Source: Gemmata massiliana
GTDB lineage: Bacteria > Planctomycetota > Planctomycetia > Gemmatales > Gemmataceae
Length of the DNA stretch: 64,000 nt
Direction of reading: 5' to 3'
Assembly: GCF_901538265.1 (NCBI RefSeq)
Contig: NZ_LR593886.1
Location: 372,001 to 436,000, forward strand
Shown: piece after piece, positions 1 through 64,000 of the stretch
How positions within the stretch are numbered: position 1 is the stretch's first letter
How the letters are laid out: each line of letters opens with the position of its first letter
Notes under the pieces: generated by a model
Databases searched by the model: none
What the model was told of the DNA's origin: nothing
The model's input: the letters and a program-made list of their open reading frames with translations, nothing else
Program-made: the position numbers and the translations under genes

Positions 1-479
1 CCCCTCACCTCACGCCACGAACCCGGCACCCACACGCGCCCCGGGGGCGGTTGGCGCCAGAACCCGCTCACCCAGATGAACTGGCTGCCCTCTTCGTCCC
101 AGCTCCAGTAGCCGGGAATCCACTGCACGTTATCGCCTTCCGGCTTCTGGTCCGGCGGCAGTTCCTCGACCGGATCGGGCGGTTGCTTCGCGACGACGGG
201 GGATTCGGCCGGTGCTTCCGCGGTGGCTGCGAACGCCTCGTGAACCGGCCCCTTGGCAAGTACCTCAATTCCGTCGCCTTGCCCCGGTTGAGTCGGCGGC
301 GCGGGCTCAACCGGCTGCCCCTGTTGTCCGGGGCGCGGGAGCGGCAGAGGAATGGGCTCAGGATCGGGAGAAACGAGCGGGATCGGATCTTGTGCTGGTG
401 CAGGGTTGATAGCGACGAGCGCGAGCACGAGTGAGCCGAACACGCCGAGGGGCAGCACCTTCAGCACTCGTTCGGTCAT
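1..479 (-). CDS. Secreted WxxGxW-repeat protein, 3' end outside the window
   Basis: The reading frame starts with ATG at 479 on the minus strand and stays open to the left edge, giving at least 159 codons. Residues 1-30 form a signal peptide ending near APAQD. A long proline-rich, low-complexity linker follows. The visible C-terminal part has repeated Trp/Gly units (WIPGYWSWDEE, FIWVSGFWRQ, VWVPGSWRE) like the YXWXXGXW repeats of secreted bacterial proteins. These units are usually found in cell-surface or periplasmic proteins of unknown function. The gene is truncated by the window edge, so its total length is unknown. The function is not known; an envelope location is inferred from the signal peptide. 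Confidence 0.75.
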   Translation of the reverse strand, partial: MTERVLKVLPLGVFGSLVLALVAINPAPAQDPIPLVSPDPEPIPLPLPRPGQQGQPVEPAPPTQPGQGDGIEVLAKGPVHEAFAATAEAPAESPVVAKQPPDPVEELPPDQKPEGDNVQWIPGYWSWDEEGSQFIWVSGFWRQPPPGRVWVPGSWREVR

Positions 480-744
480 GATTGTGTACCTCAATAAGCA
501 AGGTGCGATCACTTGATTCGTTAAAAAACGCCGAACTGTGCGAAACTTGCGCGGCCCGACGGTCATTCAGTGCAGTTGCAAAGCGGATACCGCTTCATGA
601 AAGTGGTGTAACTTGAACCGCCGGCTGGAAAAAGGGGAAATTGGGCGAACATTGCGGCACAATTAAACCATCCTGATTAACGCAGATGCAATGAAAAGGC
701 CCAATTTGTGTCAAAAGTAGATCGGAAATAAGCGGGAGACGATT

Positions 745-1227
745 GTGACGATCCGTGAAGCGACCGAGAGCGACTGGCCGCATGTGTGGGCGCTATTTCA
801 AAGCGTCGCGGCGAGCGGGGACGTATTCGCTTATGACGAATCTACGACCGAAGCTACCGCGCGGAAGTTGTGGTTCGATGCCCCGGCAGCGTGTTTTGTG
901 TGCGAAGAAGACGGCCGATTCGCCGGGACGTACTACGTTCGACCGAACCATCCCGGGCGCGGGGCTCACGTCGCGAATGCGGGTTACATGGTCTCCCCGG
1001 ACTTTCGCGGGCGCGGGCTGGCGGTCGCGATGTGTCAGCACTCGCTCGAAACTGCGAAACGACTCGGTTTTACCGCCATGCAGTTCAACTTCGTGGTGAG
1101 TACGAACGCATCCGCGGTGCGGGCGTGGGAGCGGTGCGGTTTTGCGGTGATTGGTCGGCTTTCTGGGGCGTTTCACCACAAAGAACTCAGTTTCGTGGAC
1201 GCTTTTGTGATGTTCCGCGAGCTGTAA
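745..1227 (+). CDS. GNAT-family N-acetyltransferase
   Basis: This 160-residue cytoplasmic protein is the usual size for a single GNAT domain. It starts with GTG (MTIREATES); the N-terminal TIREATESDWP beta-alpha element is typical of the family. The acetyl-CoA binding motif A is visible as RGRGLAVAMCQHSLETAKRLG, matching the R/Q-x-x-G-x-G/A signature. The C-terminal half has the NASAVRAWERCGF element that closes the fold. Such enzymes move an acetyl group from acetyl-CoA to an amine. The substrate cannot be told from sequence. The gene stands alone, convergent with the kinase gene to its right. Confidence 0.88.
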   Translation: MTIREATESDWPHVWALFQSVAASGDVFAYDESTTEATARKLWFDAPAACFVCEEDGRFAGTYYVRPNHPGRGAHVANAGYMVSPDFRGRGLAVAMCQHSLETAKRLGFTAMQFNFVVSTNASAVRAWERCGFAVIGRLSGAFHHKELSFVDAFVMFREL

Positions 1228-1274
1228 GCGAAGCCGATCAACGAACCGCGCTGAACGAGTCGACGAATGGCCAG

Positions 1275-2756
1275 TTATTTCAGGATGAGATAGCCGATGA
1301 CCGCACTGAGGGCCATCACAACGGCGAGCAGAACGGGGGTCCAGTTGAACGATTCCTCGCGGTTCTCAGGGCGCGGACGCGCCGGTTTGGGCTTATTGGT
1401 TTCTCGCGGCTCTCGCGGTTCGTGTGCCGCATGCGCGCCGGATGCCCCAGAGTAACTGTACGGGGTAGTTGCGTTGTACGTTCCACTCGACGGTTGGGTC
1501 GGTAGGGGAGACGACGGTTTGGACGGTGAGGTCGAAGGTACGGGAGTACTGGGACGCGGGCCGGAACCGCCGGCTCGCAGGCGCGAAGCCGAGGAACTCG
1601 ATCCGGTCGGCAACGATGCGCCGTAGTCGGTCGTTTCGTCCGAACCGGGGGTGCGGGTCGCGGGCATCGCCAATGCCGCGGGTGTTACGACGAGGTCGCG
1701 GAACTCGGGCACGCTGGACAGTGGGCTGAACTGCCCGTTTTTCGTGCGACTAACGAGCACGCCGGAAGGATCACCGAGTAGGCTGTCGCGCAGGGCATTA
1801 CGGATGCCGTCGGTGCTGCCTTTGACGGTGTGAGCCTTATCGTTTTCGTCGCGGTAGACCAAGTACCACACATCAACGGCTGGGGCCGAAACCTGGGCGT
1901 TTGGGCTCCCAGCCGTGGTCGCCGAGCGGCTCTGGCCGGTCAGGTCTTCGAGGAACTCGCGGCAACTGGACGGGCGCTGGCTCGGTTCCGCGCTCATTGC
2001 TCGGCGAATGGCCCAGTCCACGCGGTCCGAGATAGCGGGTTTCAGATCTTTCGGTGCCCGGAATTCGTTGCGGATCTTGCGCATCCAACAATCGAGTGGG
2101 CTGGCGTTCTCGAAGGGCACGACGCCGGTGACCATCGCGTAGAGGGTGGCACCGAGGGAGTAAATATCACCCCGCACGTCTACGGTTTTGGCGTTGCGGA
2201 ACTGTTCCGGGGCCATGAAGTGCGGGGTGCCCAGCCCGCGCCCGGTGCGCGTGAGGTTCAGGTCGCCTTCGACCTCTTTGACTAGGCCCATGTCAGTGAG
2301 CTTCGCGACACCGTCCTTGTTGACCAGGATGTTGTCCGGCTTAACGTCGCGGTGGACGAGGCCCTGTTTATGGGCGCGCTGGAGCCCGTCGCACACCTGG
2401 GCAATGAGTCGCACGGCCTCTGCTTCGGGGTACGCTCCCTGCTTCTCGATTCGTTGGCCAATCGACAAACCGTCCACGAACTCCATGACGAGGAACGGGT
2501 GCGGCAACGCCCCGCTGTAGTCGATCGCTTTGACCACATTTGGATGATCCAGTACCTTCGCCGCGAGGAACTCGCGCTCGAACCGCTGGAGCAGGATCGG
2601 GTTCTTGGCGGTGGCCGGCGCGATCACCTTCACGGCCACGATCTCACCCGTGGTCCGGTTCTTGGCCTTGTACACGGTCCCCATCCCGCCCTCGGCGATC
2701 TTCGACACGATGTCGTAGTTGCCGAGTTGAGGCGGGACGGGCGGTTCGACTGCCAT
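1275..2756 (-). CDS. Membrane-anchored serine/threonine protein kinase
   Basis: This 493-residue eukaryotic-type kinase has its kinase domain at about residues 14-270. Visible motifs are the glycine loop IAEGGMGTVYKA (19-30), the ATP lysine K43 in VAVK, the catalytic HRDVKPDN (D137), a DMG in place of DFG (155-157), and MAPEQ for the APE motif. Residues 340-405 form a small domain that begins DVWYLVYRDEND. A Ser/Pro-rich linker and one C-terminal membrane helix (about 470-492) follow, so the kinase domain lies in the cytoplasm with a tail anchor. The start at 2756 is preferred over a longer frame from 2939 because the extra 61 residues look non-coding and a TATAAT box sits between the two. 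The gene is divergent from the coiled-coil membrane-protein cluster, which may hold partners or substrates (inference). Confidence 0.9.
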   Translation of the reverse strand: MAVEPPVPPQLGNYDIVSKIAEGGMGTVYKAKNRTTGEIVAVKVIAPATAKNPILLQRFEREFLAAKVLDHPNVVKAIDYSGALPHPFLVMEFVDGLSIGQRIEKQGAYPEAEAVRLIAQVCDGLQRAHKQGLVHRDVKPDNILVNKDGVAKLTDMGLVKEVEGDLNLTRTGRGLGTPHFMAPEQFRNAKTVDVRGDIYSLGATLYAMVTGVVPFENASPLDCWMRKIRNEFRAPKDLKPAISDRVDWAIRRAMSAEPSQRPSSCREFLEDLTGQSRSATTAGSPNAQVSAPAVDVWYLVYRDENDKAHTVKGSTDGIRNALRDSLLGDPSGVLVSRTKNGQFSPLSSVPEFRDLVVTPAALAMPATRTPGSDETTDYGASLPTGSSSSASRLRAGGSGPRPSTPVPSTSPSKPSSPLPTQPSSGTYNATTPYSYSGASGAHAAHEPREPRETNKPKPARPRPENREESFNWTPVLLAVVMALSAVIGYLILK

Positions 2757-3091
2757 AAGGGTACGCTCCGACAACCGCCACCGGTACATGGGCCAGTGCG
2801 CGGGTATTATACTTATAGTCCAAACGCGGCCGTTGTGCGCGGACAGTTCCAGTTGGGGCGGCCGTTTGTGGCGGGTAGAATCTCTGAAAGGTTCGCTCGC
2901 GGTCCCACATAATCGATAGGACCGACACCGCCTTTCCAAGTTTCCGATCTCCCGTGTTTTGTGTACGTTCGGCGCTTGTCAAGGTCCGTGTTGTCCGCCA
3001 GAATCGCATCTGGAAGCGCTTCAGCGCGTGTGACGTAACTCCAATGGTGGTTGGGTTCTCGCAGCCCAACCACGCAGGGACTCGAACTGCC
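2757..3091. other. Divergent intergenic region, kinase / membrane-protein cluster
   Basis: These 335 bases separate two divergent start codons and should hold promoters for both sides. A TATAAT box for the kinase is listed separately. The remainder looks non-coding; no further motif was recognised. Confidence 0.5.
2806..2811 (-). promoter_or_regulatory. Candidate -10 box (TATAAT) for the kinase gene
   Basis: Read on the minus strand this is a perfect TATAAT, 49 bases upstream of the chosen ATG at 2756. No good -35 hexamer is seen at 16-18 bases, so the call rests on the -10 box and its position in the divergent gap. Confidence 0.35.
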
Positions 3092-4327
3092 ATGAGACTG
3101 TTCGGCATCCTGCTGATTGTCCTGATCCTCCTTGCGGGGGGTGGCTACGTCTACCTCGCGACCCAGGACTGGAAGGGCCGCCAGCAAATCAACGCGGCCG
3201 GGTTGCGGCACCTGCTGCTCCTTCAGGGACTTCCCGTCGAAGGTGCGGACTTCAGTGCCGACGACGAGACCCCCTTTGAAGTCCCCGTGGCCGGTGGTGA
3301 GGTCACCAGCACGGTCAGCAAGAAGTTGCTCGAGTCGTACTTCCGCGACGACACCGCTGGGGTCGGCGCTCCGGTCGGTGGGGGCGAACAAGCTCCCGCG
3401 CGTCTCTCGCTCGCCGCAAACACGCCCGTCACCAGTCAGGTCGGGGAAGTGAAGCGTGTGCTCGGATTGCTTAAGGGTGAAATCGACAAGACTCAAGACA
3501 CAGCGCAGAAGATCGCGCTCGTCGAGGGCTGGTTGTTGATTCAGGCCGAGACGATGAACGAGCGGATCCAGTACCAGGAATGGGCTTCGCGCAACGACAA
3601 AGCCGGCGCTCCCAAGTCTGCCGAGAAACTCGCTGTGGACGCGGACTCGCTCCTCCACGCTCTGGACCGCAAGTTCTACCGCGTGGCACCGAAGCTCTAC
3701 ACGAGTGATAGCGTCGCGCTCGCACCGGCTAAGTGGCAAGAGATGCAGAAGCAGGGCGAAGGTGCGGATGCGGCGCAACTGAAACCCCCGGTGTCGACCG
3801 ATGATGCCGACCGTCGCGTGCGGTTGGCTCACCTGTTCGTTCACCTCGATCGGGACGCGGCGTGGCAACGGCGCGTTGCGGTGGTCGTCGGGCTGCGGCG
3901 TTACGTGGCCGCGATCACGGCCCAAACCATTCGGTTCCGCGAGATGAGGAGTCAGGTGGATCTACCGCTGGCGGTGGACCAGGCGAGTTTCCAAAAGGCC
4001 CAGGACTATTTGCTCAACGAGACTCGACAAAAAGTAGATCAGGCGCGCCTGATCGCGGACGAGAAGGCGAAGCTCGTTGAGCAGAAGACCGCTGCCGACG
4101 ACGCTGTGAGCCGGCGGCAAACTCAACTCGCCGAACTGCGAGCGCAACTGCTGAAGGTGCGCGCCGAAATCGACGAGCAGCTCGTGCGGCAAACGGGATT
4201 CGAAAAGCAACTGTACGAGATCCAGCGCGAAGTCAGCCTGACGTTGGAAGAAGTGTACCGGCTCGATGCTCTCCTTGTTGACATCGAGCGCGAGCGGTAC
4301 GGGTTTCTGCCGCGGCAACCTAAGTGA
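3092..4327 (+). CDS. Membrane-anchored coiled-coil protein (cluster gene 1)
   Basis: This 411-residue protein has one N-terminal membrane helix (about residues 3-25, MRLFGILLIVLILLAGGGY) and a large soluble region outside the membrane. The region from about 270 to 390 is rich in Glu, Gln, Lys, Arg and Leu with heptad-like spacing and is probably a coiled coil. No enzyme motif was found. The ATG at 3092 was chosen because the 46 codons upstream in frame look non-coding and the hydrophobic segment then sits at the N terminus. It is first in a run of four genes that all begin with, or contain, one membrane helix. The family is not recognised; a structural or scaffold role in the envelope is inference. 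Confidence 0.8.
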   Translation: MRLFGILLIVLILLAGGGYVYLATQDWKGRQQINAAGLRHLLLLQGLPVEGADFSADDETPFEVPVAGGEVTSTVSKKLLESYFRDDTAGVGAPVGGGEQAPARLSLAANTPVTSQVGEVKRVLGLLKGEIDKTQDTAQKIALVEGWLLIQAETMNERIQYQEWASRNDKAGAPKSAEKLAVDADSLLHALDRKFYRVAPKLYTSDSVALAPAKWQEMQKQGEGADAAQLKPPVSTDDADRRVRLAHLFVHLDRDAAWQRRVAVVVGLRRYVAAITAQTIRFREMRSQVDLPLAVDQASFQKAQDYLLNETRQKVDQARLIADEKAKLVEQKTAADDAVSRRQTQLAELRAQLLKVRAEIDEQLVRQTGFEKQLYEIQREVSLTLEEVYRLDALLVDIERERYGFLPRQPK

Positions 4328-4335
4328 GTGTTTTG

Positions 4336-4360
4336 CGCCCCGGACTTCGAGCCCGGGGCG
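4336..4360 (+). terminator. GC-rich hairpin between cluster genes 1 and 2
   Basis: CGCCCCGG (4336-4343) pairs with CCGGGGCG (4353-4360) around a nine-base loop, just after the stop codon at 4327. There is no clear T-run, so it may be a weak terminator, an attenuator or a message-stabilising hairpin inside the cluster. Confidence 0.4.
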
Positions 4361-4439
4361 GATTTGGAATGCACGGATTCGGACAGCCTGTCTTTGTTTG
4401 GACTCGAAACGCGATTCACTCACTCCGGCAGGTGCGACG

Positions 4440-5192
4440 ATGACCGCAATCGGTAAGCTGATGGCTTTCCTGCTCCTCGCCGTTGGACTCGCGATGATGA
4501 CGTGGGCGGTGAGCGCCTACGCCCAGCGCCCGGCGTGGTTCGATCCGATTCCCGAGGGCGGGGTGGACAAAAACGTTCACACGGCCACGTTCGCGCAACT
4601 CAAGGTCGAAATCGACGCCCTGAACCGCAGCGCGGACATCGCGAGTGGCGTCTGGGGCGCCAGTTTGAAAGAACTGGAATCGCGCGAAGCGCTTCGCGCT
4701 AACCGCCTCAAAGGGTTCGCCGAGCGCTACCGATGGGCTCGAAAGGGGAACCCCAGGGATCTGACCGACTCGGCGAATCCTCGGAGCGGAAAAGGGTTCT
4801 ACGCGCCCGCAATTGACCCGGTTCTGAAGCTCTACGACTTGAGCTTGGACGCGACCGGCAAACCGAAGGGGGCTCCCATTCTGGGGAGCGACGGGCTGCC
4901 GCTTCCGGGCATCGACATGCTGACCGATTCGGTATCGAACGACCTTAAAGAGATGCAGGACCTGACGGCGCAAATCACGGAACAGCGGCGGAAATTCGAT
5001 GAGCTCAGTGTGGGTGTGATTGCGACCGAAAAGAACTTGGTCAAGATGAACGTAATTCGCGACAGCGTACAGGCCGAACTGTTTTTCCTCGACACGTTCG
5101 AGGTGAACGTGTACGAGACCCGCGAGACGGTCGCCCGGCGCGAACTGCAGTTGCGTAAGCGGTTGAAATCACTGGGGATTGCTAATCCCTGA
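4440..5192 (+). CDS. Membrane-anchored protein with coiled-coil end (cluster gene 2)
   Basis: This 250-residue protein begins with a membrane helix at about residues 7-26 (KLMAFLLLAVGLAMMTWAVS) followed directly by AYAQRPAWF. The middle is soluble and mixed. The last 90 residues contain heptad-like runs (LKEMQDLTAQITEQRRKFDE onward). The ATG at 4440 was chosen because the hydrophobic segment then lies at the N terminus; the longer frame upstream overlaps the preceding gene. It resembles its neighbours in architecture but not closely in sequence, which suggests that the cluster builds one assembly (inference). No family was recognised. Confidence 0.78.
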   Translation: MTAIGKLMAFLLLAVGLAMMTWAVSAYAQRPAWFDPIPEGGVDKNVHTATFAQLKVEIDALNRSADIASGVWGASLKELESREALRANRLKGFAERYRWARKGNPRDLTDSANPRSGKGFYAPAIDPVLKLYDLSLDATGKPKGAPILGSDGLPLPGIDMLTDSVSNDLKEMQDLTAQITEQRRKFDELSVGVIATEKNLVKMNVIRDSVQAELFFLDTFEVNVYETRETVARRELQLRKRLKSLGIANP

Positions 5193-5286
5193 TGTGCGAT
5201 TACCAGAAGCCTGAAAGGTCGGCTGGGTTACTCGCATCTGAATCATCGGGTGGGGCGCGAAACAAAGTGAGTTGGGAGGGCGTGTG

Positions 5287-6198
5287 ATGAGCTGGCTCGG
5301 CAAAATCCTGACGTTCCTGGTTCTCATCGCTGCACTCGTGTGGGCGTACTTCACTGTCAGTGTCTACGCGACGCGGACCAACTGGAAGGTTCGAGCCGAC
5401 GCCTACGAAAAGGCGCTGAAACTGAGCGAGGCGAACCGGGACGCCGAACTGACGAGCACGCGCGCGGAGAAAGAGCAACTCGTTCGTCAGTTGGAAACCG
5501 AGAAGATCCGCACCGCGGAGCTGAGCAACAAGTACGACGAACTGGCGGCTCTGAGCAAGAAGGGCGATGACGATTTTAAAGCGGTTACGGCCACCCTGCG
5601 GGCCACGGCCGCGATTGCGTCCCAGAAAGACGCGAGCGAGAAGGTCACACTGAGCGAACTGACCGACACGCGCAAGCGAAACGCTGAACTCGAAGACAAG
5701 TTGGTCAAAGTCACGCTCGAGAAGGAAACGGGCGCTCGTGAGCGGCTCCGCGCCGAGAACGATTCCAAGCTCCAGCGCTCCGTTGCCGAGGAAAATGCCA
5801 AGAAGATCCTCGAGCTAACCGACCTCGTTGCCCAGTTGCGGCAAACGGGCGGGAGCGGGACCGCCGCCGTACTCCGGAGTATTGAGAAGACCCCGGCACC
5901 ACTGCCGGACAACACGCGGGGGACCGTTCTCCGCGACGCCACCAATGAGTTCGTCCAGATCAGTATCGGCATCGACGCCGGACTGGAACCCGGTTCCCGA
6001 CTGGACGTCTACCGCGAATCTGGTGGGGGCCAGTACCTCGGCACACTCGTCGTAACAAAGTCGCTGTACCCGAAGCAAGCGGTCGCGGAGTTCCGGCCGG
6101 CCCGCCGGGTGCCCGTCGCGCAGCTCCGTGCCGACGAACTGCCGCGCAAGGGCGACACCGTGGGCATTATCTCGACCAGCGCGTCTAAACTTCCTTGA
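5287..6198 (+). CDS. Membrane-anchored coiled-coil protein with C-terminal beta domain (cluster gene 3)
   Basis: This 303-residue protein has an N-terminal membrane helix (residues 4-22), then a long charged coiled coil from about 35 to 190 made largely of Glu, Lys, Arg, Leu and Ala. A compact domain follows at about 210-300. That domain reads RGTVLRDATNEFVQISIG, then GLEPGSRLDVYRE, GTLVVTKSLYPKQAVAEF and RKGDTVGII. This G-x-V ... G-x-x-x-G-x-x-x-x-V-Y pattern resembles small beta-barrel domains in planctomycete envelope proteins and in the C-terminal part of FlgT-like proteins, but the match is by eye. The start at 5287 follows a GGAGGG-like ribosome site. It is third in the four-gene cluster. 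Confidence 0.8.
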   Translation: MSWLGKILTFLVLIAALVWAYFTVSVYATRTNWKVRADAYEKALKLSEANRDAELTSTRAEKEQLVRQLETEKIRTAELSNKYDELAALSKKGDDDFKAVTATLRATAAIASQKDASEKVTLSELTDTRKRNAELEDKLVKVTLEKETGARERLRAENDSKLQRSVAEENAKKILELTDLVAQLRQTGGSGTAAVLRSIEKTPAPLPDNTRGTVLRDATNEFVQISIGIDAGLEPGSRLDVYRESGGGQYLGTLVVTKSLYPKQAVAEFRPARRVPVAQLRADELPRKGDTVGIISTSASKLP

Positions 6199-6235
6199 AC
6201 CACTGGGCGCCGACACCCCGCACGGAGAACGACCA

Positions 6236-6484
6236 ATGGCCAGAAGCCGGACACGTGACGATCGCGACGACGATGTACCCAAGCGCCCGGAGCAGGTGAA
6301 GCGCGACGGCCCTTACGTGGTGATGCTGTTCATCACGCTGGTGGCGATCGCGGCCGGGTGCGTGTTGCTCTACTTGGACAACAGCGAGTACGGTGGGAAG
6401 AGCCCGCCCAAAGAGGGGGCGCCGAACGTGCGCTCTCTCGGCACGGAACCGAAACTCGAGGGCGGAACAACTCCCGGATCGTGA
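6236..6484 (+). CDS. Small single-span membrane protein (cluster gene 4)
   Basis: This 82-residue protein has a charged cytoplasmic head (ARSRTRDDRDDDVPKRPEQ), one membrane helix at about residues 31-50 (VVMLFITLVAIAAGCVLLYL) and a short polar tail. The ATG at 6236 follows GGAGAACGACC, which fits a ribosome site. It lies 37 bases after the coiled-coil gene and is followed by a strong terminator, so it is the last gene of the cluster. No family is recognised; a subunit role with the three larger proteins is inference. Confidence 0.7.
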   Translation: MARSRTRDDRDDDVPKRPEQVKRDGPYVVMLFITLVAIAAGCVLLYLDNSEYGGKSPPKEGAPNVRSLGTEPKLEGGTTPGS

Positions 6485-6505
6485 CATCCGTTTCGCACCC
6501 CTCCG

Positions 6506-6540
6506 ATGAACAACCCCGGCTCGCGGCCGGGGTTGTTCAT
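6506..6540 (+). terminator. Strong intrinsic terminator after the coiled-coil cluster
   Basis: A perfect 15-base inverted repeat (6506-6520 with 6526-6540) closes around a five-base loop, followed by TTTCTG. It lies 21 bases after the last cluster gene and marks the operon end. Confidence 0.8.
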
Positions 6541-6652
6541 TTTCTGACCACTTCAGGTTGACAAACTTCGTCTTTATTTCGTTTTCGGAGGTCGCTAATG
6601 TTCGCGCCGTCGGGGTGAGATAGGTAGGTTTCTCAGGAAGGGGCGTGGCTTT

Positions 6653-7420
6653 ATGCGTCGAGCAACGGCGTGGGTCGTCGTGGTCGGCGTCGCTGTACTC
6701 GGGATCACCGGGCCGGCGTCGGCTGCGGACGGGTTTTGGGTGTCTATTGCGACCGGTGTGGCCGGTTCGTCTACACCAACGGGCTACCAGGATTGGTGGT
6801 TTGAAACGCCCCACGGCCCCCCTCCGGTTGCGGTTACGGGCCTCAGTGGGGGAACCATCGAAGCCACTACCGGCGGTGGAAGCAGTTTCTTCACGGGCGG
6901 CGCGGTTCCCGTGGTAGTGCCCACGACGGACGGGTACGGGTACCTCGCGGGCGGTTCAAAGCCGAGTGACCTGAGTAACGCACTCAAGCGTCAAGTGGCG
7001 GGTGGCCAAGGGCTGGCAAGTGGTGCCCCGGACGCGAGTGCGACGACCCCGCCCGCGAACGCACTGCTGCTCTCCGCGGTACTGGGTGACCCGGATTCGA
7101 CCGGTGCCCGCTCGCTGACGGTAGCGGTTGCCGACCCGCAATCGAACCCGGTCGCCGGTGGGGTCGTGAGCGTGCCGGACGGCGGGTGGTGGGTGATCGG
7201 TCTCGGGCCTGGGGACAAGGACACGACCACAAACCCGGGTAATGGAAACGGAAACGGAAACGGCGGCAACCCGGGTAACGGGAACGGTGGAGACGGTGGA
7301 ACGGATGGTACCCCCGGGGGACCGATCGCGACGCCGGAGCCGGCAACCGGGTTGCTCCTGGGCGTGGGCGGGTTGGCCGCGGGCGGGTTCCGGCTCTTCA
7401 ACCGCCGCCGCACGAAGTAG
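6653..7420 (+). CDS. PEP-CTERM sorted secreted protein
   Basis: This 255-residue protein has a signal peptide (residues 1-25, ending ASAADG) and a C-terminal PEP-CTERM sorting signal: TPEPATGLLLGVGG, a hydrophobic helix, then an RRRTK basic tail. Proteins with this tail are exported, processed by an exosortase-type enzyme and placed at the cell surface or in extracellular material (family knowledge). The body is rich in Gly, Thr, Val and Pro with a low-complexity Gly-Asn stretch near 195-220. No catalytic motif is seen. It is a single-gene unit between two terminators. No exosortase gene is in this window. Confidence 0.85.
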   Translation: MRRATAWVVVVGVAVLGITGPASAADGFWVSIATGVAGSSTPTGYQDWWFETPHGPPPVAVTGLSGGTIEATTGGGSSFFTGGAVPVVVPTTDGYGYLAGGSKPSDLSNALKRQVAGGQGLASGAPDASATTPPANALLLSAVLGDPDSTGARSLTVAVADPQSNPVAGGVVSVPDGGWWVIGLGPGDKDTTTNPGNGNGNGNGGNPGNGNGGDGGTDGTPGGPIATPEPATGLLLGVGGLAAGGFRLFNRRRTK

Positions 7421-7443
7421 GACTCGACGCCCCGACGCGCAAG

Positions 7444-7474
7444 AAACACGGCTCCAAAGAGCCGTGTTTTTGTT
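7444..7474 (+). terminator. Intrinsic terminator after the PEP-CTERM gene
   Basis: The stem AAACACGGCTC / GAGCCGTGTTT (7444-7454 with 7459-7469) has a four-base loop and runs into TTTTTGTTTT. It starts 24 bases after the stop codon. Confidence 0.85.
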
Positions 7475-7631
7475 TTCTTGGCTCCGTGCGTTACCCCGCT
7501 AATCGGTGCGCCCAATGTGTTCCCTTCGCGGCCCCCGCTGGAAATGGGTGTACTCATCCCTAATCATGTCTGCGGGGACCGGCGGATGTGCCGGTCCGCG
7601 AACTCAACGCCCCAACGGGAGTAGGTCACCG

Positions 7632-8228
7632 ATGCCGGTTCAAGTACAAAAGGAAGCCCCGGATTTTACCGCGAAAGCCGTCATTAACGGCCAGATCACC
7701 CCCGACGACGCGCCCTACAAGCTGTCGAGCAACCGCGGGAAGTATGTCGTCCTGTTCTTCTACCCGCTCGACTTCACCTTCGTGTGCCCCACGGAGATCA
7801 TCGCGTTCAGCGACCGCATCGCCGAGTTCGAGAAGCGCAACTGCCAGGTCGTCGGCGTGTCGGTGGACAGCCAGTACTCGCACCTCGCCTGGATCGAAAC
7901 CCCGCGCGCCAAGGGCGGGCTGGGCGAACTGAAGTACCCGCTCGTCGCCGACCTGACCAAGAAGATCAGTGCCGACTACGGCGTCCTCCTGGACGCGGGG
8001 ATCTCGCTCCGCGGGCTGTTCGTGATCGACCAGAAGGGTATCGTGCGCGCGATCACCGTTCACGACCTGCCGCTGGGCCGCAGCGTGGACGAGGCCCTTC
8101 GCGTGCTGGACGCGCTCCAACACTTCGAGAAGCACGGCGAAGTGTGTCCGGCCGACTGGAAACCGGGCGCCGCGACCATTGACACGAAGAACGCGGGCGC
8201 GTACTTCGAGAAGGCGGCGAAGAAGTAA
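7632..8228 (+). CDS. Typical 2-Cys peroxiredoxin (AhpC/Prx1 type)
   Basis: This 198-residue cytoplasmic thiol peroxidase reduces hydrogen peroxide and organic hydroperoxides. The peroxidatic cysteine is C52 in DFTFVCPTE and the resolving cysteine is C172 in HGEVCPADW, the spacing of typical 2-Cys enzymes that form head-to-tail dimers. The C-terminal tail contains AYFEKAAKK, resembling the YF element found in overoxidation-sensitive peroxiredoxins. The ATG at 7632 gives the normal family length; an upstream in-frame extension of 42 codons looks non-coding. The reductase partner is not nearby. The gene is convergent with the next one, with a long hairpin between them. Confidence 0.95.
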
Positions 8229-8268
8229 TCGCGCTCGGCGGTGGTTGTTTAGTGCCTGGGTTTGTGTC

Positions 8269-8336
8269 AGTGCCCGCTCGTTGGCGCTCGCGGTTCCAGG
8301 AAACTGGCGAACCACGAGCGCCAACGAGCGGGTGCT
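8269..8336. repeat. Long hairpin-forming inverted repeat at a convergent junction
   Basis: An exact 18-base inverted repeat (8273-8290 with 8315-8332) extends outward through G-T wobbles to 8269/8336 and inward by five more pairs after one mismatch. The loop is about 12 bases. It fills the gap between two convergent stop codons, so it can terminate both transcripts. It is longer than an ordinary terminator and may be a dispersed palindromic element. Confidence 0.75.
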
Positions 8337-8341
8337 ATCTT

Positions 8342-9001
8342 TTACACGCACACTTCCAGCATCAAGAAGTTGTCGGGTTCCTTCTTGTACAGTGCAGACG
8401 CGGCCCGGAGCGTTTTAATGCGGTCCTCGTGCCACGGGTTTTCGAGGACCGGCATCGTGTCCGTGTAGGGGAAGTTTTCCAACAGATCGCGGCGAACGAG
8501 CATCGCGCGCACCTTGCGAATTCGCTCGTCGCCGACCAGCTCGCACGTCAGGAACAGGGCGTACTTCACGGTGGTGACTGGCAGGCCGGCGTCGCGCTTG
8601 ATGTGGCCCTCGACGAAGTGTTCCGCGACCGCGTTCAACACGAAATTGAGCAGGAACCAGCGGTCCTCTTTCGCGATCGGCATCACCGGGTTCTCGACCG
8701 TGGTCGCGCGGGCCGCAGCCCACACTTTCGCGACCGCCAGCTTGTTCAGGAACACCTCGTCGAGCGAGCGCTCCAGCACGGTGCGGATCTTCAACGCGCC
8801 GTCGGTGAAGATGTTCAGACTGACGATGATGCGGTCCAGGAATTCCTTCGCGTACCACTGGCGCGTGGCCTGGCGGCGCGCCCACCACCAAGTAAACGCG
8901 AAGGTCGCGCCGGAAGTGGTTGCCGCAACGAGGATCGTCACGATGACGCGCTTGGTGTACTCGGCGGACACTTGGTCCGTATCCAACCCGAATAGGAACA
9001 T
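8342..9001 (-). CDS. Membrane-anchored hypothetical protein
   Basis: This 219-residue protein has one membrane helix near the N terminus (about residues 17-40, with VIVTILVAATTSG and TFAFTWWWARR) and a helical soluble region. No known motif was recognised. The start at 9001 (MFLFGLDTD) was preferred over an ATG 13 codons upstream because it puts the helix closer to the N terminus; the choice is not certain. The helix followed by ARRQATRQW suggests a cytoplasmic C-terminal domain by the positive-inside rule. It lies downstream of bamA on the same strand, 135 bases away, but nothing in the sequence links their functions. Confidence 0.7.
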   Translation of the reverse strand: MFLFGLDTDQVSAEYTKRVIVTILVAATTSGATFAFTWWWARRQATRQWYAKEFLDRIIVSLNIFTDGALKIRTVLERSLDEVFLNKLAVAKVWAAARATTVENPVMPIAKEDRWFLLNFVLNAVAEHFVEGHIKRDAGLPVTTVKYALFLTCELVGDERIRKVRAMLVRRDLLENFPYTDTMPVLENPWHEDRIKTLRAASALYKKEPDNFLMLEVCV

Positions 9002-9136
9002 GGGGCACTCCCAGGCGTTCGTTTTCGGAATTGTACGCACGGGTGAAGGTGTCGGAGCCGAGTGGCGTGCGAACGTCGATCCGAGGGGAATAAAAACGAG
9101 CGGGGTTGGTGCCCCGCTCGCTCGAAACCTGCCACA

Positions 9137-11491
9137 TTACTTGCTGCCGAACAGACCCATCGAGAAGTTGAACACCTGGCGGTGGTCGTTCGGCCCTTGG
9201 CGCAGTGGGAACGCGATGTCAAACGCCAAGGGCAGCGGCCCGAGCGCCGGGACCGACAGCCGGATGCCCGCACCCACCGACACGCGATAGTCCCGGATCT
9301 CGAAGTTCCGTTCCACGGTCCCGTGGTCCACGAACGCGACCACGAACATCTTGTCGCTCGGCAGTACCGGGATCTGGTACTCGATCGTGTTGAGCAACGA
9401 GAACGTACCGCCGACTGCCAAGTTGTTCTCGAACGGCCCGACTCCGCGGAAGCTGAACCCGCGGAAGCTCCGGATACCACCGGCGTAGAACCGCTCGAAC
9501 ACCGGGGCGTTCGTGCCGGCCACCGCGACCTGGGTGCGGAACCCGAGCACGTGCCGGCCGCTGCCGTCCTCGCGGGCCAGGTACCGCGACGAAAAGAACT
9601 GCGTGAACTCGGCCGTACCGATCGGGAACGTGTAATCGCCGAGCACCTGCTCGAACCCGGCGTCGAACACGTTACCCTTCGTCGGGTAGATGTACGAGTC
9701 GCGCGTGTCGCGGTTGATCCCGGCCCGCAGCCCGAGGAGGAAGTGACTGCCGGCGTCCTTGCTGATCGCGTATGGGGCATAGTACGGGACGTCCTTCACG
9801 TTCACGCCTTCGATGCGCGTGCTCGCGGAGGCGCTCCAGATCTGGTCGAGGCGCCGGTCCAGTGTGATGCGCCCGCCGAAGCGGTCCTCGTTGTACTCCG
9901 CGTAGGCCCGGTTGTAGTAGTACGCCGAGGTGGTCAGGCCGAACGGCGTGTTCATCAGGTATGGCTCGCGGAACGTGACCGAGTAGCGCTGAAACGAGGT
10001 GCCCGGGGCGGCCTCGATGCGCAATTCCTGGCCGCCGCCGCGGAACGCGCGCCCGTAGCGGATGTCGTCCCAGCTCGTCGGGAACCGGAACAGGTCGAAG
10101 TTCCGTTCGTTGATCGCGATGTTACCCGTGAGCCCCGCGTCCGAGTTCACGCTCCCGCCGAACACGATGTTGCCCGTGCGGGTTTCGCGCACCTTGACGA
10201 GAATGTCCTTGTACTCGGAATCGAACTCGTTCGGAATCACCTGGACTTCGGGTGGCTCCTCCGCGTCGAAGATGCCCAGGCGGGCGAGCCGCATCTTCGC
10301 GTCCTCGATCTTCGGGTACTGGAGGATCTGACCCGGGCGCAGGTCGAGCTGATTCAAGATGACGTCGTCGCGGGTGACCGTGTTGCCGTCGACCTTGATT
10401 CGCCCCACGCGGTCCTGCGCGCCCCGGTCATTGAGGACGTTGTAATTCACCTGCACCAGTCCCGGTTGCACCTCGGTCCACTGTTCCTCGATTCCGGCCA
10501 TGACGCCGCGGTAACCGTAGTAGTCACGGAGCCGGGTCAGGTCGCGCTGGGCCACGCGGCGGTCGTAGCGCTCACCGATTTGCAGTTCGGTCACGGCCGT
10601 GAGCTTCTCTGTCGGGTACGAGGTGTTCCCGGTAATGAACTTGTCGGACACGTGGTACTGAGCGCCCTCGATGATGTGGTACACGATGGTCACGTGACTC
10701 ATGTCGGGCGAACGCTGGACCTCCGGTTTGATCTGGACCGCGAGGTAGCCGAGGGCCTGGTAGTACTCGGTCAGCGCCTTGCGGTCGAGCTCCAGCGACA
10801 TCGGGTTGAACTTGCCGCCGATCAGCCCGCCGAACGCCTTTTTGGTCACCAGTTGCGTTTGGAGCCGGCCGGACGTAGCGCCCGAGTTACCCACGAAGTC
10901 GATGTGCGAGACCTTCACGACCGGTCCCTCGACGATGTTGTAGAGCACGCGGGAATCGGTCGGTTTGCTCCCCTCCACCAAATCCACGGTCGCGAAGTAC
11001 CGCCCGTCGTCCTGGTACCGTCGCAGGATGGCCGCGCGCCCGAGTTCGTTGGCCAGCGGGTTCATCGGGTCGCCCTTGCGCAACCCGGTCAGGGTGCGCA
11101 AGTCGCTGGGGCTGATGTGCTCCGCGCCGCGGTACACGATCTCCTGCACCGTGCTCGACAGTTCGTTGACGAAAATCGTCACCGTGATGCGCCCGTCTTG
11201 CTCGTTCGTAGTCAGCACGCGGATGCCGTCCGGCGTGAACCATCGCGTGTTCTGGAGCCGGCGCACGTCCTCTTGGATCAGGGCCTGGTCGTAGGCTTTG
11301 CCGGCCCGCGAGTGCATGACGTTGAGGATCTGTGCGGTCGTGTGGATGCGGTTACCGGCCGTTTGGATTTCCGCAATTTGTTTCCCTTGTGGATTGTCGG
11401 CCGCGCGCAGCCACCCCCGTGCGCCCGCGAACATCGCGAGTGCAAACACGGCGGTAACGAGCCACGAACGGTATCGACGGCAGGCGGGCAT
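9137..11491 (-). CDS. bamA: Outer-membrane assembly protein BamA (Omp85 family)
   Basis: This 784-residue protein has a signal peptide (residues 1-30), a periplasmic region of repeated POTRA domains (about 35-400) and a C-terminal 16-strand-type beta barrel (about 430-784). POTRA hallmarks include the repeated GNxxxx elements such as KVSHIDFVGNSG, KFITGNTSYPTEKL and GRIKVDGNTVTRDDV. The barrel has the conserved loop-6 region FYAGGIRSFRGFSFRGVGPF, which contains the RGF motif that packs inside the barrel. BamA folds and inserts outer-membrane proteins. Its presence supports a diderm envelope. Length matches the family. A TTGACA-type promoter is seen upstream. Confidence 0.93.
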   Translation of the reverse strand: MPACRRYRSWLVTAVFALAMFAGARGWLRAADNPQGKQIAEIQTAGNRIHTTAQILNVMHSRAGKAYDQALIQEDVRRLQNTRWFTPDGIRVLTTNEQDGRITVTIFVNELSSTVQEIVYRGAEHISPSDLRTLTGLRKGDPMNPLANELGRAAILRRYQDDGRYFATVDLVEGSKPTDSRVLYNIVEGPVVKVSHIDFVGNSGATSGRLQTQLVTKKAFGGLIGGKFNPMSLELDRKALTEYYQALGYLAVQIKPEVQRSPDMSHVTIVYHIIEGAQYHVSDKFITGNTSYPTEKLTAVTELQIGERYDRRVAQRDLTRLRDYYGYRGVMAGIEEQWTEVQPGLVQVNYNVLNDRGAQDRVGRIKVDGNTVTRDDVILNQLDLRPGQILQYPKIEDAKMRLARLGIFDAEEPPEVQVIPNEFDSEYKDILVKVRETRTGNIVFGGSVNSDAGLTGNIAINERNFDLFRFPTSWDDIRYGRAFRGGGQELRIEAAPGTSFQRYSVTFREPYLMNTPFGLTTSAYYYNRAYAEYNEDRFGGRITLDRRLDQIWSASASTRIEGVNVKDVPYYAPYAISKDAGSHFLLGLRAGINRDTRDSYIYPTKGNVFDAGFEQVLGDYTFPIGTAEFTQFFSSRYLAREDGSGRHVLGFRTQVAVAGTNAPVFERFYAGGIRSFRGFSFRGVGPFENNLAVGGTFSLLNTIEYQIPVLPSDKMFVVAFVDHGTVERNFEIRDYRVSVGAGIRLSVPALGPLPLAFDIAFPLRQGPNDHRQVFNFSMGLFGSK

Positions 11492-11798
11492 CGGATTCCC
11501 CTCGGGGTACCGGGCATTCGAGCGGCGGCATCGGCGGTAGCGATTTCGGGCACATAAACCGCGTGCGATTTTGTGTCAAGATCGTGACGCCGGATGACGA
11601 TGCGGCCGCGCGACGAGAAGTGAGGTGAACTGGGAGACGTGACGATTGGCTTTGGGATTGTTATTTTGGGAATTATGCGCGTTCTGGCGTGACTAGGGAA
11701 TATGTGTGGAGATTGAGCGTAATCCCCAGTGACCCCGGCGAGATAGGTTCGGGTATTTTGCCGGTACTTCGGAGAGCTTGGTTTCGGGCGAGTTGCCG
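11492..11798. other. Intergenic region upstream of bamA
   Basis: These 307 bases lie between the small membrane protein gene and bamA, both on the minus strand. The bamA-proximal part holds a promoter candidate. The rest is more AT-rich than its surroundings (for example TTGGGATTGTTATTTTGGG near 11649) and no gene is seen. Confidence 0.5.
11551..11579 (-). promoter_or_regulatory. Candidate sigma-70-type promoter of bamA
   Basis: On the minus strand TTGACA (11579-11574) is followed after 17 bases by TATGTG (11556-11551), 60 bases upstream of the bamA ATG. The -35 is perfect and the -10 is weak. Confidence 0.4.
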
Positions 11799-12143
11799 TT
11801 ACGGAGTCGCACGCGGAATCGGCGCGGGGGCTTGACCGGGGGCGTCCGTAGAGTGGGGCGCTGGAGTGATCGGCGACGCGCTCGGAGTTGGTACCACGCG
11901 GTCGACGTAAACGGGAACCGCCGAAGGGCGCGTGAAGAGTGCAAGCGCGAGTCCACCAGCAACTACGGCCAGCACGCCCGAAACCGTGCGCCAGAACGTG
12001 AGCGCGCGGGCCTTCGATTCGCGGCCCGCGGCGAACATGAACGAGTTCCACTCGAACCCGTGCGGGGACGGGTCCAATTTAGCGAGCGCCACCGCGAGTG
12101 GGTCGGGGGCGTTCGGCGGGTGTTTGGGTGCGGACGTATTCAT
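11799..12143 (-). CDS. Small membrane protein coupled to an ECF sigma factor (possible anti-sigma)
   Basis: This 114-residue protein has a soluble N-terminal 45 residues, one membrane helix at about 52-72 (TVSGVLAVVAGGLALALFT) and a Pro/Ala-rich tail that would lie outside the membrane. Its ATG overlaps the TGA of the sigma-factor gene (ATGA), so the two are translationally coupled. Membrane proteins coded this way beside ECF sigma factors often act as anti-sigma factors, with the N-terminal part binding sigma. No zinc-finger anti-sigma motif (HxxxCxxC) is present, so this role rests on position and topology only. Confidence 0.65.
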   Translation of the reverse strand: MNTSAPKHPPNAPDPLAVALAKLDPSPHGFEWNSFMFAAGRESKARALTFWRTVSGVLAVVAGGLALALFTRPSAVPVYVDRVVPTPSASPITPAPHSTDAPGQAPAPIPRATP

Positions 12144-12631
12144 TTTGCGTGAGCGGGGCGCTCGGCCCCGAGTTTTTGGCGGAGGACTTCGAGGCCCGCA
12201 GCGTACCGCCGGTAACAGGTGGCGGCGGAGCTGCCCACGGCCTCGGCGATCTGTTCGAACGTCAGCCCGCCCCACAGGTGCGCGACAATAATTTCGCGCG
12301 TTTCGGCCGGCAAGTGGGCCAGGGACGCGGACGCGGCTTGGGCGTCCAGTCCGGTCGGGTCGTAAGAGGGCGAGAACCACTTGGGCGCGCTGTCGGCTGC
12401 AGCCGACTCGTACCGGGTGCGCCGGCGGGCGGCCCGACTCGCGTCGATGGCCCCGTTCCGGACCACCCGATACAGCCACGGCAGAAGGTTATCCGGCGGG
12501 GTGCCGATGCGGACTAACTTCAGGAACGCGGTCTGCACCACGTCCTCGGGGCAGGCGCACCACTGTCGGGCGTACAGCACAAGCGCCGCCGCATAGCGAT
12601 CAACCAGTGCCGCTAGTTGGTCCGGTCCCAT
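12140..12631 (-). CDS. ECF-type RNA polymerase sigma factor
   Basis: This 163-residue protein has the two-domain layout of ECF sigma factors. Region 2 covers about residues 5-70 (YAAALVLYARQWCACPEDVVQTAFLK, then PWLYRVVRNGAIDASR). Region 4 covers about 105-155 (LPAETREIIVAHLWGG, then a helix-turn-helix with GLTFEQIAEAVGSSAATCYRRY). It directs RNA polymerase to a small regulon, commonly in response to envelope or extracellular signals. It overlaps a small membrane protein gene downstream. The next gene in the same direction is bamA, which is compatible with an envelope-stress role, but this is inference. Confidence 0.9.
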   Translation of the reverse strand: MGPDQLAALVDRYAAALVLYARQWCACPEDVVQTAFLKLVRIGTPPDNLLPWLYRVVRNGAIDASRAARRRTRYESAAADSAPKWFSPSYDPTGLDAQAASASLAHLPAETREIIVAHLWGGLTFEQIAEAVGSSAATCYRRYAAGLEVLRQKLGAERPAHAK

Positions 12632-12750
12632 CGCTTAGTTGACGTCTCTGGTTGGTGGGTATTTCATGTCAGGTACCCGTTTCAGGGAAGTACGCTGGTG
12701 CCTGAATACTTGTGGTTCAGCAGCGGGGATCGCGGCATTTGGCGATCCAC

Positions 12751-13263
12751 TTACTTTGTGCCCGCGGTGTTGAGCTTTCGTGTGTATTTCGTGTCGCCGA
12801 TCCAGAGCGTGAGTTGGTCGCCCTCGAACACGAGGTGCTTGGGTTTGCCCGGTGCGGCTGGGGTTAGCACCCCGCACAACCGACCGGTCGGGTCGAATAC
12901 CTGCACGCCGATCTCCGTTGCGGCGTAGATGCGGCCGTCCCGGTCTGTTGTGAGGCCCGTGACCTCGATAGTTGTTTCCCCGTATTTCGGGCGCAGCGGG
13001 CAGTAGTCGATGTACGGCTGAGAGTCGGGAGCCTGGGTTTGCCGCGCCTCAACGAATCGCCCCGCCGAAACCCACCGGAAGGTTATGCTGCCGTCCGGTG
13101 AACGAGTCACAACCGGGCCGTTGGCTGCCGCTCGCGGTTTGGGTTGCTCCGCCTTCTTCCATCCTTCGCCGTCAATCAGGATCTGTGCCAGGGGCATGTC
13201 CTGAGCGACGCCGGTGGAAGAAGCGGCGAGAACCAGTACGACCGGGATGAGATATCGCGTCAT
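12751..13263 (-). CDS. Secreted short gluconolactonase/SMP-30-like protein
   Basis: This 170-residue protein has a signal peptide (about 1-20, ending GVAQD). The C-terminal 100 residues contain beta-propeller-like strands: GRIYAATEIGVQVFDPTGRLCGVL and KHLVFEGDQLTLWIGDTKYTRKL. These resemble blades of SMP-30/gluconolactonase propellers, but a full enzyme is about 290-300 residues, so only around two blades are present. It follows the esterase gene by 67 bases on the same strand. In some planctomycete proteins an esterase domain and a gluconolactonase domain are fused; here they are separate, and this one may be a reduced or auxiliary form (inference). Confidence 0.7.
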   Translation of the reverse strand: MTRYLIPVVLVLAASSTGVAQDMPLAQILIDGEGWKKAEQPKPRAAANGPVVTRSPDGSITFRWVSAGRFVEARQTQAPDSQPYIDYCPLRPKYGETTIEVTGLTTDRDGRIYAATEIGVQVFDPTGRLCGVLTPAAPGKPKHLVFEGDQLTLWIGDTKYTRKLNTAGTK

Positions 13264-13330
13264 TCGATCGACTCGCTGCGGACATTATTGCGGAAGCGTG
13301 ATTTTAGGCTGGCGGTTCTACCGCACAGAA

Positions 13331-14227
13331 TCACTTTGCTGGTGGGGTGTCGCGCCACAACCACCGCAGCGCGTCCGGAAGGAGTACGCCGCCGTGCTTC
13401 CCGTTGTGTCCGCCGTCGCCGTACACGAGCTTGTAGTCGTAGTCCATGTACTTCAGGGACGCGGCCATCGACAGGTTCGCGAGTGGCCAGTGCCCGTGCA
13501 GGTTGTCGAGGTCGCCCGCGCCGTCCTGGAGGAACACGCGGATCGGCTTCCGCTCCGTCTTCCGGATCAGCCCGGGGTACACGTCGCCGCCGCGAATGTT
13601 GGTGAAACTGCCGACGTGCGAGAGCACCTTCGAGAACAGGTCCGGGCGCTCCCACGCGGCCGTAAACGCGCAGATGCCGCCGGAACTAATGCCACAGATC
13701 GCCCGACCGTCAGCGTCCGTCCTCAATTTAATTGTTTTCCCAATTTCCGGGAGTATCTCCTTTTCCAGGAACTGGGCATACTGATTAGAAACAGTGTCGT
13801 ACTCGAAACTCCGGTTCTGGCGCCAGTCCTTCTCCTCCTTGCCCGGAGTGGGAAACTTGCCCGGGTTGATGAAGATGCCCACGGTGATGGGCATCTCTTT
13901 TTTATGAATCAGGTTGTCGAACACGACCGGCGCGCGGAACTGGCCCTTCTCCCCCACGTAACTCCCGCCGTCCTGGAACACCATGACGCAGGCCGAGGTA
14001 CGGCCGTCGTACTGACTCGGCACGTACACCCAGTAGTCGCGTTCGGTGCCCTCGAAAACTTTGCTCGTCTTCCAACGGTGTTGCGTGACGTTTCCCTTCG
14101 GAACGTCGCTTTGAGATGCCGAGTCGGGGCCGTAGGTGTAATCGTCGGCGGCCGACACCGAGTTCCGGGGCGATATCGTGACGGCGATCAGTCCGGCGAG
14201 AGCAACAAGCAGCAGCGAATAGCGCAT
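13331..14227 (-). CDS. Secreted enterochelin-esterase-like hydrolase
   Basis: This 298-residue alpha/beta hydrolase belongs to the putative esterase/Fes family. A signal peptide covers about residues 1-25. The nucleophile elbow is [10 protein letters not shown] with Ser in G-x-S-x-G, and the catalytic His is probably in [11 protein letters not shown] near the C terminus. The N-terminal half has the strand and oxyanion elements [21 protein letters not shown]. Family members cleave ester bonds in siderophores, feruloyl esters or acetylated carbohydrates. The start at 14227 was chosen because the signal peptide begins there; an 18-codon extension lacks features. A carbohydrate esterase role is as likely as a siderophore role. 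Confidence 0.83.
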
Positions 14228-14319
14228 CAGAGAGGCCTTTCGGGTTGGCGGTCGCAGGCGGTGATCGAGAGCGTACTGCATTCGGTCAGTGCCCGCAACA
14301 CGTGGGAGCCGCGCAGCCC

Positions 14320-16218
14320 ATGATTACGGCTTCCCCGATCGAAGCACTGCTCCGCGAAGCGCTCGACCGGCTCGCCCAACAGGAGCAGCGGACGGCCGCA
14401 CTCGAAGCAGCGGTGTTCGGCACCGTTCCCCCCAGTGTCCCACCCGCACCTCTCTCCAGCGCGCTCGCACAAACGGTCCGGATCACGGAAACACCCACCG
14501 TTTCGCACTGGCCCGCCCCGCGCAAGGTGGAGCTGCTCCCCGCGAGTACCCCCGCACCGGGCGCCACCGTTTCGCCCGCCGCGGTGATGGCCGCGCTCGA
14601 CGATGCCTTTTGGTCCGTGGCACCGGACGGGCAGTCGGTGCTCTTCGCGGGCGGCGCCGTTGAGCGGCTGTACGGCCTAACCGCACACGAACTGCAAACT
14701 CAGCGCGGGCGGTGGATCGATGCAGTTCCGGCCGACGACCGCGAACGACTGCGCCTCGCGTTCTCGCTACTGCCGGAAGCCGGCAGCTTCTCACTTGAGC
14801 ACCGTATCGCGCACTCAAGCGGACGAATACGGTGGGCCGTCACGTCCGGGAAACTGATACGTGACTCCGAAGGGCGCCCGCTCCGCGTGGACGGCTCCAC
14901 CACCGACATCACCCGCAAGGCTCGCGCACGCGACGCCGTTCTCACGGTCCTTGACGGCGTCGGGGCCGTGACCGCGGGCGACTTCCTCGTGAAGCTCGCC
15001 CGGTATTTGTGCATCGCGTGCGCGGTGCGCGCGGTAGTCGTTGTCGAGCCGCATGCGCCGGGGGAAGCCCGGACCGTGGTCGCGTGGATCGGCGGCCGCG
15101 CGGGAGCACCATTCACCTTCGACACGAGCGCGGGGCTGGTACGCGATCTCGTGGCGGGTGGGTCCGCGTTCGTGCCCTCGGGCGCCCGCGCGCGATATCT
15201 GAACGACCCGCTCTTGCTCAAACTCCGAGCCGAAGCGTTCGCCGCCGAACCTCTCATCGACGCGGCCGGGTGCTTGCTCGGCTTCGTGGCCGTGGCTGAC
15301 GACCGCCCTTTTGATGCCGACACCGACGCCCCCACCGTGCTCCGTGCTCTCGTGCCACGGGCCGCGGTCGAGTTGGCGCGTGCAATTGAAGCACCTACGG
15401 TGAGCGAGCTTCAAACACGCCTCACGGCGGCCGAAGAACGCGCTGTGGCCACCGAAAACGCTCTGCGTGCTACCGCGAACCTCGCCGACGCGGGCCGACT
15501 GGCGGCCGGTATCGCGCACGACTTCCACAACATGCTCGGCGTCATCATCGGCAACGCGGACCTGATCCGCGAGGGGCTTCCCAGTGGGGATTCGCGGGCG
15601 GAGTTCGCCGAGACGATCGCTCAGACCGCACAAACCATTGCCATCGTGAGCCGGCAGTTGGTCGCACTCAGCAAGCCCGGCGGACCGAACTTCGCCCCGC
15701 TCGATGTGGCCGCGGCCCTGCACTCGCTCGCACCGATGCTCCGCCGCCTGACCGAGCGAAAAATCGTGCTCGAACTCGACGTCGCGCCGAACCTCCCGCT
15801 CGCTCGCGCCGACGCGACCGACTTCGACCGCGTGGTGCTCAACCTTGTGCTGAACGCCCGCGACGCGAGTCGGCCCGGGAGCACTATCACGGTGCGGGCC
15901 GCGACCGCGCGGGCCGAACCGGGGCACCGGGGCTGGCCCGCCGAAACCGCGCCGAACGAGTACATCGCGATCACGGTCTCGGACCAGGGGAGCGGGATGA
16001 CGCCCGAGGTCCGCGCCCGGATGTTCGACCTGTTCTTCACCACGAAGGGCGACCGCGGGAACGGTCTGGGGCTCGCCACAGTGAGCGCCGCGGTCCGCGC
16101 CGCGAGCGGCCACATCGAAGTGGAATCGGAACCCGGTTGGGGAACAACGATCCGCATCTACTGGCCCCAAGTGCCCGAACCGAACCCGTCCCGCTTCTCG
16201 CCGCCCGCCGAATGTTAG
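14320..16218 (+). CDS. Soluble PAS-GAF sensor histidine kinase
   Basis: This 632-residue protein has no membrane helix and should be cytoplasmic. The order is an N-terminal helical region (1-85), a PAS domain (about 90-205, with [25 protein letters not shown] and a terminal [11 protein letters not shown]), a GAF domain (about 210-375), a short coiled linker, the dimerisation box with the phospho-acceptor His near residue 400 ([19 protein letters not shown]), and the ATP-binding domain. The latter has an N-box [11 protein letters not shown]1 VSDQGSGM and G2 GNGLGLATV. No receiver domain or response-regulator gene is adjacent, so it is an orphan kinase. ATG 14320 is the likely start. Confidence 0.9.
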
Positions 16219-16606
16219 CCGATTCGCGCAAAAGTTAGCCGCGCTCGTTTCTCGGCAAGTCTTTATTGATCTGCAATTTGCGTCGAATCGCATCGGCCGG
16301 ATGCTAACAAATGCTGACATTCTGGGTTTCGCCGCCGGTGTGGTTCGGGTCACAAACGCCATACGTACCTGATGTCAAATACCCGGCGCGGCAGTTTGAG
16401 TCGGTTCGCGGTAGTGAAGTGGCGCGGACGTGAGTTGTCGGTTATTCTCCGATGGTCCGCCCGAGGCACGATCTGCGTAAACGGTTGCCGCTTCGCAATC
16501 GGCTCGCGCTCTCACTTCGTAAGTGGACCGAGTGTATAGGCTTTCGCGTTTCCCGCTGCTACAACACCGGATATTCCTCTACCTCCGCCCCGGGACCGTT
16601 CCACCC
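16219..16606. other. Intergenic region upstream of dapL with a paired GCTAAC motif
   Basis: No gene is seen in these 388 bases. GTTAGCC occurs at 16214 and 16234, and a tandem 10-base-spaced pair (ATGCTAACAA then ATGCTGACAT) occurs at 16301-16320. A closely similar pair lies at 42931-42950. Confidence 0.5.
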
Positions 16607-17857
16607 ATGTCTGCTTCCGCACCGACCGCTTCCGATCCGTGGTTCCAGTCGCTGTTCGCCGACCGCATCGGTGGGGCCAACTACGGCAAGGGAACCGACA
16701 TCTACAAGTTCGAGAAGATCAAGCGCGCCAAGCGGAAGGCTCTCGCCGATCACCCCGAGCGCAAACTGCTCGACTTCGGTATCGGCGAGAACGACGACAT
16801 GGCCGATGTGACCGTGCGCGACGCCCTCACGCGAGAGGCCAACAAGGTCGAGAACCGCGGGTACGCGGACAACGGCATCCAGAACTACAAGGACGCCGCC
16901 GCGGAGTTCATGCAGCGGCAGTTCGGGGTTGCGCTCGATCCGGTAACTGAGGTGTGCCACTGCATCGGCAGCAAGCCGGCTTACGCGATGCTCCCCGCGG
17001 TGTTCATCAACCCCGGAGATGTGACGCTCATGACCGTGCCCGGCTACCCGGTCGCCGGTACCTGGACGCGGTACCTCGGCGGCGAAGTGGTGCGGTTGCC
17101 GCTGCTGGAAAAGAACGGGTTCTTCCCGGACCTCGACGGCATCCCCGATGACGTGAAGAAGCGGGCGAAGCTCCTCGTCATCAACTACCCGAACTCGCCG
17201 ACCGGTGCGGTCGCGACGCGCGACTTCTACAAGCGCGTCATCGAGTTCGCTCACAAGAACCAGACCGTGATTGTGCAGGACGCGGCGCACATCCTGCTGA
17301 GCTACAAGTCCGAGCCGCTCAGCTTCCTGCAAGTGGAAGGGGCGAAGGAAGTCGGCGTCGAGGTCCACTCGATGTCGAAGGGGTTCAACATGATCGGCTG
17401 GCGCCTCGGCTTCGTGTGCGGGCACCCGAAAATCGTGCAGGCCTACGCCGACGTGAAGGACAACAGCGACAGCGGGCAGTTCATGGCGGTTCAGCACGCG
17501 GCGGCGCAGGCGCTGCGCACGCCCGAGATCCCGGTCCAGATCCGGGCGAAGTACAAGCGCCGGCTCGAAAAGCTGGTCGCGGCGCTGAAGCAGGTGGGGT
17601 TCAAGTGCGAGATGCCAGGGGGCACGTACTTCCTCTATGCGAGCGCGCCGAAGGCGGCCGGCGACCTCGCGTTCGCCAACGCCGAGGCCGCGTCGCAGTA
17701 CCTGATCCACGACCAGAGCGTGTGCTGCGTGCCGTGGGACGACGCGGGCGCGTACCTGCGGTTCTCGGTGACGTACATCGCGAACAGTGAGGCCGAAGAG
17801 GACGCGCTAATGGCAGAAACCGTCGCGCGTCTCAAGGGCATGAACCTGAAGTTCTGA
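16607..17857 (+). CDS. dapL: LL-diaminopimelate aminotransferase
   Basis: This 416-residue PLP-dependent class I/II aminotransferase converts tetrahydrodipicolinate to LL-diaminopimelate in one step, using glutamate as amino donor, for lysine and peptidoglycan synthesis. The N-terminal part matches DapL enzymes: [18 protein letters not shown] and [14 protein letters not shown]. The PLP lysine is K258 in [11 protein letters not shown], and the ring-binding [11 protein letters not shown] is visible. The length is typical. ATG 16607 is chosen because the 28 codons upstream are not family-like. The DapL route is known in planctomycetes and chlamydiae (family knowledge). The gene appears to stand alone. 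Confidence 0.9.
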
Positions 17858-17921
17858 GAACCGAGAGCGGGAAGGGATCGGGTATGATGGAGGGCGGTCC
17901 GGCCGCCTTCCGGAGTTTCAT

Positions 17922-19280
17922 ATGCCCCGGTCGCTTCCCGCCCCGACCGCCGTCGAGCGGATCGAAGTGTTTACGCATTGGATGGGGTTTTCGAGTCCAA
18001 CGGTCGCCGCCAAACTGGTTATCGCGCGGCACAACGATCGATTCACGCGCGAACGCGCACTCGCCGAGCCTGTGAGTGACCTCCCGACCGCGCTGATCTC
18101 GCGTTTTCTAACCGCCCTTCAGCGCCCGACGGTTCCCGAATTAACTCCCGAATTGTTCGATGTGCCGGAACAGGTCATCCGGGAGCACTACGGGTCCATT
18201 TGGACGAACGACGATCCCTCGGTTCTCGTTCGGGTGACTTTTACTGACAGCCGCCAAATCGAAATTCGCTCGACCGTTCAGCACGCCTTTATGCTGCCAC
18301 TGCGGGTGGTGACAGAGGCCGGAACGAGTGAGACGTTCGACCCCGAATTGAGCCGCGCAATTGCGGAACTGCTGCCGGACGAGTTCCCGGAGAAGAAGCG
18401 ATTGTCCGGGAGTTCGGGGATGCTCCAACACGACATCGCGCGCTACTGGGAAGAACAAGCAGCGCCCAAAATCGAACCCGAAGAGGAACCGGTCCCCGAG
18501 GAGCCGCGCACCGCGGCCACCCTCGAAGAACTGGACCAGATGTTCCACCGCATCTTTTCGCGCGAAGAGTCACCCGAAGAGCGGACCAAAGCCGAACAGA
18601 GCGGGCGCACATCGGAGCGCTTGTTGAAACGCATCTCGTTGGACGACGTGCGCGCGCTGATCGCGGCCGGGGCCGACGTCAATGTCGCCGACGACGTCGG
18701 ACAGACCGCACTGATGCACGCGGCGTTTCCGCCGTTCGATCAGCTTCGGTTCCGGCTCCTGGTGGAGGCCGGGGCGGACGTCGAGGCGCGTCGCGACGGT
18801 GCAACGGGTTTGCATCTCGCCTGCTCGGGTGGCGAGTTCAAAGCGGCAACCGAGTGGGTGCGGGCCGGTGCCGATGTTCACGCCACGACGCCAGAAGGAG
18901 CCACGCCGCTGATGCTCGCTGCGGGTTGGCCGGACATCGTTGAACTGCTGTTGCGGCGCGGTGCGGATGTTCGCGCGACCGACGCGGACGGGCACTCGGC
19001 GCTGGTGTACGCGATCCTCAGACAGAGGTTCATTAGCGCAAAAGAACAACTACGTTCCGTTCGCCTGTTACTCGCGGCCGGGGCCGACATTAATCAACCT
19101 GATCGCGAGGGCGTTACCCCGCTCGATCACGCTCAGCGGGTTCTTGACCGCGCTTTACTCGAAGCCGAGGTGCGCCGGGCACTTTACCCCAGCGCTAATT
19201 TGCCGTCATACGAGGGCTGGAGTGATCGAAAATTGGCTGAAGAGGTGCTCCGGTTGCTTCGAGTAAACAGGGCCGATTAA
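17922..19280 (+). CDS. Ankyrin-repeat protein
   Basis: This 452-residue protein has no signal peptide. Residues 1-210 form a region of unknown fold with acidic, Pro/Glu-rich parts near 175-195. Ankyrin repeats begin near 230 ([18 protein letters not shown]) and run to about 430, with units such as [41 protein letters not shown] and GVTPLDHAQ, each followed by an AGADV-type turn. Five to six repeats are visible. Ankyrin repeats bind proteins; the partner is unknown. A short hairpin follows the gene. The N-terminal region resembles no family that I recognise. Confidence 0.85.
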
Positions 19281-19290
19281 CCGGCCCTTT
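19269..19290 (+). terminator. Short terminator-like hairpin at the ankyrin gene end
   Basis: AGGGCCG (19269-19275) pairs with CGGCCCT (19282-19288) around ATTAAC and is followed by a short T-run. The stop codon lies in the loop. Confidence 0.5.
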
Positions 19291-19311
19291 CACGCGAATT
19301 TCACTCGCGCT

Positions 19312-20730
19312 TTGCCCGAAGCTCCTATCTCAAACCGGGAACCACCCCGCATCCCGGAGCCGCCCGTGCCCGACGAAATTGCCCGGCTCCGCCGCTGGCA
19401 GGCCGTTACGGTCGTCACGCTGTTCACCGGCTACGCGGGCTATTACGTGTGCCGGTCGAACCTGTCGGTTGCATCCCCGCTGTTGCTCAAAGAGTACGGC
19501 CCGGACGGGCTCACGAAAGCGCACATCGGCGACATCGCGTCCGTGGGCGTGCTGTTCTACGCGATCGGCAAAGCGCTCAACGGGGTTCTCGCCGAGTACC
19601 TCGGGGGCCGGCGCATCTTCTTACTCGGCATGTTCACGTCGGTCGCGTGTACGGTCCTGTTCGCGCTCGCACCCCGCAGCACGGGCGCCCTCGGTGGGTT
19701 GGCGAGCAGTTTCGGGCTCCCGGTCGCGGTGATGCTACCGTTCTTAGTCGTGTGGGCCGCGAACCGGTTCGTGCAGTCGATGGGGTGGGGCGGGCTGGTA
19801 CAGATCACGTCGCGCTGGTTCACCGCGAACCGCATGGCGACCGTGATGGGCGTGCTGACGATGAGTTACCTGCTCGGTGACGCACTCGCGCGCCTGTACC
19901 TCGGTGGGGTCGTGAGTACCGGGGTCGGCTGGCAGGGGGTGTTCTTCGCGGCCGCGGCGATGCTCGGTGCGATCGGCTGCGTGAGCTTTTTCACGCTGAA
20001 GAACCGTCCCTCGATCGTCGGGCTACCGGAACCGCCCCCGCCGCCGGGCAACGTCTACGGTGCCGACGCCGGGTACGGGAAGATTTCGCTGTGGGGGCTG
20101 CTCGGGCCGCTGTTTTCGAGCTTCACGTTCTGGCTCGTGTGCCTGATGAACGTGGGGCTGACGCTCATCCGCGAAACGTTCAACTTGTGGAACCCGACGT
20201 ACCTCAACGAAGTGGTGAAACTGGACGCTTGGGCGGCGGGGGTGGCGAGCCTCGTGTTCCCGCTCGTCGGTGCAGTGGCCGCGCTGTTCGCGGGGTGGCT
20301 CGTGGACCGGCTTAACGGGCGCTACGGTCTGGTCGTCGTGTCGTCACTCGTTGGGCTGGTCGTCACCCTCGGTCTATTTGCGTGGGCACCGCTGGAGGGC
20401 CGGACCTGGGCGGCGCTCGCTCTCATCGGCGCGGTGGCACTGTTCCTGCTCGCACCATACACGTTCTGTTCCGGCGTGCTTGCGGTGAAACTCGGCGGGC
20501 AGCGCGGCGGATCGACCGCGGCTGGGATTATTGACACGGCCGGCTACCTCGGGGCGACGCTCGCCGGGTCCGGCGTCGGCCGTATTTCCCAACACTACGG
20601 CTGGGGTACGGCGTTCGGCGCGCTCGCGGGCGTGGCCGCGCTGACGATGCTCGTCGCCACGGTGTTCGCTCTCCGCAGTTCGCCCGACGCACCTCCTGCA
20701 GAACCTGAAGGCGATGGCAACTACTCCTGA
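19312..20730 (+). CDS. MFS transporter, organophosphate:phosphate antiporter (OPA) type
   Basis: This protein of about 454-472 residues has 12 predicted membrane helices. The first helix region TLFTGYAGYYVCRSNLSVASP fits the OPA family (GlpT, UhpT, UhpC), which exchanges phosphorylated organic compounds for phosphate. Helix 2-3 carries an MFS-type turn (LGGRRIFLLGMFTS). The substrate cannot be told. The listed start is a TTG at 19312; a GTG at 19366 (VPDEIARLRRWQ) is equally possible and would remove a polar Pro-rich leader. Its stop region overlaps the start of the alcohol dehydrogenase gene by 17 bases, so the two are probably co-transcribed and coupled. Confidence 0.85.
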   Translation: MPEAPISNREPPRIPEPPVPDEIARLRRWQAVTVVTLFTGYAGYYVCRSNLSVASPLLLKEYGPDGLTKAHIGDIASVGVLFYAIGKALNGVLAEYLGGRRIFLLGMFTSVACTVLFALAPRSTGALGGLASSFGLPVAVMLPFLVVWAANRFVQSMGWGGLVQITSRWFTANRMATVMGVLTMSYLLGDALARLYLGGVVSTGVGWQGVFFAAAAMLGAIGCVSFFTLKNRPSIVGLPEPPPPPGNVYGADAGYGKISLWGLLGPLFSSFTFWLVCLMNVGLTLIRETFNLWNPTYLNEVVKLDAWAAGVASLVFPLVGAVAALFAGWLVDRLNGRYGLVVVSSLVGLVVTLGLFAWAPLEGRTWAALALIGAVALFLLAPYTFCSGVLAVKLGGQRGGSTAAGIIDTAGYLGATLAGSGVGRISQHYGWGTAFGALAGVAALTMLVATVFALRSSPDAPPAEPEGDGNYS

Positions 20731-21958
20731 GATCCGGGCCGCGGTTTTTGACGGTCCCGGTGCGCCGTTTCGCGTGGAATCGCCGTCGCGCCCGACGTTG
20801 CGGTCGGGCGAGGCGCTGGTCCGCGTGTCGCTGTGTACCGTTTGTGGAAGCGATCTACACACGTTCCTCGGGCGCCGGAAAGAGAAGACACCGTGCGTGC
20901 TCGGCCACGAACCGGTTGGCGTCGTGGAGGAAGTGGCCGGTGACGTCCGCGACGTAGGCGGCGAGCCGGTCCGCGTGGGTGATCGCGTGGTGTGGGCCGT
21001 AGCGGTGTCGTGCGGCGCGTGTTTCTTTTGCACGCGGGGCCTACCCCAAAAGTGCGAATCGCTTCGCAAATACGGGCACGAAGCGATTACCCCACAGTGC
21101 GGCCCCGTCGGCGGACTGTCCACGCACTGTCACTTGCTCCAGGGAACTGCAATCGTAAAAGTGCCCGCGGACCTGCCCGATGTGGTCGCGGCGCCCGCCG
21201 GATGTGCGACGGCCACGATCGCCGCAGCCTTGCGCGTGGGGGGAGCACCTAACCCCCTAACCCCCTTCCCTAAGAAGGAAGGGGGAACAGAACCAAATTC
21301 CGAAGACTCCGCACGGCTTTTTGCTTTAAGCCCCTCTCCGTCCTCCGGCCCGCGAGAAGCTCTGCTGACGAGGCCGGAGAGCAAGGAGGGAGGGGTCGGG
21401 GAGGGGGTGTTTCCGAAGCCCTCCTCCGTCGTCATCTTTGGCCTGGGAATGCTCGGGCTAACGGCGTGTGCGTGGGCCGATGCCCTGGGCATGACCGCGA
21501 TCGCGTGCGACGTGAGCGACGGCCGATTGTCGCAAGCGGCGCGGTTCGGGGCGAGACACCTCGCGAAGCCGGACGCACTCGCGGATCTCGTGAAGTCACT
21601 CACGCAGGGGCGCGGGGCCGACCTCGCGCTCGAATTGAGCGGGGCACCTGATGCCTCACGCACGGCGCTTGATGTGCTTCGCGTCGGCGGGACGGCGGTC
21701 TGGGTCGGCGCGGTGTTTCCAACCCCACCGGTTTCCATCGAGCCGGAAACAATCGTCCGCCGGTGTCTCACCGTGACCGGCATTCACAACTACGCTCCGC
21801 GCGACCTCGCGTCTGCGGTCGAGTTCCTCGCGGCGAACCACACGCGATTCCCGTTCGCGGAACTGGTATCGAAGTCATTTCCCCTGGCCGAAGTGAACGA
21901 GGCATTCCGGTTCGCGGAGGCCGAGCGCCCGGTGCGCGTCGCTGTAGCGTGTGACTGA
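20714..21958 (+). CDS. Zinc-type alcohol dehydrogenase-like protein with repeat insertion
   Basis: This 414-residue medium-chain dehydrogenase is about 55 residues longer than usual. The GroES-like catalytic half shows the zinc ligands (CTVCGSDLHTF, GHEPVGVVEE) and the structural-zinc cysteines (CGACFFCTRGLPQKC). The Rossmann half begins at PSSVVIFGLGMLGL with GxGxxG, followed by DVSDGRL as the NAD-binding acidic strand end. Between them, about residues 178-235, lies a sequence (GAPNPLTPFPKKEGG ... KEGGVGEGVF) that is the in-frame translation of a palindromic DNA repeat. The insertion sits at the domain border before the first Rossmann strand, so activity may persist. It overlaps the transporter gene. 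The substrate is unknown. Confidence 0.85.
   Translation: MATTPEIRAAVFDGPGAPFRVESPSRPTLRSGEALVRVSLCTVCGSDLHTFLGRRKEKTPCVLGHEPVGVVEEVAGDVRDVGGEPVRVGDRVVWAVAVSCGACFFCTRGLPQKCESLRKYGHEAITPQCGPVGGLSTHCHLLQGTAIVKVPADLPDVVAAPAGCATATIAAALRVGGAPNPLTPFPKKEGGTEPNSEDSARLFALSPSPSSGPREALLTRPESKEGGVGEGVFPKPSSVVIFGLGMLGLTACAWADALGMTAIACDVSDGRLSQAARFGARHLAKPDALADLVKSLTQGRGADLALELSGAPDASRTALDVLRVGGTAVWVGAVFPTPPVSIEPETIVRRCLTVTGIHNYAPRDLASAVEFLAANHTRFPFAELVSKSFPLAEVNEAFRFAEAERPVRVAVACD
21246..21415. repeat. Palindromic repeat element inserted in frame in the dehydrogenase gene
   Basis: The left arm CCTAACCCCCTAACCCCC continues into a near-palindrome (CCCCCTTCC / GGAAGGGGG) around a short loop. A spacer is followed by a right arm that ends GGGGTCGGGGAGGGGG. 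The layout is the same as in the two copies at 56091-56316. The translated part reads PNPLTPFPKKEGG. Confidence 0.85.
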
Positions 21959-21967
21959 CGCCGGCGC

Positions 21968-21973
21968 TACAAT
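21968..21973 (+). promoter_or_regulatory. Candidate -10 box (TACAAT) for the TIGR02996 gene
   Basis: TACAAT lies 41 bases upstream of the GTG start at 22014 and directly after the preceding stop codon. No convincing -35 is seen. Confidence 0.3.
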
Positions 21974-22013
21974 TGATCGCTGTTGAACGGAGTTCAGAGC
22001 GGGAAGTGACCGC

Positions 22014-23321
22014 GTGTCGTCCGATCTTCAATCACTCCTGGCCGCGATCGTCGCCGATCCCTCGGACGACATCGCGCGCTTTGTCTACGCGGACTGTTTG
22101 CAGGAGCACGGAAACTCGGCCCGTGCAGAGTTCATTCGCCTCCAGGTCGAAGCCGAGCGCCACCACCCTCATTCCAACACGCGAGCCGACCTGGAACAGC
22201 GAGCGTATACGCTATTTGCGGCGCATTGGGGCGAGTGGTGGGGTGAAGTGTGTACCGCGGTGGGATTGGGAGCGGAGGCGAAACGTTACTCAATCTTGCC
22301 AGGTGGGGCGAGAATCGGTGAACCAATACCATCGGCCGAATGGCTGGACATCCTATTCGATGAACCAGCCGAATCGGGTGAGAAACTCACGCTACCCGAG
22401 ATCACGTTCCGGCGCGGCTTCCCGGAGGCGGTAACGTTCTTCCCATTCGCGCCTGAAAACACCGCAGCTAATAGCCACCTCGCACAGTGGCACCAAGTTT
22501 CACCTCTGGTCGAGTTGGTCGCCGCGCACGGGTGGGTTGAAGGGCGTCAATTTGGTTGGCTCGATGGTTCGTTTCAGCGATCTGTGACTACGCTGACGGC
22601 GGAACACTTCGGGGCCGAAATGTTGGCCCCGGTTCTTCGCTCACCCAATTTGGAGAACGTGGAACGTGCGATCGTCCGGTTCGGTGCCTCGCCGCAAAGG
22701 GCACGATTCAGCGAATTGCGGCATGTGCTCGCGGCATCCTTTGCTCCGCGACTGAAACACTTAGTGGTGCCCTTTTGGAACGATGTGGGTGCGGCGGCGC
22801 TCGGTTCGCCCGACGTGCTTCCGCGGTTAGAGTCTCTCAATGTCACTCTGAACGGCAACAGTGTCACCGCCCTTGCTCGGGGCACGGGCCTCGCGCGCCT
22901 GCGCCACCTGGCAATTCACGGTTGGTCATCGAGTGCTGATCTCAACGCCGCGTGCCGTGAGCCGGTTTGGGCGCAACTCCGTTCGCTCCACCTGGGCTAC
23001 GGGAGATGGGAAACGTCGCTGCACGCACTGGCTGCTGCTGATGGCCTTCGCGAGTTGGAAGAGTGCCAGCTCGCGGGTTTAACGTTCACGCCCGAAATTG
23101 TTCGCGATCTGGTTCGGGCGCCGTTGCTGAAACGGGTGAAACATTTTGCGCTCGTCGACGGTGTTTATCACGACGGACGGGCACTTCTGCCGCTTGTCGA
23201 TATCGTCGATCCGGCGCGAATCGAGACGTTTGCGGTTCGGATGCGGTACTTCCCGGAGCGCGCGGCGAACGCTCTTCGCGCGAAATTCGGTGATCGCGTG
23301 CGATTCCTGTCAACTGATTAG
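22014..23321 (+). CDS. TIGR02996 repeat-companion domain protein
   Basis: This 435-residue protein begins with the TIGR02996 domain (about residues 3-50: LLAAIVADPSDDIARFVYAD, then QEHGNSARAEFIRLQVE), a module known mainly from Gemmata-type planctomycetes, usually next to leucine-rich-like repeats. Residues 200-410 contain irregular LRR-like segments such as LESLNVTLNGNSV, LRHLAIHG, LRSLHLGYG and LEECQLAGLTF. The start is GTG with a GGGAAGTG upstream. The function of the family is not known. Leucine-rich repeats suggest protein binding. Confidence 0.85.
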   Translation: MSSDLQSLLAAIVADPSDDIARFVYADCLQEHGNSARAEFIRLQVEAERHHPHSNTRADLEQRAYTLFAAHWGEWWGEVCTAVGLGAEAKRYSILPGGARIGEPIPSAEWLDILFDEPAESGEKLTLPEITFRRGFPEAVTFFPFAPENTAANSHLAQWHQVSPLVELVAAHGWVEGRQFGWLDGSFQRSVTTLTAEHFGAEMLAPVLRSPNLENVERAIVRFGASPQRARFSELRHVLAASFAPRLKHLVVPFWNDVGAAALGSPDVLPRLESLNVTLNGNSVTALARGTGLARLRHLAIHGWSSSADLNAACREPVWAQLRSLHLGYGRWETSLHALAAADGLRELEECQLAGLTFTPEIVRDLVRAPLLKRVKHFALVDGVYHDGRALLPLVDIVDPARIETFAVRMRYFPERAANALRAKFGDRVRFLSTD

Positions 23322-23533
23322 GCCGCGATGCGCAGTGGGCCGATGACGGTGGCGCTGGAGCTCTTGGCGAGGCTCGCGAGTTCGCGCCGGGCTTGCATCA
23401 GCACGAGACTGACGGACGATTCGGCCCCGAGTTGTTCGATCATCAGGGAGAGGTACTCGGCCGCCCAGCGGGCTTCCGAGATGTCGATGGTCGCGGCCTC
23501 GGGAATCAGAACGGACGGGTCGGAAATGATCAT
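23318..23533 (-). CDS. Small hypothetical protein with a strong ribosome site
   Basis: This 71-residue protein starts MIISDPSVLIPEAATIDI. A near-perfect Shine-Dalgarno AAGGAGGTT (23549-23541) lies seven bases upstream of the ATG at 23533, which supports this start over longer frames. The protein is amphipathic, with helical segments (ARWAAEYLSLMIEQLG and SVSLVLMQARRELASLA). It has no signal peptide or membrane helix. It is convergent with, and its stop region touches, the TIGR02996 gene end. No family was recognised. Confidence 0.65.
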   Translation of the reverse strand: MIISDPSVLIPEAATIDISEARWAAEYLSLMIEQLGAESSVSLVLMQARRELASLAKSSSATVIGPLRIAA

Positions 23534-23813
23534 GGCCGGGAACCTCCTTGTTCGTTTGGCACATTCTGAATTATGGGGCCTGCTCCAAGCGCGATTCAAG
23601 GCCAATTTCCCGGCCCACAATTTCGGATAGGCTTTCTGGCGGCTCATTCTTTACTCATTTTCTCCTTGACTCGCGCTCTGCACATCTGTTAACAATGTGT
23701 TTGCTTCTCTCTCACTCGCTGCTAACCGCCCGATCACCGATTGCACCCATCCGGTTCTCGCCTCGCCACGCGACCGGAGTCGCAGGCCCGTTGGCGACTC
23801 GGGAACCGTTTCG

Positions 23814-24674
23814 ATGTCCTCGCCCCACAAACGCGGGTTCACACTGATCGAGTTCCTCGTCGTCGTGATGATTATTGCGGTCCTGATCGCGCTACTGTTG
23901 CCCGCAATTCAGAAGATCCGCGAGGCCGCTGCTCGCATGAAGTGTCAGAACAACCTCAAGCAGATCGCGCTGGGCTTCCACAGTCACCACTGTTCGGCCA
24001 CTCGGTTCCCCTACGGTGGGTGGCACGTTCATCCCGCTTCTGCACCGGACTGCGCCGACCTGTATGCCCCCACACACCGTGCGCGCGAGGAGAGTTGGAG
24101 CTGGGCGTACCATGTGCTGCCGTACATCGAACAGGACGCGCTCCACAAGAACACCGACCCGGCTTTCGTCCGCAGTGTGCCAGTGAAGACGTACTTTTGC
24201 CCGTCGCGCCGGGCGCCGGTGACCATTGACGGGAACGCCAAGATTGATTTCGCCGCGAACGCCGGCAGCATGGAAACCGGCGGGAACGGTGTGGTGATGC
24301 AGACCCCGCTCGGCGCGATTCGCCTGAACGATATCACCGACGGCACTAGTTGCACGGTGCTGGTCGGCGAGAAGCAGATGAACAACGCGGCGTTCGGGGT
24401 AAGTCGAGACGATAACGAATCGTACTGCACGCCCGGTTGGAACGGGGACTGGGAAGTGTACCGGTGGGGTGCGGCCGCGCCCGCGCCGGACTTCAAGAAC
24501 CCGAACGACACGCACACGGCGTCGCAGGTGTTCGGGTCGGCTCACCCAAGCGGCTTCAACGTCGCGTTCTGTGATGGGTCCGTGCGGTGCATTCGCTACA
24601 GCGTGAATCTCACGATCTGGACCCGCGCGTGCGTTCGGAACGACAATCAGTCCGTGAGCCCGAACGACCTGTGA
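23814..24674 (+). CDS. DUF1559 pseudopilin-like protein
   Basis: This 286-residue protein has a type IV prepilin N terminus, KRGFTLIEFLVVVMIIAVLI, with the cleavage site after Gly and Glu at mature position 5. The DUF1559 body follows, including AAARMKCQNNLKQIALGFHSHH and the C-terminal HxxxxNVAFCDGSVRCI element. The family is greatly expanded in planctomycetes, where the proteins resemble major pseudopilins and are thought to be part of secretion or surface structures. The ATG at 23814 puts the prepilin signal at the N terminus. It is a lone gene. Confidence 0.92.
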   Translation: MSSPHKRGFTLIEFLVVVMIIAVLIALLLPAIQKIREAAARMKCQNNLKQIALGFHSHHCSATRFPYGGWHVHPASAPDCADLYAPTHRAREESWSWAYHVLPYIEQDALHKNTDPAFVRSVPVKTYFCPSRRAPVTIDGNAKIDFAANAGSMETGGNGVVMQTPLGAIRLNDITDGTSCTVLVGEKQMNNAAFGVSRDDNESYCTPGWNGDWEVYRWGAAAPAPDFKNPNDTHTASQVFGSAHPSGFNVAFCDGSVRCIRYSVNLTIWTRACVRNDNQSVSPNDL

Positions 24675-24690
24675 TCGCGCCTGAAGTAGA

Positions 24691-25176
24691 TCACATCACC
24701 GGCCGGTGGCGCGCGGCTCGTGCCGCATTGCACGCACTACAAACCCCCCGAACTACCAGCGTGTGACTCTCCGCCCGGAACTGGTTCTGGGCCGAAACCT
24801 TTTCTAACAGCGCTTCCAGTTCCTCGCTCTGGAACTCGGTCATCGAACCGCACTGCTCACAGACGAGGTGGTCGTGCGCCGGGTAGCCGTAGTCGTGGTC
24901 GAACACGGTGCGCGAGCCGAGTTCGATCCGGCGCAAGAGGCCCGCGTCCACGAGCGAAGAGAGCGTGCGGTACACGGTCGCCCGGCTCACGCGCTTCTTC
25001 GCGGCCTTCAGGTTCTCGATGAGCTGCTCGGCGTCGAAGTGTTCGTGCTGCGCGAAGATGTGCTCGACCAGTACCCGTTTCTGGTCGGTGAATCGCTGCG
25101 GGGTTTTCCGGCTCGCCAGGTACTCCCGAAACTTGCTTTCGGGGGTCTGCGACACCTCAACGGCGGGCAGTGACAC
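24691..25176 (-). CDS. Fur-family metalloregulator
   Basis: This 161-residue protein has a winged helix (about residues 25-90, including VLVEHIFAQHEHFDAEQLIE and RVSRATVYRTLSSLVDAGLL) and a C-terminal dimerisation domain with metal sites: HDHLVCEQCGS and a second CSAC pair, the structural zinc ligands. The regulatory site includes His residues in YPAHDHL. It represses genes for iron uptake or peroxide defence in response to Fe or a related metal. Sequence alone does not separate Fur from PerR or Zur. The GTG start at 25176 follows GGAGA; a longer frame is non-conserved in appearance. Confidence 0.88.
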   Translation of the reverse strand: MSLPAVEVSQTPESKFREYLASRKTPQRFTDQKRVLVEHIFAQHEHFDAEQLIENLKAAKKRVSRATVYRTLSSLVDAGLLRRIELGSRTVFDHDYGYPAHDHLVCEQCGSMTEFQSEELEALLEKVSAQNQFRAESHTLVVRGVCSACNAARAARHRPVM

Positions 25177-25218
25177 GGTGCGATTCTCCGGGTGTAAGGG
25201 CGCACGCAATCGCCCGTA

Positions 25219-25224
25219 ATTATA
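25219..25224 (-). promoter_or_regulatory. Candidate -10 box (TATAAT) of the Fur-family gene
   Basis: On the minus strand there is a perfect TATAAT, 42 bases upstream of the GTG start at 25176. The -35 is poorly defined (TTCACC at 19 bases). Confidence 0.4.
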
Positions 25225-25365
25225 GTCGGGCGCCCGAGTTCGGGGTGAAGACGATGAGAAAACCGACCCAATTGTTTGGATCGGCTTTGCCACTTTCACG
25301 GTGCCGTTTCAGCCGTCTGTTGTATTCACGAGAGATGCGACCGAACCCCACAGCCCGTTACTACC

Positions 25366-25644
25366 TTACGCCCGGTCCGCGATCCGACGGATCAGCGCCT
25401 CTTCCGCGAGGAGCCACTTTTCCTCGGTGTCGTAGGTGCCATCCGCAATTTGCTGGCGCACGCGGGCCACGAGTTCGTGACGGATACCGTCCGGTGATTT
25501 TGGTTCCGGGTTCCGGACCGGTTCGGGGGCCGCGACTGGTGCGCTGGATCGGCGCATCATTCGATCGAAGGGCGAACCCAGCGGTGCGAACTTGACGACG
25601 GCGACGCGCCAGCGGTGCCAGCCACGTGGTGAGGTCTCGCGCAT
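25366..25644 (-). CDS. FlgM-like small protein
   Basis: This 92-residue protein has a basic N-terminal half with low complexity and a C-terminal helical half, ELVARVRQQIADGTYDTEEK followed by WLLAEEALIRRI. That C-terminal part resembles the sigma-28-binding region of the anti-sigma factor FlgM (xVRxxIAxGTYxxDxxxxAExLI). FlgM holds FliA until the flagellar hook is complete. AGGGAGA lies about ten bases upstream of the ATG. No flagellar gene is in the window, so it may regulate another sigma factor. The similarity is short. Confidence 0.55.
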   Translation of the reverse strand: MRETSPRGWHRWRVAVVKFAPLGSPFDRMMRRSSAPVAAPEPVRNPEPKSPDGIRHELVARVRQQIADGTYDTEEKWLLAEEALIRRIADRA

Positions 25645-26175
25645 TGGAATATCGTCTCCCTGCCGCCGCGAGCGTGGCTCGTTCGGCAGTCGGTCGGTGT
25701 GCGGCCCTTCCGGTCGAGCCGGAGCGCCTGCACGCGGTTCACCCTCTCCCGGACCGGCAGCAAGTGGAACGCCGAAGCGCCCAAATTCTCACCGGTCCAA
25801 ACCCCCGAGCCGCGCCGTCGAATCCTGACCGCGCTCTCGTTGGTCTTTGTCCTGGGTAGGGGCAGACTCCTCAGCCCCGGGACACGGTTCACACGTTCAG
25901 TGAGCCGCGTTCCATTCTACGCAGGTGTATCGTCGTTCGCGCGCAACCTCTCGCAAGAAAATGCGCACCCGGTTGCACGGCTTTGGGCGGTTCTCGTCCC
26001 GGCGCGCCCGTTACTCGGATGATGCCCAGCGAACGGTTCACGCGGTCGACCCAACCCCGGCTCTTGTCGTACTTTGCTGGAATCCACTCAAGCCCCCGCG
26101 CTTGAGTTTTGTGTTGAGTTTTTCTGTCCGGTTTTCTGACTGAGCGAGTCGGTCGCGGTCGCCGGACACTAAACA
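25645..26175. other. Gene-poor region of about 530 bases
   Basis: Short open frames occur on both strands, but none has convincing codon bias, a ribosome site or recognisable motifs. One feature stands out: a plus-strand terminator-like hairpin at 26086-26110 with no plus-strand gene before it. Confidence 0.5.
26086..26110 (+). terminator. Terminator-like hairpin without an obvious upstream gene
   Basis: ACTCAAGC (26086-26093) pairs with GCTTGAGT (26100-26107) around a six-base loop and is followed by TTTTGTGTT on the plus strand. It could also serve endonuclease V on the minus strand, but that side lacks a T-run. Confidence 0.5.
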
Positions 26176-26856
26176 CTAAGTCCCAAATTCCATTCGCAAT
26201 CGGTTCGCGGCCATGTGTGCCGCTCGGGTCGGTGCGGGGTGTCGGTAGCCACTCAGCGTTGCCCGGACCAACTGGGTTGCGGAGTCCACGTCGATCTTGT
26301 GCCCCGGCGACACGTACACCGGCTTCACCCCGGTCGCCGAGCGCACCACCGCACCAACTGTCTCACCGTTGAGCGACAGGGGCGTCGCGTCGCCCGCGTT
26401 CGGGCCGGGCTCGGTGTGATCGCCCACGAGCCAGCTCTTCGCGCACCCCACACACGGTAGGTCGAGCCACAATCCGAGGTGGCAGGCCAGACCGAACCGG
26501 CGCGGGTGCGCGATCCCCTGTCCGTCGAGCATAACCGCGTCAGGCGCGCGGAGCAATTCGCTGAACGCGGTGAGCAGCGCAGGAATTTCGCGAAACGACA
26601 ACAACCCCGGAACATACGGGAAAGTCACCTCGCGCGTCACCGTGCGCTCTTCGACCACGGACAGGTCGGCCACGTTCAGCACCACGACCGCGGCGAACAA
26701 TCTTGGCTCTGTTAGATGGTAGGCGATGTCGCACCCGGCGACCAATTCAATAGCACCGACCGGCACGGACGTGTCCACGCGGGCAGCGAGTTCGTTTTGG
26801 AGCGCAACGGCGGCTTCTTCTGTTGTCGGCCACTCGTGCAAAGAGGGAAATTGCAT
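26176..26856 (-). CDS. nfi: Endonuclease V (deoxyinosine 3'-endonuclease)
   Basis: This 226-residue enzyme cleaves DNA at the second phosphodiester bond 3' of deoxyinosine and so starts repair of deaminated adenine. The catalytic residues fit the E. coli set: D43 in VAGCDIAY, E90 in YVPGLLSFRE and D111 in DGQGIAHPRRFGLACHLG. GCAKSWLVG and KPVYVSPGHKIDVDSA are also conserved elements, and RHPAPTRAAH closes the domain. The length is normal. ATG 26856 was selected because the 75 codons upstream in frame are unlike the family. It is divergent from the peptide synthetase gene. Confidence 0.93.
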   Translation of the reverse strand: MQFPSLHEWPTTEEAAVALQNELAARVDTSVPVGAIELVAGCDIAYHLTEPRLFAAVVVLNVADLSVVEERTVTREVTFPYVPGLLSFREIPALLTAFSELLRAPDAVMLDGQGIAHPRRFGLACHLGLWLDLPCVGCAKSWLVGDHTEPGPNAGDATPLSLNGETVGAVVRSATGVKPVYVSPGHKIDVDSATQLVRATLSGYRHPAPTRAAHMAANRLRMEFGT

Positions 26857-27215
26857 AATATTTGTGGAGAGCACAATTTTGCTGAAAGGGACTGATTGTC
26901 CCGGTTGTACGGACGGTCTGCTGGGCCGCGCGGTTCGTTGCGCCGCGAAACCCTTCAGAACCTGTGGGGTTAGTTGGAAACCGCCCCGCTCGTGTTGCAA
27001 CGTGACGCGATTGTGTGAGTAAGAAGATCTCCCGCTATGCCCATCCGCTTCCCAAGCCCGCCGCCATGCTCCCCAGGCCACCCGCCCGAGCTGCCGTGCC
27101 CGTGATTTTCGCTCTATGAATCTTTTGCCCCGGACCGCACGCAGACCACCGGCGCGGGTTCATCGGCCTATTGGACAGGATGCCCCGGATCGATTCCTTG
27201 CATGGTGAAGTTTTG
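26857..27215. other. Divergent intergenic region, endonuclease V / peptide synthetase
   Basis: These 359 bases separate divergent genes and should carry both promoters. The endonuclease V side is AT-rich (CATAATATTTGTGG near 26854). No clear -35/-10 pair or gene was identified. Confidence 0.45.
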
Positions 27216-30200
27216 ATGCCCAACAGTGTGACCGCACCGCGGCAATCGGGTGCATTTCCGCAGTACAATGGTACCGGCGCCGAACCGCGATTGCTCCACG
27301 AGTTCTTCACGCACGCGGCTCGAAAATGGCCGGACAACGTCGCCATTGACGCCCCGCCCTGCGCCGCGCGCCCGAACCGCCGCACCATTACATACGCCGA
27401 ACTCGACCGCCGAACGGACGCGCTGGCGGCGTATTTGCGCGAGTTCGTAACCGGTGAGTGCGTGGTCGCGATCCTGCTCCCGCGCAACGCGGAGCACGTC
27501 TACCTCGCGCAACTCGCGGTGATGAAGGCCGGCGCTGCTTACGTGTGCATCGACCCCACGTTCCCAGACGCGCAAGTCGGCACCATTCTCGGGGACGCGA
27601 AGCCCGTCGCCGTATTAACGGATGCGACCGGACTCGGTCGGGTTCGTCGGTGCGCACCCGACCGCGGGGGCGCACTGGATGTAGAAGCGTGGGCCAACCA
27701 GCCCGTGACTTCGGTTCCGCCGCTCCCACCGGCCCCGTGGCTCACGCCGCACAGCCTCGCGTACCTCATCTACACGTCGGGCACCACCGGCAAGCCGAAG
27801 GGGGTGATGATCGAGCACGCGGCCATCGCGAACCTCGTTCGCGGCGACCTCGCGACGTTCCCCGCGGCGCCCGAGGACCGCGTCGCGCAGAACTCGTCGT
27901 GTGCCTACGATTCGTCGGTCGAAGAGATCTGGATGGCGCTTGCGGCAGGCGCCACGCTCGTTGTCATGGACGACGACGCAACGCACCTCGGCCCGGACCT
28001 CGCGCCCTGGCTGCGTACCGAGGCCGTCACGGTCTTCTGTCCGCCGCCGACGCTCCTGCGCACGATCGGGTGCGACGATCCCGAAAATGCGCTGCCGGAT
28101 CTGAAGCGCATCCACGTTGGCGGAGAACCGCTCCCGCGCGACGTGGCCGATAAGTGGGCGCCGGGGCGCTGCCTCGTGAACGACTACGGCCCGACCGAGT
28201 GTGCGGTTGTCGCGCTTCGGGGCATCATCCGCCCCGGCGACACGATCAACATCGGGCGCCCCGTACCCGGCATTCAGGCGTGGGTGCTGAACGAGCACCT
28301 CGAAGAAGTGGCGCCGGGCGAATCGGGCGAGCTTTGCCTCGGCGGTGCGGGCGTGGCCCGCGGGTACCTGAACGACGCCGAACTCACGAACCGCAAGTTT
28401 CCCACACACACACGGTTCGGGCGCATCTACCGCACCGGTGACCTCGTTCACCGGGCGGCCGACGGCACGTACATCTGCCACGGCCGGATCGATACGCAGG
28501 TGAAGATCCGCGGGTACCGCATCGAACTGGAAGCGGTCGAATCGCGACTTTCTGCGCGTACCGATATTCGAGAAGCGGCGTGCCGCGTGCAGGGCGAGGG
28601 GCCGCAGCAGCAAATCGTTGCGTTCGTGGTTCCCGCGAACCCCGCGGCCCCGCCGTCATTCGACGTGCTGAAGGCCGCGCTCCGCGAGCAACTCCCGGAG
28701 TACATGGTGCCGGCCCACTTTGGGCTACTGGCCGCGCTGCCGACCGCGGTGAGTGGGAAGCTAGATCGTCGGGCACTGCCGACGCTAGAAATTCATGCCC
28801 CGGAACCGCACGGCCGCATTACCGACCCGCGCGACGAGATCGAAGTGCGCATCGCGAACGCGGTTCGCCGCGTGTTCAATTTGAAGGAGCGCGTCTCGGT
28901 CGATCACGACTTCTTCAACGACCTCGGCGGCGATTCGCTCCGCGCCGCGATGCTGATTTCCGCTCTGCGCGACGATCCCGCAACGGCCACCCTCGCTGTT
29001 CGTGACTTGTACCAGACGCGGACGATCGAAGGGCTGGCGCAGCGCGTTCGGAACGCAAGTGGCCACGCTAACTCCCACAAACCAACCGAACCCACCAAGC
29101 GGCTGAACCCGCTGCTCGCAACGATCGTGCAATCTGCTTGGCTGTTGCTCGGCCTGATGGTTACCGGTCCCGCGCTCTACCTGCTGGCGTTCCACATCGT
29201 CCCGGATGCCACGGCGAGTTTGGGCCTGGCGCCGTTCCTGCTCACGACGCCGCTGCTCTACGCGGCCGGCATCTGCTTGTACGCGGTCGGCTCGGTGATC
29301 TTCGCCGTGATGGTGAAGAAAGTGCTGATCGGCCGGTACGAGCCGGTTCGGGCACCGATTTGGGGAAGCTTCTACGTTCGCAACTGGATCGTGCAACAAA
29401 CCGCGCGGCTCATCCCCTGGCGGTTCTTCGACGGCACCGTTTTCGTGAGCGTGATCCTGCGGGCGCTCGGCGCGAAGGTCGGGCGGGGCGTTCACATTAG
29501 TCGTGGGGTCGCGCTCGTTCACGGCGGGTGGGATCTGCTCGAAATCGGCGACAATGTGACCATCAGTCGTGATGCGACGCTGCGTCTCGTTGATCTCGAA
29601 GACGGGCAAATCATCGTCGGCCCGATTTCGATCGGCGCCGGCTGTACGCTCGACATTCGTTCCGGGCTCGCGCCGAACACGCGCATGGAGCCGGATAGTT
29701 ATCTCGCGGCTCAGGGTTACGCGCTCTCCGGGGCCGTGCTTTCTCGTGGAACGCGCTGGGCCGGAATCCCCGCCGTGCCTGCGGGCGAAGCCCCGCCTGC
29801 CGCGCAGTTACCGGAGGGTAGCCACGAGCTTTCGCCGGTAATGCATGGTGTCGTGTTACTCGGTGCGAAGTTGCTGTTCACGGCGCTCGCGGTCTTTCCT
29901 GTTGCGCTCGCGGTGTTGGTGTACGCTCAGGTGCAGGGGATCGATACCGCTGCGGCGACTGCGTGGTTATTGCATCCCACGATTAGCACCGATCAGTTCG
30001 TGCTCTCCGCGCTCGTGGCCGTGCTCATCGTTCCGGCGCTGCTCGTATCGCGTTGCGTCTCGATGCGCACGCTCGGGAAGATCCCCGAGGGCGTGGTCAG
30101 CCGGTGGAGCTACACCTACATCCGCGTGTTGTTGAAGCGGGACATTCTGGACTGGGCGAACGACTGGCTCAACGGCACGCTGCTGTGGCGCGTGTGGCTG

Positions 30201-31238
30201 CGCGGCGCGGGTATGAAGATCGCACGCGACACCGAACTGAGCACGATCTTTGACACTGTGCCGGAGTTGGTCGAACTCGGACCCGGTACCTTCTTCGCGG
30301 ACGGCATTTACCTCGGTGCCCCGCACGTTCACCGCGGAACGGTCACCCTGGCACGCACGAAACTCGGCGCCGGCGTTTTCCTCGGCAACTACGCCGTCAT
30401 CCCGATCGGTCAGACGATCCCGGACGGTGTGCTCCTCGGGGTCTGCACCGTTGCGGATGATCGCATCATCACGCGCGGCACGTCGTGGTTCGGCGAACCG
30501 CCGTTCGAGTTGCCGAAGCGGGAGATCGTCGAGGCCGACGCGCGCCTGACGCACAAGCCCTCGTGGATTCGTTACGTGAACCGCGTGTTCTGGGAGTTGC
30601 TGCGGTTCGCACTTCCCCTGGTGCCACTGGTGCTGGTCGCGACGTGGTTCGCGGTGCTGGAGGCAGTTCAGCCCGAAGTTTCGCTCGCGGTTCTTGCGTT
30701 CGGCGTCGTACCGGCGCTCGACCTGGGGTTCTTGGTGGGGCTGTGCCTGTTCGGGCTGGGTTTGAAGTGGTTCCTGCTCGGCCGCGTGCGTCCGGGCACG
30801 CGAACACTCTGGTCGTGCTGGTGCAGCCGGTGGGACTTCAACTACATCGCGTGGCACTATCTCGCGCTGGCTCCCATGCAGGCACTCGAAGGCACCGTCC
30901 TGCTGAACGGCTACCTGCGTGCTTTGGGGGTGAAGATTGGGAAGAACGTCGTCGTGGGCGACGTGTTCGCGCTCGTCGTCGACCCCGACATGCTGGAACT
31001 TCAGGACGGCGCGACCGTGAGCTGCTTGTTCCAGGCCCACACGTTCGAGGACCGCGTACTCAAGATCGACCGGGTCGTGATCGGGAAGAACTCGTCGGTG
31101 GGGATCGGCGCAGTCCTGCTTTACGGGTGCCACATCGGAGACGGTACCCGTGTGGCGGGGCACAGTGTGGTGATGAAGCGCGAACGCTTGCAGCCCAACC
31201 ACACCTACGCCGGTTGTCCGACGCACCTGCTGAGCTGA
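27216..31238 (+). CDS. Pls-type nonribosomal peptide synthetase (A-T-terminal domain)
   Basis: This 1,340-residue protein has the layout of the epsilon-poly-L-lysine synthetase family. The adenylation domain (about 20-540) has LIYTSGTTGKPKGVM, AYDSSVEEIW, NDYGPTE, YRTGDLV, RIDTQVKIRGYRIELEAVE and AVSGKLDRRALP. The Asp in AYDSSVEE is where amino-acid-activating domains bind the alpha-amino group. The carrier domain has FFNDLGGDSLRAAM with the phosphopantetheine Ser near 574. The rest (about 635-1340) holds three pairs of membrane helices, each followed by a hexapeptide-type beta-helix domain. In characterised Pls this region joins amino acids into a linear isopeptide polymer without a condensation domain. 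The substrate is unknown. ATG 27216 follows GGTGAAG; in-frame starts at 27171 and 27180 are possible. Confidence 0.88.
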   Translation: MPNSVTAPRQSGAFPQYNGTGAEPRLLHEFFTHAARKWPDNVAIDAPPCAARPNRRTITYAELDRRTDALAAYLREFVTGECVVAILLPRNAEHVYLAQLAVMKAGAAYVCIDPTFPDAQVGTILGDAKPVAVLTDATGLGRVRRCAPDRGGALDVEAWANQPVTSVPPLPPAPWLTPHSLAYLIYTSGTTGKPKGVMIEHAAIANLVRGDLATFPAAPEDRVAQNSSCAYDSSVEEIWMALAAGATLVVMDDDATHLGPDLAPWLRTEAVTVFCPPPTLLRTIGCDDPENALPDLKRIHVGGEPLPRDVADKWAPGRCLVNDYGPTECAVVALRGIIRPGDTINIGRPVPGIQAWVLNEHLEEVAPGESGELCLGGAGVARGYLNDAELTNRKFPTHTRFGRIYRTGDLVHRAADGTYICHGRIDTQVKIRGYRIELEAVESRLSARTDIREAACRVQGEGPQQQIVAFVVPANPAAPPSFDVLKAALREQLPEYMVPAHFGLLAALPTAVSGKLDRRALPTLEIHAPEPHGRITDPRDEIEVRIANAVRRVFNLKERVSVDHDFFNDLGGDSLRAAMLISALRDDPATATLAVRDLYQTRTIEGLAQRVRNASGHANSHKPTEPTKRLNPLLATIVQSAWLLLGLMVTGPALYLLAFHIVPDATASLGLAPFLLTTPLLYAAGICLYAVGSVIFAVMVKKVLIGRYEPVRAPIWGSFYVRNWIVQQTARLIPWRFFDGTVFVSVILRALGAKVGRGVHISRGVALVHGGWDLLEIGDNVTISRDATLRLVDLEDGQIIVGPISIGAGCTLDIRSGLAPNTRMEPDSYLAAQGYALSGAVLSRGTRWAGIPAVPAGEAPPAAQLPEGSHELSPVMHGVVLLGAKLLFTALAVFPVALAVLVYAQVQGIDTAAATAWLLHPTISTDQFVLSALVAVLIVPALLVSRCVSMRTLGKIPEGVVSRWSYTYIRVLLKRDILDWANDWLNGTLLWRVWLRGAGMKIARDTELSTIFDTVPELVELGPGTFFADGIYLGAPHVHRGTVTLARTKLGAGVFLGNYAVIPIGQTIPDGVLLGVCTVADDRIITRGTSWFGEPPFELPKREIVEADARLTHKPSWIRYVNRVFWELLRFALPLVPLVLVATWFAVLEAVQPEVSLAVLAFGVVPALDLGFLVGLCLFGLGLKWFLLGRVRPGTRTLWSCWCSRWDFNYIAWHYLALAPMQALEGTVLLNGYLRALGVKIGKNVVVGDVFALVVDPDMLELQDGATVSCLFQAHTFEDRVLKIDRVVIGKNSSVGIGAVLLYGCHIGDGTRVAGHSVVMKRERLQPNHTYAGCPTHLLS

Positions 31239-31248
31239 TACCCTACAA

Positions 31249-31276
31249 CGAACCCCGTCCTTGTAGGCGGGGTTCG
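31249..31276. terminator. Hairpin between convergent genes
   Basis: CGAACCCCG (31249-31257) pairs with CGGGGTTCG (31268-31276) between the stop codons of the peptide synthetase and the secreted repeat protein. It is suited to terminating both strands, though there is no long T-run. Confidence 0.6.
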
Positions 31277-31286
31277 CCACATCGCA

Positions 31287-33275
31287 CTACTTGCGCGAAG
31301 TGTACCACTCGCGCCACTCGTTCGCGGTGGCGAAATCCTTCTCGGTGAGGCTCTTCAACCCGGCGCGGGCCGCTTTCGCAACGGCCTCGTTCTTGTCGCT
31401 CAGTGCGTCGATCAGATCGGAGATGTGGTTCTTGTCGTCCTTCATGGCGCACGCGAGCGCGGCCCCTCGGCGCAGTTCCACGTCCTCGGCCTTCAGCATT
31501 CCGCGGAGCGAAACCGGCGTCATGCGGCACAGGCGCTCGGCGAGGGCCTCGCGTGCGGTCGCCTTCCGTTCGCCTTCGAGTAGCGGAATCACGGCGAGCA
31601 GCGCGCCGGTGTTCTCCTGCCCCTTCGCTTCGCGGACGCGCTTGAGCGTGGCCTCCCAGTCCGCGTTCGACGTGCGCGTGAGTTCGATGGCGATCTCGCT
31701 CGCCGTCGTGCCCTGCGTCGGTTTCGGGGGGCTCGGCGGCGCGAGGGTAACGGGTTTGTTCGGTGGCTCGACCGTTCCGGGCGCCGGCTTCGGGGGAGGC
31801 TCCGGTTTCGTTCCGGGTTCTGGTTTCGTGCCGGGCTCCGGTTTCGCGGCGACCGCATCGTCTGGCGCGGGGGGAGCGGCGTTCGCTCGGAGTTCCGCGT
31901 TGGCCGGGTTCCGCTGAACTTTGGCCGCGAGGTCGCGTGCGAGGTTGGAGCGCGAGAGGAACAGGATCGCGAACGCGGTGTCCACGTCCGTACCGTGCCC
32001 GCTGCGCCCGACCCATGATCCGTCGCCGCGCTGGGAGGCGATCAGCACATTGGCGCCGAAATCGTACCAGTCGACGTCACCAATCTTGTCCACGCCGTAA
32101 ATGACGCCGACGCGCTCCAGCGACCAGAAGAAATACAGGTCGGCGTCGTTTCCGCGCCGGCCGCGTCCGCCGTTTGCGAGTGCGGCCGCGAGGTTCGCCA
32201 TGCCGAGTTTCACGGCCGCGTCGCGGGGATCACCCGCCCCCCTATTCGGCTTCGGTGCGGCCGGTTCCGCGGGCTTCTTCGGTGGGGCCGGTTCGGGCAT
32301 TTTGGGCGGGTTGTAGAACGGGTCGTTCGGGTCTACATCGGACGAGACAACGGGTTTGATGGGTGCCGGCTTCGGCTCTTTCGCTTCTGGCTTTCCAACG
32401 AGCGCGGCCTTCTGTTTCTTCTCCTCGCGCCGGGCGATCGCGGTCGCGAGCCCGAGTAATCCAGCGCACGTCATCGACGGGCTCCCGTCGGCGCCCCCCA
32501 GGAGCCCGCTGTAGGGCCACCCGCCGGACGCGGTCTGTTGCAAGAGGAACCGTTTTTCAATGAGGTCGAGCGCGGATTCGACCGGGACACCGTGCTTGCG
32601 CGCGGTCCACACGCCCAACACACCGAACTGTGTGTTCGAGTTGTCGTCGTGTAGCATGTTCCGAACGTTGGTAGTCGCGAGCAGCGACTGGCGGTATTTC
32701 TCCACGTCCGCGTGCAGTTTCCCGACCGCACCGGGTTTGTCCGCGGGCTTCGGCATGCCCAATTTGGTGGGCTCCGGCTCTTTGCCGCCACCGGCCACGA
32801 GAACGGTGTCGGAGAGTTTGGTGCGCAGGAGGCGCTCGGTTGCGGGCGGAACGGCCGAGATGCACTCGTAGGTCCAACCGCCGTTTATGTTTTGGCCCGC
32901 AAGGAGCCGCACGCCGAGCATCTGGATCAGCGGTCGGTCGCCCGGTTCGCCGAGGCGGTCGAGGTACAAGAGGCAAAGGGTGATGTGGTACGTTTGGTTT
33001 TGCGTGTACGACGCATCACGGACGACGGTGGTGATCTTCTTCACGGCGGCGTCATCGGCCGGCACGCCGGCTTCGAGTAGCGCGAGTCCCGCGAGTGCGG
33101 TGGCCCCAACGCGGTCGAGATCACGGGCCGCCTTCCCGTTCTCGCCGCCTGATTTCTTGAGGTACGCAATTCCCTTCTGAACCGCCGCGTCAATGTCTTT
33201 GGGCGCGGCCGCGCGCGCAGAATGCGTGACCGAAATCGCGAGTGTGAGCGTCAGTAGGAGACGCAGGAGCGCCAT
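31287..33275 (-). CDS. Secreted prenyltransferase-fold/HEAT protein, paralogue A
   Basis: This 662-residue protein has a signal peptide (residues 1-23). Residues 25-290 and 340-440 contain alpha/alpha-toroid repeats of the prenyltransferase/squalene-cyclase type, such as GATALAGLALLEAGVPADDA, GGWTYECI and GGWPYSGLLGG. No cyclase DxDD motif is seen, so it is probably not a terpene cyclase. A Pro/Lys-rich linker with KPEPGT repeats covers about 475-520. The C-terminal 130 residues look HEAT-like (LRRGAALACAMKDDKNHISD). It is a close paralogue of the next upstream gene. The function is unknown; a structural or binding role outside the cytoplasm is likely. Confidence 0.83.
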   Translation of the reverse strand: MALLRLLLTLTLAISVTHSARAAAPKDIDAAVQKGIAYLKKSGGENGKAARDLDRVGATALAGLALLEAGVPADDAAVKKITTVVRDASYTQNQTYHITLCLLYLDRLGEPGDRPLIQMLGVRLLAGQNINGGWTYECISAVPPATERLLRTKLSDTVLVAGGGKEPEPTKLGMPKPADKPGAVGKLHADVEKYRQSLLATTNVRNMLHDDNSNTQFGVLGVWTARKHGVPVESALDLIEKRFLLQQTASGGWPYSGLLGGADGSPSMTCAGLLGLATAIARREEKKQKAALVGKPEAKEPKPAPIKPVVSSDVDPNDPFYNPPKMPEPAPPKKPAEPAAPKPNRGAGDPRDAAVKLGMANLAAALANGGRGRRGNDADLYFFWSLERVGVIYGVDKIGDVDWYDFGANVLIASQRGDGSWVGRSGHGTDVDTAFAILFLSRSNLARDLAAKVQRNPANAELRANAAPPAPDDAVAAKPEPGTKPEPGTKPEPPPKPAPGTVEPPNKPVTLAPPSPPKPTQGTTASEIAIELTRTSNADWEATLKRVREAKGQENTGALLAVIPLLEGERKATAREALAERLCRMTPVSLRGMLKAEDVELRRGAALACAMKDDKNHISDLIDALSDKNEAVAKAARAGLKSLTEKDFATANEWREWYTSRK

Positions 33276-33377
33276 GCGTGGCCCTCGCCGGACGTGAACG
33301 ATAGGAACGGGCGATCTGCGACTTGCTTCTCGATGCTATAACGCAGCCCGACCGGAAATGTTGGAGCAATAATGCTG

Positions 33378-33413
33378 GTGGGGCGGGTTGTGCTGACCCA
33401 CAACCCGCCCCAC
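33378..33413 (-). terminator. Strong hairpin between the two paralogous genes
   Basis: A perfect 15-base inverted repeat (33378-33392 with 33399-33413) with a six-base loop follows the stop of paralogue B on the minus strand. It suggests that the two paralogues are at least partly separate transcription units. Confidence 0.7.
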
Positions 33414-33470
33414 ACTCATCACCAATCCGTGGTTCAAGTAGATAAACGGCATTCCGGCGGCGCCGAGACA

Positions 33471-35375
33471 CTACTTCTTTTGCTTCGTGTACCAGTCGCG
33501 CCAGGCGGTCGCGGCCGCGGTCTTTTGTGCCGCTGTTGCCCCCGAAATGGGACCAAAGTCCTTTCCGGACAAGCTTTTAAGGCCGGCTTTCGCGGCCCGA
33601 ACTACGGAATCGTCCGCGTCGGCAATCAGGTCGATCAGGTCGGGGATGTGCTCTTTATCATCCTTCATGGCGCACGCGACCGCGGCCCCTCGGCGCAGTT
33701 CCGCCTCGCTCGCTTTCAGCATAGTGCGGAGCGAAACCGGCGTCATGCGGCACAGGCGCTCGGCGAGGGCTTCGCGCGCCGCGGCCTTGCGGTCACCGTC
33801 CGCGTGGGTCGCGGTCACCACCAGGGCGCGCGTGTGGATCGGCCCCTTGGCGTCGCGGGACTCGGTGAGCAACTTGGCCCAGTCGCTGCTCGACGCCTTC
33901 AGTAACAGAGAGGCGCGCGCGATGGCCTCGTCGCCGGTCGGGTTCGGCAAGTTGACGACCGGTACCGTAGCGCTCACTGGGGTGGTCGGTCGGTTGGGGA
34001 GCAGGTCGGTCGCGACCGGTCCGGTCCCGGCCTTCATTTCGGTACTGGTGGGGTCTTTCTGGACCTTGTTGGACAGGTCGCGTGCGAGGTTCGAGCGGCA
34101 GAGAAAAAGGATCGCGAACGACGTGTTCACTTCGGCCCCGTAACTCCCGCCGAAGCTCCAGGAACCGTCCGCCCCTTGCGAGCGAACAAGGGCCGTTGAG
34201 CCGATATCGTACCAGTCGATGTCGCCGATCTTTTCCAGACCGTAGGTGACACCCACGCGCTCCAGGGACCAGAGGAAGTAGAGATCGCCGTGTCCGTGAG
34301 CCCCGCCGTTGGCGACGAGTAACCCCCTACCGGCACGGATCTGGTCGATGATGGTCAGCCCCAACCCGGCGACGGCGCGCTGGACGACGATGTCGCGCGC
34401 GTCCGCGGGGCGGGCCTGCGGCTTCTTGGGCGGGTCTTTCCCGGCGGGCGGGTTGTAGAACGGATCGTTGGGCTTGTTGGGTTTCGCGGGATCCTGTTTC
34501 GGGGCCGGGTTATCGGCCTTCTGGCGCCGTTCCTCGCGCCGGGCCAATCCGGTCGCCATCCCGAGCAATCCCGCGCAGTACATTGCGGGGCTCCCGGCGG
34601 GGGCAATGCCCGAGGAGCCCGCTCCCCCGGAGTACGGCCAGTTCCCGGTGCGCTGGTCCTGGGCACCCATGAACCGCTTTTCGATGAGGTCGAGGGTTTC
34701 TTCTACAGGGGCGCCGTGTTTGCGGGACATCCACACCGCCATCACCGCGAACTGCGTGTTCGAGTTATCGTCTGACAGCCCCGTTGCGCCCGCCTGGTTG
34801 CGAGCGGCGACCAGTGCCTGCCCGTACTTCTCAACGTCCGCGTTGAGTTTGGGCGGTTTCCCGTTTTCACCGGCAGTCAGACGGACCTGCTGAAGACTGT
34901 TCTTGAGGTACGTCGCGGTTTCCGCGGAAACCTGCTGGATACACTGATACGTCCAGCCACCGTTGGCCGTCTGCCCGACGATCAGGCGCGCCGCGAGCAT
35001 CTGAATGATCGCGGCGTCGCCCGGGTCGCCGAGCCGGTCGAGGTACATGATGGACAACGAGATCTGGTACGTTTGGGTCTGTGTGTACGAGGCGTCGCGA
35101 ACGAGTGTGGTGATCGTCTTGATCGCGGGATCGTCGACCGGTGTGCCCGCTTCCAAAAGTGCCAGCCCGGAGAGACACGTCGGGCCGATGCCGTAGCTGG
35201 CTTCGTTCACCCCGTTGAAACCTTGTCCCGGCTTCTGGTTGTATCGCGTTTTGAGGTGATCGGCCCCGGCCTTGATCGCGCGATCGATTTCCTTCGGTGT
35301 GGCTCCCGGCGCGGTTTGCCCCGCTGCCAGAAGAATACCGCACAGCCCGGCGAGACGAACGAATTTTGAGGTCAT
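33471..35375 (-). CDS. Secreted prenyltransferase-fold/HEAT protein, paralogue B
   Basis: This 634-residue protein has the same order as its neighbour: signal peptide (1-24), alpha/alpha-toroid repeats (GPTCLSGLALLEAGTPVDDP, NGGWTYQCIQ, GNWPYSGGAG, WSFGGSYGAE), a shorter Pro-rich linker near 300-330, and a C-terminal HEAT-like tail (LRRGAAVACAMKDDKEHIPD). Shared blocks such as VRDASYTQ and LYFLWSLERVGV show that the two arose by tandem duplication. It lacks the long KPEPGT linker of paralogue A. No catalytic acid motif of cyclases is visible. Confidence 0.83.
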   Translation of the reverse strand: MTSKFVRLAGLCGILLAAGQTAPGATPKEIDRAIKAGADHLKTRYNQKPGQGFNGVNEASYGIGPTCLSGLALLEAGTPVDDPAIKTITTLVRDASYTQTQTYQISLSIMYLDRLGDPGDAAIIQMLAARLIVGQTANGGWTYQCIQQVSAETATYLKNSLQQVRLTAGENGKPPKLNADVEKYGQALVAARNQAGATGLSDDNSNTQFAVMAVWMSRKHGAPVEETLDLIEKRFMGAQDQRTGNWPYSGGAGSSGIAPAGSPAMYCAGLLGMATGLARREERRQKADNPAPKQDPAKPNKPNDPFYNPPAGKDPPKKPQARPADARDIVVQRAVAGLGLTIIDQIRAGRGLLVANGGAHGHGDLYFLWSLERVGVTYGLEKIGDIDWYDIGSTALVRSQGADGSWSFGGSYGAEVNTSFAILFLCRSNLARDLSNKVQKDPTSTEMKAGTGPVATDLLPNRPTTPVSATVPVVNLPNPTGDEAIARASLLLKASSSDWAKLLTESRDAKGPIHTRALVVTATHADGDRKAAAREALAERLCRMTPVSLRTMLKASEAELRRGAAVACAMKDDKEHIPDLIDLIADADDSVVRAAKAGLKSLSGKDFGPISGATAAQKTAAATAWRDWYTKQKK

Positions 35376-35541
35376 GGCTCAACCCTCGGCGACCGCGAGG
35401 ACACGACAGTACAGCCTACCTTAACACTTAGTCGCACGCGAGGCGACCGCGAAATGCGCACGTAACAGCGCCCCCGGGTGGTTGCGAGTGCCCGTGGGAC
35501 TAAAGTACCTGGGTCGTCCTCGTTTTTGGATCGGCCCATCA

Positions 35542-36975
35542 ATGTCGAAGTTCTTCAAGTACAAATCGGCCGCGGAACTGGAAGCGGAGAACGCCCGGCT
35601 CGGGATCGATTTACGGTTCTCCGAAGATCTCACACCCTTATTCCAGCCCCTGGTTGTGGGGCCGCGAACTCTCGGTAACCGTTGGGGTATTCACCCAATG
35701 GAGGGGTGCGACGGGGAACTGGATGGCTCGCCGGGTGAACTCACGTTTCGTCGCTACCAGCGCTTCGGCGCGGGCGGGGCGAAGCTCATTTGGGGCGAAG
35801 CTTGTGCGGTCACGCCCCAAGCACGGGCCAATCCCCGACAAATATTACTTAACGAATCGACCAGGTCCGCGTTCGCACAAATGGTCGCCGACTGTCGGAA
35901 GGCTCACTGTGACGCGAACGGAACAGATACCGACTTGCTCCTCGGACTGCAACTGACGCACTCGGGGCGCTACAGCCACCCGCATCCGATCATTGCTACC
36001 CATGACCCGATCCTCGACCCGCGCACGACCGCGAACCGGGCCACGGGCGCCCGCGTTACGGCCGACTACCCGCTCATTACCGACGATGAATTGAAGCGCC
36101 TCGTCGACGACTACGTTCGCGCCGCAAAACTCGCGGTGGAAGTGGACTTCGATTTCATTGATGTGAAACAGTGCCACCGCTACTTGCTGAATGAACTGCT
36201 CGGAGCGCGGAACCGGCCCGGACTTTACGGCGGCAGTTACGAGAACCGCACCCGGTTCGCACGCGAAGTCTTCCAGGCCGTGCGCGCGGCGGTTCCCGCT
36301 CACATCGTTCTCGCGACGCGGATGAACGTTTACGACGGCATCCCGTTTCACAAGTCGGCGAACGACGACGGTACCCCCGATACCCACGCGCTTCCGCTCG
36401 TGAACGGTTGGGGGATGCCCGAAGGCGATCCCTTTACAGTGGACCTCACCGAACCACTGCGCTGGATCGCGGAGATGCGCGGGCTGGGAGTCACGCTCGT
36501 CAACGTAACGATGGGCAACCCCTACGCGCAGCCGCACTACGGGCGCCCGTTCGAGTACCCGCCGCCGGACGGTTACGAATCGCCCGAGCACCCGCTTACC
36601 GGTGTGGACCGGCACTTCCGCACGGTCGAAACCATTCAGAAGACGTTCCCGGACCTCGCCCTCGTGGGAACAGGGTACAGTTACCTGCAAGAGTTCCTGC
36701 CGCAAGTGGCTGCGGCGAACGTCCGCGACGAGCGCGTGAGCATTGTGGGCGTCGGGCGGGGCACACTGTCCCAGCCGGACTGGGTGCGGCAGTTGCTCGA
36801 TAACGGCAAGCTCGATCGCAAGCGCGTCTGCCGCACGTTCAGCTACTGCACGGCGATTATGCGGGCGAAGCAGCACCCGCTGGGCCAGTACGCGACCGGG
36901 TGCCCGCCCTTCGATAAAGAGGCTTACGGTGAAATTTGGAAGGAAGTGCAGCAGTTGAACGTGAAGAAATCGTAG
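35542..36975 (+). CDS. NADH:flavin oxidoreductase, Old Yellow Enzyme type
   Basis: This 477-residue protein has an FMN-binding TIM barrel. The first strand reads LVVGPRTLGNRWGIHPMEGCDG, followed by the HSGRYSHP flavin/substrate region and DFIDVKQCHRYLLNELLG, which corresponds to the family HxAHGYLxxxFLSP element but is altered. GVGRGTLSQPDW is the C-terminal phosphate-binding strand. Typical members reduce activated alkenes or dienoyl-CoA with NAD(P)H. It lacks the extra FAD/NAD domains of the 2,4-dienoyl-CoA reductase class. ATG 35542 is preferred over a 20-codon longer frame. The substrate is unknown. Confidence 0.87.
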   Translation: MSKFFKYKSAAELEAENARLGIDLRFSEDLTPLFQPLVVGPRTLGNRWGIHPMEGCDGELDGSPGELTFRRYQRFGAGGAKLIWGEACAVTPQARANPRQILLNESTRSAFAQMVADCRKAHCDANGTDTDLLLGLQLTHSGRYSHPHPIIATHDPILDPRTTANRATGARVTADYPLITDDELKRLVDDYVRAAKLAVEVDFDFIDVKQCHRYLLNELLGARNRPGLYGGSYENRTRFAREVFQAVRAAVPAHIVLATRMNVYDGIPFHKSANDDGTPDTHALPLVNGWGMPEGDPFTVDLTEPLRWIAEMRGLGVTLVNVTMGNPYAQPHYGRPFEYPPPDGYESPEHPLTGVDRHFRTVETIQKTFPDLALVGTGYSYLQEFLPQVAAANVRDERVSIVGVGRGTLSQPDWVRQLLDNGKLDRKRVCRTFSYCTAIMRAKQHPLGQYATGCPPFDKEAYGEIWKEVQQLNVKKS

Positions 36976-37092
36976 TCTGCGAGCGAATGACAGGTTGAGA
37001 GCAAACTCGAACGCTGGCTCGGCGCCCACTCGTGCTCATCACGAACGGAGTTCGTTAGTCGGGCCGGTTGCGCCAAAGAGAACAGGCCCGCC

Positions 37093-37455
37093 ATGTCCGC
37101 CCGTAGGTGGTTCATCCTGCTCGGTTTCGTACTCGTTTCGCTCGTGCTGTCGTTGGGGTGGGTCGTTTGGGCCGTGTTCAACGCGCCGCCCGGTCAGCGG
37201 ATGGGCGCAGTGGGCATCACCGGTACCCTTCAGTTACTCGAACTACCACTCGCTTACGGCCTGCTGCGCTTCAGTGACTACGCCCACACGTGGGCCGTGC
37301 GCCTGAACCTCGTGAAGATCGCGGGCGCGATCGGTCTCACGGTCGCCGGCGCCATTGGTAACCAAGCCGAACTGGTCGCGGCGGGGATCGCGGCGTGCGG
37401 GTTCTTCGTCGCGTATACCCTGTTTCTTCGGCGCAACGCCGAGTTCTTCGACTAG
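37093..37455 (+). CDS. Small multi-span membrane protein
   Basis: This 120-residue protein has about four membrane helices: residues 6-28, 38-58, 70-88 and 92-112. It lacks charged or motif-like positions that would suggest transport or catalysis. It starts MSARRWFILLGF, which agrees with an N-in orientation. It lies 44 bases upstream of the HpcH/HpaI aldolase gene on the same strand and may be co-transcribed with it. No family is recognised. Confidence 0.7.
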   Translation: MSARRWFILLGFVLVSLVLSLGWVVWAVFNAPPGQRMGAVGITGTLQLLELPLAYGLLRFSDYAHTWAVRLNLVKIAGAIGLTVAGAIGNQAELVAAGIAACGFFVAYTLFLRRNAEFFD

Positions 37456-37499
37456 CAGACGATACAACAGGTGCGTACCCTCCTCCCCCGGAACGCTCC

Positions 37500-38294
37500 A
37501 TGCGCACCAACCCCATCAAGCAGCTCCTGAAGTCCGGTAAACCCACGGTCGGCACGTGGCTCTCGCTCGGGAGCGTCACCGCGGCGCGGTTCCTCGCTCG
37601 CTCAGGTTTCGACTGGCTCACGGTCGATGTCGAGCACTCGCTGGTGAACGTCGAGACCACCACGCATATGATCGCGTCGATCGCGGACGCCGGGAGCGTG
37701 CCGCTCGTGCGCGTGCCTTCCAACCGACACGATCACATCAAGCGCGTCCTCGATAACGGCGGGTTCGGTGTCGTGGTGCCGATGGTAAACACGCGCCAGG
37801 AGGCCCAGGACGCCGTGAGCGCGTGCCTGTACCCGCCGTTCGGTACGCGGAGCGTCGGCGGTAGCGTTCACGCACTAAACTTCGCCGCGAACCCGGTGGA
37901 CTACTACGCGCGGGCGAACGACGAGATCCTCATCGTGCTCCAGTGTGAGCACATTCAGGCCGTGCGGAACTTCGAGGACGTGTACTCCGTGCCCGGCATC
38001 GACGCGGTGTTCGTTGGCCCCAACGACCTCGCCGCGAGCATGCGCAGCGCCGACGGCAAGCCGCCGCACCCGGACGTCTTCAAACAGGCACTCGCGGACA
38101 TTCTCGCCGCCGCGAAGCGGATCGGCGTCCCCGCCGGCATTCACACGTTCAGCATCGAAGAGGCAAAGTCGCGCATCGCGGACGGCTGGCAGTTCATCGC
38201 GGTAAACAGCGAACTGAAGTTCCTGACCGACGGGGCGAAGCAGGTCGTCGACGGCTTGGGGCTGGGTAAGGGGGGCGACCTCGCGAAGTATTGA
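37500..38294 (+). CDS. HpcH/HpaI-family aldolase
   Basis: This 264-residue class II pyruvate-type aldolase has a metal-dependent TIM barrel. Recognisable elements are GTWLSLGSVTAARFLARSGF, FDWLTVDVEHSLVN, PLVRVPSN, DNGGFGVVVPMVNTRQEA and IDAVFVGPNDLAASM. Members split 2-keto-3-deoxy acids such as 2-dehydro-3-deoxyglucarate or 4-hydroxy-2-oxoheptanedioate into pyruvate and an aldehyde. The metal ligands Glu and Asp lie in the QCEHIQAVRNFEDV and VGPND regions. ATG 37500 gives the standard family length; the upstream in-frame 35 codons overlap the preceding gene. Its natural substrate cannot be assigned. Confidence 0.9.
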   Translation: MRTNPIKQLLKSGKPTVGTWLSLGSVTAARFLARSGFDWLTVDVEHSLVNVETTTHMIASIADAGSVPLVRVPSNRHDHIKRVLDNGGFGVVVPMVNTRQEAQDAVSACLYPPFGTRSVGGSVHALNFAANPVDYYARANDEILIVLQCEHIQAVRNFEDVYSVPGIDAVFVGPNDLAASMRSADGKPPHPDVFKQALADILAAAKRIGVPAGIHTFSIEEAKSRIADGWQFIAVNSELKFLTDGAKQVVDGLGLGKGGDLAKY

Positions 38295-38419
38295 TCGCTG
38301 AACTCGCGGGCAAAATACCCGTTTTGCCTTCCGAACCCCCGAAAATCTCCGTTGACCCCTGTTCCCACCGAGGCTATGCACGCGAGCGAAACCTTTAGAA
38401 ACTCAAGGCGTGCGAACCG

Positions 38420-39286
38420 ATGCGGTGGGTGTGGGTACGTTCGGTAATTGTGATAGCGTACTCAATCGCCCCTTGTGGGTGCTTGACTCGCGCCGAACAG
38501 CCATCGCTCACGTCCGTGGCCCGGTCGCTCGCTCCGGTGCAACAGGCCGAGGGCATTCAGCTCGAATCGATCATCCTCGAGCGCCCCATCGGTGACCGGT
38601 TTCTCGACCGCGAACTCTGGGACTCGACGCTGCCGGTCGGCTCGCCCGAAATGCAAGTGCTCCTGAGCGAGAACGGGTTGCGGGCTGGTGTTCTTGCCGG
38701 GGCGCTTCCGCCACGATTCCAGGCGCTCCTCGAATCCGATGCCGAAGCGATCGCCGGGCGCGGGCTGACGTTCGCGAACCGCAAAGAAGAAGTACTCCCG
38801 ACCAGCGGGCCGAACGAACTCTCTGAGTTCAGCGTGCGCACGGACTTCGCTAGTAAGCCCGCCCCGGTCAGCTTCAAACAGGCTCGGGGCGGTATTCTCG
38901 TCCGGCCAGAAGCGACGAGCGACCGTCGCGTGCGGATCACGTGCGAACCGCAAATCCAACACGGCGAGCGGCAGCTATATTGGGGCGCGTCAGAGGACGG
39001 AACCGGGTGGGTGAAGCGCGAAGAGTTGCCACTCAAACGCTACCAGCCCCTCGCGTTCGATGTTCCGCTCGGACGGAGCGAGTATTTGGTAATCGGGTGG
39101 CGAGCGGACCAGGACGACACGCTCGGGGCCGCACTCTTCAGTGTGGAAGCGAACGGCCAATCGCGTCAGCGGGTTCTCGTAATCCGCGCTCGCCAGGTGA
39201 ACCCCGGTACCACGCCCGATCTGCCGTCGCTCGGGTCGGGTGGGCGCCGGGCGTCCATCGCGGCCGAAGCCGGACGCCCGCGCTAA
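38420..39286 (+). CDS. Probable secreted or lipid-anchored hypothetical protein
   Basis: This 288-residue protein begins MRWVWVRSVIVIAYSIAPCG, a hydrophobic export signal followed by Cys residues (APCGCLTRAEQ). A lipobox is possible but imperfect. The mature part has beta-rich segments (RVRITCEPQIQHGERQLYW, EYLVIGWRADQDDTLGAALF) and a Gly/Arg-rich end. No family or catalytic motif was recognised. It is convergent with the next gene. Confidence 0.65.
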   Translation: MRWVWVRSVIVIAYSIAPCGCLTRAEQPSLTSVARSLAPVQQAEGIQLESIILERPIGDRFLDRELWDSTLPVGSPEMQVLLSENGLRAGVLAGALPPRFQALLESDAEAIAGRGLTFANRKEEVLPTSGPNELSEFSVRTDFASKPAPVSFKQARGGILVRPEATSDRRVRITCEPQIQHGERQLYWGASEDGTGWVKREELPLKRYQPLAFDVPLGRSEYLVIGWRADQDDTLGAALFSVEANGQSRQRVLVIRARQVNPGTTPDLPSLGSGGRRASIAAEAGRPR

Positions 39287-39370
39287 TCTCGTTGTCAACT
39301 CTCCGCGAAGACGTTCGGGAGCCGCGCGTTTCGTGACTGCAGCCCCCGAAACGTCCGTTTCACACCGAGA

Positions 39371-40831
39371 TCAGAACGACACCTTGTACTTCTCAGCGAG
39401 TTTGCGCTTCGCGTCGTAGATGGTCTTGTCGATCATCTCCCAGGTCTCGGCTCGGTGCTGCTTGTCGTCGGAGACGACTTTGGCCATTTGCTCCCGGATT
39501 TTGGGGATGTTGGTGTCCACGAACACGGGGTTGCTGAATATCCCCGCGCCCCACCACCCGAATGACCGGCCGCCCCCGTACCCGTAGAAGTATTGTTGGT
39601 CGGCCAGGGCTTTCGTATCGATCGGCACCCCGCGCAAACTTTGACCGATGGCCCGTAGGCGCCGGGCCGACTGGTGCGCGGCGTCTATCGCGATCGGGTC
39701 CACGTTCCGGGGGCTGACGTGCAGGAGTTGGTCGGCCGCCTTCTCGTGCCAGGTCGCGGTCTTCTCGTAGTTCGGGCTGTCTTTCTTCTGGGAGATCTCA
39801 CCCAGGATCGTGTTCACGGCCTGGAGGTAGCGCTTGGTCGCGCTCGCGGTCGGCGTGGCGCCGGTCGTTCCCGGTTCGGGTTCCGCGGCCGGGTTCGGGA
39901 ACGCGAACAGGGATATGATGTGCTTCAGGTCCGCGGTCGTGAGACTCCCGGACAGAGTGAACGTCGTGTCTTTGAACTCGGCCTTCCAGCGCTCGAATCC
40001 CTCAATTGCGATTCCCTGGTCTTCGATCAACTCGCGGACCAGATCCGGTAGCGTGTTCCTGAACCGAGCCGGTTCGACCGCAAACTCGATCGCGATGCTG
40101 GCAGTGATCTTGTCGGTCACCTTCGCCGAGAACGTCATTCCCTTCACCTGGGACAAGAAGCTCGCGAGCAGGTTCACGTCCGCGTTCTTGACCTTGGCGA
40201 CCGACGGGCTGGCCGGGAGAGTCATTTTCAGGAGGGTCTTATCCACCGCGTCTTCGAGATCCACCGCGATGGTGACGGTGTTATCCTTCGCACCCTCGGT
40301 CGCTTTCTTCAGGTACGGCGACAGCGCGCCCGTCTTGTTCGCGAGCGCGCTCTTCAGGTAGCGCGCGGTGAACTGGCGGTCGGCCGGGTACACGGCCACA
40401 AGGGTCGTGCTCGGGAGCCACGTGAAGTAGACGTCGCGCGGGGACAGTGCGGCCACTTGTCCGACGATGTCGTCGCTGGAACCGCCCTCGCGCGTGGCCA
40501 CGTCGCGCATGTTCGGGAGGCTGCCCACGGTGACCAGCCCGACCTGGCACCCCCGAACCATCGTGTTCAGATTCACGTCCGCGGCCACGACCACGGCTTC
40601 CGCGTCGGACGGGACGAACCCCAGTCCGCCGCGGTTCCCGGGTTGCCCCTTCTCGCTCCACTTCTCGCTCTTGGCGAGCGGGCTAGCGTAAGCCCCCTTC
40701 GCGTCGACGAGTAGCAAGGTGTTGGTGTTGGTCGGCGTGTACTTCAGAAGCCCGTCATACGGCCCCGCTGCACTCGCTGGGGCGGCGAGCGCGAGGAGCA
40801 AACACCAGACGACCGGAGCGGAGCGCGGCAT
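39371..40831 (-). CDS. Secreted hypothetical protein
   Basis: This 486-residue protein has a signal peptide (residues 1-22, ALAAPASAAGPYD). The body shows alternating beta and helical segments. Residues 345-360 hold a Pro/Ala/Thr linker, and the C-terminal 130 residues contain a Gly/Tyr/Trp-rich loop (YFYGYGGGRSFGWWGAGIF). The ATG at 40831 was chosen because it follows GAGGTGA and starts the signal peptide; the longer frame is not supported. No enzyme motif was found. It sits upstream of the M61 peptidase stop on the same strand order but has its own start and spacing. Confidence 0.72.
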   Translation of the reverse strand: MPRSAPVVWCLLLALAAPASAAGPYDGLLKYTPTNTNTLLLVDAKGAYASPLAKSEKWSEKGQPGNRGGLGFVPSDAEAVVVAADVNLNTMVRGCQVGLVTVGSLPNMRDVATREGGSSDDIVGQVAALSPRDVYFTWLPSTTLVAVYPADRQFTARYLKSALANKTGALSPYLKKATEGAKDNTVTIAVDLEDAVDKTLLKMTLPASPSVAKVKNADVNLLASFLSQVKGMTFSAKVTDKITASIAIEFAVEPARFRNTLPDLVRELIEDQGIAIEGFERWKAEFKDTTFTLSGSLTTADLKHIISLFAFPNPAAEPEPGTTGATPTASATKRYLQAVNTILGEISQKKDSPNYEKTATWHEKAADQLLHVSPRNVDPIAIDAAHQSARRLRAIGQSLRGVPIDTKALADQQYFYGYGGGRSFGWWGAGIFSNPVFVDTNIPKIREQMAKVVSDDKQHRAETWEMIDKTIYDAKRKLAEKYKVSF

Positions 40832-40966
40832 GGGAGTCACCTCGGAGTGTGGCCGGAACGCACTCAATCTCGCGACCCGAGGGGGCGAAGTCAAGCGCCC
40901 GCTGTGTCGGAACGGTATCCCGATCGGCAAAATTACGGGCACCCTAACACCTTTTCACGCCACCGC

Positions 40967-42835
40967 TTACTTCGTCTTCGATTTGATAACCTCGGCCAGA
41001 ACGTCCGTCTTGCCCTCGGCTTTCTCCAGGCGCGGGTAGCGGGCGCCGTCCTTGTAATCGAGCGCGTGCGTTTTGAAGAAGTCGCCGCTCTCGGCGAGTA
41101 GTTCGAGCTTCCCGCCGGTCTTTGTTGCAGCGACGGCGGTCTTCAGGTTGTCCGTTGCGAACCGGCGCCCGTTGACCGCGATCAGCTTCATGCCCGGAGC
41201 CAGCCCCGCTTTCGCCGCGGCCGAGTTCGGCACGATGTCACCCACGAGTCCCTCTCCGCTCACAGCAAAGCCGACCGAGTCGGTCAGGTTGACGCCTTTC
41301 GCGAGTCCCTCCATCGTGGTGAACAGATCGGTGGGTTTCTCGGTGTAAGAGAGTTTCCAGCCGCCCTCGGTGATGCCTTCGAGCGGGGGAGTTTCCGCGG
41401 GCACTTCGACCCGGCGCGCGAAGTACGCTTTCCAGTCGCGTTCGGCGACCGCGTTGAGTGTATCGATCACGTTTTCGAGATTGTACCCGCGTACCACGGG
41501 TGTTCCGGTGCCGTTCCCGAAGAAGGCCGCGCAGAAGTCGTCGATCGACTTCGCGCCCTTCGTTTGCGTGCGGATGAGCACGTCGACTTCGAGCCACAGC
41601 AGCGTGCCCTCGTCGTAGAAATCCACGGCCCGGCGCGCGGAGCGCCACGACCCGGTCGCGTCGAAGAGCGTACTCGCGGCCGCGGCGGTGTCGTCCAGCG
41701 GGCGCCACCCGCGTGCCTTCACGTTCGTCATGCGCGCGGCCGTCATCGCGAGGTAGTCGCGTGCGTCTTCCGCGGTGAGCAACCCGGAGCGCGCTGCGAG
41801 CAGCCACCCGAGGTAGTTGGTCAGTCCCTCGTAGACCCACAGCAACCGCGTTTGTTGGGGCTTCTGGTAGTCGGGCATAATCATGTCGGCGGGGCGCCGG
41901 AACTTGCCGTTCCACGAGTGAACGAACTCGTGCGGGAATAGTGTGGCCGCGGCCTTGCGCTCGCCGGCTTTGACCAGCGCGAGTTCTGCCAACCGGTTGT
42001 CGCTCGACTGGTGGTGCTCGATCCCGGCACGCGGAATGTGGTTGCTCAGCCCGAGCAGGAACGTGTAGTCGCGGTACGGTTTCGCCGGGCCGAACAGGGC
42101 TGCGGCCTCTCCGGGCAACTTGTTCCACGCCTTGAGCGTCGCTTCGGGCACTTCAAGACCATCCGGACTGTCGCACGCGAGCACCACGCGGTGACGTTGC
42201 CCCTCCTGGCCCGCGCCGATGGGAACGATGCGCACGTTTTCGCCCGCCAGAAGCGGCGAATCGATGAGCGTTTCCAGCGTGGCCTCTTTGAACGCGACAC
42301 GCCCGTCTTTCTCCTCACGCGGAACCAATGCAGTGCCGTACTTCCACTTCTCCGGCAGTTTCACTGTGGCGTCGAACGTCAGGTCCAGCGGCTTCGCCAG
42401 TTTGGGGTACACGAGTACGTCGTTCCAGTTCATCGTCATGACCTTCGGCGACGCGACCGTCATGAACATCGCCCCGCCTTCGGCTCCGGCCGCGAGTAGC
42501 AGGTCGAAGTTTACTTCGATCGAGGTAGCGCCGTCCGGCACCATGCAGTTGATCGTGAACGGGTCCGCGTCGTCGCGCTTCCAGTCGATCGCCTTCCCGC
42601 CGGCCCGCACGCGGAACTCGGTCACGTTCGCGATCTGACCGACCGGCCGGTGCCGGCCCGGAATCCACTTAGGGTAGTGCAGCGCGATCGGCCCCGGTGC
42701 GGTCGGGATCACCTCGCGGACGTGGATGACCTTGCGCGACACTTCGGCCGCGTCGACGGACAATTCGATGTTCTGTGCGAAGGTCAGCGGCGGGAACGCA
42801 GCGAGGGCGAACACAACGAGCGCGAAACGCAGCAT
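40967..42835 (-). CDS. M61-family metallopeptidase with PDZ domain
   Basis: This 622-residue secreted protein has a signal peptide (1-20, PLTFAQN), an N-terminal beta domain (25-180) typical of M61, and a gluzincin catalytic domain with HEFVHSWNGKF (HExxH near residue 303) and the third zinc ligand Glu in WVYEGLTNYLG about 30 residues later. A PDZ domain lies at about 500-590 (VGDIVPNSAAAKAGLAPGMK, then VNGRRF). M61 enzymes are aminopeptidases with preference for glycine or alanine. The length is usual. GGAGAGG before the ATG at 42835 supports the start. It probably acts in the periplasm. Confidence 0.9.
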   Translation of the reverse strand: MLRFALVVFALAAFPPLTFAQNIELSVDAAEVSRKVIHVREVIPTAPGPIALHYPKWIPGRHRPVGQIANVTEFRVRAGGKAIDWKRDDADPFTINCMVPDGATSIEVNFDLLLAAGAEGGAMFMTVASPKVMTMNWNDVLVYPKLAKPLDLTFDATVKLPEKWKYGTALVPREEKDGRVAFKEATLETLIDSPLLAGENVRIVPIGAGQEGQRHRVVLACDSPDGLEVPEATLKAWNKLPGEAAALFGPAKPYRDYTFLLGLSNHIPRAGIEHHQSSDNRLAELALVKAGERKAAATLFPHEFVHSWNGKFRRPADMIMPDYQKPQQTRLLWVYEGLTNYLGWLLAARSGLLTAEDARDYLAMTAARMTNVKARGWRPLDDTAAAASTLFDATGSWRSARRAVDFYDEGTLLWLEVDVLIRTQTKGAKSIDDFCAAFFGNGTGTPVVRGYNLENVIDTLNAVAERDWKAYFARRVEVPAETPPLEGITEGGWKLSYTEKPTDLFTTMEGLAKGVNLTDSVGFAVSGEGLVGDIVPNSAAAKAGLAPGMKLIAVNGRRFATDNLKTAVAATKTGGKLELLAESGDFFKTHALDYKDGARYPRLEKAEGKTDVLAEVIKSKTK

Positions 42836-43530
42836 AGCGAGCCTCTCCGGTTGCAAACGGGAGCCGCCATGATACCCGGCGCCCGCGCGAAAGTGTACTC
42901 GCCGCGTCTGCCGGCGGTTCACGAGCCCCGAAGCTAACAAACGCTAACGTTTTGGGATTGTGAGGCCACCTTTTGGCTCGAAGAACGTTTCAACTCCGCA
43001 CTACTCCCGGAGTTCTGCATAGTCCCTTCACGCGAACACGATGCGACCGGATAACAATTACTACAAACCATCCAAAACCCGCGATTTCGTGCTAACATCG
43101 AACTGAAAATCCCCTCAAAAAGAGCCGCTTTTGGGCGGCCGGCCTGGGTGAACGGCTGATGTCAGCCGTCTGGAGGGTCGTCCGCTCGCCGGACTTTGAC
43201 CTCGTCCCCAGCACCTCTTACCCGATCCGGTGGCCTTAAAAACACGCACGTGCGGTCCCGCTCCTCGGCAGTGCGTCAGGATCGCCTCGTCACCGCGACC
43301 AGCGTCGGTCAAGATCGGCATCGCGGAGAGGTCACGGCCCTCGCACATCTATTGCGCGAGTGCGAGAACGGTGGGTAGGCCACTCGGGGCGGAGGGGTTG
43401 CCGAAGATGACGCTGAGTATGCGAGATTGTCTATCGTGGCGTTTTAACCGTTTTTCTCTTGGTGCGCGTTGGCGATAGTGATTACGATCCAACTAAATTA
43501 CCAATTCAATCCTCTGAACGCGGTATACTA
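42836..43530. other. Intergenic region of about 700 bases with palindrome and paired GCTAAC motif
   Basis: No convincing gene is present. GCTAAC occurs twice at a 10-base spacing (42933 and 42943) and once near 43090. A near-perfect palindrome, ACGGCTGATGTCAGCCGT, occurs at 43152-43169 and could be an operator or hairpin. Between 43170 and 43420, short frames occur on both strands without family-like sequence; they might be remnants of a gene. Confidence 0.5.
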
Positions 43531-44616
43531 GTGAGTCGAAAATGGCTCAGCCTCGTGGTGATTATCGCAGCCACCTTTGCTGCGGGCGCCGGGGTGGTCG
43601 CAGCGCGGTGGATGAAACAGAACGCAGAACCAGCGCCTCCCGCGCCTGAACAAACGCTACTGACCGTCGATTCCTCTTCGCTCGATTTTGGCGAAGTGTG
43701 GGAGACGGACAAATTCGATTGGGCTGTTCCTGTAACCAATCGCTCCGCAAACTCTGTTGACATTTCTCGCTGGGGCAGTTCGTGTAACTGCACCGCGGTT
43801 CAGCCGTCTTCCCTCCGACTTTCACCAGGCGAGACGAAGACGATCACCGTTCGGCTCGACCTCACGCAGACGCTCTATTACCAGCAAGCCGCCCAACCCG
43901 TTGCCGTGAGTTTGTTGCCGATAGTTGCGGAACAGAATTCGCGCCGCTCTTGGCAATTAAGCGGCACCGTCAAACCCCTGCTGCGCAAGCAACCCAATCT
44001 GGTCTTCGGGCCGCTCTCGGCTGCTGCCCAACCGTTATCGCCGTTGCAAACAGCGCTCTCGTTCGTCCAACCCATAGAAACCGTCAGCGTCGAATGCGAC
44101 AGTCCTTATGTGACCGCGGTCGTGGTGCCTAGCCGTGATGATGCCGTGCGAAGCGACGTTCGTGTTGAGTTCCGATTCGCACGCACGATTCCCTTTGGCA
44201 CGCACCCGTTCAAACTGGCGCTGCGGGGCACATTCTCGTCGCCTCGCAGCGAGTACTCGACGCAACTACAGGGTAATGTCTCGGTTGTGACCGATGTCCA
44301 AGCTCAGCCGGCAGAAGCTCTCTTTGCGGCGCGAACCGTTGGCGAAACCTGCGAAGAGGAGATCCGCTTGATTTCCCTAACGGGTAGGCCCTTTCGCATC
44401 GAATCGCTGACGCCTCAAGGGGCCGGGCTAACAGTACAGCGCGTGAACGACGAGCCGCGGTTCGTCGTTCGGCAGCAGATCGTTGAGGGAAGCCAAACGA
44501 AGAACAGCGTGGTCGCGGTCGTTGTCGTTGAAGGCGGCAAACAAGCTCTGACCGTCCCTGTTATCAGTACCGGCGTCGTCCCGCCCCCCACCGCTCGCAA
44601 GGGGACCGAGAAATGA
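43531..44616 (+). CDS. DUF1573-domain membrane-anchored protein
   Basis: This 361-residue protein starts with GTG (MSRKWLSLVVII) and a membrane helix or uncleaved signal. A DUF1573 domain follows at about residues 50-120: SLDFGEVWETDKFDWAVPV, then the WGSSCNCTAV turn with two Cys and LSPGETKTITVRLDL. DUF1573 is an immunoglobulin-like domain seen in surface proteins of Bacteroidetes and planctomycetes. Three further beta-sandwich-like regions seem to follow. Its TGA overlaps the next ATG (ATGA), so the genes are translationally coupled. A TTG start at 43461 upstream is less likely. It is the first gene of the Cys-rich/pseudopilin cluster. Confidence 0.82.
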   Translation: MSRKWLSLVVIIAATFAAGAGVVAARWMKQNAEPAPPAPEQTLLTVDSSSLDFGEVWETDKFDWAVPVTNRSANSVDISRWGSSCNCTAVQPSSLRLSPGETKTITVRLDLTQTLYYQQAAQPVAVSLLPIVAEQNSRRSWQLSGTVKPLLRKQPNLVFGPLSAAAQPLSPLQTALSFVQPIETVSVECDSPYVTAVVVPSRDDAVRSDVRVEFRFARTIPFGTHPFKLALRGTFSSPRSEYSTQLQGNVSVVTDVQAQPAEALFAARTVGETCEEEIRLISLTGRPFRIESLTPQGAGLTVQRVNDEPRFVVRQQIVEGSQTKNSVVAVVVVEGGKQALTVPVISTGVVPPPTARKGTEK

Positions 44617-45761
44617 GTCGGAAAATCACGCAGCGGGGCGCCGCGGCGGTTTGTTTCGTCCTCGTTGTCTGCGTCGCAGCCGCAAAAGGTGAGCCTCAAC
44701 CGGCTGTGTCGGTCGAGCAGGTTCGCGCCGTATGGACTCAGCGCGAGGCGAAAGTCGCAACCGCGCGGTTTGAATGGGACAAGCGCGAGACACTCGCGAA
44801 AGGTGCCCATAACGGCATCGCCCTCGCACGAAAGGATAACCGGCCACACCCACCGAGTGATTTGGTAATCGACGGCAAGTGCGTTCTGTGCATCGAGGGG
44901 GGGATGCTCCGCTATGAATACGAGGGCGCGGTGTGGTCGATTAAGGACTACGCAGCCATCCCGGTGAAGCGGATCGCGACCTACGACGGGAAGGTGTATA
45001 AGGAGGTCGTCTCCAATACTCCACATGTGCCTTACCCGACGGCAGCCATCGTTCCGCACGCCACCGGGAGCGAATTCAACGATTTCGCCATCCGCCCACT
45101 TTGGCTCGCCGTGCGCGGGAACCAATCGATCGAGAAAGGCTATCCACTTCCGCTCTACGAAACGAGCGGTCAAGTGCTTCAAGTCGCGACGCGCCCTTGC
45201 CTCGAATTCGTCAAGAAAGATCGAGGGGGTGAACAAGTCATGCAGTTATTCCTCGACCGCGACCGCGACTTTCTTCCCGTTCGCTACACGGAAATCAACA
45301 ACAAGAGCATTCTCGTGCGAAAACTGGAGGTTGAGTATCAACCACACGCGGAAATCGAGTGGGTGCCGAAACGCTGGGAGTTCGTGTCGCGCTTCCAAAC
45401 GGGCGCTCCGTCACTCTCGGTGGCGTGCAAACTAACCTCCTTTGTGTGCAATCCGAGTTTTCCGGAGGGCACATTCGACGCCGCGATCCCGCCGAAGTCG
45501 CACGTCACCGACTTAACCACGGGCAAAGAACGGCAGTATGTGATTCAGCCGGACGGCCAGAAGGGGAAAGCCGTTGAGGTTGATCGGAAGCCGCCATCCT
45601 ACGAAGAGCTGGCCGCCGCAGGGCCGGAGGTTTCCACCCCTCGGGCGCTCTGGGTCGTCGTCGCGATTGTCGTCGGCGTGACGTTGATCGCGTTCCTCGT
45701 CCTCTGGTTCCAGTGGCGGGGAGGCTCACATGCACACCCTCGCCCCCAACAGGAGTCGTGA
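44613..45761 (+). CDS. Secreted protein with C-terminal membrane anchor, pseudopilin cluster
   Basis: This 382-residue protein has a signal peptide (1-27), a large exported domain (28-340) and a C-terminal membrane helix at about 345-368 (LWVVVAIVVGVTLIAFLVLW) followed by a short basic tail. The exported domain has alternating beta strands (YRYEYEGAVWSIKDY-like, QLFLDRDRDFLPVRYTEI) that recall LolA/LolB-like or outer-membrane lipoprotein-sorting folds of planctomycete proteins, but I cannot assign it. It overlaps the DUF1573 gene by four bases and ends one base before the next ATG. It is therefore tightly co-expressed. Confidence 0.78.
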   Translation: MSRKITQRGAAAVCFVLVVCVAAAKGEPQPAVSVEQVRAVWTQREAKVATARFEWDKRETLAKGAHNGIALARKDNRPHPPSDLVIDGKCVLCIEGGMLRYEYEGAVWSIKDYAAIPVKRIATYDGKVYKEVVSNTPHVPYPTAAIVPHATGSEFNDFAIRPLWLAVRGNQSIEKGYPLPLYETSGQVLQVATRPCLEFVKKDRGGEQVMQLFLDRDRDFLPVRYTEINNKSILVRKLEVEYQPHAEIEWVPKRWEFVSRFQTGAPSLSVACKLTSFVCNPSFPEGTFDAAIPPKSHVTDLTTGKERQYVIQPDGQKGKAVEVDRKPPSYEELAAAGPEVSTPRALWVVVAIVVGVTLIAFLVLWFQWRGGSHAHPRPQQES

Positions 45762-45762
45762 T

Positions 45763-46146
45763 ATGTTGCGCCTTGGTTTGCTCAGTCTCGTTTTCGCACT
45801 GCTACTCGTGCCATCGGCAACTGCCGTTCCGGTGGTGGTCTGTCAGTTCGGCTGTCAGAACAAGAACTTCCACTACAACTGTCTTTTCCTGCAGGGCTAC
45901 TATTTTGCGTTACCGGACTGCACGGCCTGTAACAACGGCCCTGTCGCGACCTGTGCTGGGGTTCCGGCGTACCCGGACGATCTCTGCACGGAACTGACTA
46001 CGATTATCACGGTTCGCACAGTCACGGGGAGGCCTGTGTGTCCTGCCGCCTGCGGGGCTCCGAGTGCTCCCATCGTGGTCGAATCTTTCACAGCGAACGA
46101 CTATGATGATACGATTATGGCCCAGCGATCTGTGTGTACTACCTAA
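45763..46146 (+). CDS. Small cysteine-rich secreted protein, pseudopilin cluster
   Basis: This 127-residue protein has a signal peptide (residues 1-21, VPSATAVPVVV) and ten cysteines in the mature part, for example VCQFGCQNKNFHYNC, DCTACNNG and VCPAACG. Several lie in CxxC or CxxxC pairs, so disulfides or metal binding are possible. AGGAG lies seven bases upstream of the ATG at 45763, which itself lies one base after the preceding stop. The family is not recognised. The Cys number suggests export to an oxidising compartment. Confidence 0.75.
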   Translation: MLRLGLLSLVFALLLVPSATAVPVVVCQFGCQNKNFHYNCLFLQGYYFALPDCTACNNGPVATCAGVPAYPDDLCTELTTIITVRTVTGRPVCPAACGAPSAPIVVESFTANDYDDTIMAQRSVCTT

Positions 46147-46148
46147 TC

Positions 46149-47021
46149 ATGCGTCGCGGATACTCACTTGTCGAAGTCCTGGTTGCGGTCGGAATCATGG
46201 CTCTCTTGATGGGCTTGATTCTTTCCGCGGTCCAACGGGTTCGCGCCGTCTCGGCGCGAACCGCTTGCTCAAATAACCTGCGCCAAATCGCTCTGGCTAA
46301 CCAATCGTACCACCAGCAGGCAAACGCTTTTCCCGCGGGAGTCGTCGGGCCAGACGACAAAATGCCCTTTTCGACTTGGCTCGTTCGATTGTTGCCTCAT
46401 CTTGACCAAGCCGAACTTTGGGATCGCACTGTCGCGGCCTACCAACACGATCGGTCGTTCCTGCACGACCCGCCGCACACGGGCCTGTCCCGTCCGCTGG
46501 CCGTTTTCGCTTGCGCCGCGGACAGTCGCGCTTCGACTGCGCCGGTCCTTGAGGACAGCATCGGTCGCGGGTTGACCTCTTATCTCGGCGTGGCCGGGCG
46601 AGATGCCGGCCGCGGCGACGGCATTCTCTTTCTCAATTCGCGCGTCAAGTCTGCTGACGTGCGGGACGGCCTCAGTTCGACGATCCTCATCGGCGAACGG
46701 CCGCCGAGCCCGGATTTCCACTACGGCTGGTGGTACGGCGGCTGGGGTCAAGATCTGGACGGCGACTGTGACTCGGTCCTTGGGGCTCGGGCGGTCAACC
46801 GCCAAAATAAGTACCCCTCGTGTCCTTTGGGACCGTACCCTTTCGCCCCGGGCAAACTTGACAACTCCTGCGATTCGTTCCATTTCTGGTCACTTCACCT
46901 TGGCGGCGCGAATTTCGCTTTCGCTGATGGAAGTGTCCGATTCTTGCGCTACTCCACTGACGACATTCTGCCGGCACTCGCGACCCGCGCTGGCGCCGAA
47001 ACGGTTATCGTTCCAGAGTAG
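46149..47021 (+). CDS. DUF1559 pseudopilin-like protein, pseudopilin cluster
   Basis: This 290-residue protein begins MRRGYSLVEVLVAVGIMALL, a type IV prepilin signal with cleavage after Gly, Tyr at mature position 1 and Glu at position 5. DUF1559 hallmarks include TACSNNLRQIALANQSYHQ near 40-60 and the C-terminal HLGGANFAFADGSVRFL. Its ATG lies two bases after the Cys-rich gene stop, which makes four tightly packed genes. In planctomycetes such pseudopilins are numerous, but their fixed pairing with a Cys-rich partner and a DUF1573 protein is not something I recognise as described. Confidence 0.88.
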   Translation: MRRGYSLVEVLVAVGIMALLMGLILSAVQRVRAVSARTACSNNLRQIALANQSYHQQANAFPAGVVGPDDKMPFSTWLVRLLPHLDQAELWDRTVAAYQHDRSFLHDPPHTGLSRPLAVFACAADSRASTAPVLEDSIGRGLTSYLGVAGRDAGRGDGILFLNSRVKSADVRDGLSSTILIGERPPSPDFHYGWWYGGWGQDLDGDCDSVLGARAVNRQNKYPSCPLGPYPFAPGKLDNSCDSFHFWSLHLGGANFAFADGSVRFLRYSTDDILPALATRAGAETVIVPE

Positions 47022-47090
47022 GCACACTCTTGCTTCCTGCGTACTATTAGGCGCCTGCTGACGCACTTGCGTTACCCCCGACATCGCCTC

Positions 47091-47113
47091 CTCTGCCTGC
47101 TAACGAGGCAGAG
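47091..47113 (+). terminator. Hairpin downstream of the pseudopilin cluster
   Basis: CTCTGCCT (47091-47098) pairs with AGGCAGAG (47106-47113) around GCTAACG. It lies 69 bases after the stop and has no T-run directly after the stem. Confidence 0.4.
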
Positions 47114-47268
47114 CGTGAAGTTTCTTCCGGTCCGGCTAAAGGCGTTCAGGCTGAGGACTTTCGCACTGCATCACCACCGCCATCACCGCCGGTCATACCG
47201 AGCGGTAGCAATTCGCTGACTGCCCGGAAATCTCGGGCCGAACTTCACCCAACGGAAACCGGATCACC

Positions 47269-47298
47269 TTGGGGCGGATGCCCCTGTCACGGTACAAT
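47269..47298 (+). promoter_or_regulatory. Candidate promoter of the SNF2 helicase gene
   Basis: TTGGGG (47269-47274) and TACAAT (47293-47298) are 18 bases apart, 50 bases before the ATG at 47349. Only the first three bases of the -35 are consensus. Confidence 0.35.
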
Positions 47299-47348
47299 CG
47301 CGGTGAGGGCGAACACCGATGTGGCGCCGGGTTTCGTAAAGGGGACTC

Positions 47349-49694
47349 ATGCTCCGCGAAGTGCAGATCGACATCCGCCGGCAGCGCGCGAAAGCGGTCA
47401 AGTTTCAGATCGAGAACCTGGGCAAGAACCGCGTGTTCTCCGACTACCGAATCACCAACCCGGAGTCCGGCGGGCAGTACACGGTGTCCGTGAAGGGGTT
47501 CGAGGTCGGGGACAATTCTTGTACGTGCCCGGACTTCAAAGCGAACACGCTCGGCACCTGTAAGCACATCGAGGCGGTGCTCGATCACCTCAAGGACGAA
47601 CTCCCGCCGCACCTGCAAAAGAAGAAGGCCGCGGTTACCCGGCCGGAAATCTTCCTCCACTACGGCGAGCAACTCCAACTGGGCGCGCACATCCCGCCGC
47701 GCCACTCCGACAAACTCGCGAAACTCGCGCACACGTACTTCGACGAAAAGGGTTTGTGGTCGGGGCGCGGGAAGTACACCGACCTGATTCGCGACGTGGA
47801 GGCGGTGCCCGAAGAAGTCACCGTGATGTCCGACGCGCTGGAGTTCGTGGATCGTGAGATCGAGCGCGCGGAGCTACTCGCTCGCGAACAGGTATTGGTG
47901 AAGCAACTCGAAGCCGGAACCCTCGACCTGAACCTGCTCTCCGTCCCGCTCTACGACTATCAGATGCGTGGGGCGCTGTTCCTCGCGTGCCGCGGGCGCA
48001 GCATCCTCGGCGACGACATGGGGTTGGGCAAAACCGCTCAGACACTCGCCGCGGTCGAACTGCTCGCACGCGAGCGCGGCATCCAAAGGGCGCTCGTGGT
48101 CGCGCCCGCGTCGGTGAAGTACCAGTGGGAATCGGAGATCCGGAAGTTCACCTCGCGCCCGGTCCAGGTCATCGACGGCAGCCCGGAAGCGCGCCTCGAC
48201 CAGTACGCGGAGCCGACGTTCTTCCGCCTCGTGAACTACGAGCAAGTCGTGCGCGACCGTGAGGCGATCAACGCCTGGAAGCCCGACGTGATCGTTCTCG
48301 ACGAGGCCCAGCGCATCAAGAACTGGGAGGCGAAGACCAGCAAAGAGGTCAAGAAGCTCAAGAGCCGGTACGCGATCGTGCTGACGGGTACGCCGCTCGA
48401 AAACAAGCTCGAAGAACTGTACAGTATCGTGCAGTTCGTGGACGAGCGGCGGTTCGGCCCCGCCTTTGAGTTCCTTTACGAGCACCGTGTGCTCGACGAA
48501 AACGGGAACCTGAAGGGGTACCGCAACCTCGACAAGATCCGCGAGAAACTCGCGCCGATCTTCCTGCGGCGCACACGCGGCGAGGTGCTCACGCAACTCC
48601 CGGCCCGCACCGACAACACAGTATTCGTGGAACTGGCAGCCGAACAGCGCACGCACTACGAGGAACAGCGCACCACCCTCGCACGATTGCTGCAAAAGAA
48701 CTACCTCACCGATCTCGACCGAAAGCGCATCCTCGCGTGCCTGGTGAACTTGCGCACCATCTGCGACAGCCTGTTTCTCTTCGACCGGCAGACGCGGATT
48801 TCGCCCAAACTCGACGAGTTCGCAGAGCTAGTGCCGGAACTGCTCAGCGACCCAACTCCTCATCCTCAGAAGGCCGAGTTTCAGTCTGAAGGTTCCGCGC
48901 CTGTTCCCGAGAAGGGCGTTGGGGGCGGTTCCACCGATCACAAACTGGTCGTTTTCTCGCAGTGGGAAACGATGGCGATGGAAGCGGCGAAGGTGTTGGA
49001 CAAGCTCGGTGTCGGGTATGTGCTGCTGCACGGCGGGTTGCCGGGCAAGGAGCGCAAGGCCGTGCTAGAGCGGTTCCAAACCGACCCCGCGTGCAAAATC
49101 TTCCTCAGCACCGACGCGGGCGGCACGGGCCTGAACCTTCAGACCGCCGACACGGTGGTGAATCTCGAACTGCCGTGGAACCCGGCCGTACTCGAACAGC
49201 GCATCGCCCGCGTTCACCGGATGGGTCAGAACCGCCCGGTACGGGTGATCAATTTTGTCACACGTGGCACAATCGAAGAGAAGGTGCTGCGCACCGTTGA
49301 GGCCAAGCAGGGGCTGTTCACAGGACTGTTCGCGGGCGATGCCGACGAGATCCCGTTTGAGGCGATCAACACCGGCGGGTTCCTCGACACGATGCGCGAA
49401 CTGGTCGGGGATGAGTCCGGGGACAAACCACTAAGTGTGGGGACCAAGAAACGCGAGTTGGGCACTCGGAAGCCGGGTGAGGGCGCGGCGCTTGCGCCCC
49501 GTGAGCCGTCTGATCGGTCGGGGCTTGCGGCTCCGGATTCGATGTGGAACGGGATCGCGCAGATTATCGAAGGGGCGTGCGCGGTCGTCGCGAACCCGGA
49601 CGCAGCGAAACAAATGCCGTCCGACGTCCGCGAACGTCTCGAAACGGCAATTCGGGCGCTCGCAAGCAATCTTCGGCCGGAATCCGCGAATTAG
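47349..49694 (+). CDS. SWIM-domain SNF2-family helicase
   Basis: This 781-residue cytoplasmic protein has an N-terminal SWIM zinc finger (about 55-77, SCTCPDFKANTLGTCKHIE, pattern CxCxnCxH) and a two-lobe SNF2 ATPase. Lobe 1 has DDMGLGKTAQT as motif I, DEAQRIKN as motif II and ALVVAPASVKYQW as motif Ia. Lobe 2 has VVFSQWETM, STDAGGTGLNLQTAD and QRIARVHRMGQNRPV. SNF2 enzymes translocate on double-stranded DNA and remodel protein-DNA complexes; bacterial ones are linked to RNA polymerase recycling or repair. Residues about 500-530 between the lobes are low-complexity (PTPHPQKAEF ... EKGVGGGS) and may be a decayed palindromic repeat. The final 80 residues form a variable tail. Confidence 0.9.
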   Translation: MLREVQIDIRRQRAKAVKFQIENLGKNRVFSDYRITNPESGGQYTVSVKGFEVGDNSCTCPDFKANTLGTCKHIEAVLDHLKDELPPHLQKKKAAVTRPEIFLHYGEQLQLGAHIPPRHSDKLAKLAHTYFDEKGLWSGRGKYTDLIRDVEAVPEEVTVMSDALEFVDREIERAELLAREQVLVKQLEAGTLDLNLLSVPLYDYQMRGALFLACRGRSILGDDMGLGKTAQTLAAVELLARERGIQRALVVAPASVKYQWESEIRKFTSRPVQVIDGSPEARLDQYAEPTFFRLVNYEQVVRDREAINAWKPDVIVLDEAQRIKNWEAKTSKEVKKLKSRYAIVLTGTPLENKLEELYSIVQFVDERRFGPAFEFLYEHRVLDENGNLKGYRNLDKIREKLAPIFLRRTRGEVLTQLPARTDNTVFVELAAEQRTHYEEQRTTLARLLQKNYLTDLDRKRILACLVNLRTICDSLFLFDRQTRISPKLDEFAELVPELLSDPTPHPQKAEFQSEGSAPVPEKGVGGGSTDHKLVVFSQWETMAMEAAKVLDKLGVGYVLLHGGLPGKERKAVLERFQTDPACKIFLSTDAGGTGLNLQTADTVVNLELPWNPAVLEQRIARVHRMGQNRPVRVINFVTRGTIEEKVLRTVEAKQGLFTGLFAGDADEIPFEAINTGGFLDTMRELVGDESGDKPLSVGTKKRELGTRKPGEGAALAPREPSDRSGLAAPDSMWNGIAQIIEGACAVVANPDAAKQMPSDVRERLETAIRALASNLRPESAN
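48849..48938. repeat. Possible degenerate repeat insertion in the SNF2 gene
   Basis: The stretch between the helicase lobes includes GTTCCCGAGAAGGGCGTTGGGGGCGG, which resembles the GGGTTGGGG arm of the repeat at 56091. Its translation is low-complexity and not expected in SNF2 proteins. The match is much weaker than the other copies. Confidence 0.3.
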
Positions 49695-49820
49695 GGACGG
49701 CGAGCGATTCGGTTGGTACGAACCGTGCAAATTCACCCGGGCGTTACAGCGGCCCGGTGCGGATCGCCGGGTCCAGATTCGTTTCCCACTTTGGTGGGGA
49801 ACCCACCCGGAGGATCTGCC

Positions 49821-50213
49821 ATGAAGACGAAGGCGTTTGCACTAGCGGCGATGGTGGTCGCGGGCGTGCTGAGCACCGCGGGTTCTGCTGATGCCCAATA
49901 CCGATACCGCGGCTCTCGCTCGTACACCTACACCAACCCGACCTACTACGCGCCGACTTACACGGCTCCGGTCTACACCGCACCGACCTACAACGGCGTC
50001 GTTGGAGTTGGCGCTTACACACCGCTCGGCGGCACGAGCATGGTGGTGCCGAGCGGGTACTCGTCGTCCTATTACAGCCCGACCTACGACTACTCGACTT
50101 ACACGTACCCCACCTACAACTACGGTAGTTATCCGACCTACGGCAGTTTCTATAGTGGAGGCGTTTACACCTCTCCGACCAGAACGTGGTACGGTCGAGG
50201 ATGGCGCCGATGA
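49821..50213 (+). CDS. Tyrosine-rich small secreted protein 1
   Basis: This 130-residue protein has a signal peptide (about 1-26, STAGSADAQYRYRG) and a mature part dominated by Tyr, Thr, Pro, Ser and Gly, with repeats of the type PTYxxPTYTAPVYTAPTY. There is no enzyme motif. GGAGG lies ten bases upstream of the ATG. It is followed by a strong hairpin and by a second protein of the same kind. Such sequences could form a surface or matrix material through tyrosine stacking or crosslinking (inference). Confidence 0.8.
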   Translation: MKTKAFALAAMVVAGVLSTAGSADAQYRYRGSRSYTYTNPTYYAPTYTAPVYTAPTYNGVVGVGAYTPLGGTSMVVPSGYSSSYYSPTYDYSTYTYPTYNYGSYPTYGSFYSGGVYTSPTRTWYGRGWRR

Positions 50214-50218
50214 GACGT

Positions 50219-50252
50219 TAACAAGCCGTAAATCAGACTTTACGGCTTGTTA
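50219..50252 (+). terminator. Hairpin after tyrosine-rich gene 1
   Basis: A perfect 14-base inverted repeat, TAACAAGCCGTAAA / TTTACGGCTTGTTA, with loop TCAGAC begins six bases after the stop codon. Confidence 0.75.
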
Positions 50253-50336
50253 CATTTCGCGGTGAAAGAGAAATCTCATTAGTCGGTAATATTTAACGTC
50301 ACACGGCAACGTGGACTTCAACATAGGAGACACATC

Positions 50337-50693
50337 ATGAAACGCTTTGCTGTCGCGGCCGTTCTTGCTGCCGCCCTCGGTTTCGGGACCGCAGCCACCG
50401 CCAACGCTCAGTACGTTCAGCGGTACACGACCATCACCCCGAACGGCGGTGTGGTCATCAACAACGGGTACTCCAACTGGGGTGCGTACCAAACCAACAA
50501 CACGTACATCTCACCGTTCGGCACCGTGAAGCAGCGCTCGTACTACGGCGACGTGTTCGGTAACAGCTACGGCGCCTCCAGTGGGTACAACTTCTACAGC
50601 GGCTACGGCTACAACCGCGGGTTCTACCAACCCAGCCCGTTCGTGTACCCGTCCGCCGGTTACCGCTACGGTTTCTACGGCCGTCGCTGGTAA
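50337..50693 (+). CDS. Tyrosine-rich small secreted protein 2
   Basis: This 118-residue protein has a signal peptide (about 1-24, GTAATANAQYVQRY) and a mature part rich in Tyr, Gly, Asn and Ser: NGGVVINNGYSNWGAYQTNN and YNFYSGYGYNRGFYQPSPF. It has the same processing-site form (ANAQY or ADAQY) as its neighbour but little direct sequence identity. AGGAGA lies nine bases before the ATG. It has its own terminator. The protein ends YGFYGRRW, close to GRGWRR of protein 1. Confidence 0.8.
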   Translation: MKRFAVAAVLAAALGFGTAATANAQYVQRYTTITPNGGVVINNGYSNWGAYQTNNTYISPFGTVKQRSYYGDVFGNSYGASSGYNFYSGYGYNRGFYQPSPFVYPSAGYRYGFYGRRW

Positions 50694-50716
50694 GCGAAGC
50701 AACGTAACTCAACATT

Positions 50717-50748
50717 CAACGGGCCGCGGAGGAATCCGCGGCCCGTTG
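50717..50748 (+). terminator. Intrinsic terminator after tyrosine-rich gene 2
   Basis: CAACGGGCCGCGGA (50717-50730) pairs with TCCGCGGCCCGTTG (50735-50748) around GGAA, followed by GCGTTTT. Confidence 0.8.
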
Positions 50749-50852
50749 GCGTTTTCGGCTAGGCTTCCCACCCACAAGCGCGTCGGGAGCTCGAGTTCGA
50801 CGCGGCTCGAACCCTTACCACCGCGTTCACTCCGACGGGACAACGCTCCTAA

Positions 50853-51632
50853 TTACCTCACCTCGATCAGCCGGCACTCGGACAACATTTGCTCGTCGCC
50901 GTCCCCCACGAGTAGCAGCTTGCCCCCCACGCACCGCGTCGGGCCATTGTCGGGGCACACGTGATCCGTGTCGGTGCCGAGCGCGAACTCGCCCTCCGTG
51001 CGGTACGAGACGGGGTACACGAGCGGCAGGTGAACGGGCATCGTCGTGCCGTCGCGGAACGTGAGCGTCGCGGGGCGGTAGAGTTGGTCGAGCAGCGCCG
51101 CGGCCGGTGCGAGTTGCACTTTCCGGAGCGCCTCCCACGGTACCCACACGTACTCGCCCCCGCGGAACACTTCCAGCACGGACGCGAACCGATCGTCAGC
51201 GTCGCGCAGCCCGTCGAACTCGGCTCCGTTAATGAACCCGCGGACGTGCGGACTCGCGGCGTCGGCCGCGTCGATGGCCCGCACCGCGTTGTCCGGTTCC
51301 GCGCGCCGGAGGAACCGAACCGCCTTCCAGCGCCGGGTTGCGTGGTTCGGTGGCGGTTCGGGGAGAATATTCGGTTCGCGCCCGCCCCCGGTGCGGAGTC
51401 GTTCGCTCCGGAACAGTCGGTGGAACTCCCGTTCCACTTCCGGCCACTCGGGTTCGTCGATTTGGATTCGTGCGAGATGTTCCAGGGCGTCGTCGAACCG
51501 CCCGGCGAACGCGAGCAGGTCGACGAGCAACCGCCGGGCGGCGGGATCAGTCGGTGCGGCGGCGACCGCGGTTTCCTGGTGTGCGACCGCGTCCGCCAGC
51601 CGCCCTTCGGCGAGCATATCGTGAACTGTCAT
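50853..51632 (-). CDS. TagJ/ImpE (SciE)-like type VI secretion accessory protein
   Basis: This 259-residue protein matches the ImpE/SciE family outline: an N-terminal TPR-like helical part (LAEGRLADAVAHQETAVAAAPTDPAARRLLVDLLAFAGRFDDALEHL), then FINGAEFDGLRDADDRFASVLEV and GGEYVWVPWEALRKVQL, and a beta-rich end with TFRDGTTMPVHLPLVYP. In type VI systems, TagJ binds the sheath subunit TssB and assists disassembly. No sheath, ClpV or Hcp gene is in the window, so it is an orphan, possibly serving another phage-tail-like system or another process. Its start lies 17 bases downstream of the partner gene stop on the same strand. Confidence 0.75.
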   Translation of the reverse strand: MTVHDMLAEGRLADAVAHQETAVAAAPTDPAARRLLVDLLAFAGRFDDALEHLARIQIDEPEWPEVEREFHRLFRSERLRTGGGREPNILPEPPPNHATRRWKAVRFLRRAEPDNAVRAIDAADAASPHVRGFINGAEFDGLRDADDRFASVLEVFRGGEYVWVPWEALRKVQLAPAAALLDQLYRPATLTFRDGTTMPVHLPLVYPVSYRTEGEFALGTDTDHVCPDNGPTRCVGGKLLLVGDGDEQMLSECRLIEVR

Positions 51633-51649
51633 TCAAACATTTTATGCGA

Positions 51650-52525
51650 TTACGCGGCTCGCGCAACCGCCGTCGCGTTCGCGGGTGCTGTGACCGGCAC
51701 CGGGTGACCGCTCAGGCGCGACAAAACGTCCGTTACCTGGAACGGATTGAGCGTCTGAATGACTTCCGATTCGACTGACATTTCGGGGAATCGAGGTTCC
51801 ACATCCAACGCGGGTCGCACGGTCGCCGGTCCGACCAGCACGACGCGCTCGCCCGCGACACGCGGAATTGCAGCGAGCGCCTGCGTCGGCCAGAGCCAGT
51901 GTTCGCACCCGGCCAGTCCGACCGGCAACGTGCCATCGGGTAACAGGGCCGCGGGCTTGAACATCTGGAAACCTAGCTTTTCTCCCCTTCCCTTTAGGGA
52001 GGGGGTTGAGGGGTAGGTCAGCCCCGTTTCCGCGAGTAAGCGGTGCAGTTGTGCAATTCCGGCCGCCCCGCGAACGTGCAGGCGCACGCCTGTGCGCTCG
52101 TTCGGTGCAACGACGAGGAACACTTCGTCGTCCGGCACTGTGAGTAGGTCCGCAAGGTCGTTCGCGGCGGCGGCGTGGGGTGCCATCGCGAGCGCGGCGG
52201 CTTTTAGGCCGTCGAGCGCTCGCGCGAGCCGCCGAACTTCCACGTGTGCCAACAGCGCCGGCAGTTCGGCGGCGATGAGGGCCGTGAGTTCGGCGAAGCG
52301 GTCCGGTTCGGCGGAGCGCACGGCTTCGAGTTCGGCCTGGCGCTTCGCGTCGAAGAAGAACACGGCCGGCTCGTTCCATCGGGCCGGCCGGAGTTGCTTC
52401 GCGGCGCGTATCAGTGCCTCACGCAGAACGAGAAGGCGCGGGCGCGCGGCAAACGCCGGATCGCCCGTGTCTGGCAACGCGACGGGGGGCACCCCCGCAC
52501 GGTAGTCGGAGAGATTAGCGGACAT
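51650..52525 (-). CDS. Hypothetical protein paired with the TagJ-like gene
   Basis: This 291-residue cytoplasmic protein is mostly Ala/Arg/Leu-rich helices in its first 150 residues, then mixed beta strands (DDEVFLVVAPNERTGVRLHV). AAGGAGGA lies ahead of the ATG at 52525 and supports the start. At about residues 170-185 the sequence reads TYPSTPSLKGRGEKLG, which is the in-frame translation of a palindromic repeat arm also found elsewhere in the window. The gap to the TagJ-like gene is 17 bases, so co-transcription is likely. No family is recognised. Confidence 0.7.
   Translation of the reverse strand: MSANLSDYRAGVPPVALPDTGDPAFAARPRLLVLREALIRAAKQLRPARWNEPAVFFFDAKRQAELEAVRSAEPDRFAELTALIAAELPALLAHVEVRRLARALDGLKAAALAMAPHAAAANDLADLLTVPDDEVFLVVAPNERTGVRLHVRGAAGIAQLHRLLAETGLTYPSTPSLKGRGEKLGFQMFKPAALLPDGTLPVGLAGCEHWLWPTQALAAIPRVAGERVVLVGPATVRPALDVEPRFPEMSVESEVIQTLNPFQVTDVLSRLSGHPVPVTAPANATAVARAA
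51974..52020. repeat. Palindromic repeat arm inside the TagJ-partner gene
   Basis: CTTTTCTCCCCTTCCCTTTAG followed by GGAGGGGGTTGAGGGGTAGG is the single-arm form of the repeat at 56091-56316. It is read in frame on the minus strand. Confidence 0.75.
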
Positions 52526-52776
52526 ACGGCGCGTCCTCCTTGACGGGCGCGCCGCATTAAACGCGAGAGTCGGAAATGATTTCAAGTGGAACCCGGGAAA
52601 CGTCTAGCGCTCATCAAATGGAAGCGCCCGATATGAACTTCCCATTTTGCGCGGTCCACCACAAACACCACACAGATTGGTCCGATAATAGCGAGCGGTG
52701 AGCGCCGTGGCCCGTTGCCCACAAGCGACACCGCCGAGTAATTGGTCCTTGACGGCTTCCAGGCGACTCCAGAGGG

Positions 52777-53307
52777 TTACAACCGCCAACCGTCGCGGCC
52801 GCCCAGGAGGGTAACGGCCTTGACTGCTGCCAGCCACGCCGGGATCGCGGCCCACAGGCGGAGCGTGCTCAGCGAGCACCAGCGAGAAACGGCGCGAGTC
52901 AACTGCTCGGTGGTGTACGTGTCCGCCCGGTGCATGAACGACAGCATCGTCGGCACGAAGTAGGCGTAGGTGGCGATGCTCTCGACAATGAACAGGACGG
53001 AGGAGAACAGCCACCACGGTTGGGCCGGGCCGGTGTGCCGCCAGGCCAGGACCGCGTTGAGGACGGCCAGCAGAAAGACGACCGGTGAGACGAACGGCCA
53101 GAACCGCATCGACGAGCCGGTGTGCCCCGAGTCGGCCAGCCGGTGGCCGAGCGTGTCGGGTGCGGGTGAGACTGACCAGAGGGGGATGACGACCCGGTGC
53201 TCGTACAGTCCGGCCCCGAGCTGCACCCCCGACCAGAGGATCAGCGCCCACAGTGCGAGCCGCACCCACCCGACCGCCACCGCTAACTCCACGGGTTCCA
53301 TTGGCAT
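52777..53307 (-). CDS. Multi-span membrane protein of a MarR divergon
   Basis: This 176-residue protein has about four membrane helices: residues 10-30, 70-90, 98-118 and 150-168. No cofactor motif is seen, although the size and layout recall small integral-membrane DUF1772-like proteins. AGGAGG sits seven bases upstream of the ATG at 53307. It is divergent from a MarR-family gene with a palindromic operator between them, and such regulators commonly repress the neighbouring gene. A role in response to a small lipophilic ligand is inference. Confidence 0.72.
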   Translation of the reverse strand: MPMEPVELAVAVGWVRLALWALILWSGVQLGAGLYEHRVVIPLWSVSPAPDTLGHRLADSGHTGSSMRFWPFVSPVVFLLAVLNAVLAWRHTGPAQPWWLFSSVLFIVESIATYAYFVPTMLSFMHRADTYTTEQLTRAVSRWCSLSTLRLWAAIPAWLAAVKAVTLLGGRDGWRL

Positions 53308-53341
53308 GCCCGGCGCCCTCCTGTAATATTTCTTAGTGTGA

Positions 53342-53371
53342 GAGATATTTATCTCGTGAGCTAAGATAAAT
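53342..53371. promoter_or_regulatory. Candidate MarR operator palindromes in the divergent promoter
   Basis: Two overlapping inverted repeats are present: GAGAT/ATCTC (53342-53355) and ATTTATCT/AGATAAAT with a nine-base spacer (53347-53371). They lie in a short AT-rich island inside GC-rich DNA, between the divergent starts at 53307 and 53402. Confidence 0.6.
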
Positions 53372-53401
53372 GGTTTCTAAGCGAACTGCCGGGAGCAGTC
53401 A

Positions 53402-53869
53402 ATGGCGAAACCGCGCGCGGCGGAACTGAAGGCGGAGCTGGTGGACGCCCTGCGGCGGCACAGCGGGGTGACGGTACTGTTCCACGCCGCTGTCGCCGAG
53501 CGGCTGGGGCTCGGGGCCGCCGACCACAAGTGTCTGGACCTGCTGATGCGACTCGGGCCAATGACTGCAGGCGAGCTGGCGGGCCACACCGGTCTGACCA
53601 CGGGGGCAATCACTGGCGTCGTCGACCGGCTCGAACGGGTCGGCTACGCTCGCCGCGCGCCTCACCCCAGCGACCGCCGCAGTGTCATCGTGGAGCCGGT
53701 GCAGGAAAAGGCCCTCGCCGACTTCGGCCCGCTGTTCGAGGGCATCGCCCGGGACACCGCCACCATGCTCGACCTCTACACGGTCGAACAGCTCACACTC
53801 ATCGCCGACTTCCTGGTTCGCGCCGACGAGCTGGCGACGCGGCACACGACCGCGCTGCGTGCGAAATGA
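53402..53869 (+). CDS. MarR-family transcriptional regulator
   Basis: This 155-residue protein has a winged helix-turn-helix at about 40-110. Visible parts are DHKCLDLLMRLGPMTAGELA, the recognition helix TGLTTGAITGVVDRLERVGY, and the wing ARRAPHPSDRRSVIVEPV with the conserved DRR. N- and C-terminal helices form the dimer. MarR proteins usually repress their own gene and a divergent neighbour until a phenolic or oxidising signal binds. GGGAG precedes the ATG at 53402. The adjacent target is the small membrane protein. Confidence 0.92.
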   Translation: MAKPRAAELKAELVDALRRHSGVTVLFHAAVAERLGLGAADHKCLDLLMRLGPMTAGELAGHTGLTTGAITGVVDRLERVGYARRAPHPSDRRSVIVEPVQEKALADFGPLFEGIARDTATMLDLYTVEQLTLIADFLVRADELATRHTTALRAK

Positions 53870-54131
53870 AATATGGTGCGACCGGGTTCCAGGGATGCGA
53901 CTGGGCGCTCTGAACGAGGGCTAACGGTGGCTGGTGACGTGTGCTCGCGAACCCGCTTGGGCCTACCGGCGGCGGGTACGGAACAGTTGTTGAAGTGGTG
54001 AGATCAGTGCGGCGACCAATCAACCGGGTGCGATGAACGATCGGAGGACAGCCTATCTACGGCGTTTTGGGAACCGCATCGTCCACTGCGGTTCTCCGTG
54101 ACGACTTCCGTTTAACGCCCGTGACGGTTAG

Positions 54132-56063
54132 TCAGCCGTTCAGTTCTACGGCCTCTTCCCAGTGCTGGTACAGGAGCGCGAGGGCGTTCTTCGATTTCTC
54201 CAGGTCGGCCATCGTGTCGCGGAGCCGGGTCGCATCCTTGTACACGTCGGGCGTTTGCATCGCGGCTTCGAGGTCCGCGATCTTTTGTTCGGTCTTCGCG
54301 ATGTCTGCTTCGAGGTCCGGTACTTTCCGGTACGGGAACTTCCGCTTGGGCTTTGACGGTTTCGCGTCGCCTGTCGGCGCTCGTGGGGCGCTCGCGGGTT
54401 CGTTTCCGCTGGCCTTTCGACCGGAACCGGTCTTCTCGCTCGCTTTGTCGGCCTGCTCGCGGGCCTGGCGCAGCAACTCGTAGGTGTCGTAGTTGCCGTA
54501 AACGACTTCCGTGGTGTCGTCGGCGAAGACGATCATCAGGTCCGCGACGCGGTTCAAGAAATAGCGGTCGTGGCTCACGACAATACAGGTGCCCTCGTAC
54601 TCCTTCAGCGCCTGTTCGAGTGAGTCGCAGGCCCAGATGTCGAGGTGGTTCGTCGGTTCGTCGAGGATGAGCAGGTTCGCGCCGTTCACCGTGAGTTTCG
54701 CGAGTGCGGCCCGCGACCGCTCGCCGCCGGAGAGTGATTTGATGGGGTGCTCGACGATCTCGCCGTGCAGTCCGAAGCTGCCGAGCAGGTCGCGCATCTT
54801 CTGTTCGGTTTGCTGCGGATCGTCGTCGGGCCACACGGCCCGGATCACGCTCTTTTCGGGGTCGAGGATCGCGAGGTGCTGGTCGAGGTAGCCCGGGAAC
54901 ACGAGGTGCCCGCGCTGCACGAGACCGCTCGTGGGTTCCTCTTCCCCGAGGAGGATCTTGAGCAGCGTCGTTTTGCCGCAGCCGTTGGCGCCCATGATCC
55001 CGAGGCGCTTGCCGCGGGGCAGGTCGAAGTTCAGGTTCTCGAACAGCTTCTTCTCGCCGAACCGCTTCGTCAGATCCTCGGTGTGAAACACGACGTCGCC
55101 GGAGCGCGTGACTTCGCTGAACGCGATGTTCGGCCCGCTCACCTTCGTGGGCTTTTCGATTCGGTCGATTCGATCGAGCGCCTTCACGCGCGATTGGGCC
55201 TGCTTCGCGAGTTGCCCGTAATGCGCCCGGCGGATGTACTCTTCCTGCTTCTCGATGTACTCTCGCTGCGCCTCGAACTCCTTCAACTCGCGCTCGAACT
55301 TCTCGTCGCGGAGCCGCACGTACTGTTTGAAACTCCCGGGGTAGCTCGTGATCTTCCGCTGGTGCAGCTCGAACGTCTTGTTCGTCACTTTGTCGAGGAA
55401 GTACCGATCGTGGCTGACGACGAGCATCCCCTCGGGCTGCTGCGCGAGGTAGTTTTCGAGCCACCGCGTGGTGCTGATGTCGAGGTGGTTGCTTGGCTCG
55501 TCGAGGAGCATCACGTCGGGCGCGGAGAGGAGCAGTTTCGCGAGCAGCAACCGGCGCTGCTGGCCGCCGGAGAACGTGTTCACGTCGCGGTCGAGGTCCG
55601 TGGCCTTGAACCCCAGGCCCGCGAGCACGCCCTCGACCTTGTGGTCGAGTTCAAATGCGTCGTGGTGGCGGAGCAGTTCGGTGAGGCGATCGAACCGCGC
55701 GCTCAGTTGCTTGTGTTGGATCTCGTCGGTCGCCGCTGCGAGTTCTTCCGCCACGCGCTCGAACTCGCGCTGCGTTGCGAGCAGTTCGTTGAACGCGCTC
55801 TTCGCTTCCTCGAACAGCGTGCGCCCGACGGGGAACTCGGCGACCTGTTGGAGCAACCCGAGGCGCGCGCCCGCGTGCAGTTGGACCTTCCCGGAATCGG
55901 GTTCGTCCAGCCCCGCGAGGATGCGCAAGAGGGTTGTTTTGCCGGCCCCGTTTGGGCCGACGAACCCGACCCGCTCGCCCGCGTGGATCTCGAACTCCAC
56001 GTCTTCAAAGAGCGGAGTCGCGTCGTACCCACGGGACACGTTCGTACAGGAAAGGAGCAGCAT
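54132..56063 (-). CDS. uup: ABC-F ATPase (Uup type)
   Basis: This 643-residue soluble protein has two ABC ATPase domains and no membrane domain. Walker A motifs are GPNGAGKTTL and GANGCGKTTL. Signatures are FSGGQQRRLLLAKL and LSGGERSRAALAKL. Walker B/D-loop regions are LLDEPSNHLDIS and ILDEPTNHLDIW. The linker between them is long and charged as in ABC-F proteins. The C-terminal end is a Uup-type coiled coil (KVPDLEADIAKTEQKIADLE onward). ABC-F factors act on the ribosome to relieve stalls or, for Uup, bind branched DNA. Assignment to Uup rests on the C-terminal coil and is moderate. Confidence 0.9.
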   Translation of the reverse strand: MLLLSCTNVSRGYDATPLFEDVEFEIHAGERVGFVGPNGAGKTTLLRILAGLDEPDSGKVQLHAGARLGLLQQVAEFPVGRTLFEEAKSAFNELLATQREFERVAEELAAATDEIQHKQLSARFDRLTELLRHHDAFELDHKVEGVLAGLGFKATDLDRDVNTFSGGQQRRLLLAKLLLSAPDVMLLDEPSNHLDISTTRWLENYLAQQPEGMLVVSHDRYFLDKVTNKTFELHQRKITSYPGSFKQYVRLRDEKFERELKEFEAQREYIEKQEEYIRRAHYGQLAKQAQSRVKALDRIDRIEKPTKVSGPNIAFSEVTRSGDVVFHTEDLTKRFGEKKLFENLNFDLPRGKRLGIMGANGCGKTTLLKILLGEEEPTSGLVQRGHLVFPGYLDQHLAILDPEKSVIRAVWPDDDPQQTEQKMRDLLGSFGLHGEIVEHPIKSLSGGERSRAALAKLTVNGANLLILDEPTNHLDIWACDSLEQALKEYEGTCIVVSHDRYFLNRVADLMIVFADDTTEVVYGNYDTYELLRQAREQADKASEKTGSGRKASGNEPASAPRAPTGDAKPSKPKRKFPYRKVPDLEADIAKTEQKIADLEAAMQTPDVYKDATRLRDTMADLEKSKNALALLYQHWEEAVELNG

Positions 56064-56090
56064 GCGTGAACCGTAAAGGGTGCCGAAGAA

Positions 56091-56316
56091 CCTAACCCCC
56101 CGACCCCCTTCCCTGAAAAGGAAGGGGGAGAAAAGCAGAAGATAAAGCCAACTGCGTTCCAGCCACCGGTATTAAGCCCCGCCCTTTTAGGGGAGGGGTT
56201 GGGGAGGGGTTACAGCCACAACCTAACCCCCCGACTTCCTTCCCTGAAAAGGAAGGGGGAGAAAGCAGAAGGCCGGACTTAGCCCCGCCCTTTTAGGGGA
56301 GGGGTTGGGGAGAGGT
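56091..56316. repeat. Two tandem copies of a composite palindromic repeat
   Basis: Copy 1 (56091-56211) and copy 2 (56222-56316) each start CCTAACCCCCCGAC and contain the hairpin CCTTCCCTGAAAAGGAAGG followed by GGGAG. After a spacer they end AGCCCCGCCCTTTTAGGGG followed by AGGGGTTGGGGAG. The two differ mainly in spacer length. The ends are roughly inverted relative to each other. They lie between the ABC-F and inositol-monophosphatase-like genes. Confidence 0.88.
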
Positions 56317-56338
56317 CGTTTTCTGAACCTTCCCCACT

Positions 56339-57148
56339 TCAGCTTAACAGGATGCCGAGCAGTTCGGGGTGAACTCCAGGGTTCCCCGCGATGAGATCGG
56401 GCCGATACGGGTCGAACGGCTTGCCGTCGGTGGTGCTGAGTACGCCACCGGCTTCGGCGATGAGGGCGGCGCCGGCCATCACGTCCCACGGGTAGTTGTC
56501 GTAGGCCCAGTACCCGTCGAACCGCCCCGCGGCCACATACGCCATGCTAAGCGCCGTCGACCCGTTGCGCCGCAGCGATTGGGCGTGCTCGGTGAGTTTC
56601 TTCCAAGCTTCCAGGTTACGGAGTTGTTTCTGGTAGTTCGCCGGGAAACCGGTGCTAATCATGCCGTCAGTCACGCCCGGCACGGTGCTCACGCGGATCG
56701 GTTTGTCGTTCAGGAACGCGCCTAGCCCGTCCGCGGCGCTGAAGAGTTCGTTCTGACGCGGGTCGAGGATCACGCCAACAATGGCCTTACCCGCGTGCCA
56801 CAACCCGATGGACACGCAGTACGCCGGCACGTCGTGAACGTAGTTCGCGGTGCCGTCGAGCGGGTCCACGACCCACGCCGGTGGCGCATCACTCGGCGGG
56901 CGCACGTCTTCGGGCGACTTCCCGACGGAATCTTCTTCGCCGATGAAGACGTGATCGGGGAAGGCGCCGAGCAGAATGTCCTTCACGATCTTCTGTGACG
57001 CGGTGTCCGCGTCGGTGACGAGGTCCGCGCGGCTCTTTTCGCGGACGGAGAACTTGGTGCGCCAGCGCTCCAGTTCAGCGGCCCCGCGGCGCGCGGCCTC
57101 GATCGCAACGGACAGGTACTCGCGCAGGCGTGTGGGTTCTGTGCTCAT
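56339..57148 (-). CDS. Inositol-monophosphatase-family phosphatase
   Basis: This 269-residue enzyme has the metal-dependent phosphatase motifs of the family: the GEEDS metal ligand, DPLDGTANYVHDVP for motif A (D-P-L/I-D-G-T), and WDVMAGAALIAEAGG for motif B (W-D-x-x-A-G). Substrates in this family include inositol phosphates, histidinol phosphate, 3'-phosphoadenosine phosphates and fructose bisphosphate. No choice among them can be made by eye. The ATG at 57148 (MSTEPTRL) gives the usual N-terminal helix. It has no close operon partner; the palindromic repeats lie just downstream. Confidence 0.9.
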   Translation of the reverse strand: MSTEPTRLREYLSVAIEAARRGAAELERWRTKFSVREKSRADLVTDADTASQKIVKDILLGAFPDHVFIGEEDSVGKSPEDVRPPSDAPPAWVVDPLDGTANYVHDVPAYCVSIGLWHAGKAIVGVILDPRQNELFSAADGLGAFLNDKPIRVSTVPGVTDGMISTGFPANYQKQLRNLEAWKKLTEHAQSLRRNGSTALSMAYVAAGRFDGYWAYDNYPWDVMAGAALIAEAGGVLSTTDGKPFDPYRPDLIAGNPGVHPELLGILLS

Positions 57149-57240
57149 GCGGGAATGATACACCCGGACCCCGCGCCCGTCCCGATGGCGGATCTATCGG
57201 GACGCGGGTCACTTGGCTCCGGGTGAACGGTTGCGGCTCG

Positions 57241-58434
57241 CTACACCGAACCCGCGGGAACCAGTGTAATGCGAACGGCCTGTGGGTTGCAGCAGATTCG
57301 CAGCGGCTCCTTCCCGCTCACGCCGCGGTTCACGACCATCGCGGTTCCACCCTCCTCGAACACGCCGTAATCGAAGCGCCGGCCGTACACGCTCGGTACG
57401 AAAATCGACCCGATTAGTGGGACGCGAATCCCGCCGCCGTGAACGTGCCCGCACAGCATCAGATTGATGTGGTGCGCGATGCCCCAATAGAAGTTGTCCG
57501 GCGTGTGACTGAGACAGAGGCGGAACGTGCCCGTTGGTGCGCTGGTCAGGTCGGGTTCTGGCGTGAACCACGGCCCCTCGTGACCGACCACCACGCACGT
57601 CACCCCACGAACCGTGACCTCACGCCAGCCGTTGCCGAGCACCGTGTACCCGGCCGCGGCCAACTCCTCGCGGACGCGCTCGGGTTCATGGTAATCGTCG
57701 TGGTTACCGAGGATGGCGAGCTTCGCCTCGGTCGCGTTCAGCCGCCCGAGCAGTGGGCGAATCCATTCGCGGTGGGCGTCCGAGTCAACGAAGTCTCCTG
57801 CGAGACACACTACGTCGGGAACAGGCCCCGCGGTCAGCTCGTCGAAGATGCGGTCGAAGTACACGCGGCTCGGCGTCCCGTGGAAGTGCAGATCGCTGAC
57901 GAGCAGGATCGTGAGCCCGTCCCACGCGGGCGGCAGGTTCGGCAGTGCGAGCGTGAGGCTCGTGAGGTCGAACTTGAACGCGCAGTTCCCGGGCACTCGT
58001 ACCGCGCCCCGGTGCTTGCCGTTGCCGACCAACTGCTCGCCATATTCCGGCCACAAATCGAGCGTGCGAGTGTCCTCCTTCACCAAGCACTGCGGCGGTT
58101 CTCGACGCGCGCGTCGAACGGTGATGTACACGAACACGAGCGCGAAATAGCCGCACACCATTACGTAGAGGTACGCGCCCGTGTGCAGCACCGCGCCTTC
58201 GTCCCAAGCTCGGGAAGAAGCGTCTTCGGGCGGTCCGAAGGTTGCGATGGGCCGGCTCGTCGCGAACCAGACCACGAGCGGGAACGCGAGGACGGCGACG
58301 CCCGTGAGCAGGCGCCACACCTTGAGCGGTTTCTTCGGGAGCGCTCGGCCGTACAGATTGTTGAGCACTGCGGTCCAAATGCTCGCGTGCCCGATCCACG
58401 CCACCGCCACGGCAAATGGGAACAAAATCGACAT
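57241..58434 (-). CDS. Membrane-anchored calcineurin-like metallophosphoesterase
   Basis: This 397-residue protein has two to three N-terminal membrane helices (about 5-25, 40-60 and 88-107). A cytoplasm- or periplasm-facing phosphoesterase domain from about residue 170 shows the di-metal motifs SDLHFHGT, LAGDFVDSD, ILGNHDDYHE, LSHTPDNFYW and LCGHVHGGGIRVP. YkuE-type relatives hydrolyse phosphate esters at the membrane, and some are linked to lipid or UDP-sugar phosphates. It runs close to full family length. The GTG/ATG start at 58434 is the first in frame. Confidence 0.87.
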   Translation of the reverse strand: MSILFPFAVAVAWIGHASIWTAVLNNLYGRALPKKPLKVWRLLTGVAVLAFPLVVWFATSRPIATFGPPEDASSRAWDEGAVLHTGAYLYVMVCGYFALVFVYITVRRARREPPQCLVKEDTRTLDLWPEYGEQLVGNGKHRGAVRVPGNCAFKFDLTSLTLALPNLPPAWDGLTILLVSDLHFHGTPSRVYFDRIFDELTAGPVPDVVCLAGDFVDSDAHREWIRPLLGRLNATEAKLAILGNHDDYHEPERVREELAAAGYTVLGNGWREVTVRGVTCVVVGHEGPWFTPEPDLTSAPTGTFRLCLSHTPDNFYWGIAHHINLMLCGHVHGGGIRVPLIGSIFVPSVYGRRFDYGVFEEGGTAMVVNRGVSGKEPLRICCNPQAVRITLVPAGSV

Positions 58435-58596
58435 CCCGACATGCTACGGCCGACCGCGAACGGCGTCCGCGCGGGCGGAGACTCGCGTGTAGTGTGAATT
58501 TCGCGCGTAGCCCGGTCGCGGGCCGGAAGTGCTCTGCGTTTAACCCGTAACCGTTCACCGCCCACACCCACACCAAAACTTGAGGCCAGCACCGCC

Positions 58597-59283
58597 ATGA
58601 GCGGCCCGCTCTTCCATCTCCACCGCCGCGCGTTCCTCGGCGCCCTCGGTGCGTCCGTGCTCACGTCCCCGGCCCTGTTCGCGGAACAGTTGCTCCGCAC
58701 ACCGCCCCTAACGGAAGGGCCGTTCTATCCGGACAAGATCCCGCTCGACACCGACAACGACCTCATCGTCATCGGCAAGAACACCACGCGAGCGGTGGGC
58801 GAGATCACGCACCTCACTGGCAAGGTGCTCGACATCAACGGCGCTCCCGCGAAGAACGTGGTCGTCGAGATCTGGCAGTGCGACGCGAACGAAGTGTACC
58901 TTCACTCGTCCGACAGCATCCCGAAGGTCAAGCAGCAGGACAAGAACTTTCAGGGGTTCGGCCGCTGCACCACCACAGAGAAGGGCGAGTACCGGTTCCG
59001 GACCATCAAGCCGGTGCCGTACCCCGGGCGCCCCGCGCCGCACATCCACTTCAAAGTGAAGAAGGGGAACCGCGAGTTGCTCACCAGCCAGTTCATGATC
59101 CGCGGGCACGCGGGTAACGCACGCGACGGGGTGTTCGGCGGCGTCCGTGACGTTATCGACCGTGAACTGATCCTGGTGGACTTTAAGCCGGTCAAGGAAT
59201 CGAAAATCGGCGAGTTGCAGGCGTACTTCGAGATCGTGCTCGGTCTCACGCCCGACGAGAAGGACATGAACCTGCGCCGGTAA
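58597..59283 (+). CDS. Intradiol ring-cleavage dioxygenase-like protein with export signal
   Basis: This 228-residue protein begins HLHRRAFLGALGASVLTSPA, a Tat-like export signal. The dioxygenase domain has VVVEIWQCDANEVYLHSSDS with the first Tyr, KPVPYPGRPAPHIHFKVKK with the second Tyr and two His, and the beta-sandwich around them. These match the four Fe(III) ligands (Tyr, Tyr, His, His) of protocatechuate/catechol intradiol dioxygenases. The length is short for a catabolic enzyme. Exported single-domain members are frequent in planctomycetes and may act on humic or plant phenolics, but no aromatic pathway genes are nearby. Confidence 0.87.
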   Translation: MSGPLFHLHRRAFLGALGASVLTSPALFAEQLLRTPPLTEGPFYPDKIPLDTDNDLIVIGKNTTRAVGEITHLTGKVLDINGAPAKNVVVEIWQCDANEVYLHSSDSIPKVKQQDKNFQGFGRCTTTEKGEYRFRTIKPVPYPGRPAPHIHFKVKKGNRELLTSQFMIRGHAGNARDGVFGGVRDVIDRELILVDFKPVKESKIGELQAYFEIVLGLTPDEKDMNLRR

Positions 59284-59333
59284 CCGCGCGGGTCGAATCG
59301 AAATACACCACATTCATTTTTGGAGACGCACAG

Positions 59334-60038
59334 ATGCGAATGGCAGCGCTGGCATTATTCGTGGGCGGATTGCTCGCGGTCGGTTCGTTCATCAACGCCC
59401 AGCCACCCGGGGGCGGGAAAGGTGGCAAGGGCGGTGACAAGGGAGCCAAGGGTGGCTTCGGCGGACCGGGTGGGGGTCGGGCCTCCAGCGCCGAAGAGAT
59501 GGTGACGCGGCTCATGGCCTTCGACAAGAACAACGACGGCAAACTCTCCAAGGACGAGGTTACGGACGAGCGGCTGAAACCGCTGTTCGACCGCGCCGAC
59601 GCGAATAAGAAGGGCGTCCTCACGAAGGACGAGCTGACCGCGTTCTTCACGAAGGAAATGGGCGCTTTTGGTGCGGGCGGTCCCGGTGGCCCCGGCGGTC
59701 CGGGTGGCGGATTCGGGATGGGTGGCGGGTTCGGCCCGCCGGCGCTCGGTCAGGTCATGCCGGTGTTCCTCCAGGACCAACTGAAGCTGACCGACGCTCA
59801 GAAGAAGCAACTCGAAGCGATCCAGAAGGACGTGGACGCGAAGCTCGAAAAGCTCATGACCGAAGAGCAGCGGAAGACGTTCAAGGCCATGAAGGAACGC
59901 GGCCCCGGTGGGCCGGGCGGTCCCGGTGGGTTCCCGGGTGGACCGGGTGGGTTCCCGGGTGGACCGGGCGGCCCCGGTGGGTTCCCGGGTGGTCCCGGTG
60001 GACCGGGTGGCAACCCGCCCCCGCCGCCCGAACGGTAA
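59334..60038 (+). CDS. Secreted EF-hand protein with Gly-Pro repeats
   Basis: This 234-residue protein has a signal peptide (1-22), a Gly/Lys-rich segment, and two EF-hand-like loops: DKNNDGKLSKDE and DANKKGVLTKDE (the second lacks the usual Gly-Asp core order). A Gly-rich hinge leads to a helical hairpin QDQLKLTDAQKKQLEAIQKD and LMTEEQRKTFKAMKERG, which recalls Spy/CpxP-like LTxxQ modules. The C-terminal 45 residues are GPGGFPGGPGG repeats. It probably binds calcium outside the cell membrane. EF-hand plus LTxxQ proteins are common in planctomycetes; the role is unknown. Confidence 0.85.
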   Translation: MRMAALALFVGGLLAVGSFINAQPPGGGKGGKGGDKGAKGGFGGPGGGRASSAEEMVTRLMAFDKNNDGKLSKDEVTDERLKPLFDRADANKKGVLTKDELTAFFTKEMGAFGAGGPGGPGGPGGGFGMGGGFGPPALGQVMPVFLQDQLKLTDAQKKQLEAIQKDVDAKLEKLMTEEQRKTFKAMKERGPGGPGGPGGFPGGPGGFPGGPGGPGGFPGGPGGPGGNPPPPPER

Positions 60039-60044
60039 AAACGC

Positions 60045-60075
60045 CGAACCCCGCCCTGATGAGGGGTGGGGTTCG
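60045..60075 (+). terminator. Terminator hairpin after the EF-hand gene
   Basis: CGAACCCCGCCCT (60045-60057) pairs with GGGGTGGGGTTCG (60063-60075), including two G-T wobbles, around GATGA. Confidence 0.7.
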
Positions 60076-60171
60076 ATACTTTGAGGCTCCACTTCGCAGT
60101 GATTCACATCGTTCTGTTGTCCATATGAGTGATCCGCATACCCTTCTCTTCCCCTGATGTTGTGAGCCGGC

Positions 60172-60177
60172 TATAAT
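60172..60177 (+). promoter_or_regulatory. Candidate -10 box (TATAAT) of clpS
   Basis: A perfect TATAAT lies 41 bases before the ATG at 60219. The -35 at 17 bases (TTCCCC) is weak. Confidence 0.4.
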
Positions 60178-60218
60178 CGCCAGGGTCTTCACGCCCACCT
60201 CCGGAGAAAGGCCGGCTC

Positions 60219-60551
60219 ATGGCTACGGCATCACCGCTCCCGGAAGTCGCCCCCGAGCAAGAGGCTGAAACCAAGACGCGCCGGCAGCCGCCCTACGCGG
60301 TCATCCTGCACAACGACGATCTGAACACGATGGAGTTCGTCGTCAGCGTGCTCCGCAAGGTGTTCGGTTACACCGTCGAAAAGTGCGTGAAACTCATGCT
60401 CGACGCACACCAGAACGGCAAAACGGCAGTATGGATCGGGGCGATGGAAGTGGCCGAACTGAAGGCCGACCAGATCCGTTCCTGCGGCTCCGACCCGGTC
60501 GTCAAACAGGGCGGGCACCCGCTCGGCGTGAGCATCGAACCTGCAGCCTGA
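60219..60551 (+). CDS. clpS: ClpS adaptor of the AAA+ protease ClpAP
   Basis: This 110-residue protein has a flexible N terminus (1-22) and the ClpS core. The N-degron pocket residues are visible as N32-D33-D34 in LHNDDLNTMEFVV and H64 in LMLDAHQNGK. The C-terminal strand GGHPLGVSIEP matches the family end (HPLxxxxE). ClpS recognises proteins with bulky N-terminal residues and delivers them to ClpA or ClpC. No clp protease gene is close. The usual Q/G-K-A element after HxxG is KTAVW here, a small deviation. GGAGAAAG precedes the ATG. Confidence 0.92.
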   Translation: MATASPLPEVAPEQEAETKTRRQPPYAVILHNDDLNTMEFVVSVLRKVFGYTVEKCVKLMLDAHQNGKTAVWIGAMEVAELKADQIRSCGSDPVVKQGGHPLGVSIEPAA

Positions 60552-60585
60552 CTTGAAGTTACACCTCCGCCGCCGCTGAAAAAGA

Positions 60586-60750
60586 CTCGGACACATTCGC
60601 GCTCAGCTCCCTCGTTCTTCAAAGTCTCTTTCCTGGTTCGCGACGACCGACGAAGAAAAAGGGAAAGAAAATCGCAAAGCACGCGAACCACCCCTCAGAA
60701 GCCCGTGTCCGAGATGAGCAGCCGCACCGGGGGTTCGCCCCGGTGTCCGG
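60586..60750 (+). ncRNA. Possible structured RNA downstream of clpS
   Basis: CTCGGACAC (60586-60594) pairs perfectly with GTGTCCGAG (60705-60713), closing a domain of 128 bases. Inside it TGGTTCGCG (60634-60642) pairs with CGCGAACCA (60682-60690). Next comes the hairpin CACCGGGG-GTTCG-CCCCGGTG (60725-60745). Two nested perfect nine-base helices are unlikely by chance at this spacing but can occur in GC-rich DNA. It matches no known RNA family that I can recognise. The strand is uncertain. Confidence 0.3.
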
Positions 60751-60831
60751 TCGTTGAATCTGAAAAATGGGAAAAATCGGCGAGAGTCGATTGCCAAGCG
60801 GCTCGCGGCTAGTTACTGTTACTAGTCCGTG

Positions 60832-60857
60832 GCCGGGCGATCCCGGCTCGCGTCGTT
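60832..60857 (+). terminator. Terminator-like hairpin
   Basis: GCCGGG (60832-60837) pairs with CCCGGC (60842-60847) around CGAT and is followed by TCGCGTCGTTTTA. Confidence 0.45.
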
Positions 60858-60963
60858 TTAACGTGTCCTCTAACCCTAATTTCCTCTAACCGTTCGCGAT
60901 GACTTCTTAATTCATCCTCTGGCACGGCTCTCAACCGTGTCACAACGTCCGCGGAGGTGTGCG

Positions 60964-61443
60964 ATGGCCCTGAACAACCTGAAGACCCTGACGATGAAGA
61001 CCGCGATTGTGGCCAGCGTGAAGCTGACCGCGACGCCGGCCGATCGCCTTGGTCTGGGGTTCGCGGCTGGAGCCTATTCAGCGGACGACCTGTCCCAGGG
61101 GCAATTCCCGTTGCCCCATAATCCGGAACCTGAACAGGTCCGGGCACGACAGGAACAGTCCGCACCGCCAATGCGAAAGCAGATGCGGGTGGGCGTTCCG
61201 GACGTCGCGCCCCCGGCCGGTCGGGTCGGATGTCCTTCCCCTGGTTCCCGTGCCGTCGTCTCGTGGCCGTCCCTATCCGGTACAAGCTGGACAGAGATAG
61301 TCACAGATTCCCGGTGGGATCGCTTTACCCCAGTAAGCGTCGCCAGAAGCCGAATTAGCCGCGACTGCCAATCGCCGGCTCGGAACAGCGACAAACAAGG
61401 CTTACCGAGGAAAGTGACCCCGGCGACGACGGCCGGAAAGTGA
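60964..61443 (+). CDS. Doubtful small ORF or 5' gene remnant
   Basis: A GGAGGTG site lies six bases before an ATG at 60964. The first 25 codons have the strong GC-third-position bias of real genes here (MALNNLKTLTMKTAIVASVK). After about codon 55 the codon use loses bias and the sequence becomes unlike a folded protein. It may be the 5' end of a decayed gene, a short peptide with a frameshift, or spurious. The frame stays open for 159 residues. Confidence 0.3.
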   Translation: MALNNLKTLTMKTAIVASVKLTATPADRLGLGFAAGAYSADDLSQGQFPLPHNPEPEQVRARQEQSAPPMRKQMRVGVPDVAPPAGRVGCPSPGSRAVVSWPSLSGTSWTEIVTDSRWDRFTPVSVARSRISRDCQSPARNSDKQGLPRKVTPATTAGK

Positions 61444-62006
61444 GGTGACCACTGGCATAAACGCATCCCCGATTCGGATTGACCACGAGGGCCGGCACAC
61501 CGGCTCAGATGAACAACCGTAGTCGTTGCGCGTTTACGCGATGGTCACAACCAGGACTTTTAACCTTTATCACGCTGGTCCCGGATTGGTGCGAGTGAGA
61601 CCTCGTCGGGTCGCACGGTGCGCCGGTGCCACGAAGCAGACGAAGGCCGCGAGCTTTCAGTCGCTTTGTGACAAGCGCCGCCGCATGTGACGTCCCACGA
61701 ACGGGTCACCTCGAGCCAACCCCCTGGGCAAAAGCCGCCGCGGCTTTCCCGGTTCCGGTTCCCGACGATTGTTCGCGCCGATGTCCCTTTCTCAGCAGAG
61801 GGGCGCCCGGAGCGGTCGCGGTGCAGCCTATTCGCTGCACGCGCCGCAAGGGAAAGGTGCGAGTCGGTGAGCCGCTACCCAAAAGCCGCCCGGACGCGGG
61901 AACGAGCCGCCCCCTTCTCTGATCCGAGGAGGGCCGCGTTCCCGAACCGGTCGCGCGTCGCCAGCGCCGCAAAACACGGGACAAGGATCGGGACAGGAAC
62001 CCAATC
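61444..62006. other. Gene-poor region upstream of an ECF sigma gene
   Basis: Some 560 bases have only short unconvincing frames. No strong repeat or RNA family was recognised. It must carry the promoter of the sigma-factor gene, but no clear box is seen. Confidence 0.45.
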
Positions 62007-62603
62007 ATGAGCTGGACCGAAATCACTGTGTTGGTTGAGCAGGCGAAGACGGGCGACCGCGAGGCTTACGGGGAACTGGTCGCCCGGTTCCAGAGCAGCG
62101 TTTACGCGATGGCGCTGAGCCGGGTGCGCGACCCGCTCGAGGCCCAGGAACTGGCCCAGGACGTGTTCGTCCACGCGATGCGGAAGTTGCCGCAGTTGCG
62201 CGACCCCCGGTGCTTCGCCGGGTGGTTGCGGCGGATCACCGCGCGGATGGCGATCAACCGGCTGACCCGGCGCGGCCCGCTCTTCGGGGCCGACACCGAG
62301 GTGCTCGACGCGGTCGAGGCCCGGACCCGGACCGCGGAGGAGCAGTTCGCGGTCGGCGAGGCCGTCGATCAGCTCAAGGAGGGGCTGGCCGAGTTGAAGC
62401 CGCTCGATCGGCAGACCCTGGAAGCGTTCTACATCCGGGGCCGGAGCCTCAAGCAGATCGCGCGGGAGTTCGCGGTCCCGACGGGCACCGTGAAGCGGCG
62501 GTTGCACGTCGCCCGGTTGCGGTTGAAGGAGGTGCTCGAGGGCATCGACCCGTCGCTGGCCGAGCGGTTCGCGACCGACGGGGCGGAACTGGCCGCCGTG
62601 TAA
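62007..62603 (+). CDS. ECF-type RNA polymerase sigma factor
   Basis: This 198-residue protein has region 2 at about 10-80 (GDREAYGELVARFQSSVYAM and EAQELAQDVFVHAMRKLPQL, then FAGWLRRITARMAINRL) and region 4 at about 125-180 (LKPLDRQTLEAFYIRGRSLK, then a helix-turn-helix IAREFAVPTGTVKRRLHVAR). It has a C-terminal extension of about 15 residues. No anti-sigma gene is adjacent. The downstream neighbour is a secreted HEAT-LCCL protein. The signal is unknown. A terminator follows, so it is a single-gene unit. Confidence 0.92.
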   Translation: MSWTEITVLVEQAKTGDREAYGELVARFQSSVYAMALSRVRDPLEAQELAQDVFVHAMRKLPQLRDPRCFAGWLRRITARMAINRLTRRGPLFGADTEVLDAVEARTRTAEEQFAVGEAVDQLKEGLAELKPLDRQTLEAFYIRGRSLKQIAREFAVPTGTVKRRLHVARLRLKEVLEGIDPSLAERFATDGAELAAV

Positions 62604-62629
62604 CGTGAGTTGAGTCGGTAACTTTCTGG

Positions 62630-62662
62630 CGCCCCGGGGTTGGTACCCGGGGCGTTTCGTTT
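62630..62662 (+). terminator. Terminator after the ECF sigma gene
   Basis: CGCCCCGGG (62630-62638) pairs with CCCGGGGCG (62646-62654) around GTTGGTA and leads to TTTCGTTTT. Confidence 0.75.
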
Positions 62663-62881
62663 TGGTGCGCCGGTGTTGAAATCGAGAAAGGCGCTTTACG
62701 GCGCGAAACATTTCGCGGATGATCTTCATCATGAACGAACGCGCGGGTCGGCGAATTGGGGTAGTAGTCACATTGTGATGTCGGTTAGCCTATCCCGGTC
62801 AACTTCCCGGCCCGCGCGCGGGGAAGCGGACACTTCCCGATTGAACTGAGAGCGGCTCCCAACTTTTCGGAGGGCGACCCC

Positions 62882-63841
62882 ATGCCCGCGGTTCGCAAGG
62901 TGCTCTGGATCGTTCCCGTTGCGCTGTCGTTCGGGCTCACCGCCCCCCCGATCGTGGGCGGGCCGCAACCCACACAAACGTCCGAGGCGAGCAAGTCGCG
63001 CACTCCCGCCGACGTCGAGGTCAAGTACATCGACGACAGCACTATGAAGCTCAAGCTGCTCGACGAGAAGCTCGAACTGGTGACCAAGCACGGCACGCTG
63101 CGGATCGCCGTCGCCGACGTCCGGCGCATCGAGTTCGCGACCCGGCTCCCGGCGGTCACCACGGAGAAGGCTGCTACTGCGATCTCCAAGCTCAACCACT
63201 CGGATTTCAAGATCCGCGAGGCCGCGACCGAGGAACTCAAGGCGCTCAAGGAGCGCGCGTACCCGGCGCTTCTGAAGTCCCTCAAACACGAAGACCCCGA
63301 GATCGCGCGCCGGACCGAAGAGGTCGTGACGTTCATTCGCAGAAGCGTGCCCGCGGCGAACCTGGAGCAGCGCGACCTGGACATCATCCACACCGAGGAC
63401 TCCAAGATCGCCGGGAAGCTGACGGCCGAGTCGCTCCGCGTGGGCACGTTCCAGTTCGGCGAGCAGACCCTGAAGTTGACCGACGTGCGCCTGATCCGCA
63501 CCGGCCCGGAGCCGACCGAACAACTGGTCAACGCACAGCCCGCGCCGTCCAGCCTGTTCAACTACGCGAACCAGTTCGGTAAGGAGTTCGTGTTCCGCAT
63601 TACCGGAGCCCAGGCACAGGTGCAGAACGGGGCTATCTGGGGCAGCGGCATCTACACGCTCGATTCGAGTTTGCAGATGGCGGTGGTCCACGCGGGGTTC
63701 GCGAAGCCGGGTGAAACCGTCGTCGTGAAGGTGCGCATCCTCCCGCCGCCCCCGCAGTTCGCCGGTACGACCCAGAACGGCATCACGTCGGCCCCGTTCG
63801 GCCCGTTCCCGGCGGGCGCGTTCGAGTTCCTCCCGAGGTGA
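62882..63841 (+). CDS. Secreted HEAT-like and LCCL-domain protein
   Basis: This 319-residue protein has a signal peptide (about 1-26). Residues 38-70 form a small beta unit with KLELVTKHGTLRIAVADVRR. Residues 90-150 form HEAT-like helices (NHSDFKIREAATEELKALKE). A second copy of the small beta unit (SLRVGTFQFGEQTLKLTDVR) follows at 175-205. The C-terminal domain (about 225-316) matches the LCCL pattern: WGSGIYTLDSSLQMAVVHAG, then TVVVKVRILPPPPQFAGT and TQNGITSAPFGPF. LCCL domains bind lipids or polysaccharides in animal proteins. Unlike those, the conserved cysteines are absent here. Its role is unknown. GGAGGG lies before the ATG. Confidence 0.8.
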   Translation: MPAVRKVLWIVPVALSFGLTAPPIVGGPQPTQTSEASKSRTPADVEVKYIDDSTMKLKLLDEKLELVTKHGTLRIAVADVRRIEFATRLPAVTTEKAATAISKLNHSDFKIREAATEELKALKERAYPALLKSLKHEDPEIARRTEEVVTFIRRSVPAANLEQRDLDIIHTEDSKIAGKLTAESLRVGTFQFGEQTLKLTDVRLIRTGPEPTEQLVNAQPAPSSLFNYANQFGKEFVFRITGAQAQVQNGAIWGSGIYTLDSSLQMAVVHAGFAKPGETVVVKVRILPPPPQFAGTTQNGITSAPFGPFPAGAFEFLPR

Positions 63842-63869
63842 GTCGGGGAAGTGATAGTTCCGAGGAGTC

Positions 63870-63896
63870 CCCGCTCGTCGAATGACGGCGAGCGGG
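63870..63896 (+). terminator. Hairpin after the HEAT-LCCL gene
   Basis: CCCGCTCG (63870-63877) pairs with CGAGCGGG (63889-63896). It lies 28 bases after the stop codon and has no T-run, so termination is only possible. Confidence 0.4.
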
Positions 63897-64000
63897 CGAG
63901 GCTGTGGACGGGCACACTACGGCAGTTCTGCGATCTCGCCCTGGGACCGTGTGGCGAGGGCGGGCAACATCCGATCGGCAGAGTACGGTGTGAATCGGAC
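63897..64000. other. Right edge, no gene seen
   Basis: About 100 bases to the window end show no supported gene. A start could lie just outside. Confidence 0.4.

Follow-up and report, generated by a model that had tools for sequence, protein, structure and literature searches.

A dispersed palindromic repeat read in frame within an alcohol dehydrogenase of Gemmata massiliana, and protein loops filled by unalignable palindromes across the genus

The question raised by this locus is how an enzyme of Gemmata massiliana came to carry a long extra segment between its two domains and whether the DNA beneath that segment is a copy of a mobile repeat. In the window, by which we mean the whole stretch of 64,000 nucleotides that was analyzed (contig NZ_LR593886.1, positions 372,001 to 436,000, forward strand), the reading frame at 20714 to 21958 (+) was open throughout upon translation, and its product, the host of the captured repeat, was a zinc-dependent alcohol dehydrogenase of 414 amino acids.

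The extra segment of the dehydrogenase and the repeat that underlies it

Pfam placed an ADH_N domain at residues 31 to 151 of the dehydrogenase and an ADH_zinc_N domain at residues 247 to 373, and the protein scored 441 bits against TIGR03366, the model for a phosphonate-catabolism-associated dehydrogenase (cut-off, 328.1). The linker from R174 to V239 was 192 nt long, compared to the 27 nt (9 residues) usual outside the genus. The surplus of 165 nt, or 55 codons and thus a multiple of three, lay between the catalytic and coenzyme domains and coincided with repeat DNA at 21246 to 21409 (+), the open phase of which reads PNPLTPFPKKEGGTEP...KEGGVGEGV. The sequence-only reading of this locus had proposed about 55 extra residues between the catalytic and Rossmann halves, with the frame kept on both sides; the linker lengths bore out the first point, and the second was upheld by the open frame and by two halves that are both strong family matches.

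In the solved homologue 1rjw, 4 residues stand where the G. massiliana dehydrogenase has 59. In an AlphaFold2 model of the latter (mean pLDDT, 82; pTM, 0.82), residues 183 to 233 formed the sole stretch of at least three residues with a pLDDT below 50, and the insert is predicted to be disordered. When the gene of G. massiliana (genome G000) was compared with that of genome G012, dN/dS was 0.027/0.636 for the first domain, 0.028/0.366 for the second domain, and 0.192/0.115 over the 35 aligned codons of the insert. Comparison of the domains with four further orthologues gave dN values of 0.094 to 0.156 and dS values of 0.889 to 1.619. As judged by these substitution rates, the enzyme domains are under constraint, and the insert is unconstrained and drifting.

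The repeat, designated family A, is an element of about 125 nt that consists of AACCTAACCCCC, a hairpin, a variable spacer, a second hairpin, and GGGGTTGGGGAGGGGTT. The left hairpin of the captured element, CCCCCTTCCCTAAGAAGGAAGGGGG, lies at 21261 to 21285 (+) (G000:C1:393261-393285). Two further copies lie between genes, at 56089 to 56211 (+), with a genome match at 428104, and at 56220 to 56316 (+), adjoining the first. Identity to a family A consensus that we composed was 82% over 21247 to 21341, 74% over 56089 to 56211, and 69% over 56220 to 56316. The proposal that the captured and intergenic copies share one layout therefore held for the alignment to family A but not for the right-hand hairpin of the captured copy, which has an additional palindrome of about 42 nt (unit E) nested in its tip at 21343 to 21382 (+), with 95% identity to that unit. 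Unit E had no match at either intergenic copy (56089 to 56211 and 56220 to 56316). Across the loci and the window searched, it was found in 9 distinct places, in or beside family A copies; the loci at which it is nested in or beside family A hairpins include the window copy at 21343 to 21382 and L187, L198, L202, L216, L223, L250, and L252. From its placement, it looks as if hairpin tips are insertion targets.

Half of a second, related repeat, family B, lies at 51984 to 52018 (-), where it is read in frame as LTYPSTPSLKGRGEK within the reading frame 51650 to 52585 (-) (311 amino acids). This frame, the second in the window to carry an in-frame repeat, had no Pfam match and is a candidate gene. 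As judged by eye, family B is a near-perfect double hairpin, family A has a similar layout, and the ends are often GAAGAACCTA ... GGTTCTTC.

Taken alone, the palindromic character of the dehydrogenase copy is weak. When its 170 nt were folded as single-stranded DNA, the z score was -2.1 and 3 of 200 shuffles folded equally well; its longest stem, of 9, did not exceed those of 100 shuffles. The dehydrogenase copy is counted as a hairpin repeat because of its family, so the earlier description of a palindromic element stood for a dispersed hairpin family, with 72 matches against none in the control, but was poorly borne out by the single copy.

Family A in the genome of G. massiliana

A search of the 10.1-Mb genome with the 25-nt left hairpin, allowing up to 3 mismatches, returned 72 matches (34 forward and 38 reverse), the captured copy among them, and the reversed control hairpin returned none from the same genome. 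The dispersal of family A thus exceeds chance, and the number of matches is a lower limit, as the intergenic copy at 56220 escapes the search. All 72 copies were fetched with about 3 kb on each side, and their flanks were scored by codon usage, with the score trained on reading frames of the window. In 59 of the 72 cases, the copy was spanned by an open frame that extended 150 nt or more beyond it in both directions, and in 52 of the 72 it was also in the strand and phase of this open frame that the two flanks had their highest codon-usage score. The same test was passed by 1464 of 3000 random points in the window without insertion, by 342 of 2000 random in-silico insertions with a length that was a multiple of three (at most 17%), and by 16 of 2000 or 12 of 2000 such insertions of other lengths. 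Family A was thereby shown, as judged by open frames and codon usage, to take an in-frame position in dozens of genes.

Family A has two main reading phases, of which one is sense and the other antisense. Since these main phases are the stop-free phases, phase by itself is a filter and not a sign of targeting. The length from the hairpin to the right end was 1 modulo 3 in 51 of the 58 copies measured, and the proportions were alike in the in-frame copies (41 of 46) and the other copies (10 of 12). Length is therefore no proof of selection, and an argument for frame preservation from length classes was dropped.

We submitted 50 of the spanning frames (59 in all), along with the dehydrogenase, to Pfam, and 5 of the 50 had no match. 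The hosts identified included UvrA, SelB, RecO, RecD2, RNase R, RsmB, an SMC hinge protein, PDH-E2, MoeA, CobW, QueG, UbiD, AcrB, and ParA-like, aldehyde dehydrogenase, carboxyltransferase, and chalcone synthase-like proteins, together with three PSD1 proteins. To three other hosts we gave names ourselves, namely, PcnB (poly(A) polymerase-type), ModF (two-domain ABC), and TilS (a PP-loop protein). Many of the hosts belong to housekeeping families, and solved homologues of RNase R and of chalcone synthase or polyketide synthase are without the insert. At G000:C1:8420926-8439343 (L238 to L240), FabA-like and ketoacyl-synthase frames, apparently of one cluster, carry four in-frame copies of family A.

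We considered whether the segment might be spliced, bypassed, or intein-like and hence absent from the protein. Hairpins in a message could in principle be bypassed, but Pfam matched the dehydrogenase to dehydrogenase-type families only, with no intein splicing domain, and no Rfam family reached the gathering threshold within 20600 to 22100. Moreover, the open frame and matching phase of 52 of the 72 copies would be needless under skipping, and we hold this explanation to be very improbable. A structured RNA family at the locus was likewise set aside on the Rfam result.

The initial expectation that the genome would hold further copies, some of them in genes, was thus exceeded, with at least 72 copies and 52 of them in frame within genes; the observation was confirmed and proved larger than the sequence-only reading had supposed, and the interpretation given there is supported. 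Our main reading, to which we assign a probability of roughly 85% from sequence comparison, is that a dispersed repeat able to form hairpins lodged a copy of itself in the interdomain linker, where it constitutes the extra segment, and that such copies are kept where they are tolerated.

Linkers and loops across the genus

Outside the genus, the dehydrogenase linker was uniformly short. Of 80 loci, 45 were read, comprising 39 readable loci from outside the genus, 5 genus members, and 1 genus locus cut by a contig end. All 39 non-genus linkers measured 21 to 36 nt (35 of 27 nt, 3 of 36 nt, and 1 of 21 nt), in agreement with the prediction that relatives lack the segment, and in no homologue examined was the peptide found without the repeat.

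Within the genus, a dehydrogenase match at 1e-40 was present in 15 of 19 genomes, 13 of which had close orthologues (at least 71% identity). The site was readable in 12 of these 13, as the G006 sequence ends before it, and the linker was filled with repeat in 10 of the 12. CCC/GGG hairpin repeats occupied the linkers of G000, G012, G009, G001, G007, G018, G002, and G016, and two other kinds of palindrome, neither of which could be aligned with family A, occupied those of G003 and G014; by BLAST alignment, the ten filled linkers fell into four groups. Stems longer than those of 100 shuffles were found in 7 of the 10 filled linkers and in none of 11 short linkers. The three without such stems were the family A linkers of G000, G012, and G009, which count as repeat filled by sequence only.

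The G003 palindrome had 82 matches in its own genome (both strands counted, only 40 candidates scored) and matched 15 further genomes of the genus, among them G000, more weakly. The G014 palindrome, counted in the same way, had 80 matches in G014 and none in G000, G009, G002, or G012. Dispersal of the G002 insert was weak, with 7 matches in G002 over both strands, the query itself included. The close orthologues of G011 and G017 had 39-nt linkers without a palindrome, and families A, C, and D were all missing from these two genomes. Family A had matches in 12 of the 19 genus genomes. One distant homologue, that of G005 (52% identity), had a 27-nt linker despite 60 family A copies in its genome, which indicates that genomic repeats do not always fill the linker; that of G013 (54%) also had a 27-nt linker.

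Among the ten filled dehydrogenases, those of G009 and G016 had a reading frame that was interrupted at the insert. Such breaks would be expected if the locus were an artifact, that is, a pseudogene or a chance open frame over an intergenic repeat. However, both domains are strong family matches, dN/dS is low against five orthologues, and the linker is in frame in the other 8 of the 10 filled genes; of the explanations considered here, an artifact appears to be the least probable. In the G009 draft, frame breaks lay inside GC-rich repeats in several genes (L256, L268, L280, L285, L287, and L036). Because several G009 genes break inside elements, the break in the G009 dehydrogenase was not taken as gene loss; sequencing error in the repeats is possible, and the breaks may be false pseudogenes.

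The comparison was extended to other host genes, 16 of which were located in G009, G012, and G002 and eight of these in eight more genomes; the eight-gene comparison starts from sites that are filled in G000. The TilS loop was 15 nt in both outgroups (G026 and G019) and 0 to 361 nt in the genus, the RNase R loop was 9 and -3 nt in the same outgroups and 36 to 141 nt in the genus, and the RsmB loop was 0 nt in outgroup G026. Outgroup linkers were not short for PDH-E2 (156 and 111 nt), ModF (84 and 48 nt), or CT_AB (63 nt), and no outgroup value was obtained for CobW and SMC. A stem longer than those of all 20 shuffles was present in 56 of 76 gene-by-genome cells of the genus (71 testable), or 51 of 68 (63 testable) with G000 excluded, and in none of the 10 outgroup cells (5 testable). 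No significant stem was found in 3 of the 8 loops of G000 or in 5 of the 8 loops of G002. In the protein anchors on either side of these loops, 155 alignments covering 13,756 residues showed only 2 gaps of at least 8 residues.

With the dehydrogenase included, 8 of 9 genes had at least two mutually unalignable groups of loops containing a significant stem, the exception being CT_AB with one, although the failure of short GC-rich repeats to align by BLAST does not prove separate origin. When the trio of G000, G009, and G012 was excluded, loops of different genes within one genome were similar in 50 of 156 pairs (32%), compared to 14 of 125 pairs (11%) for loops of the same gene between genomes, and none of 2000 permutations of the genome labels reached this level. 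With all genomes included, the counts were 141 of 264 same-genome pairs versus 84 of 305 same-gene pairs. These figures indicated that the sequence of a loop depends more on its genome than on its gene. Likeness within a genome was low in G003 (0 of 21 pairs), G013 (1 of 21), and G014 (2 of 21), which may reflect many families per genome.

These results bear on how a loop came to hold different palindromes in different species. One possibility is a single ancestral insertion in each loop, followed by exchange of its core through ectopic recombination or gene conversion between copies. The similar ends of families A and B, the tendency of loops to track the genome more than the gene, and the different cores found at the same place in the UvrA loop of G009 and in the CobW loops of G000, G009, and G012 would all suit such exchange. 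It is harder to reconcile with the palindromes of the G003 and G014 dehydrogenases and with several of those in ModF, TilS, and RNase R, which are unalignable and so have no shared arms, with the unalignable stem-bearing groups in 8 of 9 genes, and with the empty loops of RsmB in G003 and G014 and of TilS in G001. We therefore regard a single insertion with later exchange as possible but doubtful. A further possibility, that the hairpins are selected as mRNA or DNA structure (for example, for a translation pause during folding) or as a flexible linker, so that any palindrome suffices, would account for how often a given loop holds palindromes that cannot be aligned with one another and for the many hosts from housekeeping families. 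Yet a significant stem is missing from 5 of the 8 loops of G002, the dehydrogenases of G011 and G017 have no palindrome, no amino acid constraint was seen on the insert between G000 and G012, and tolerance alone accounts for the sites. Selection for structure is thus an unlikely explanation. On balance, we lean toward the view that a limited number of loops in housekeeping proteins serve as lasting docking sites where successive unrelated palindrome families overwrite one another, the content of a loop being set by the current repeats of its genome and not by the descent of the gene.

Putative mode of spread and comparison with known systems

The proposal that the element is a small mobile repeat fared well with respect to dispersal (at least 72 copies) but could be tied to no known enzyme, and the case for mobility is accordingly an argument from dispersal. 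A search for the Y1 (RAYT-type) transposase gave 0 matches in G000, and the control turned up in 5 of the 14 named genomes; mobilization of family A by a RAYT in G000 was therefore set aside. Across the genus, 16 of 19 genomes had a Y1 match, the exceptions being G000, G011, and G017. That G011 and G017 lack Y1 and also have close orthologues without the dehydrogenase palindrome is a suggestive link, but one broken by G000. The 20 Y1 loci that were inspected in other genus members were not flanked by loop families; at one of them, a loop palindrome was matched over 30 nt at a distance of about 1.1 kb from the Y1 gene. Several Y1 genes (e.g., L402, L407, and L411) had inverted repeats of their own nearby, which were unmatched by the loop repeats tested. 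Neither a target-site duplication nor a recent empty site was shown, and no empty allele was close enough.

Under the main reading, a family A copy of about 125 nt, with the nested palindrome of about 42 nt in the tip of one hairpin, would have come into the interdomain linker of the dehydrogenase, where its survival would be owed to the two open phases of the repeat, to an added length divisible by three, and to the tolerance of the linker for a long, floppy segment. More broadly, repeats would insert widely by a mobile process, genic copies out of frame would be lost, and tolerant loops would become lasting docking sites into which, beside which, or in place of whose contents later families may insert. 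Such a process would act as a ratchet in that a filled loop would tolerate further insertion, nesting, and replacement, so that the loops of a lineage would end up mirroring the repeats it carries. Both the 42-nt unit nested in a hairpin tip and the neighboring A and B elements fit this ratchet. Small DNA repeats thus seem, from the sequences compared, to be a continuing source of new protein segments at a recurring set of tolerated sites.

The genus is offered as a free-living system in which protein segments made by repeats can be tracked in many genes and species together. It becomes testable which loops tolerate random insertions, how fast their contents turn over, and whether loops ever gain a use. 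There is also a warning for annotation, as in these proteins such proline- and glycine-rich loops probably derive from repeats and should not be taken as conserved features. A literature search, of which subscription papers were mostly outside the scope, gave no report of such inserts in Gemmata. In the accessible portion of the G. massiliana genome paper, "palindromic" is used for CRISPR. A table in PMC12985086 of genomes that have regions with an enrichment of reverse-complement triplets includes Gemmata obscuriglobus; the examined parts of that paper hold no account of inserted repeats.

For known systems, the comparison draws on excerpts of the papers cited. Rickettsia palindromic elements (RPEs) are described as dispersed palindromic repeats that lie in frame, in an open phase, in unrelated and apparently functional genes (PMC10969869, PMC3733652), and nearly half of the RPE copies of R. 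conorii are in genes, according to a review (PMC10969869 / PMC3733652). By this description, family A is like RPEs in being dispersed, in frame in unrelated genes, and read in a stop-free phase. Unlike RPEs, it resides in a free-living, GC-rich (64%) planctomycete with 52 of 72 copies genic, and Gemmata loops hold mutually unalignable palindromes at one site in different species. Intragenic GTAG and CGTC REPs of several bacteria (e.g., Opitutus terrae and R. conorii) are reported within open reading frames of repair- and RNA-related genes, uvrA included, and two Xanthomonas species are reported to have different REPs at about the same recB site; most REPs are said to be intergenic, however, and hits in other genes are said to lie at different sites (PMC3733652). 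In this the Gemmata loops differ, with 8 of 9 genes holding two or more unalignable palindrome groups in one loop.

The apparent layout of families A and B as judged by eye, in which a spacer lies between two hairpin units of inverted orientation, and the high copy number recall REPIN/RAYT systems, from which Gemmata departs in having no Y1 match in G000 and, in other genus members, 20 Y1 genes not flanked by loop families. MITEs, for which in-frame fusions are known (PMC10969869), are similar to family A in being short and dispersed, with ends that in family A appear inverted by eye, but no target duplication was identified for family A. In the mitochondria of Nematomorpha, inverted repeats are described in working genes, with both arms encoding conserved protein (PMC6649704), whereas the Gemmata palindrome is, by comparison with that description, an added loop without constraint. 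Coding palindromes are already known from Rickettsia, what looks new is that unalignable families repeatedly use the same loop, and the Gemmata case is set apart by its scale, its free-living host, and the repeated use of shared loops.
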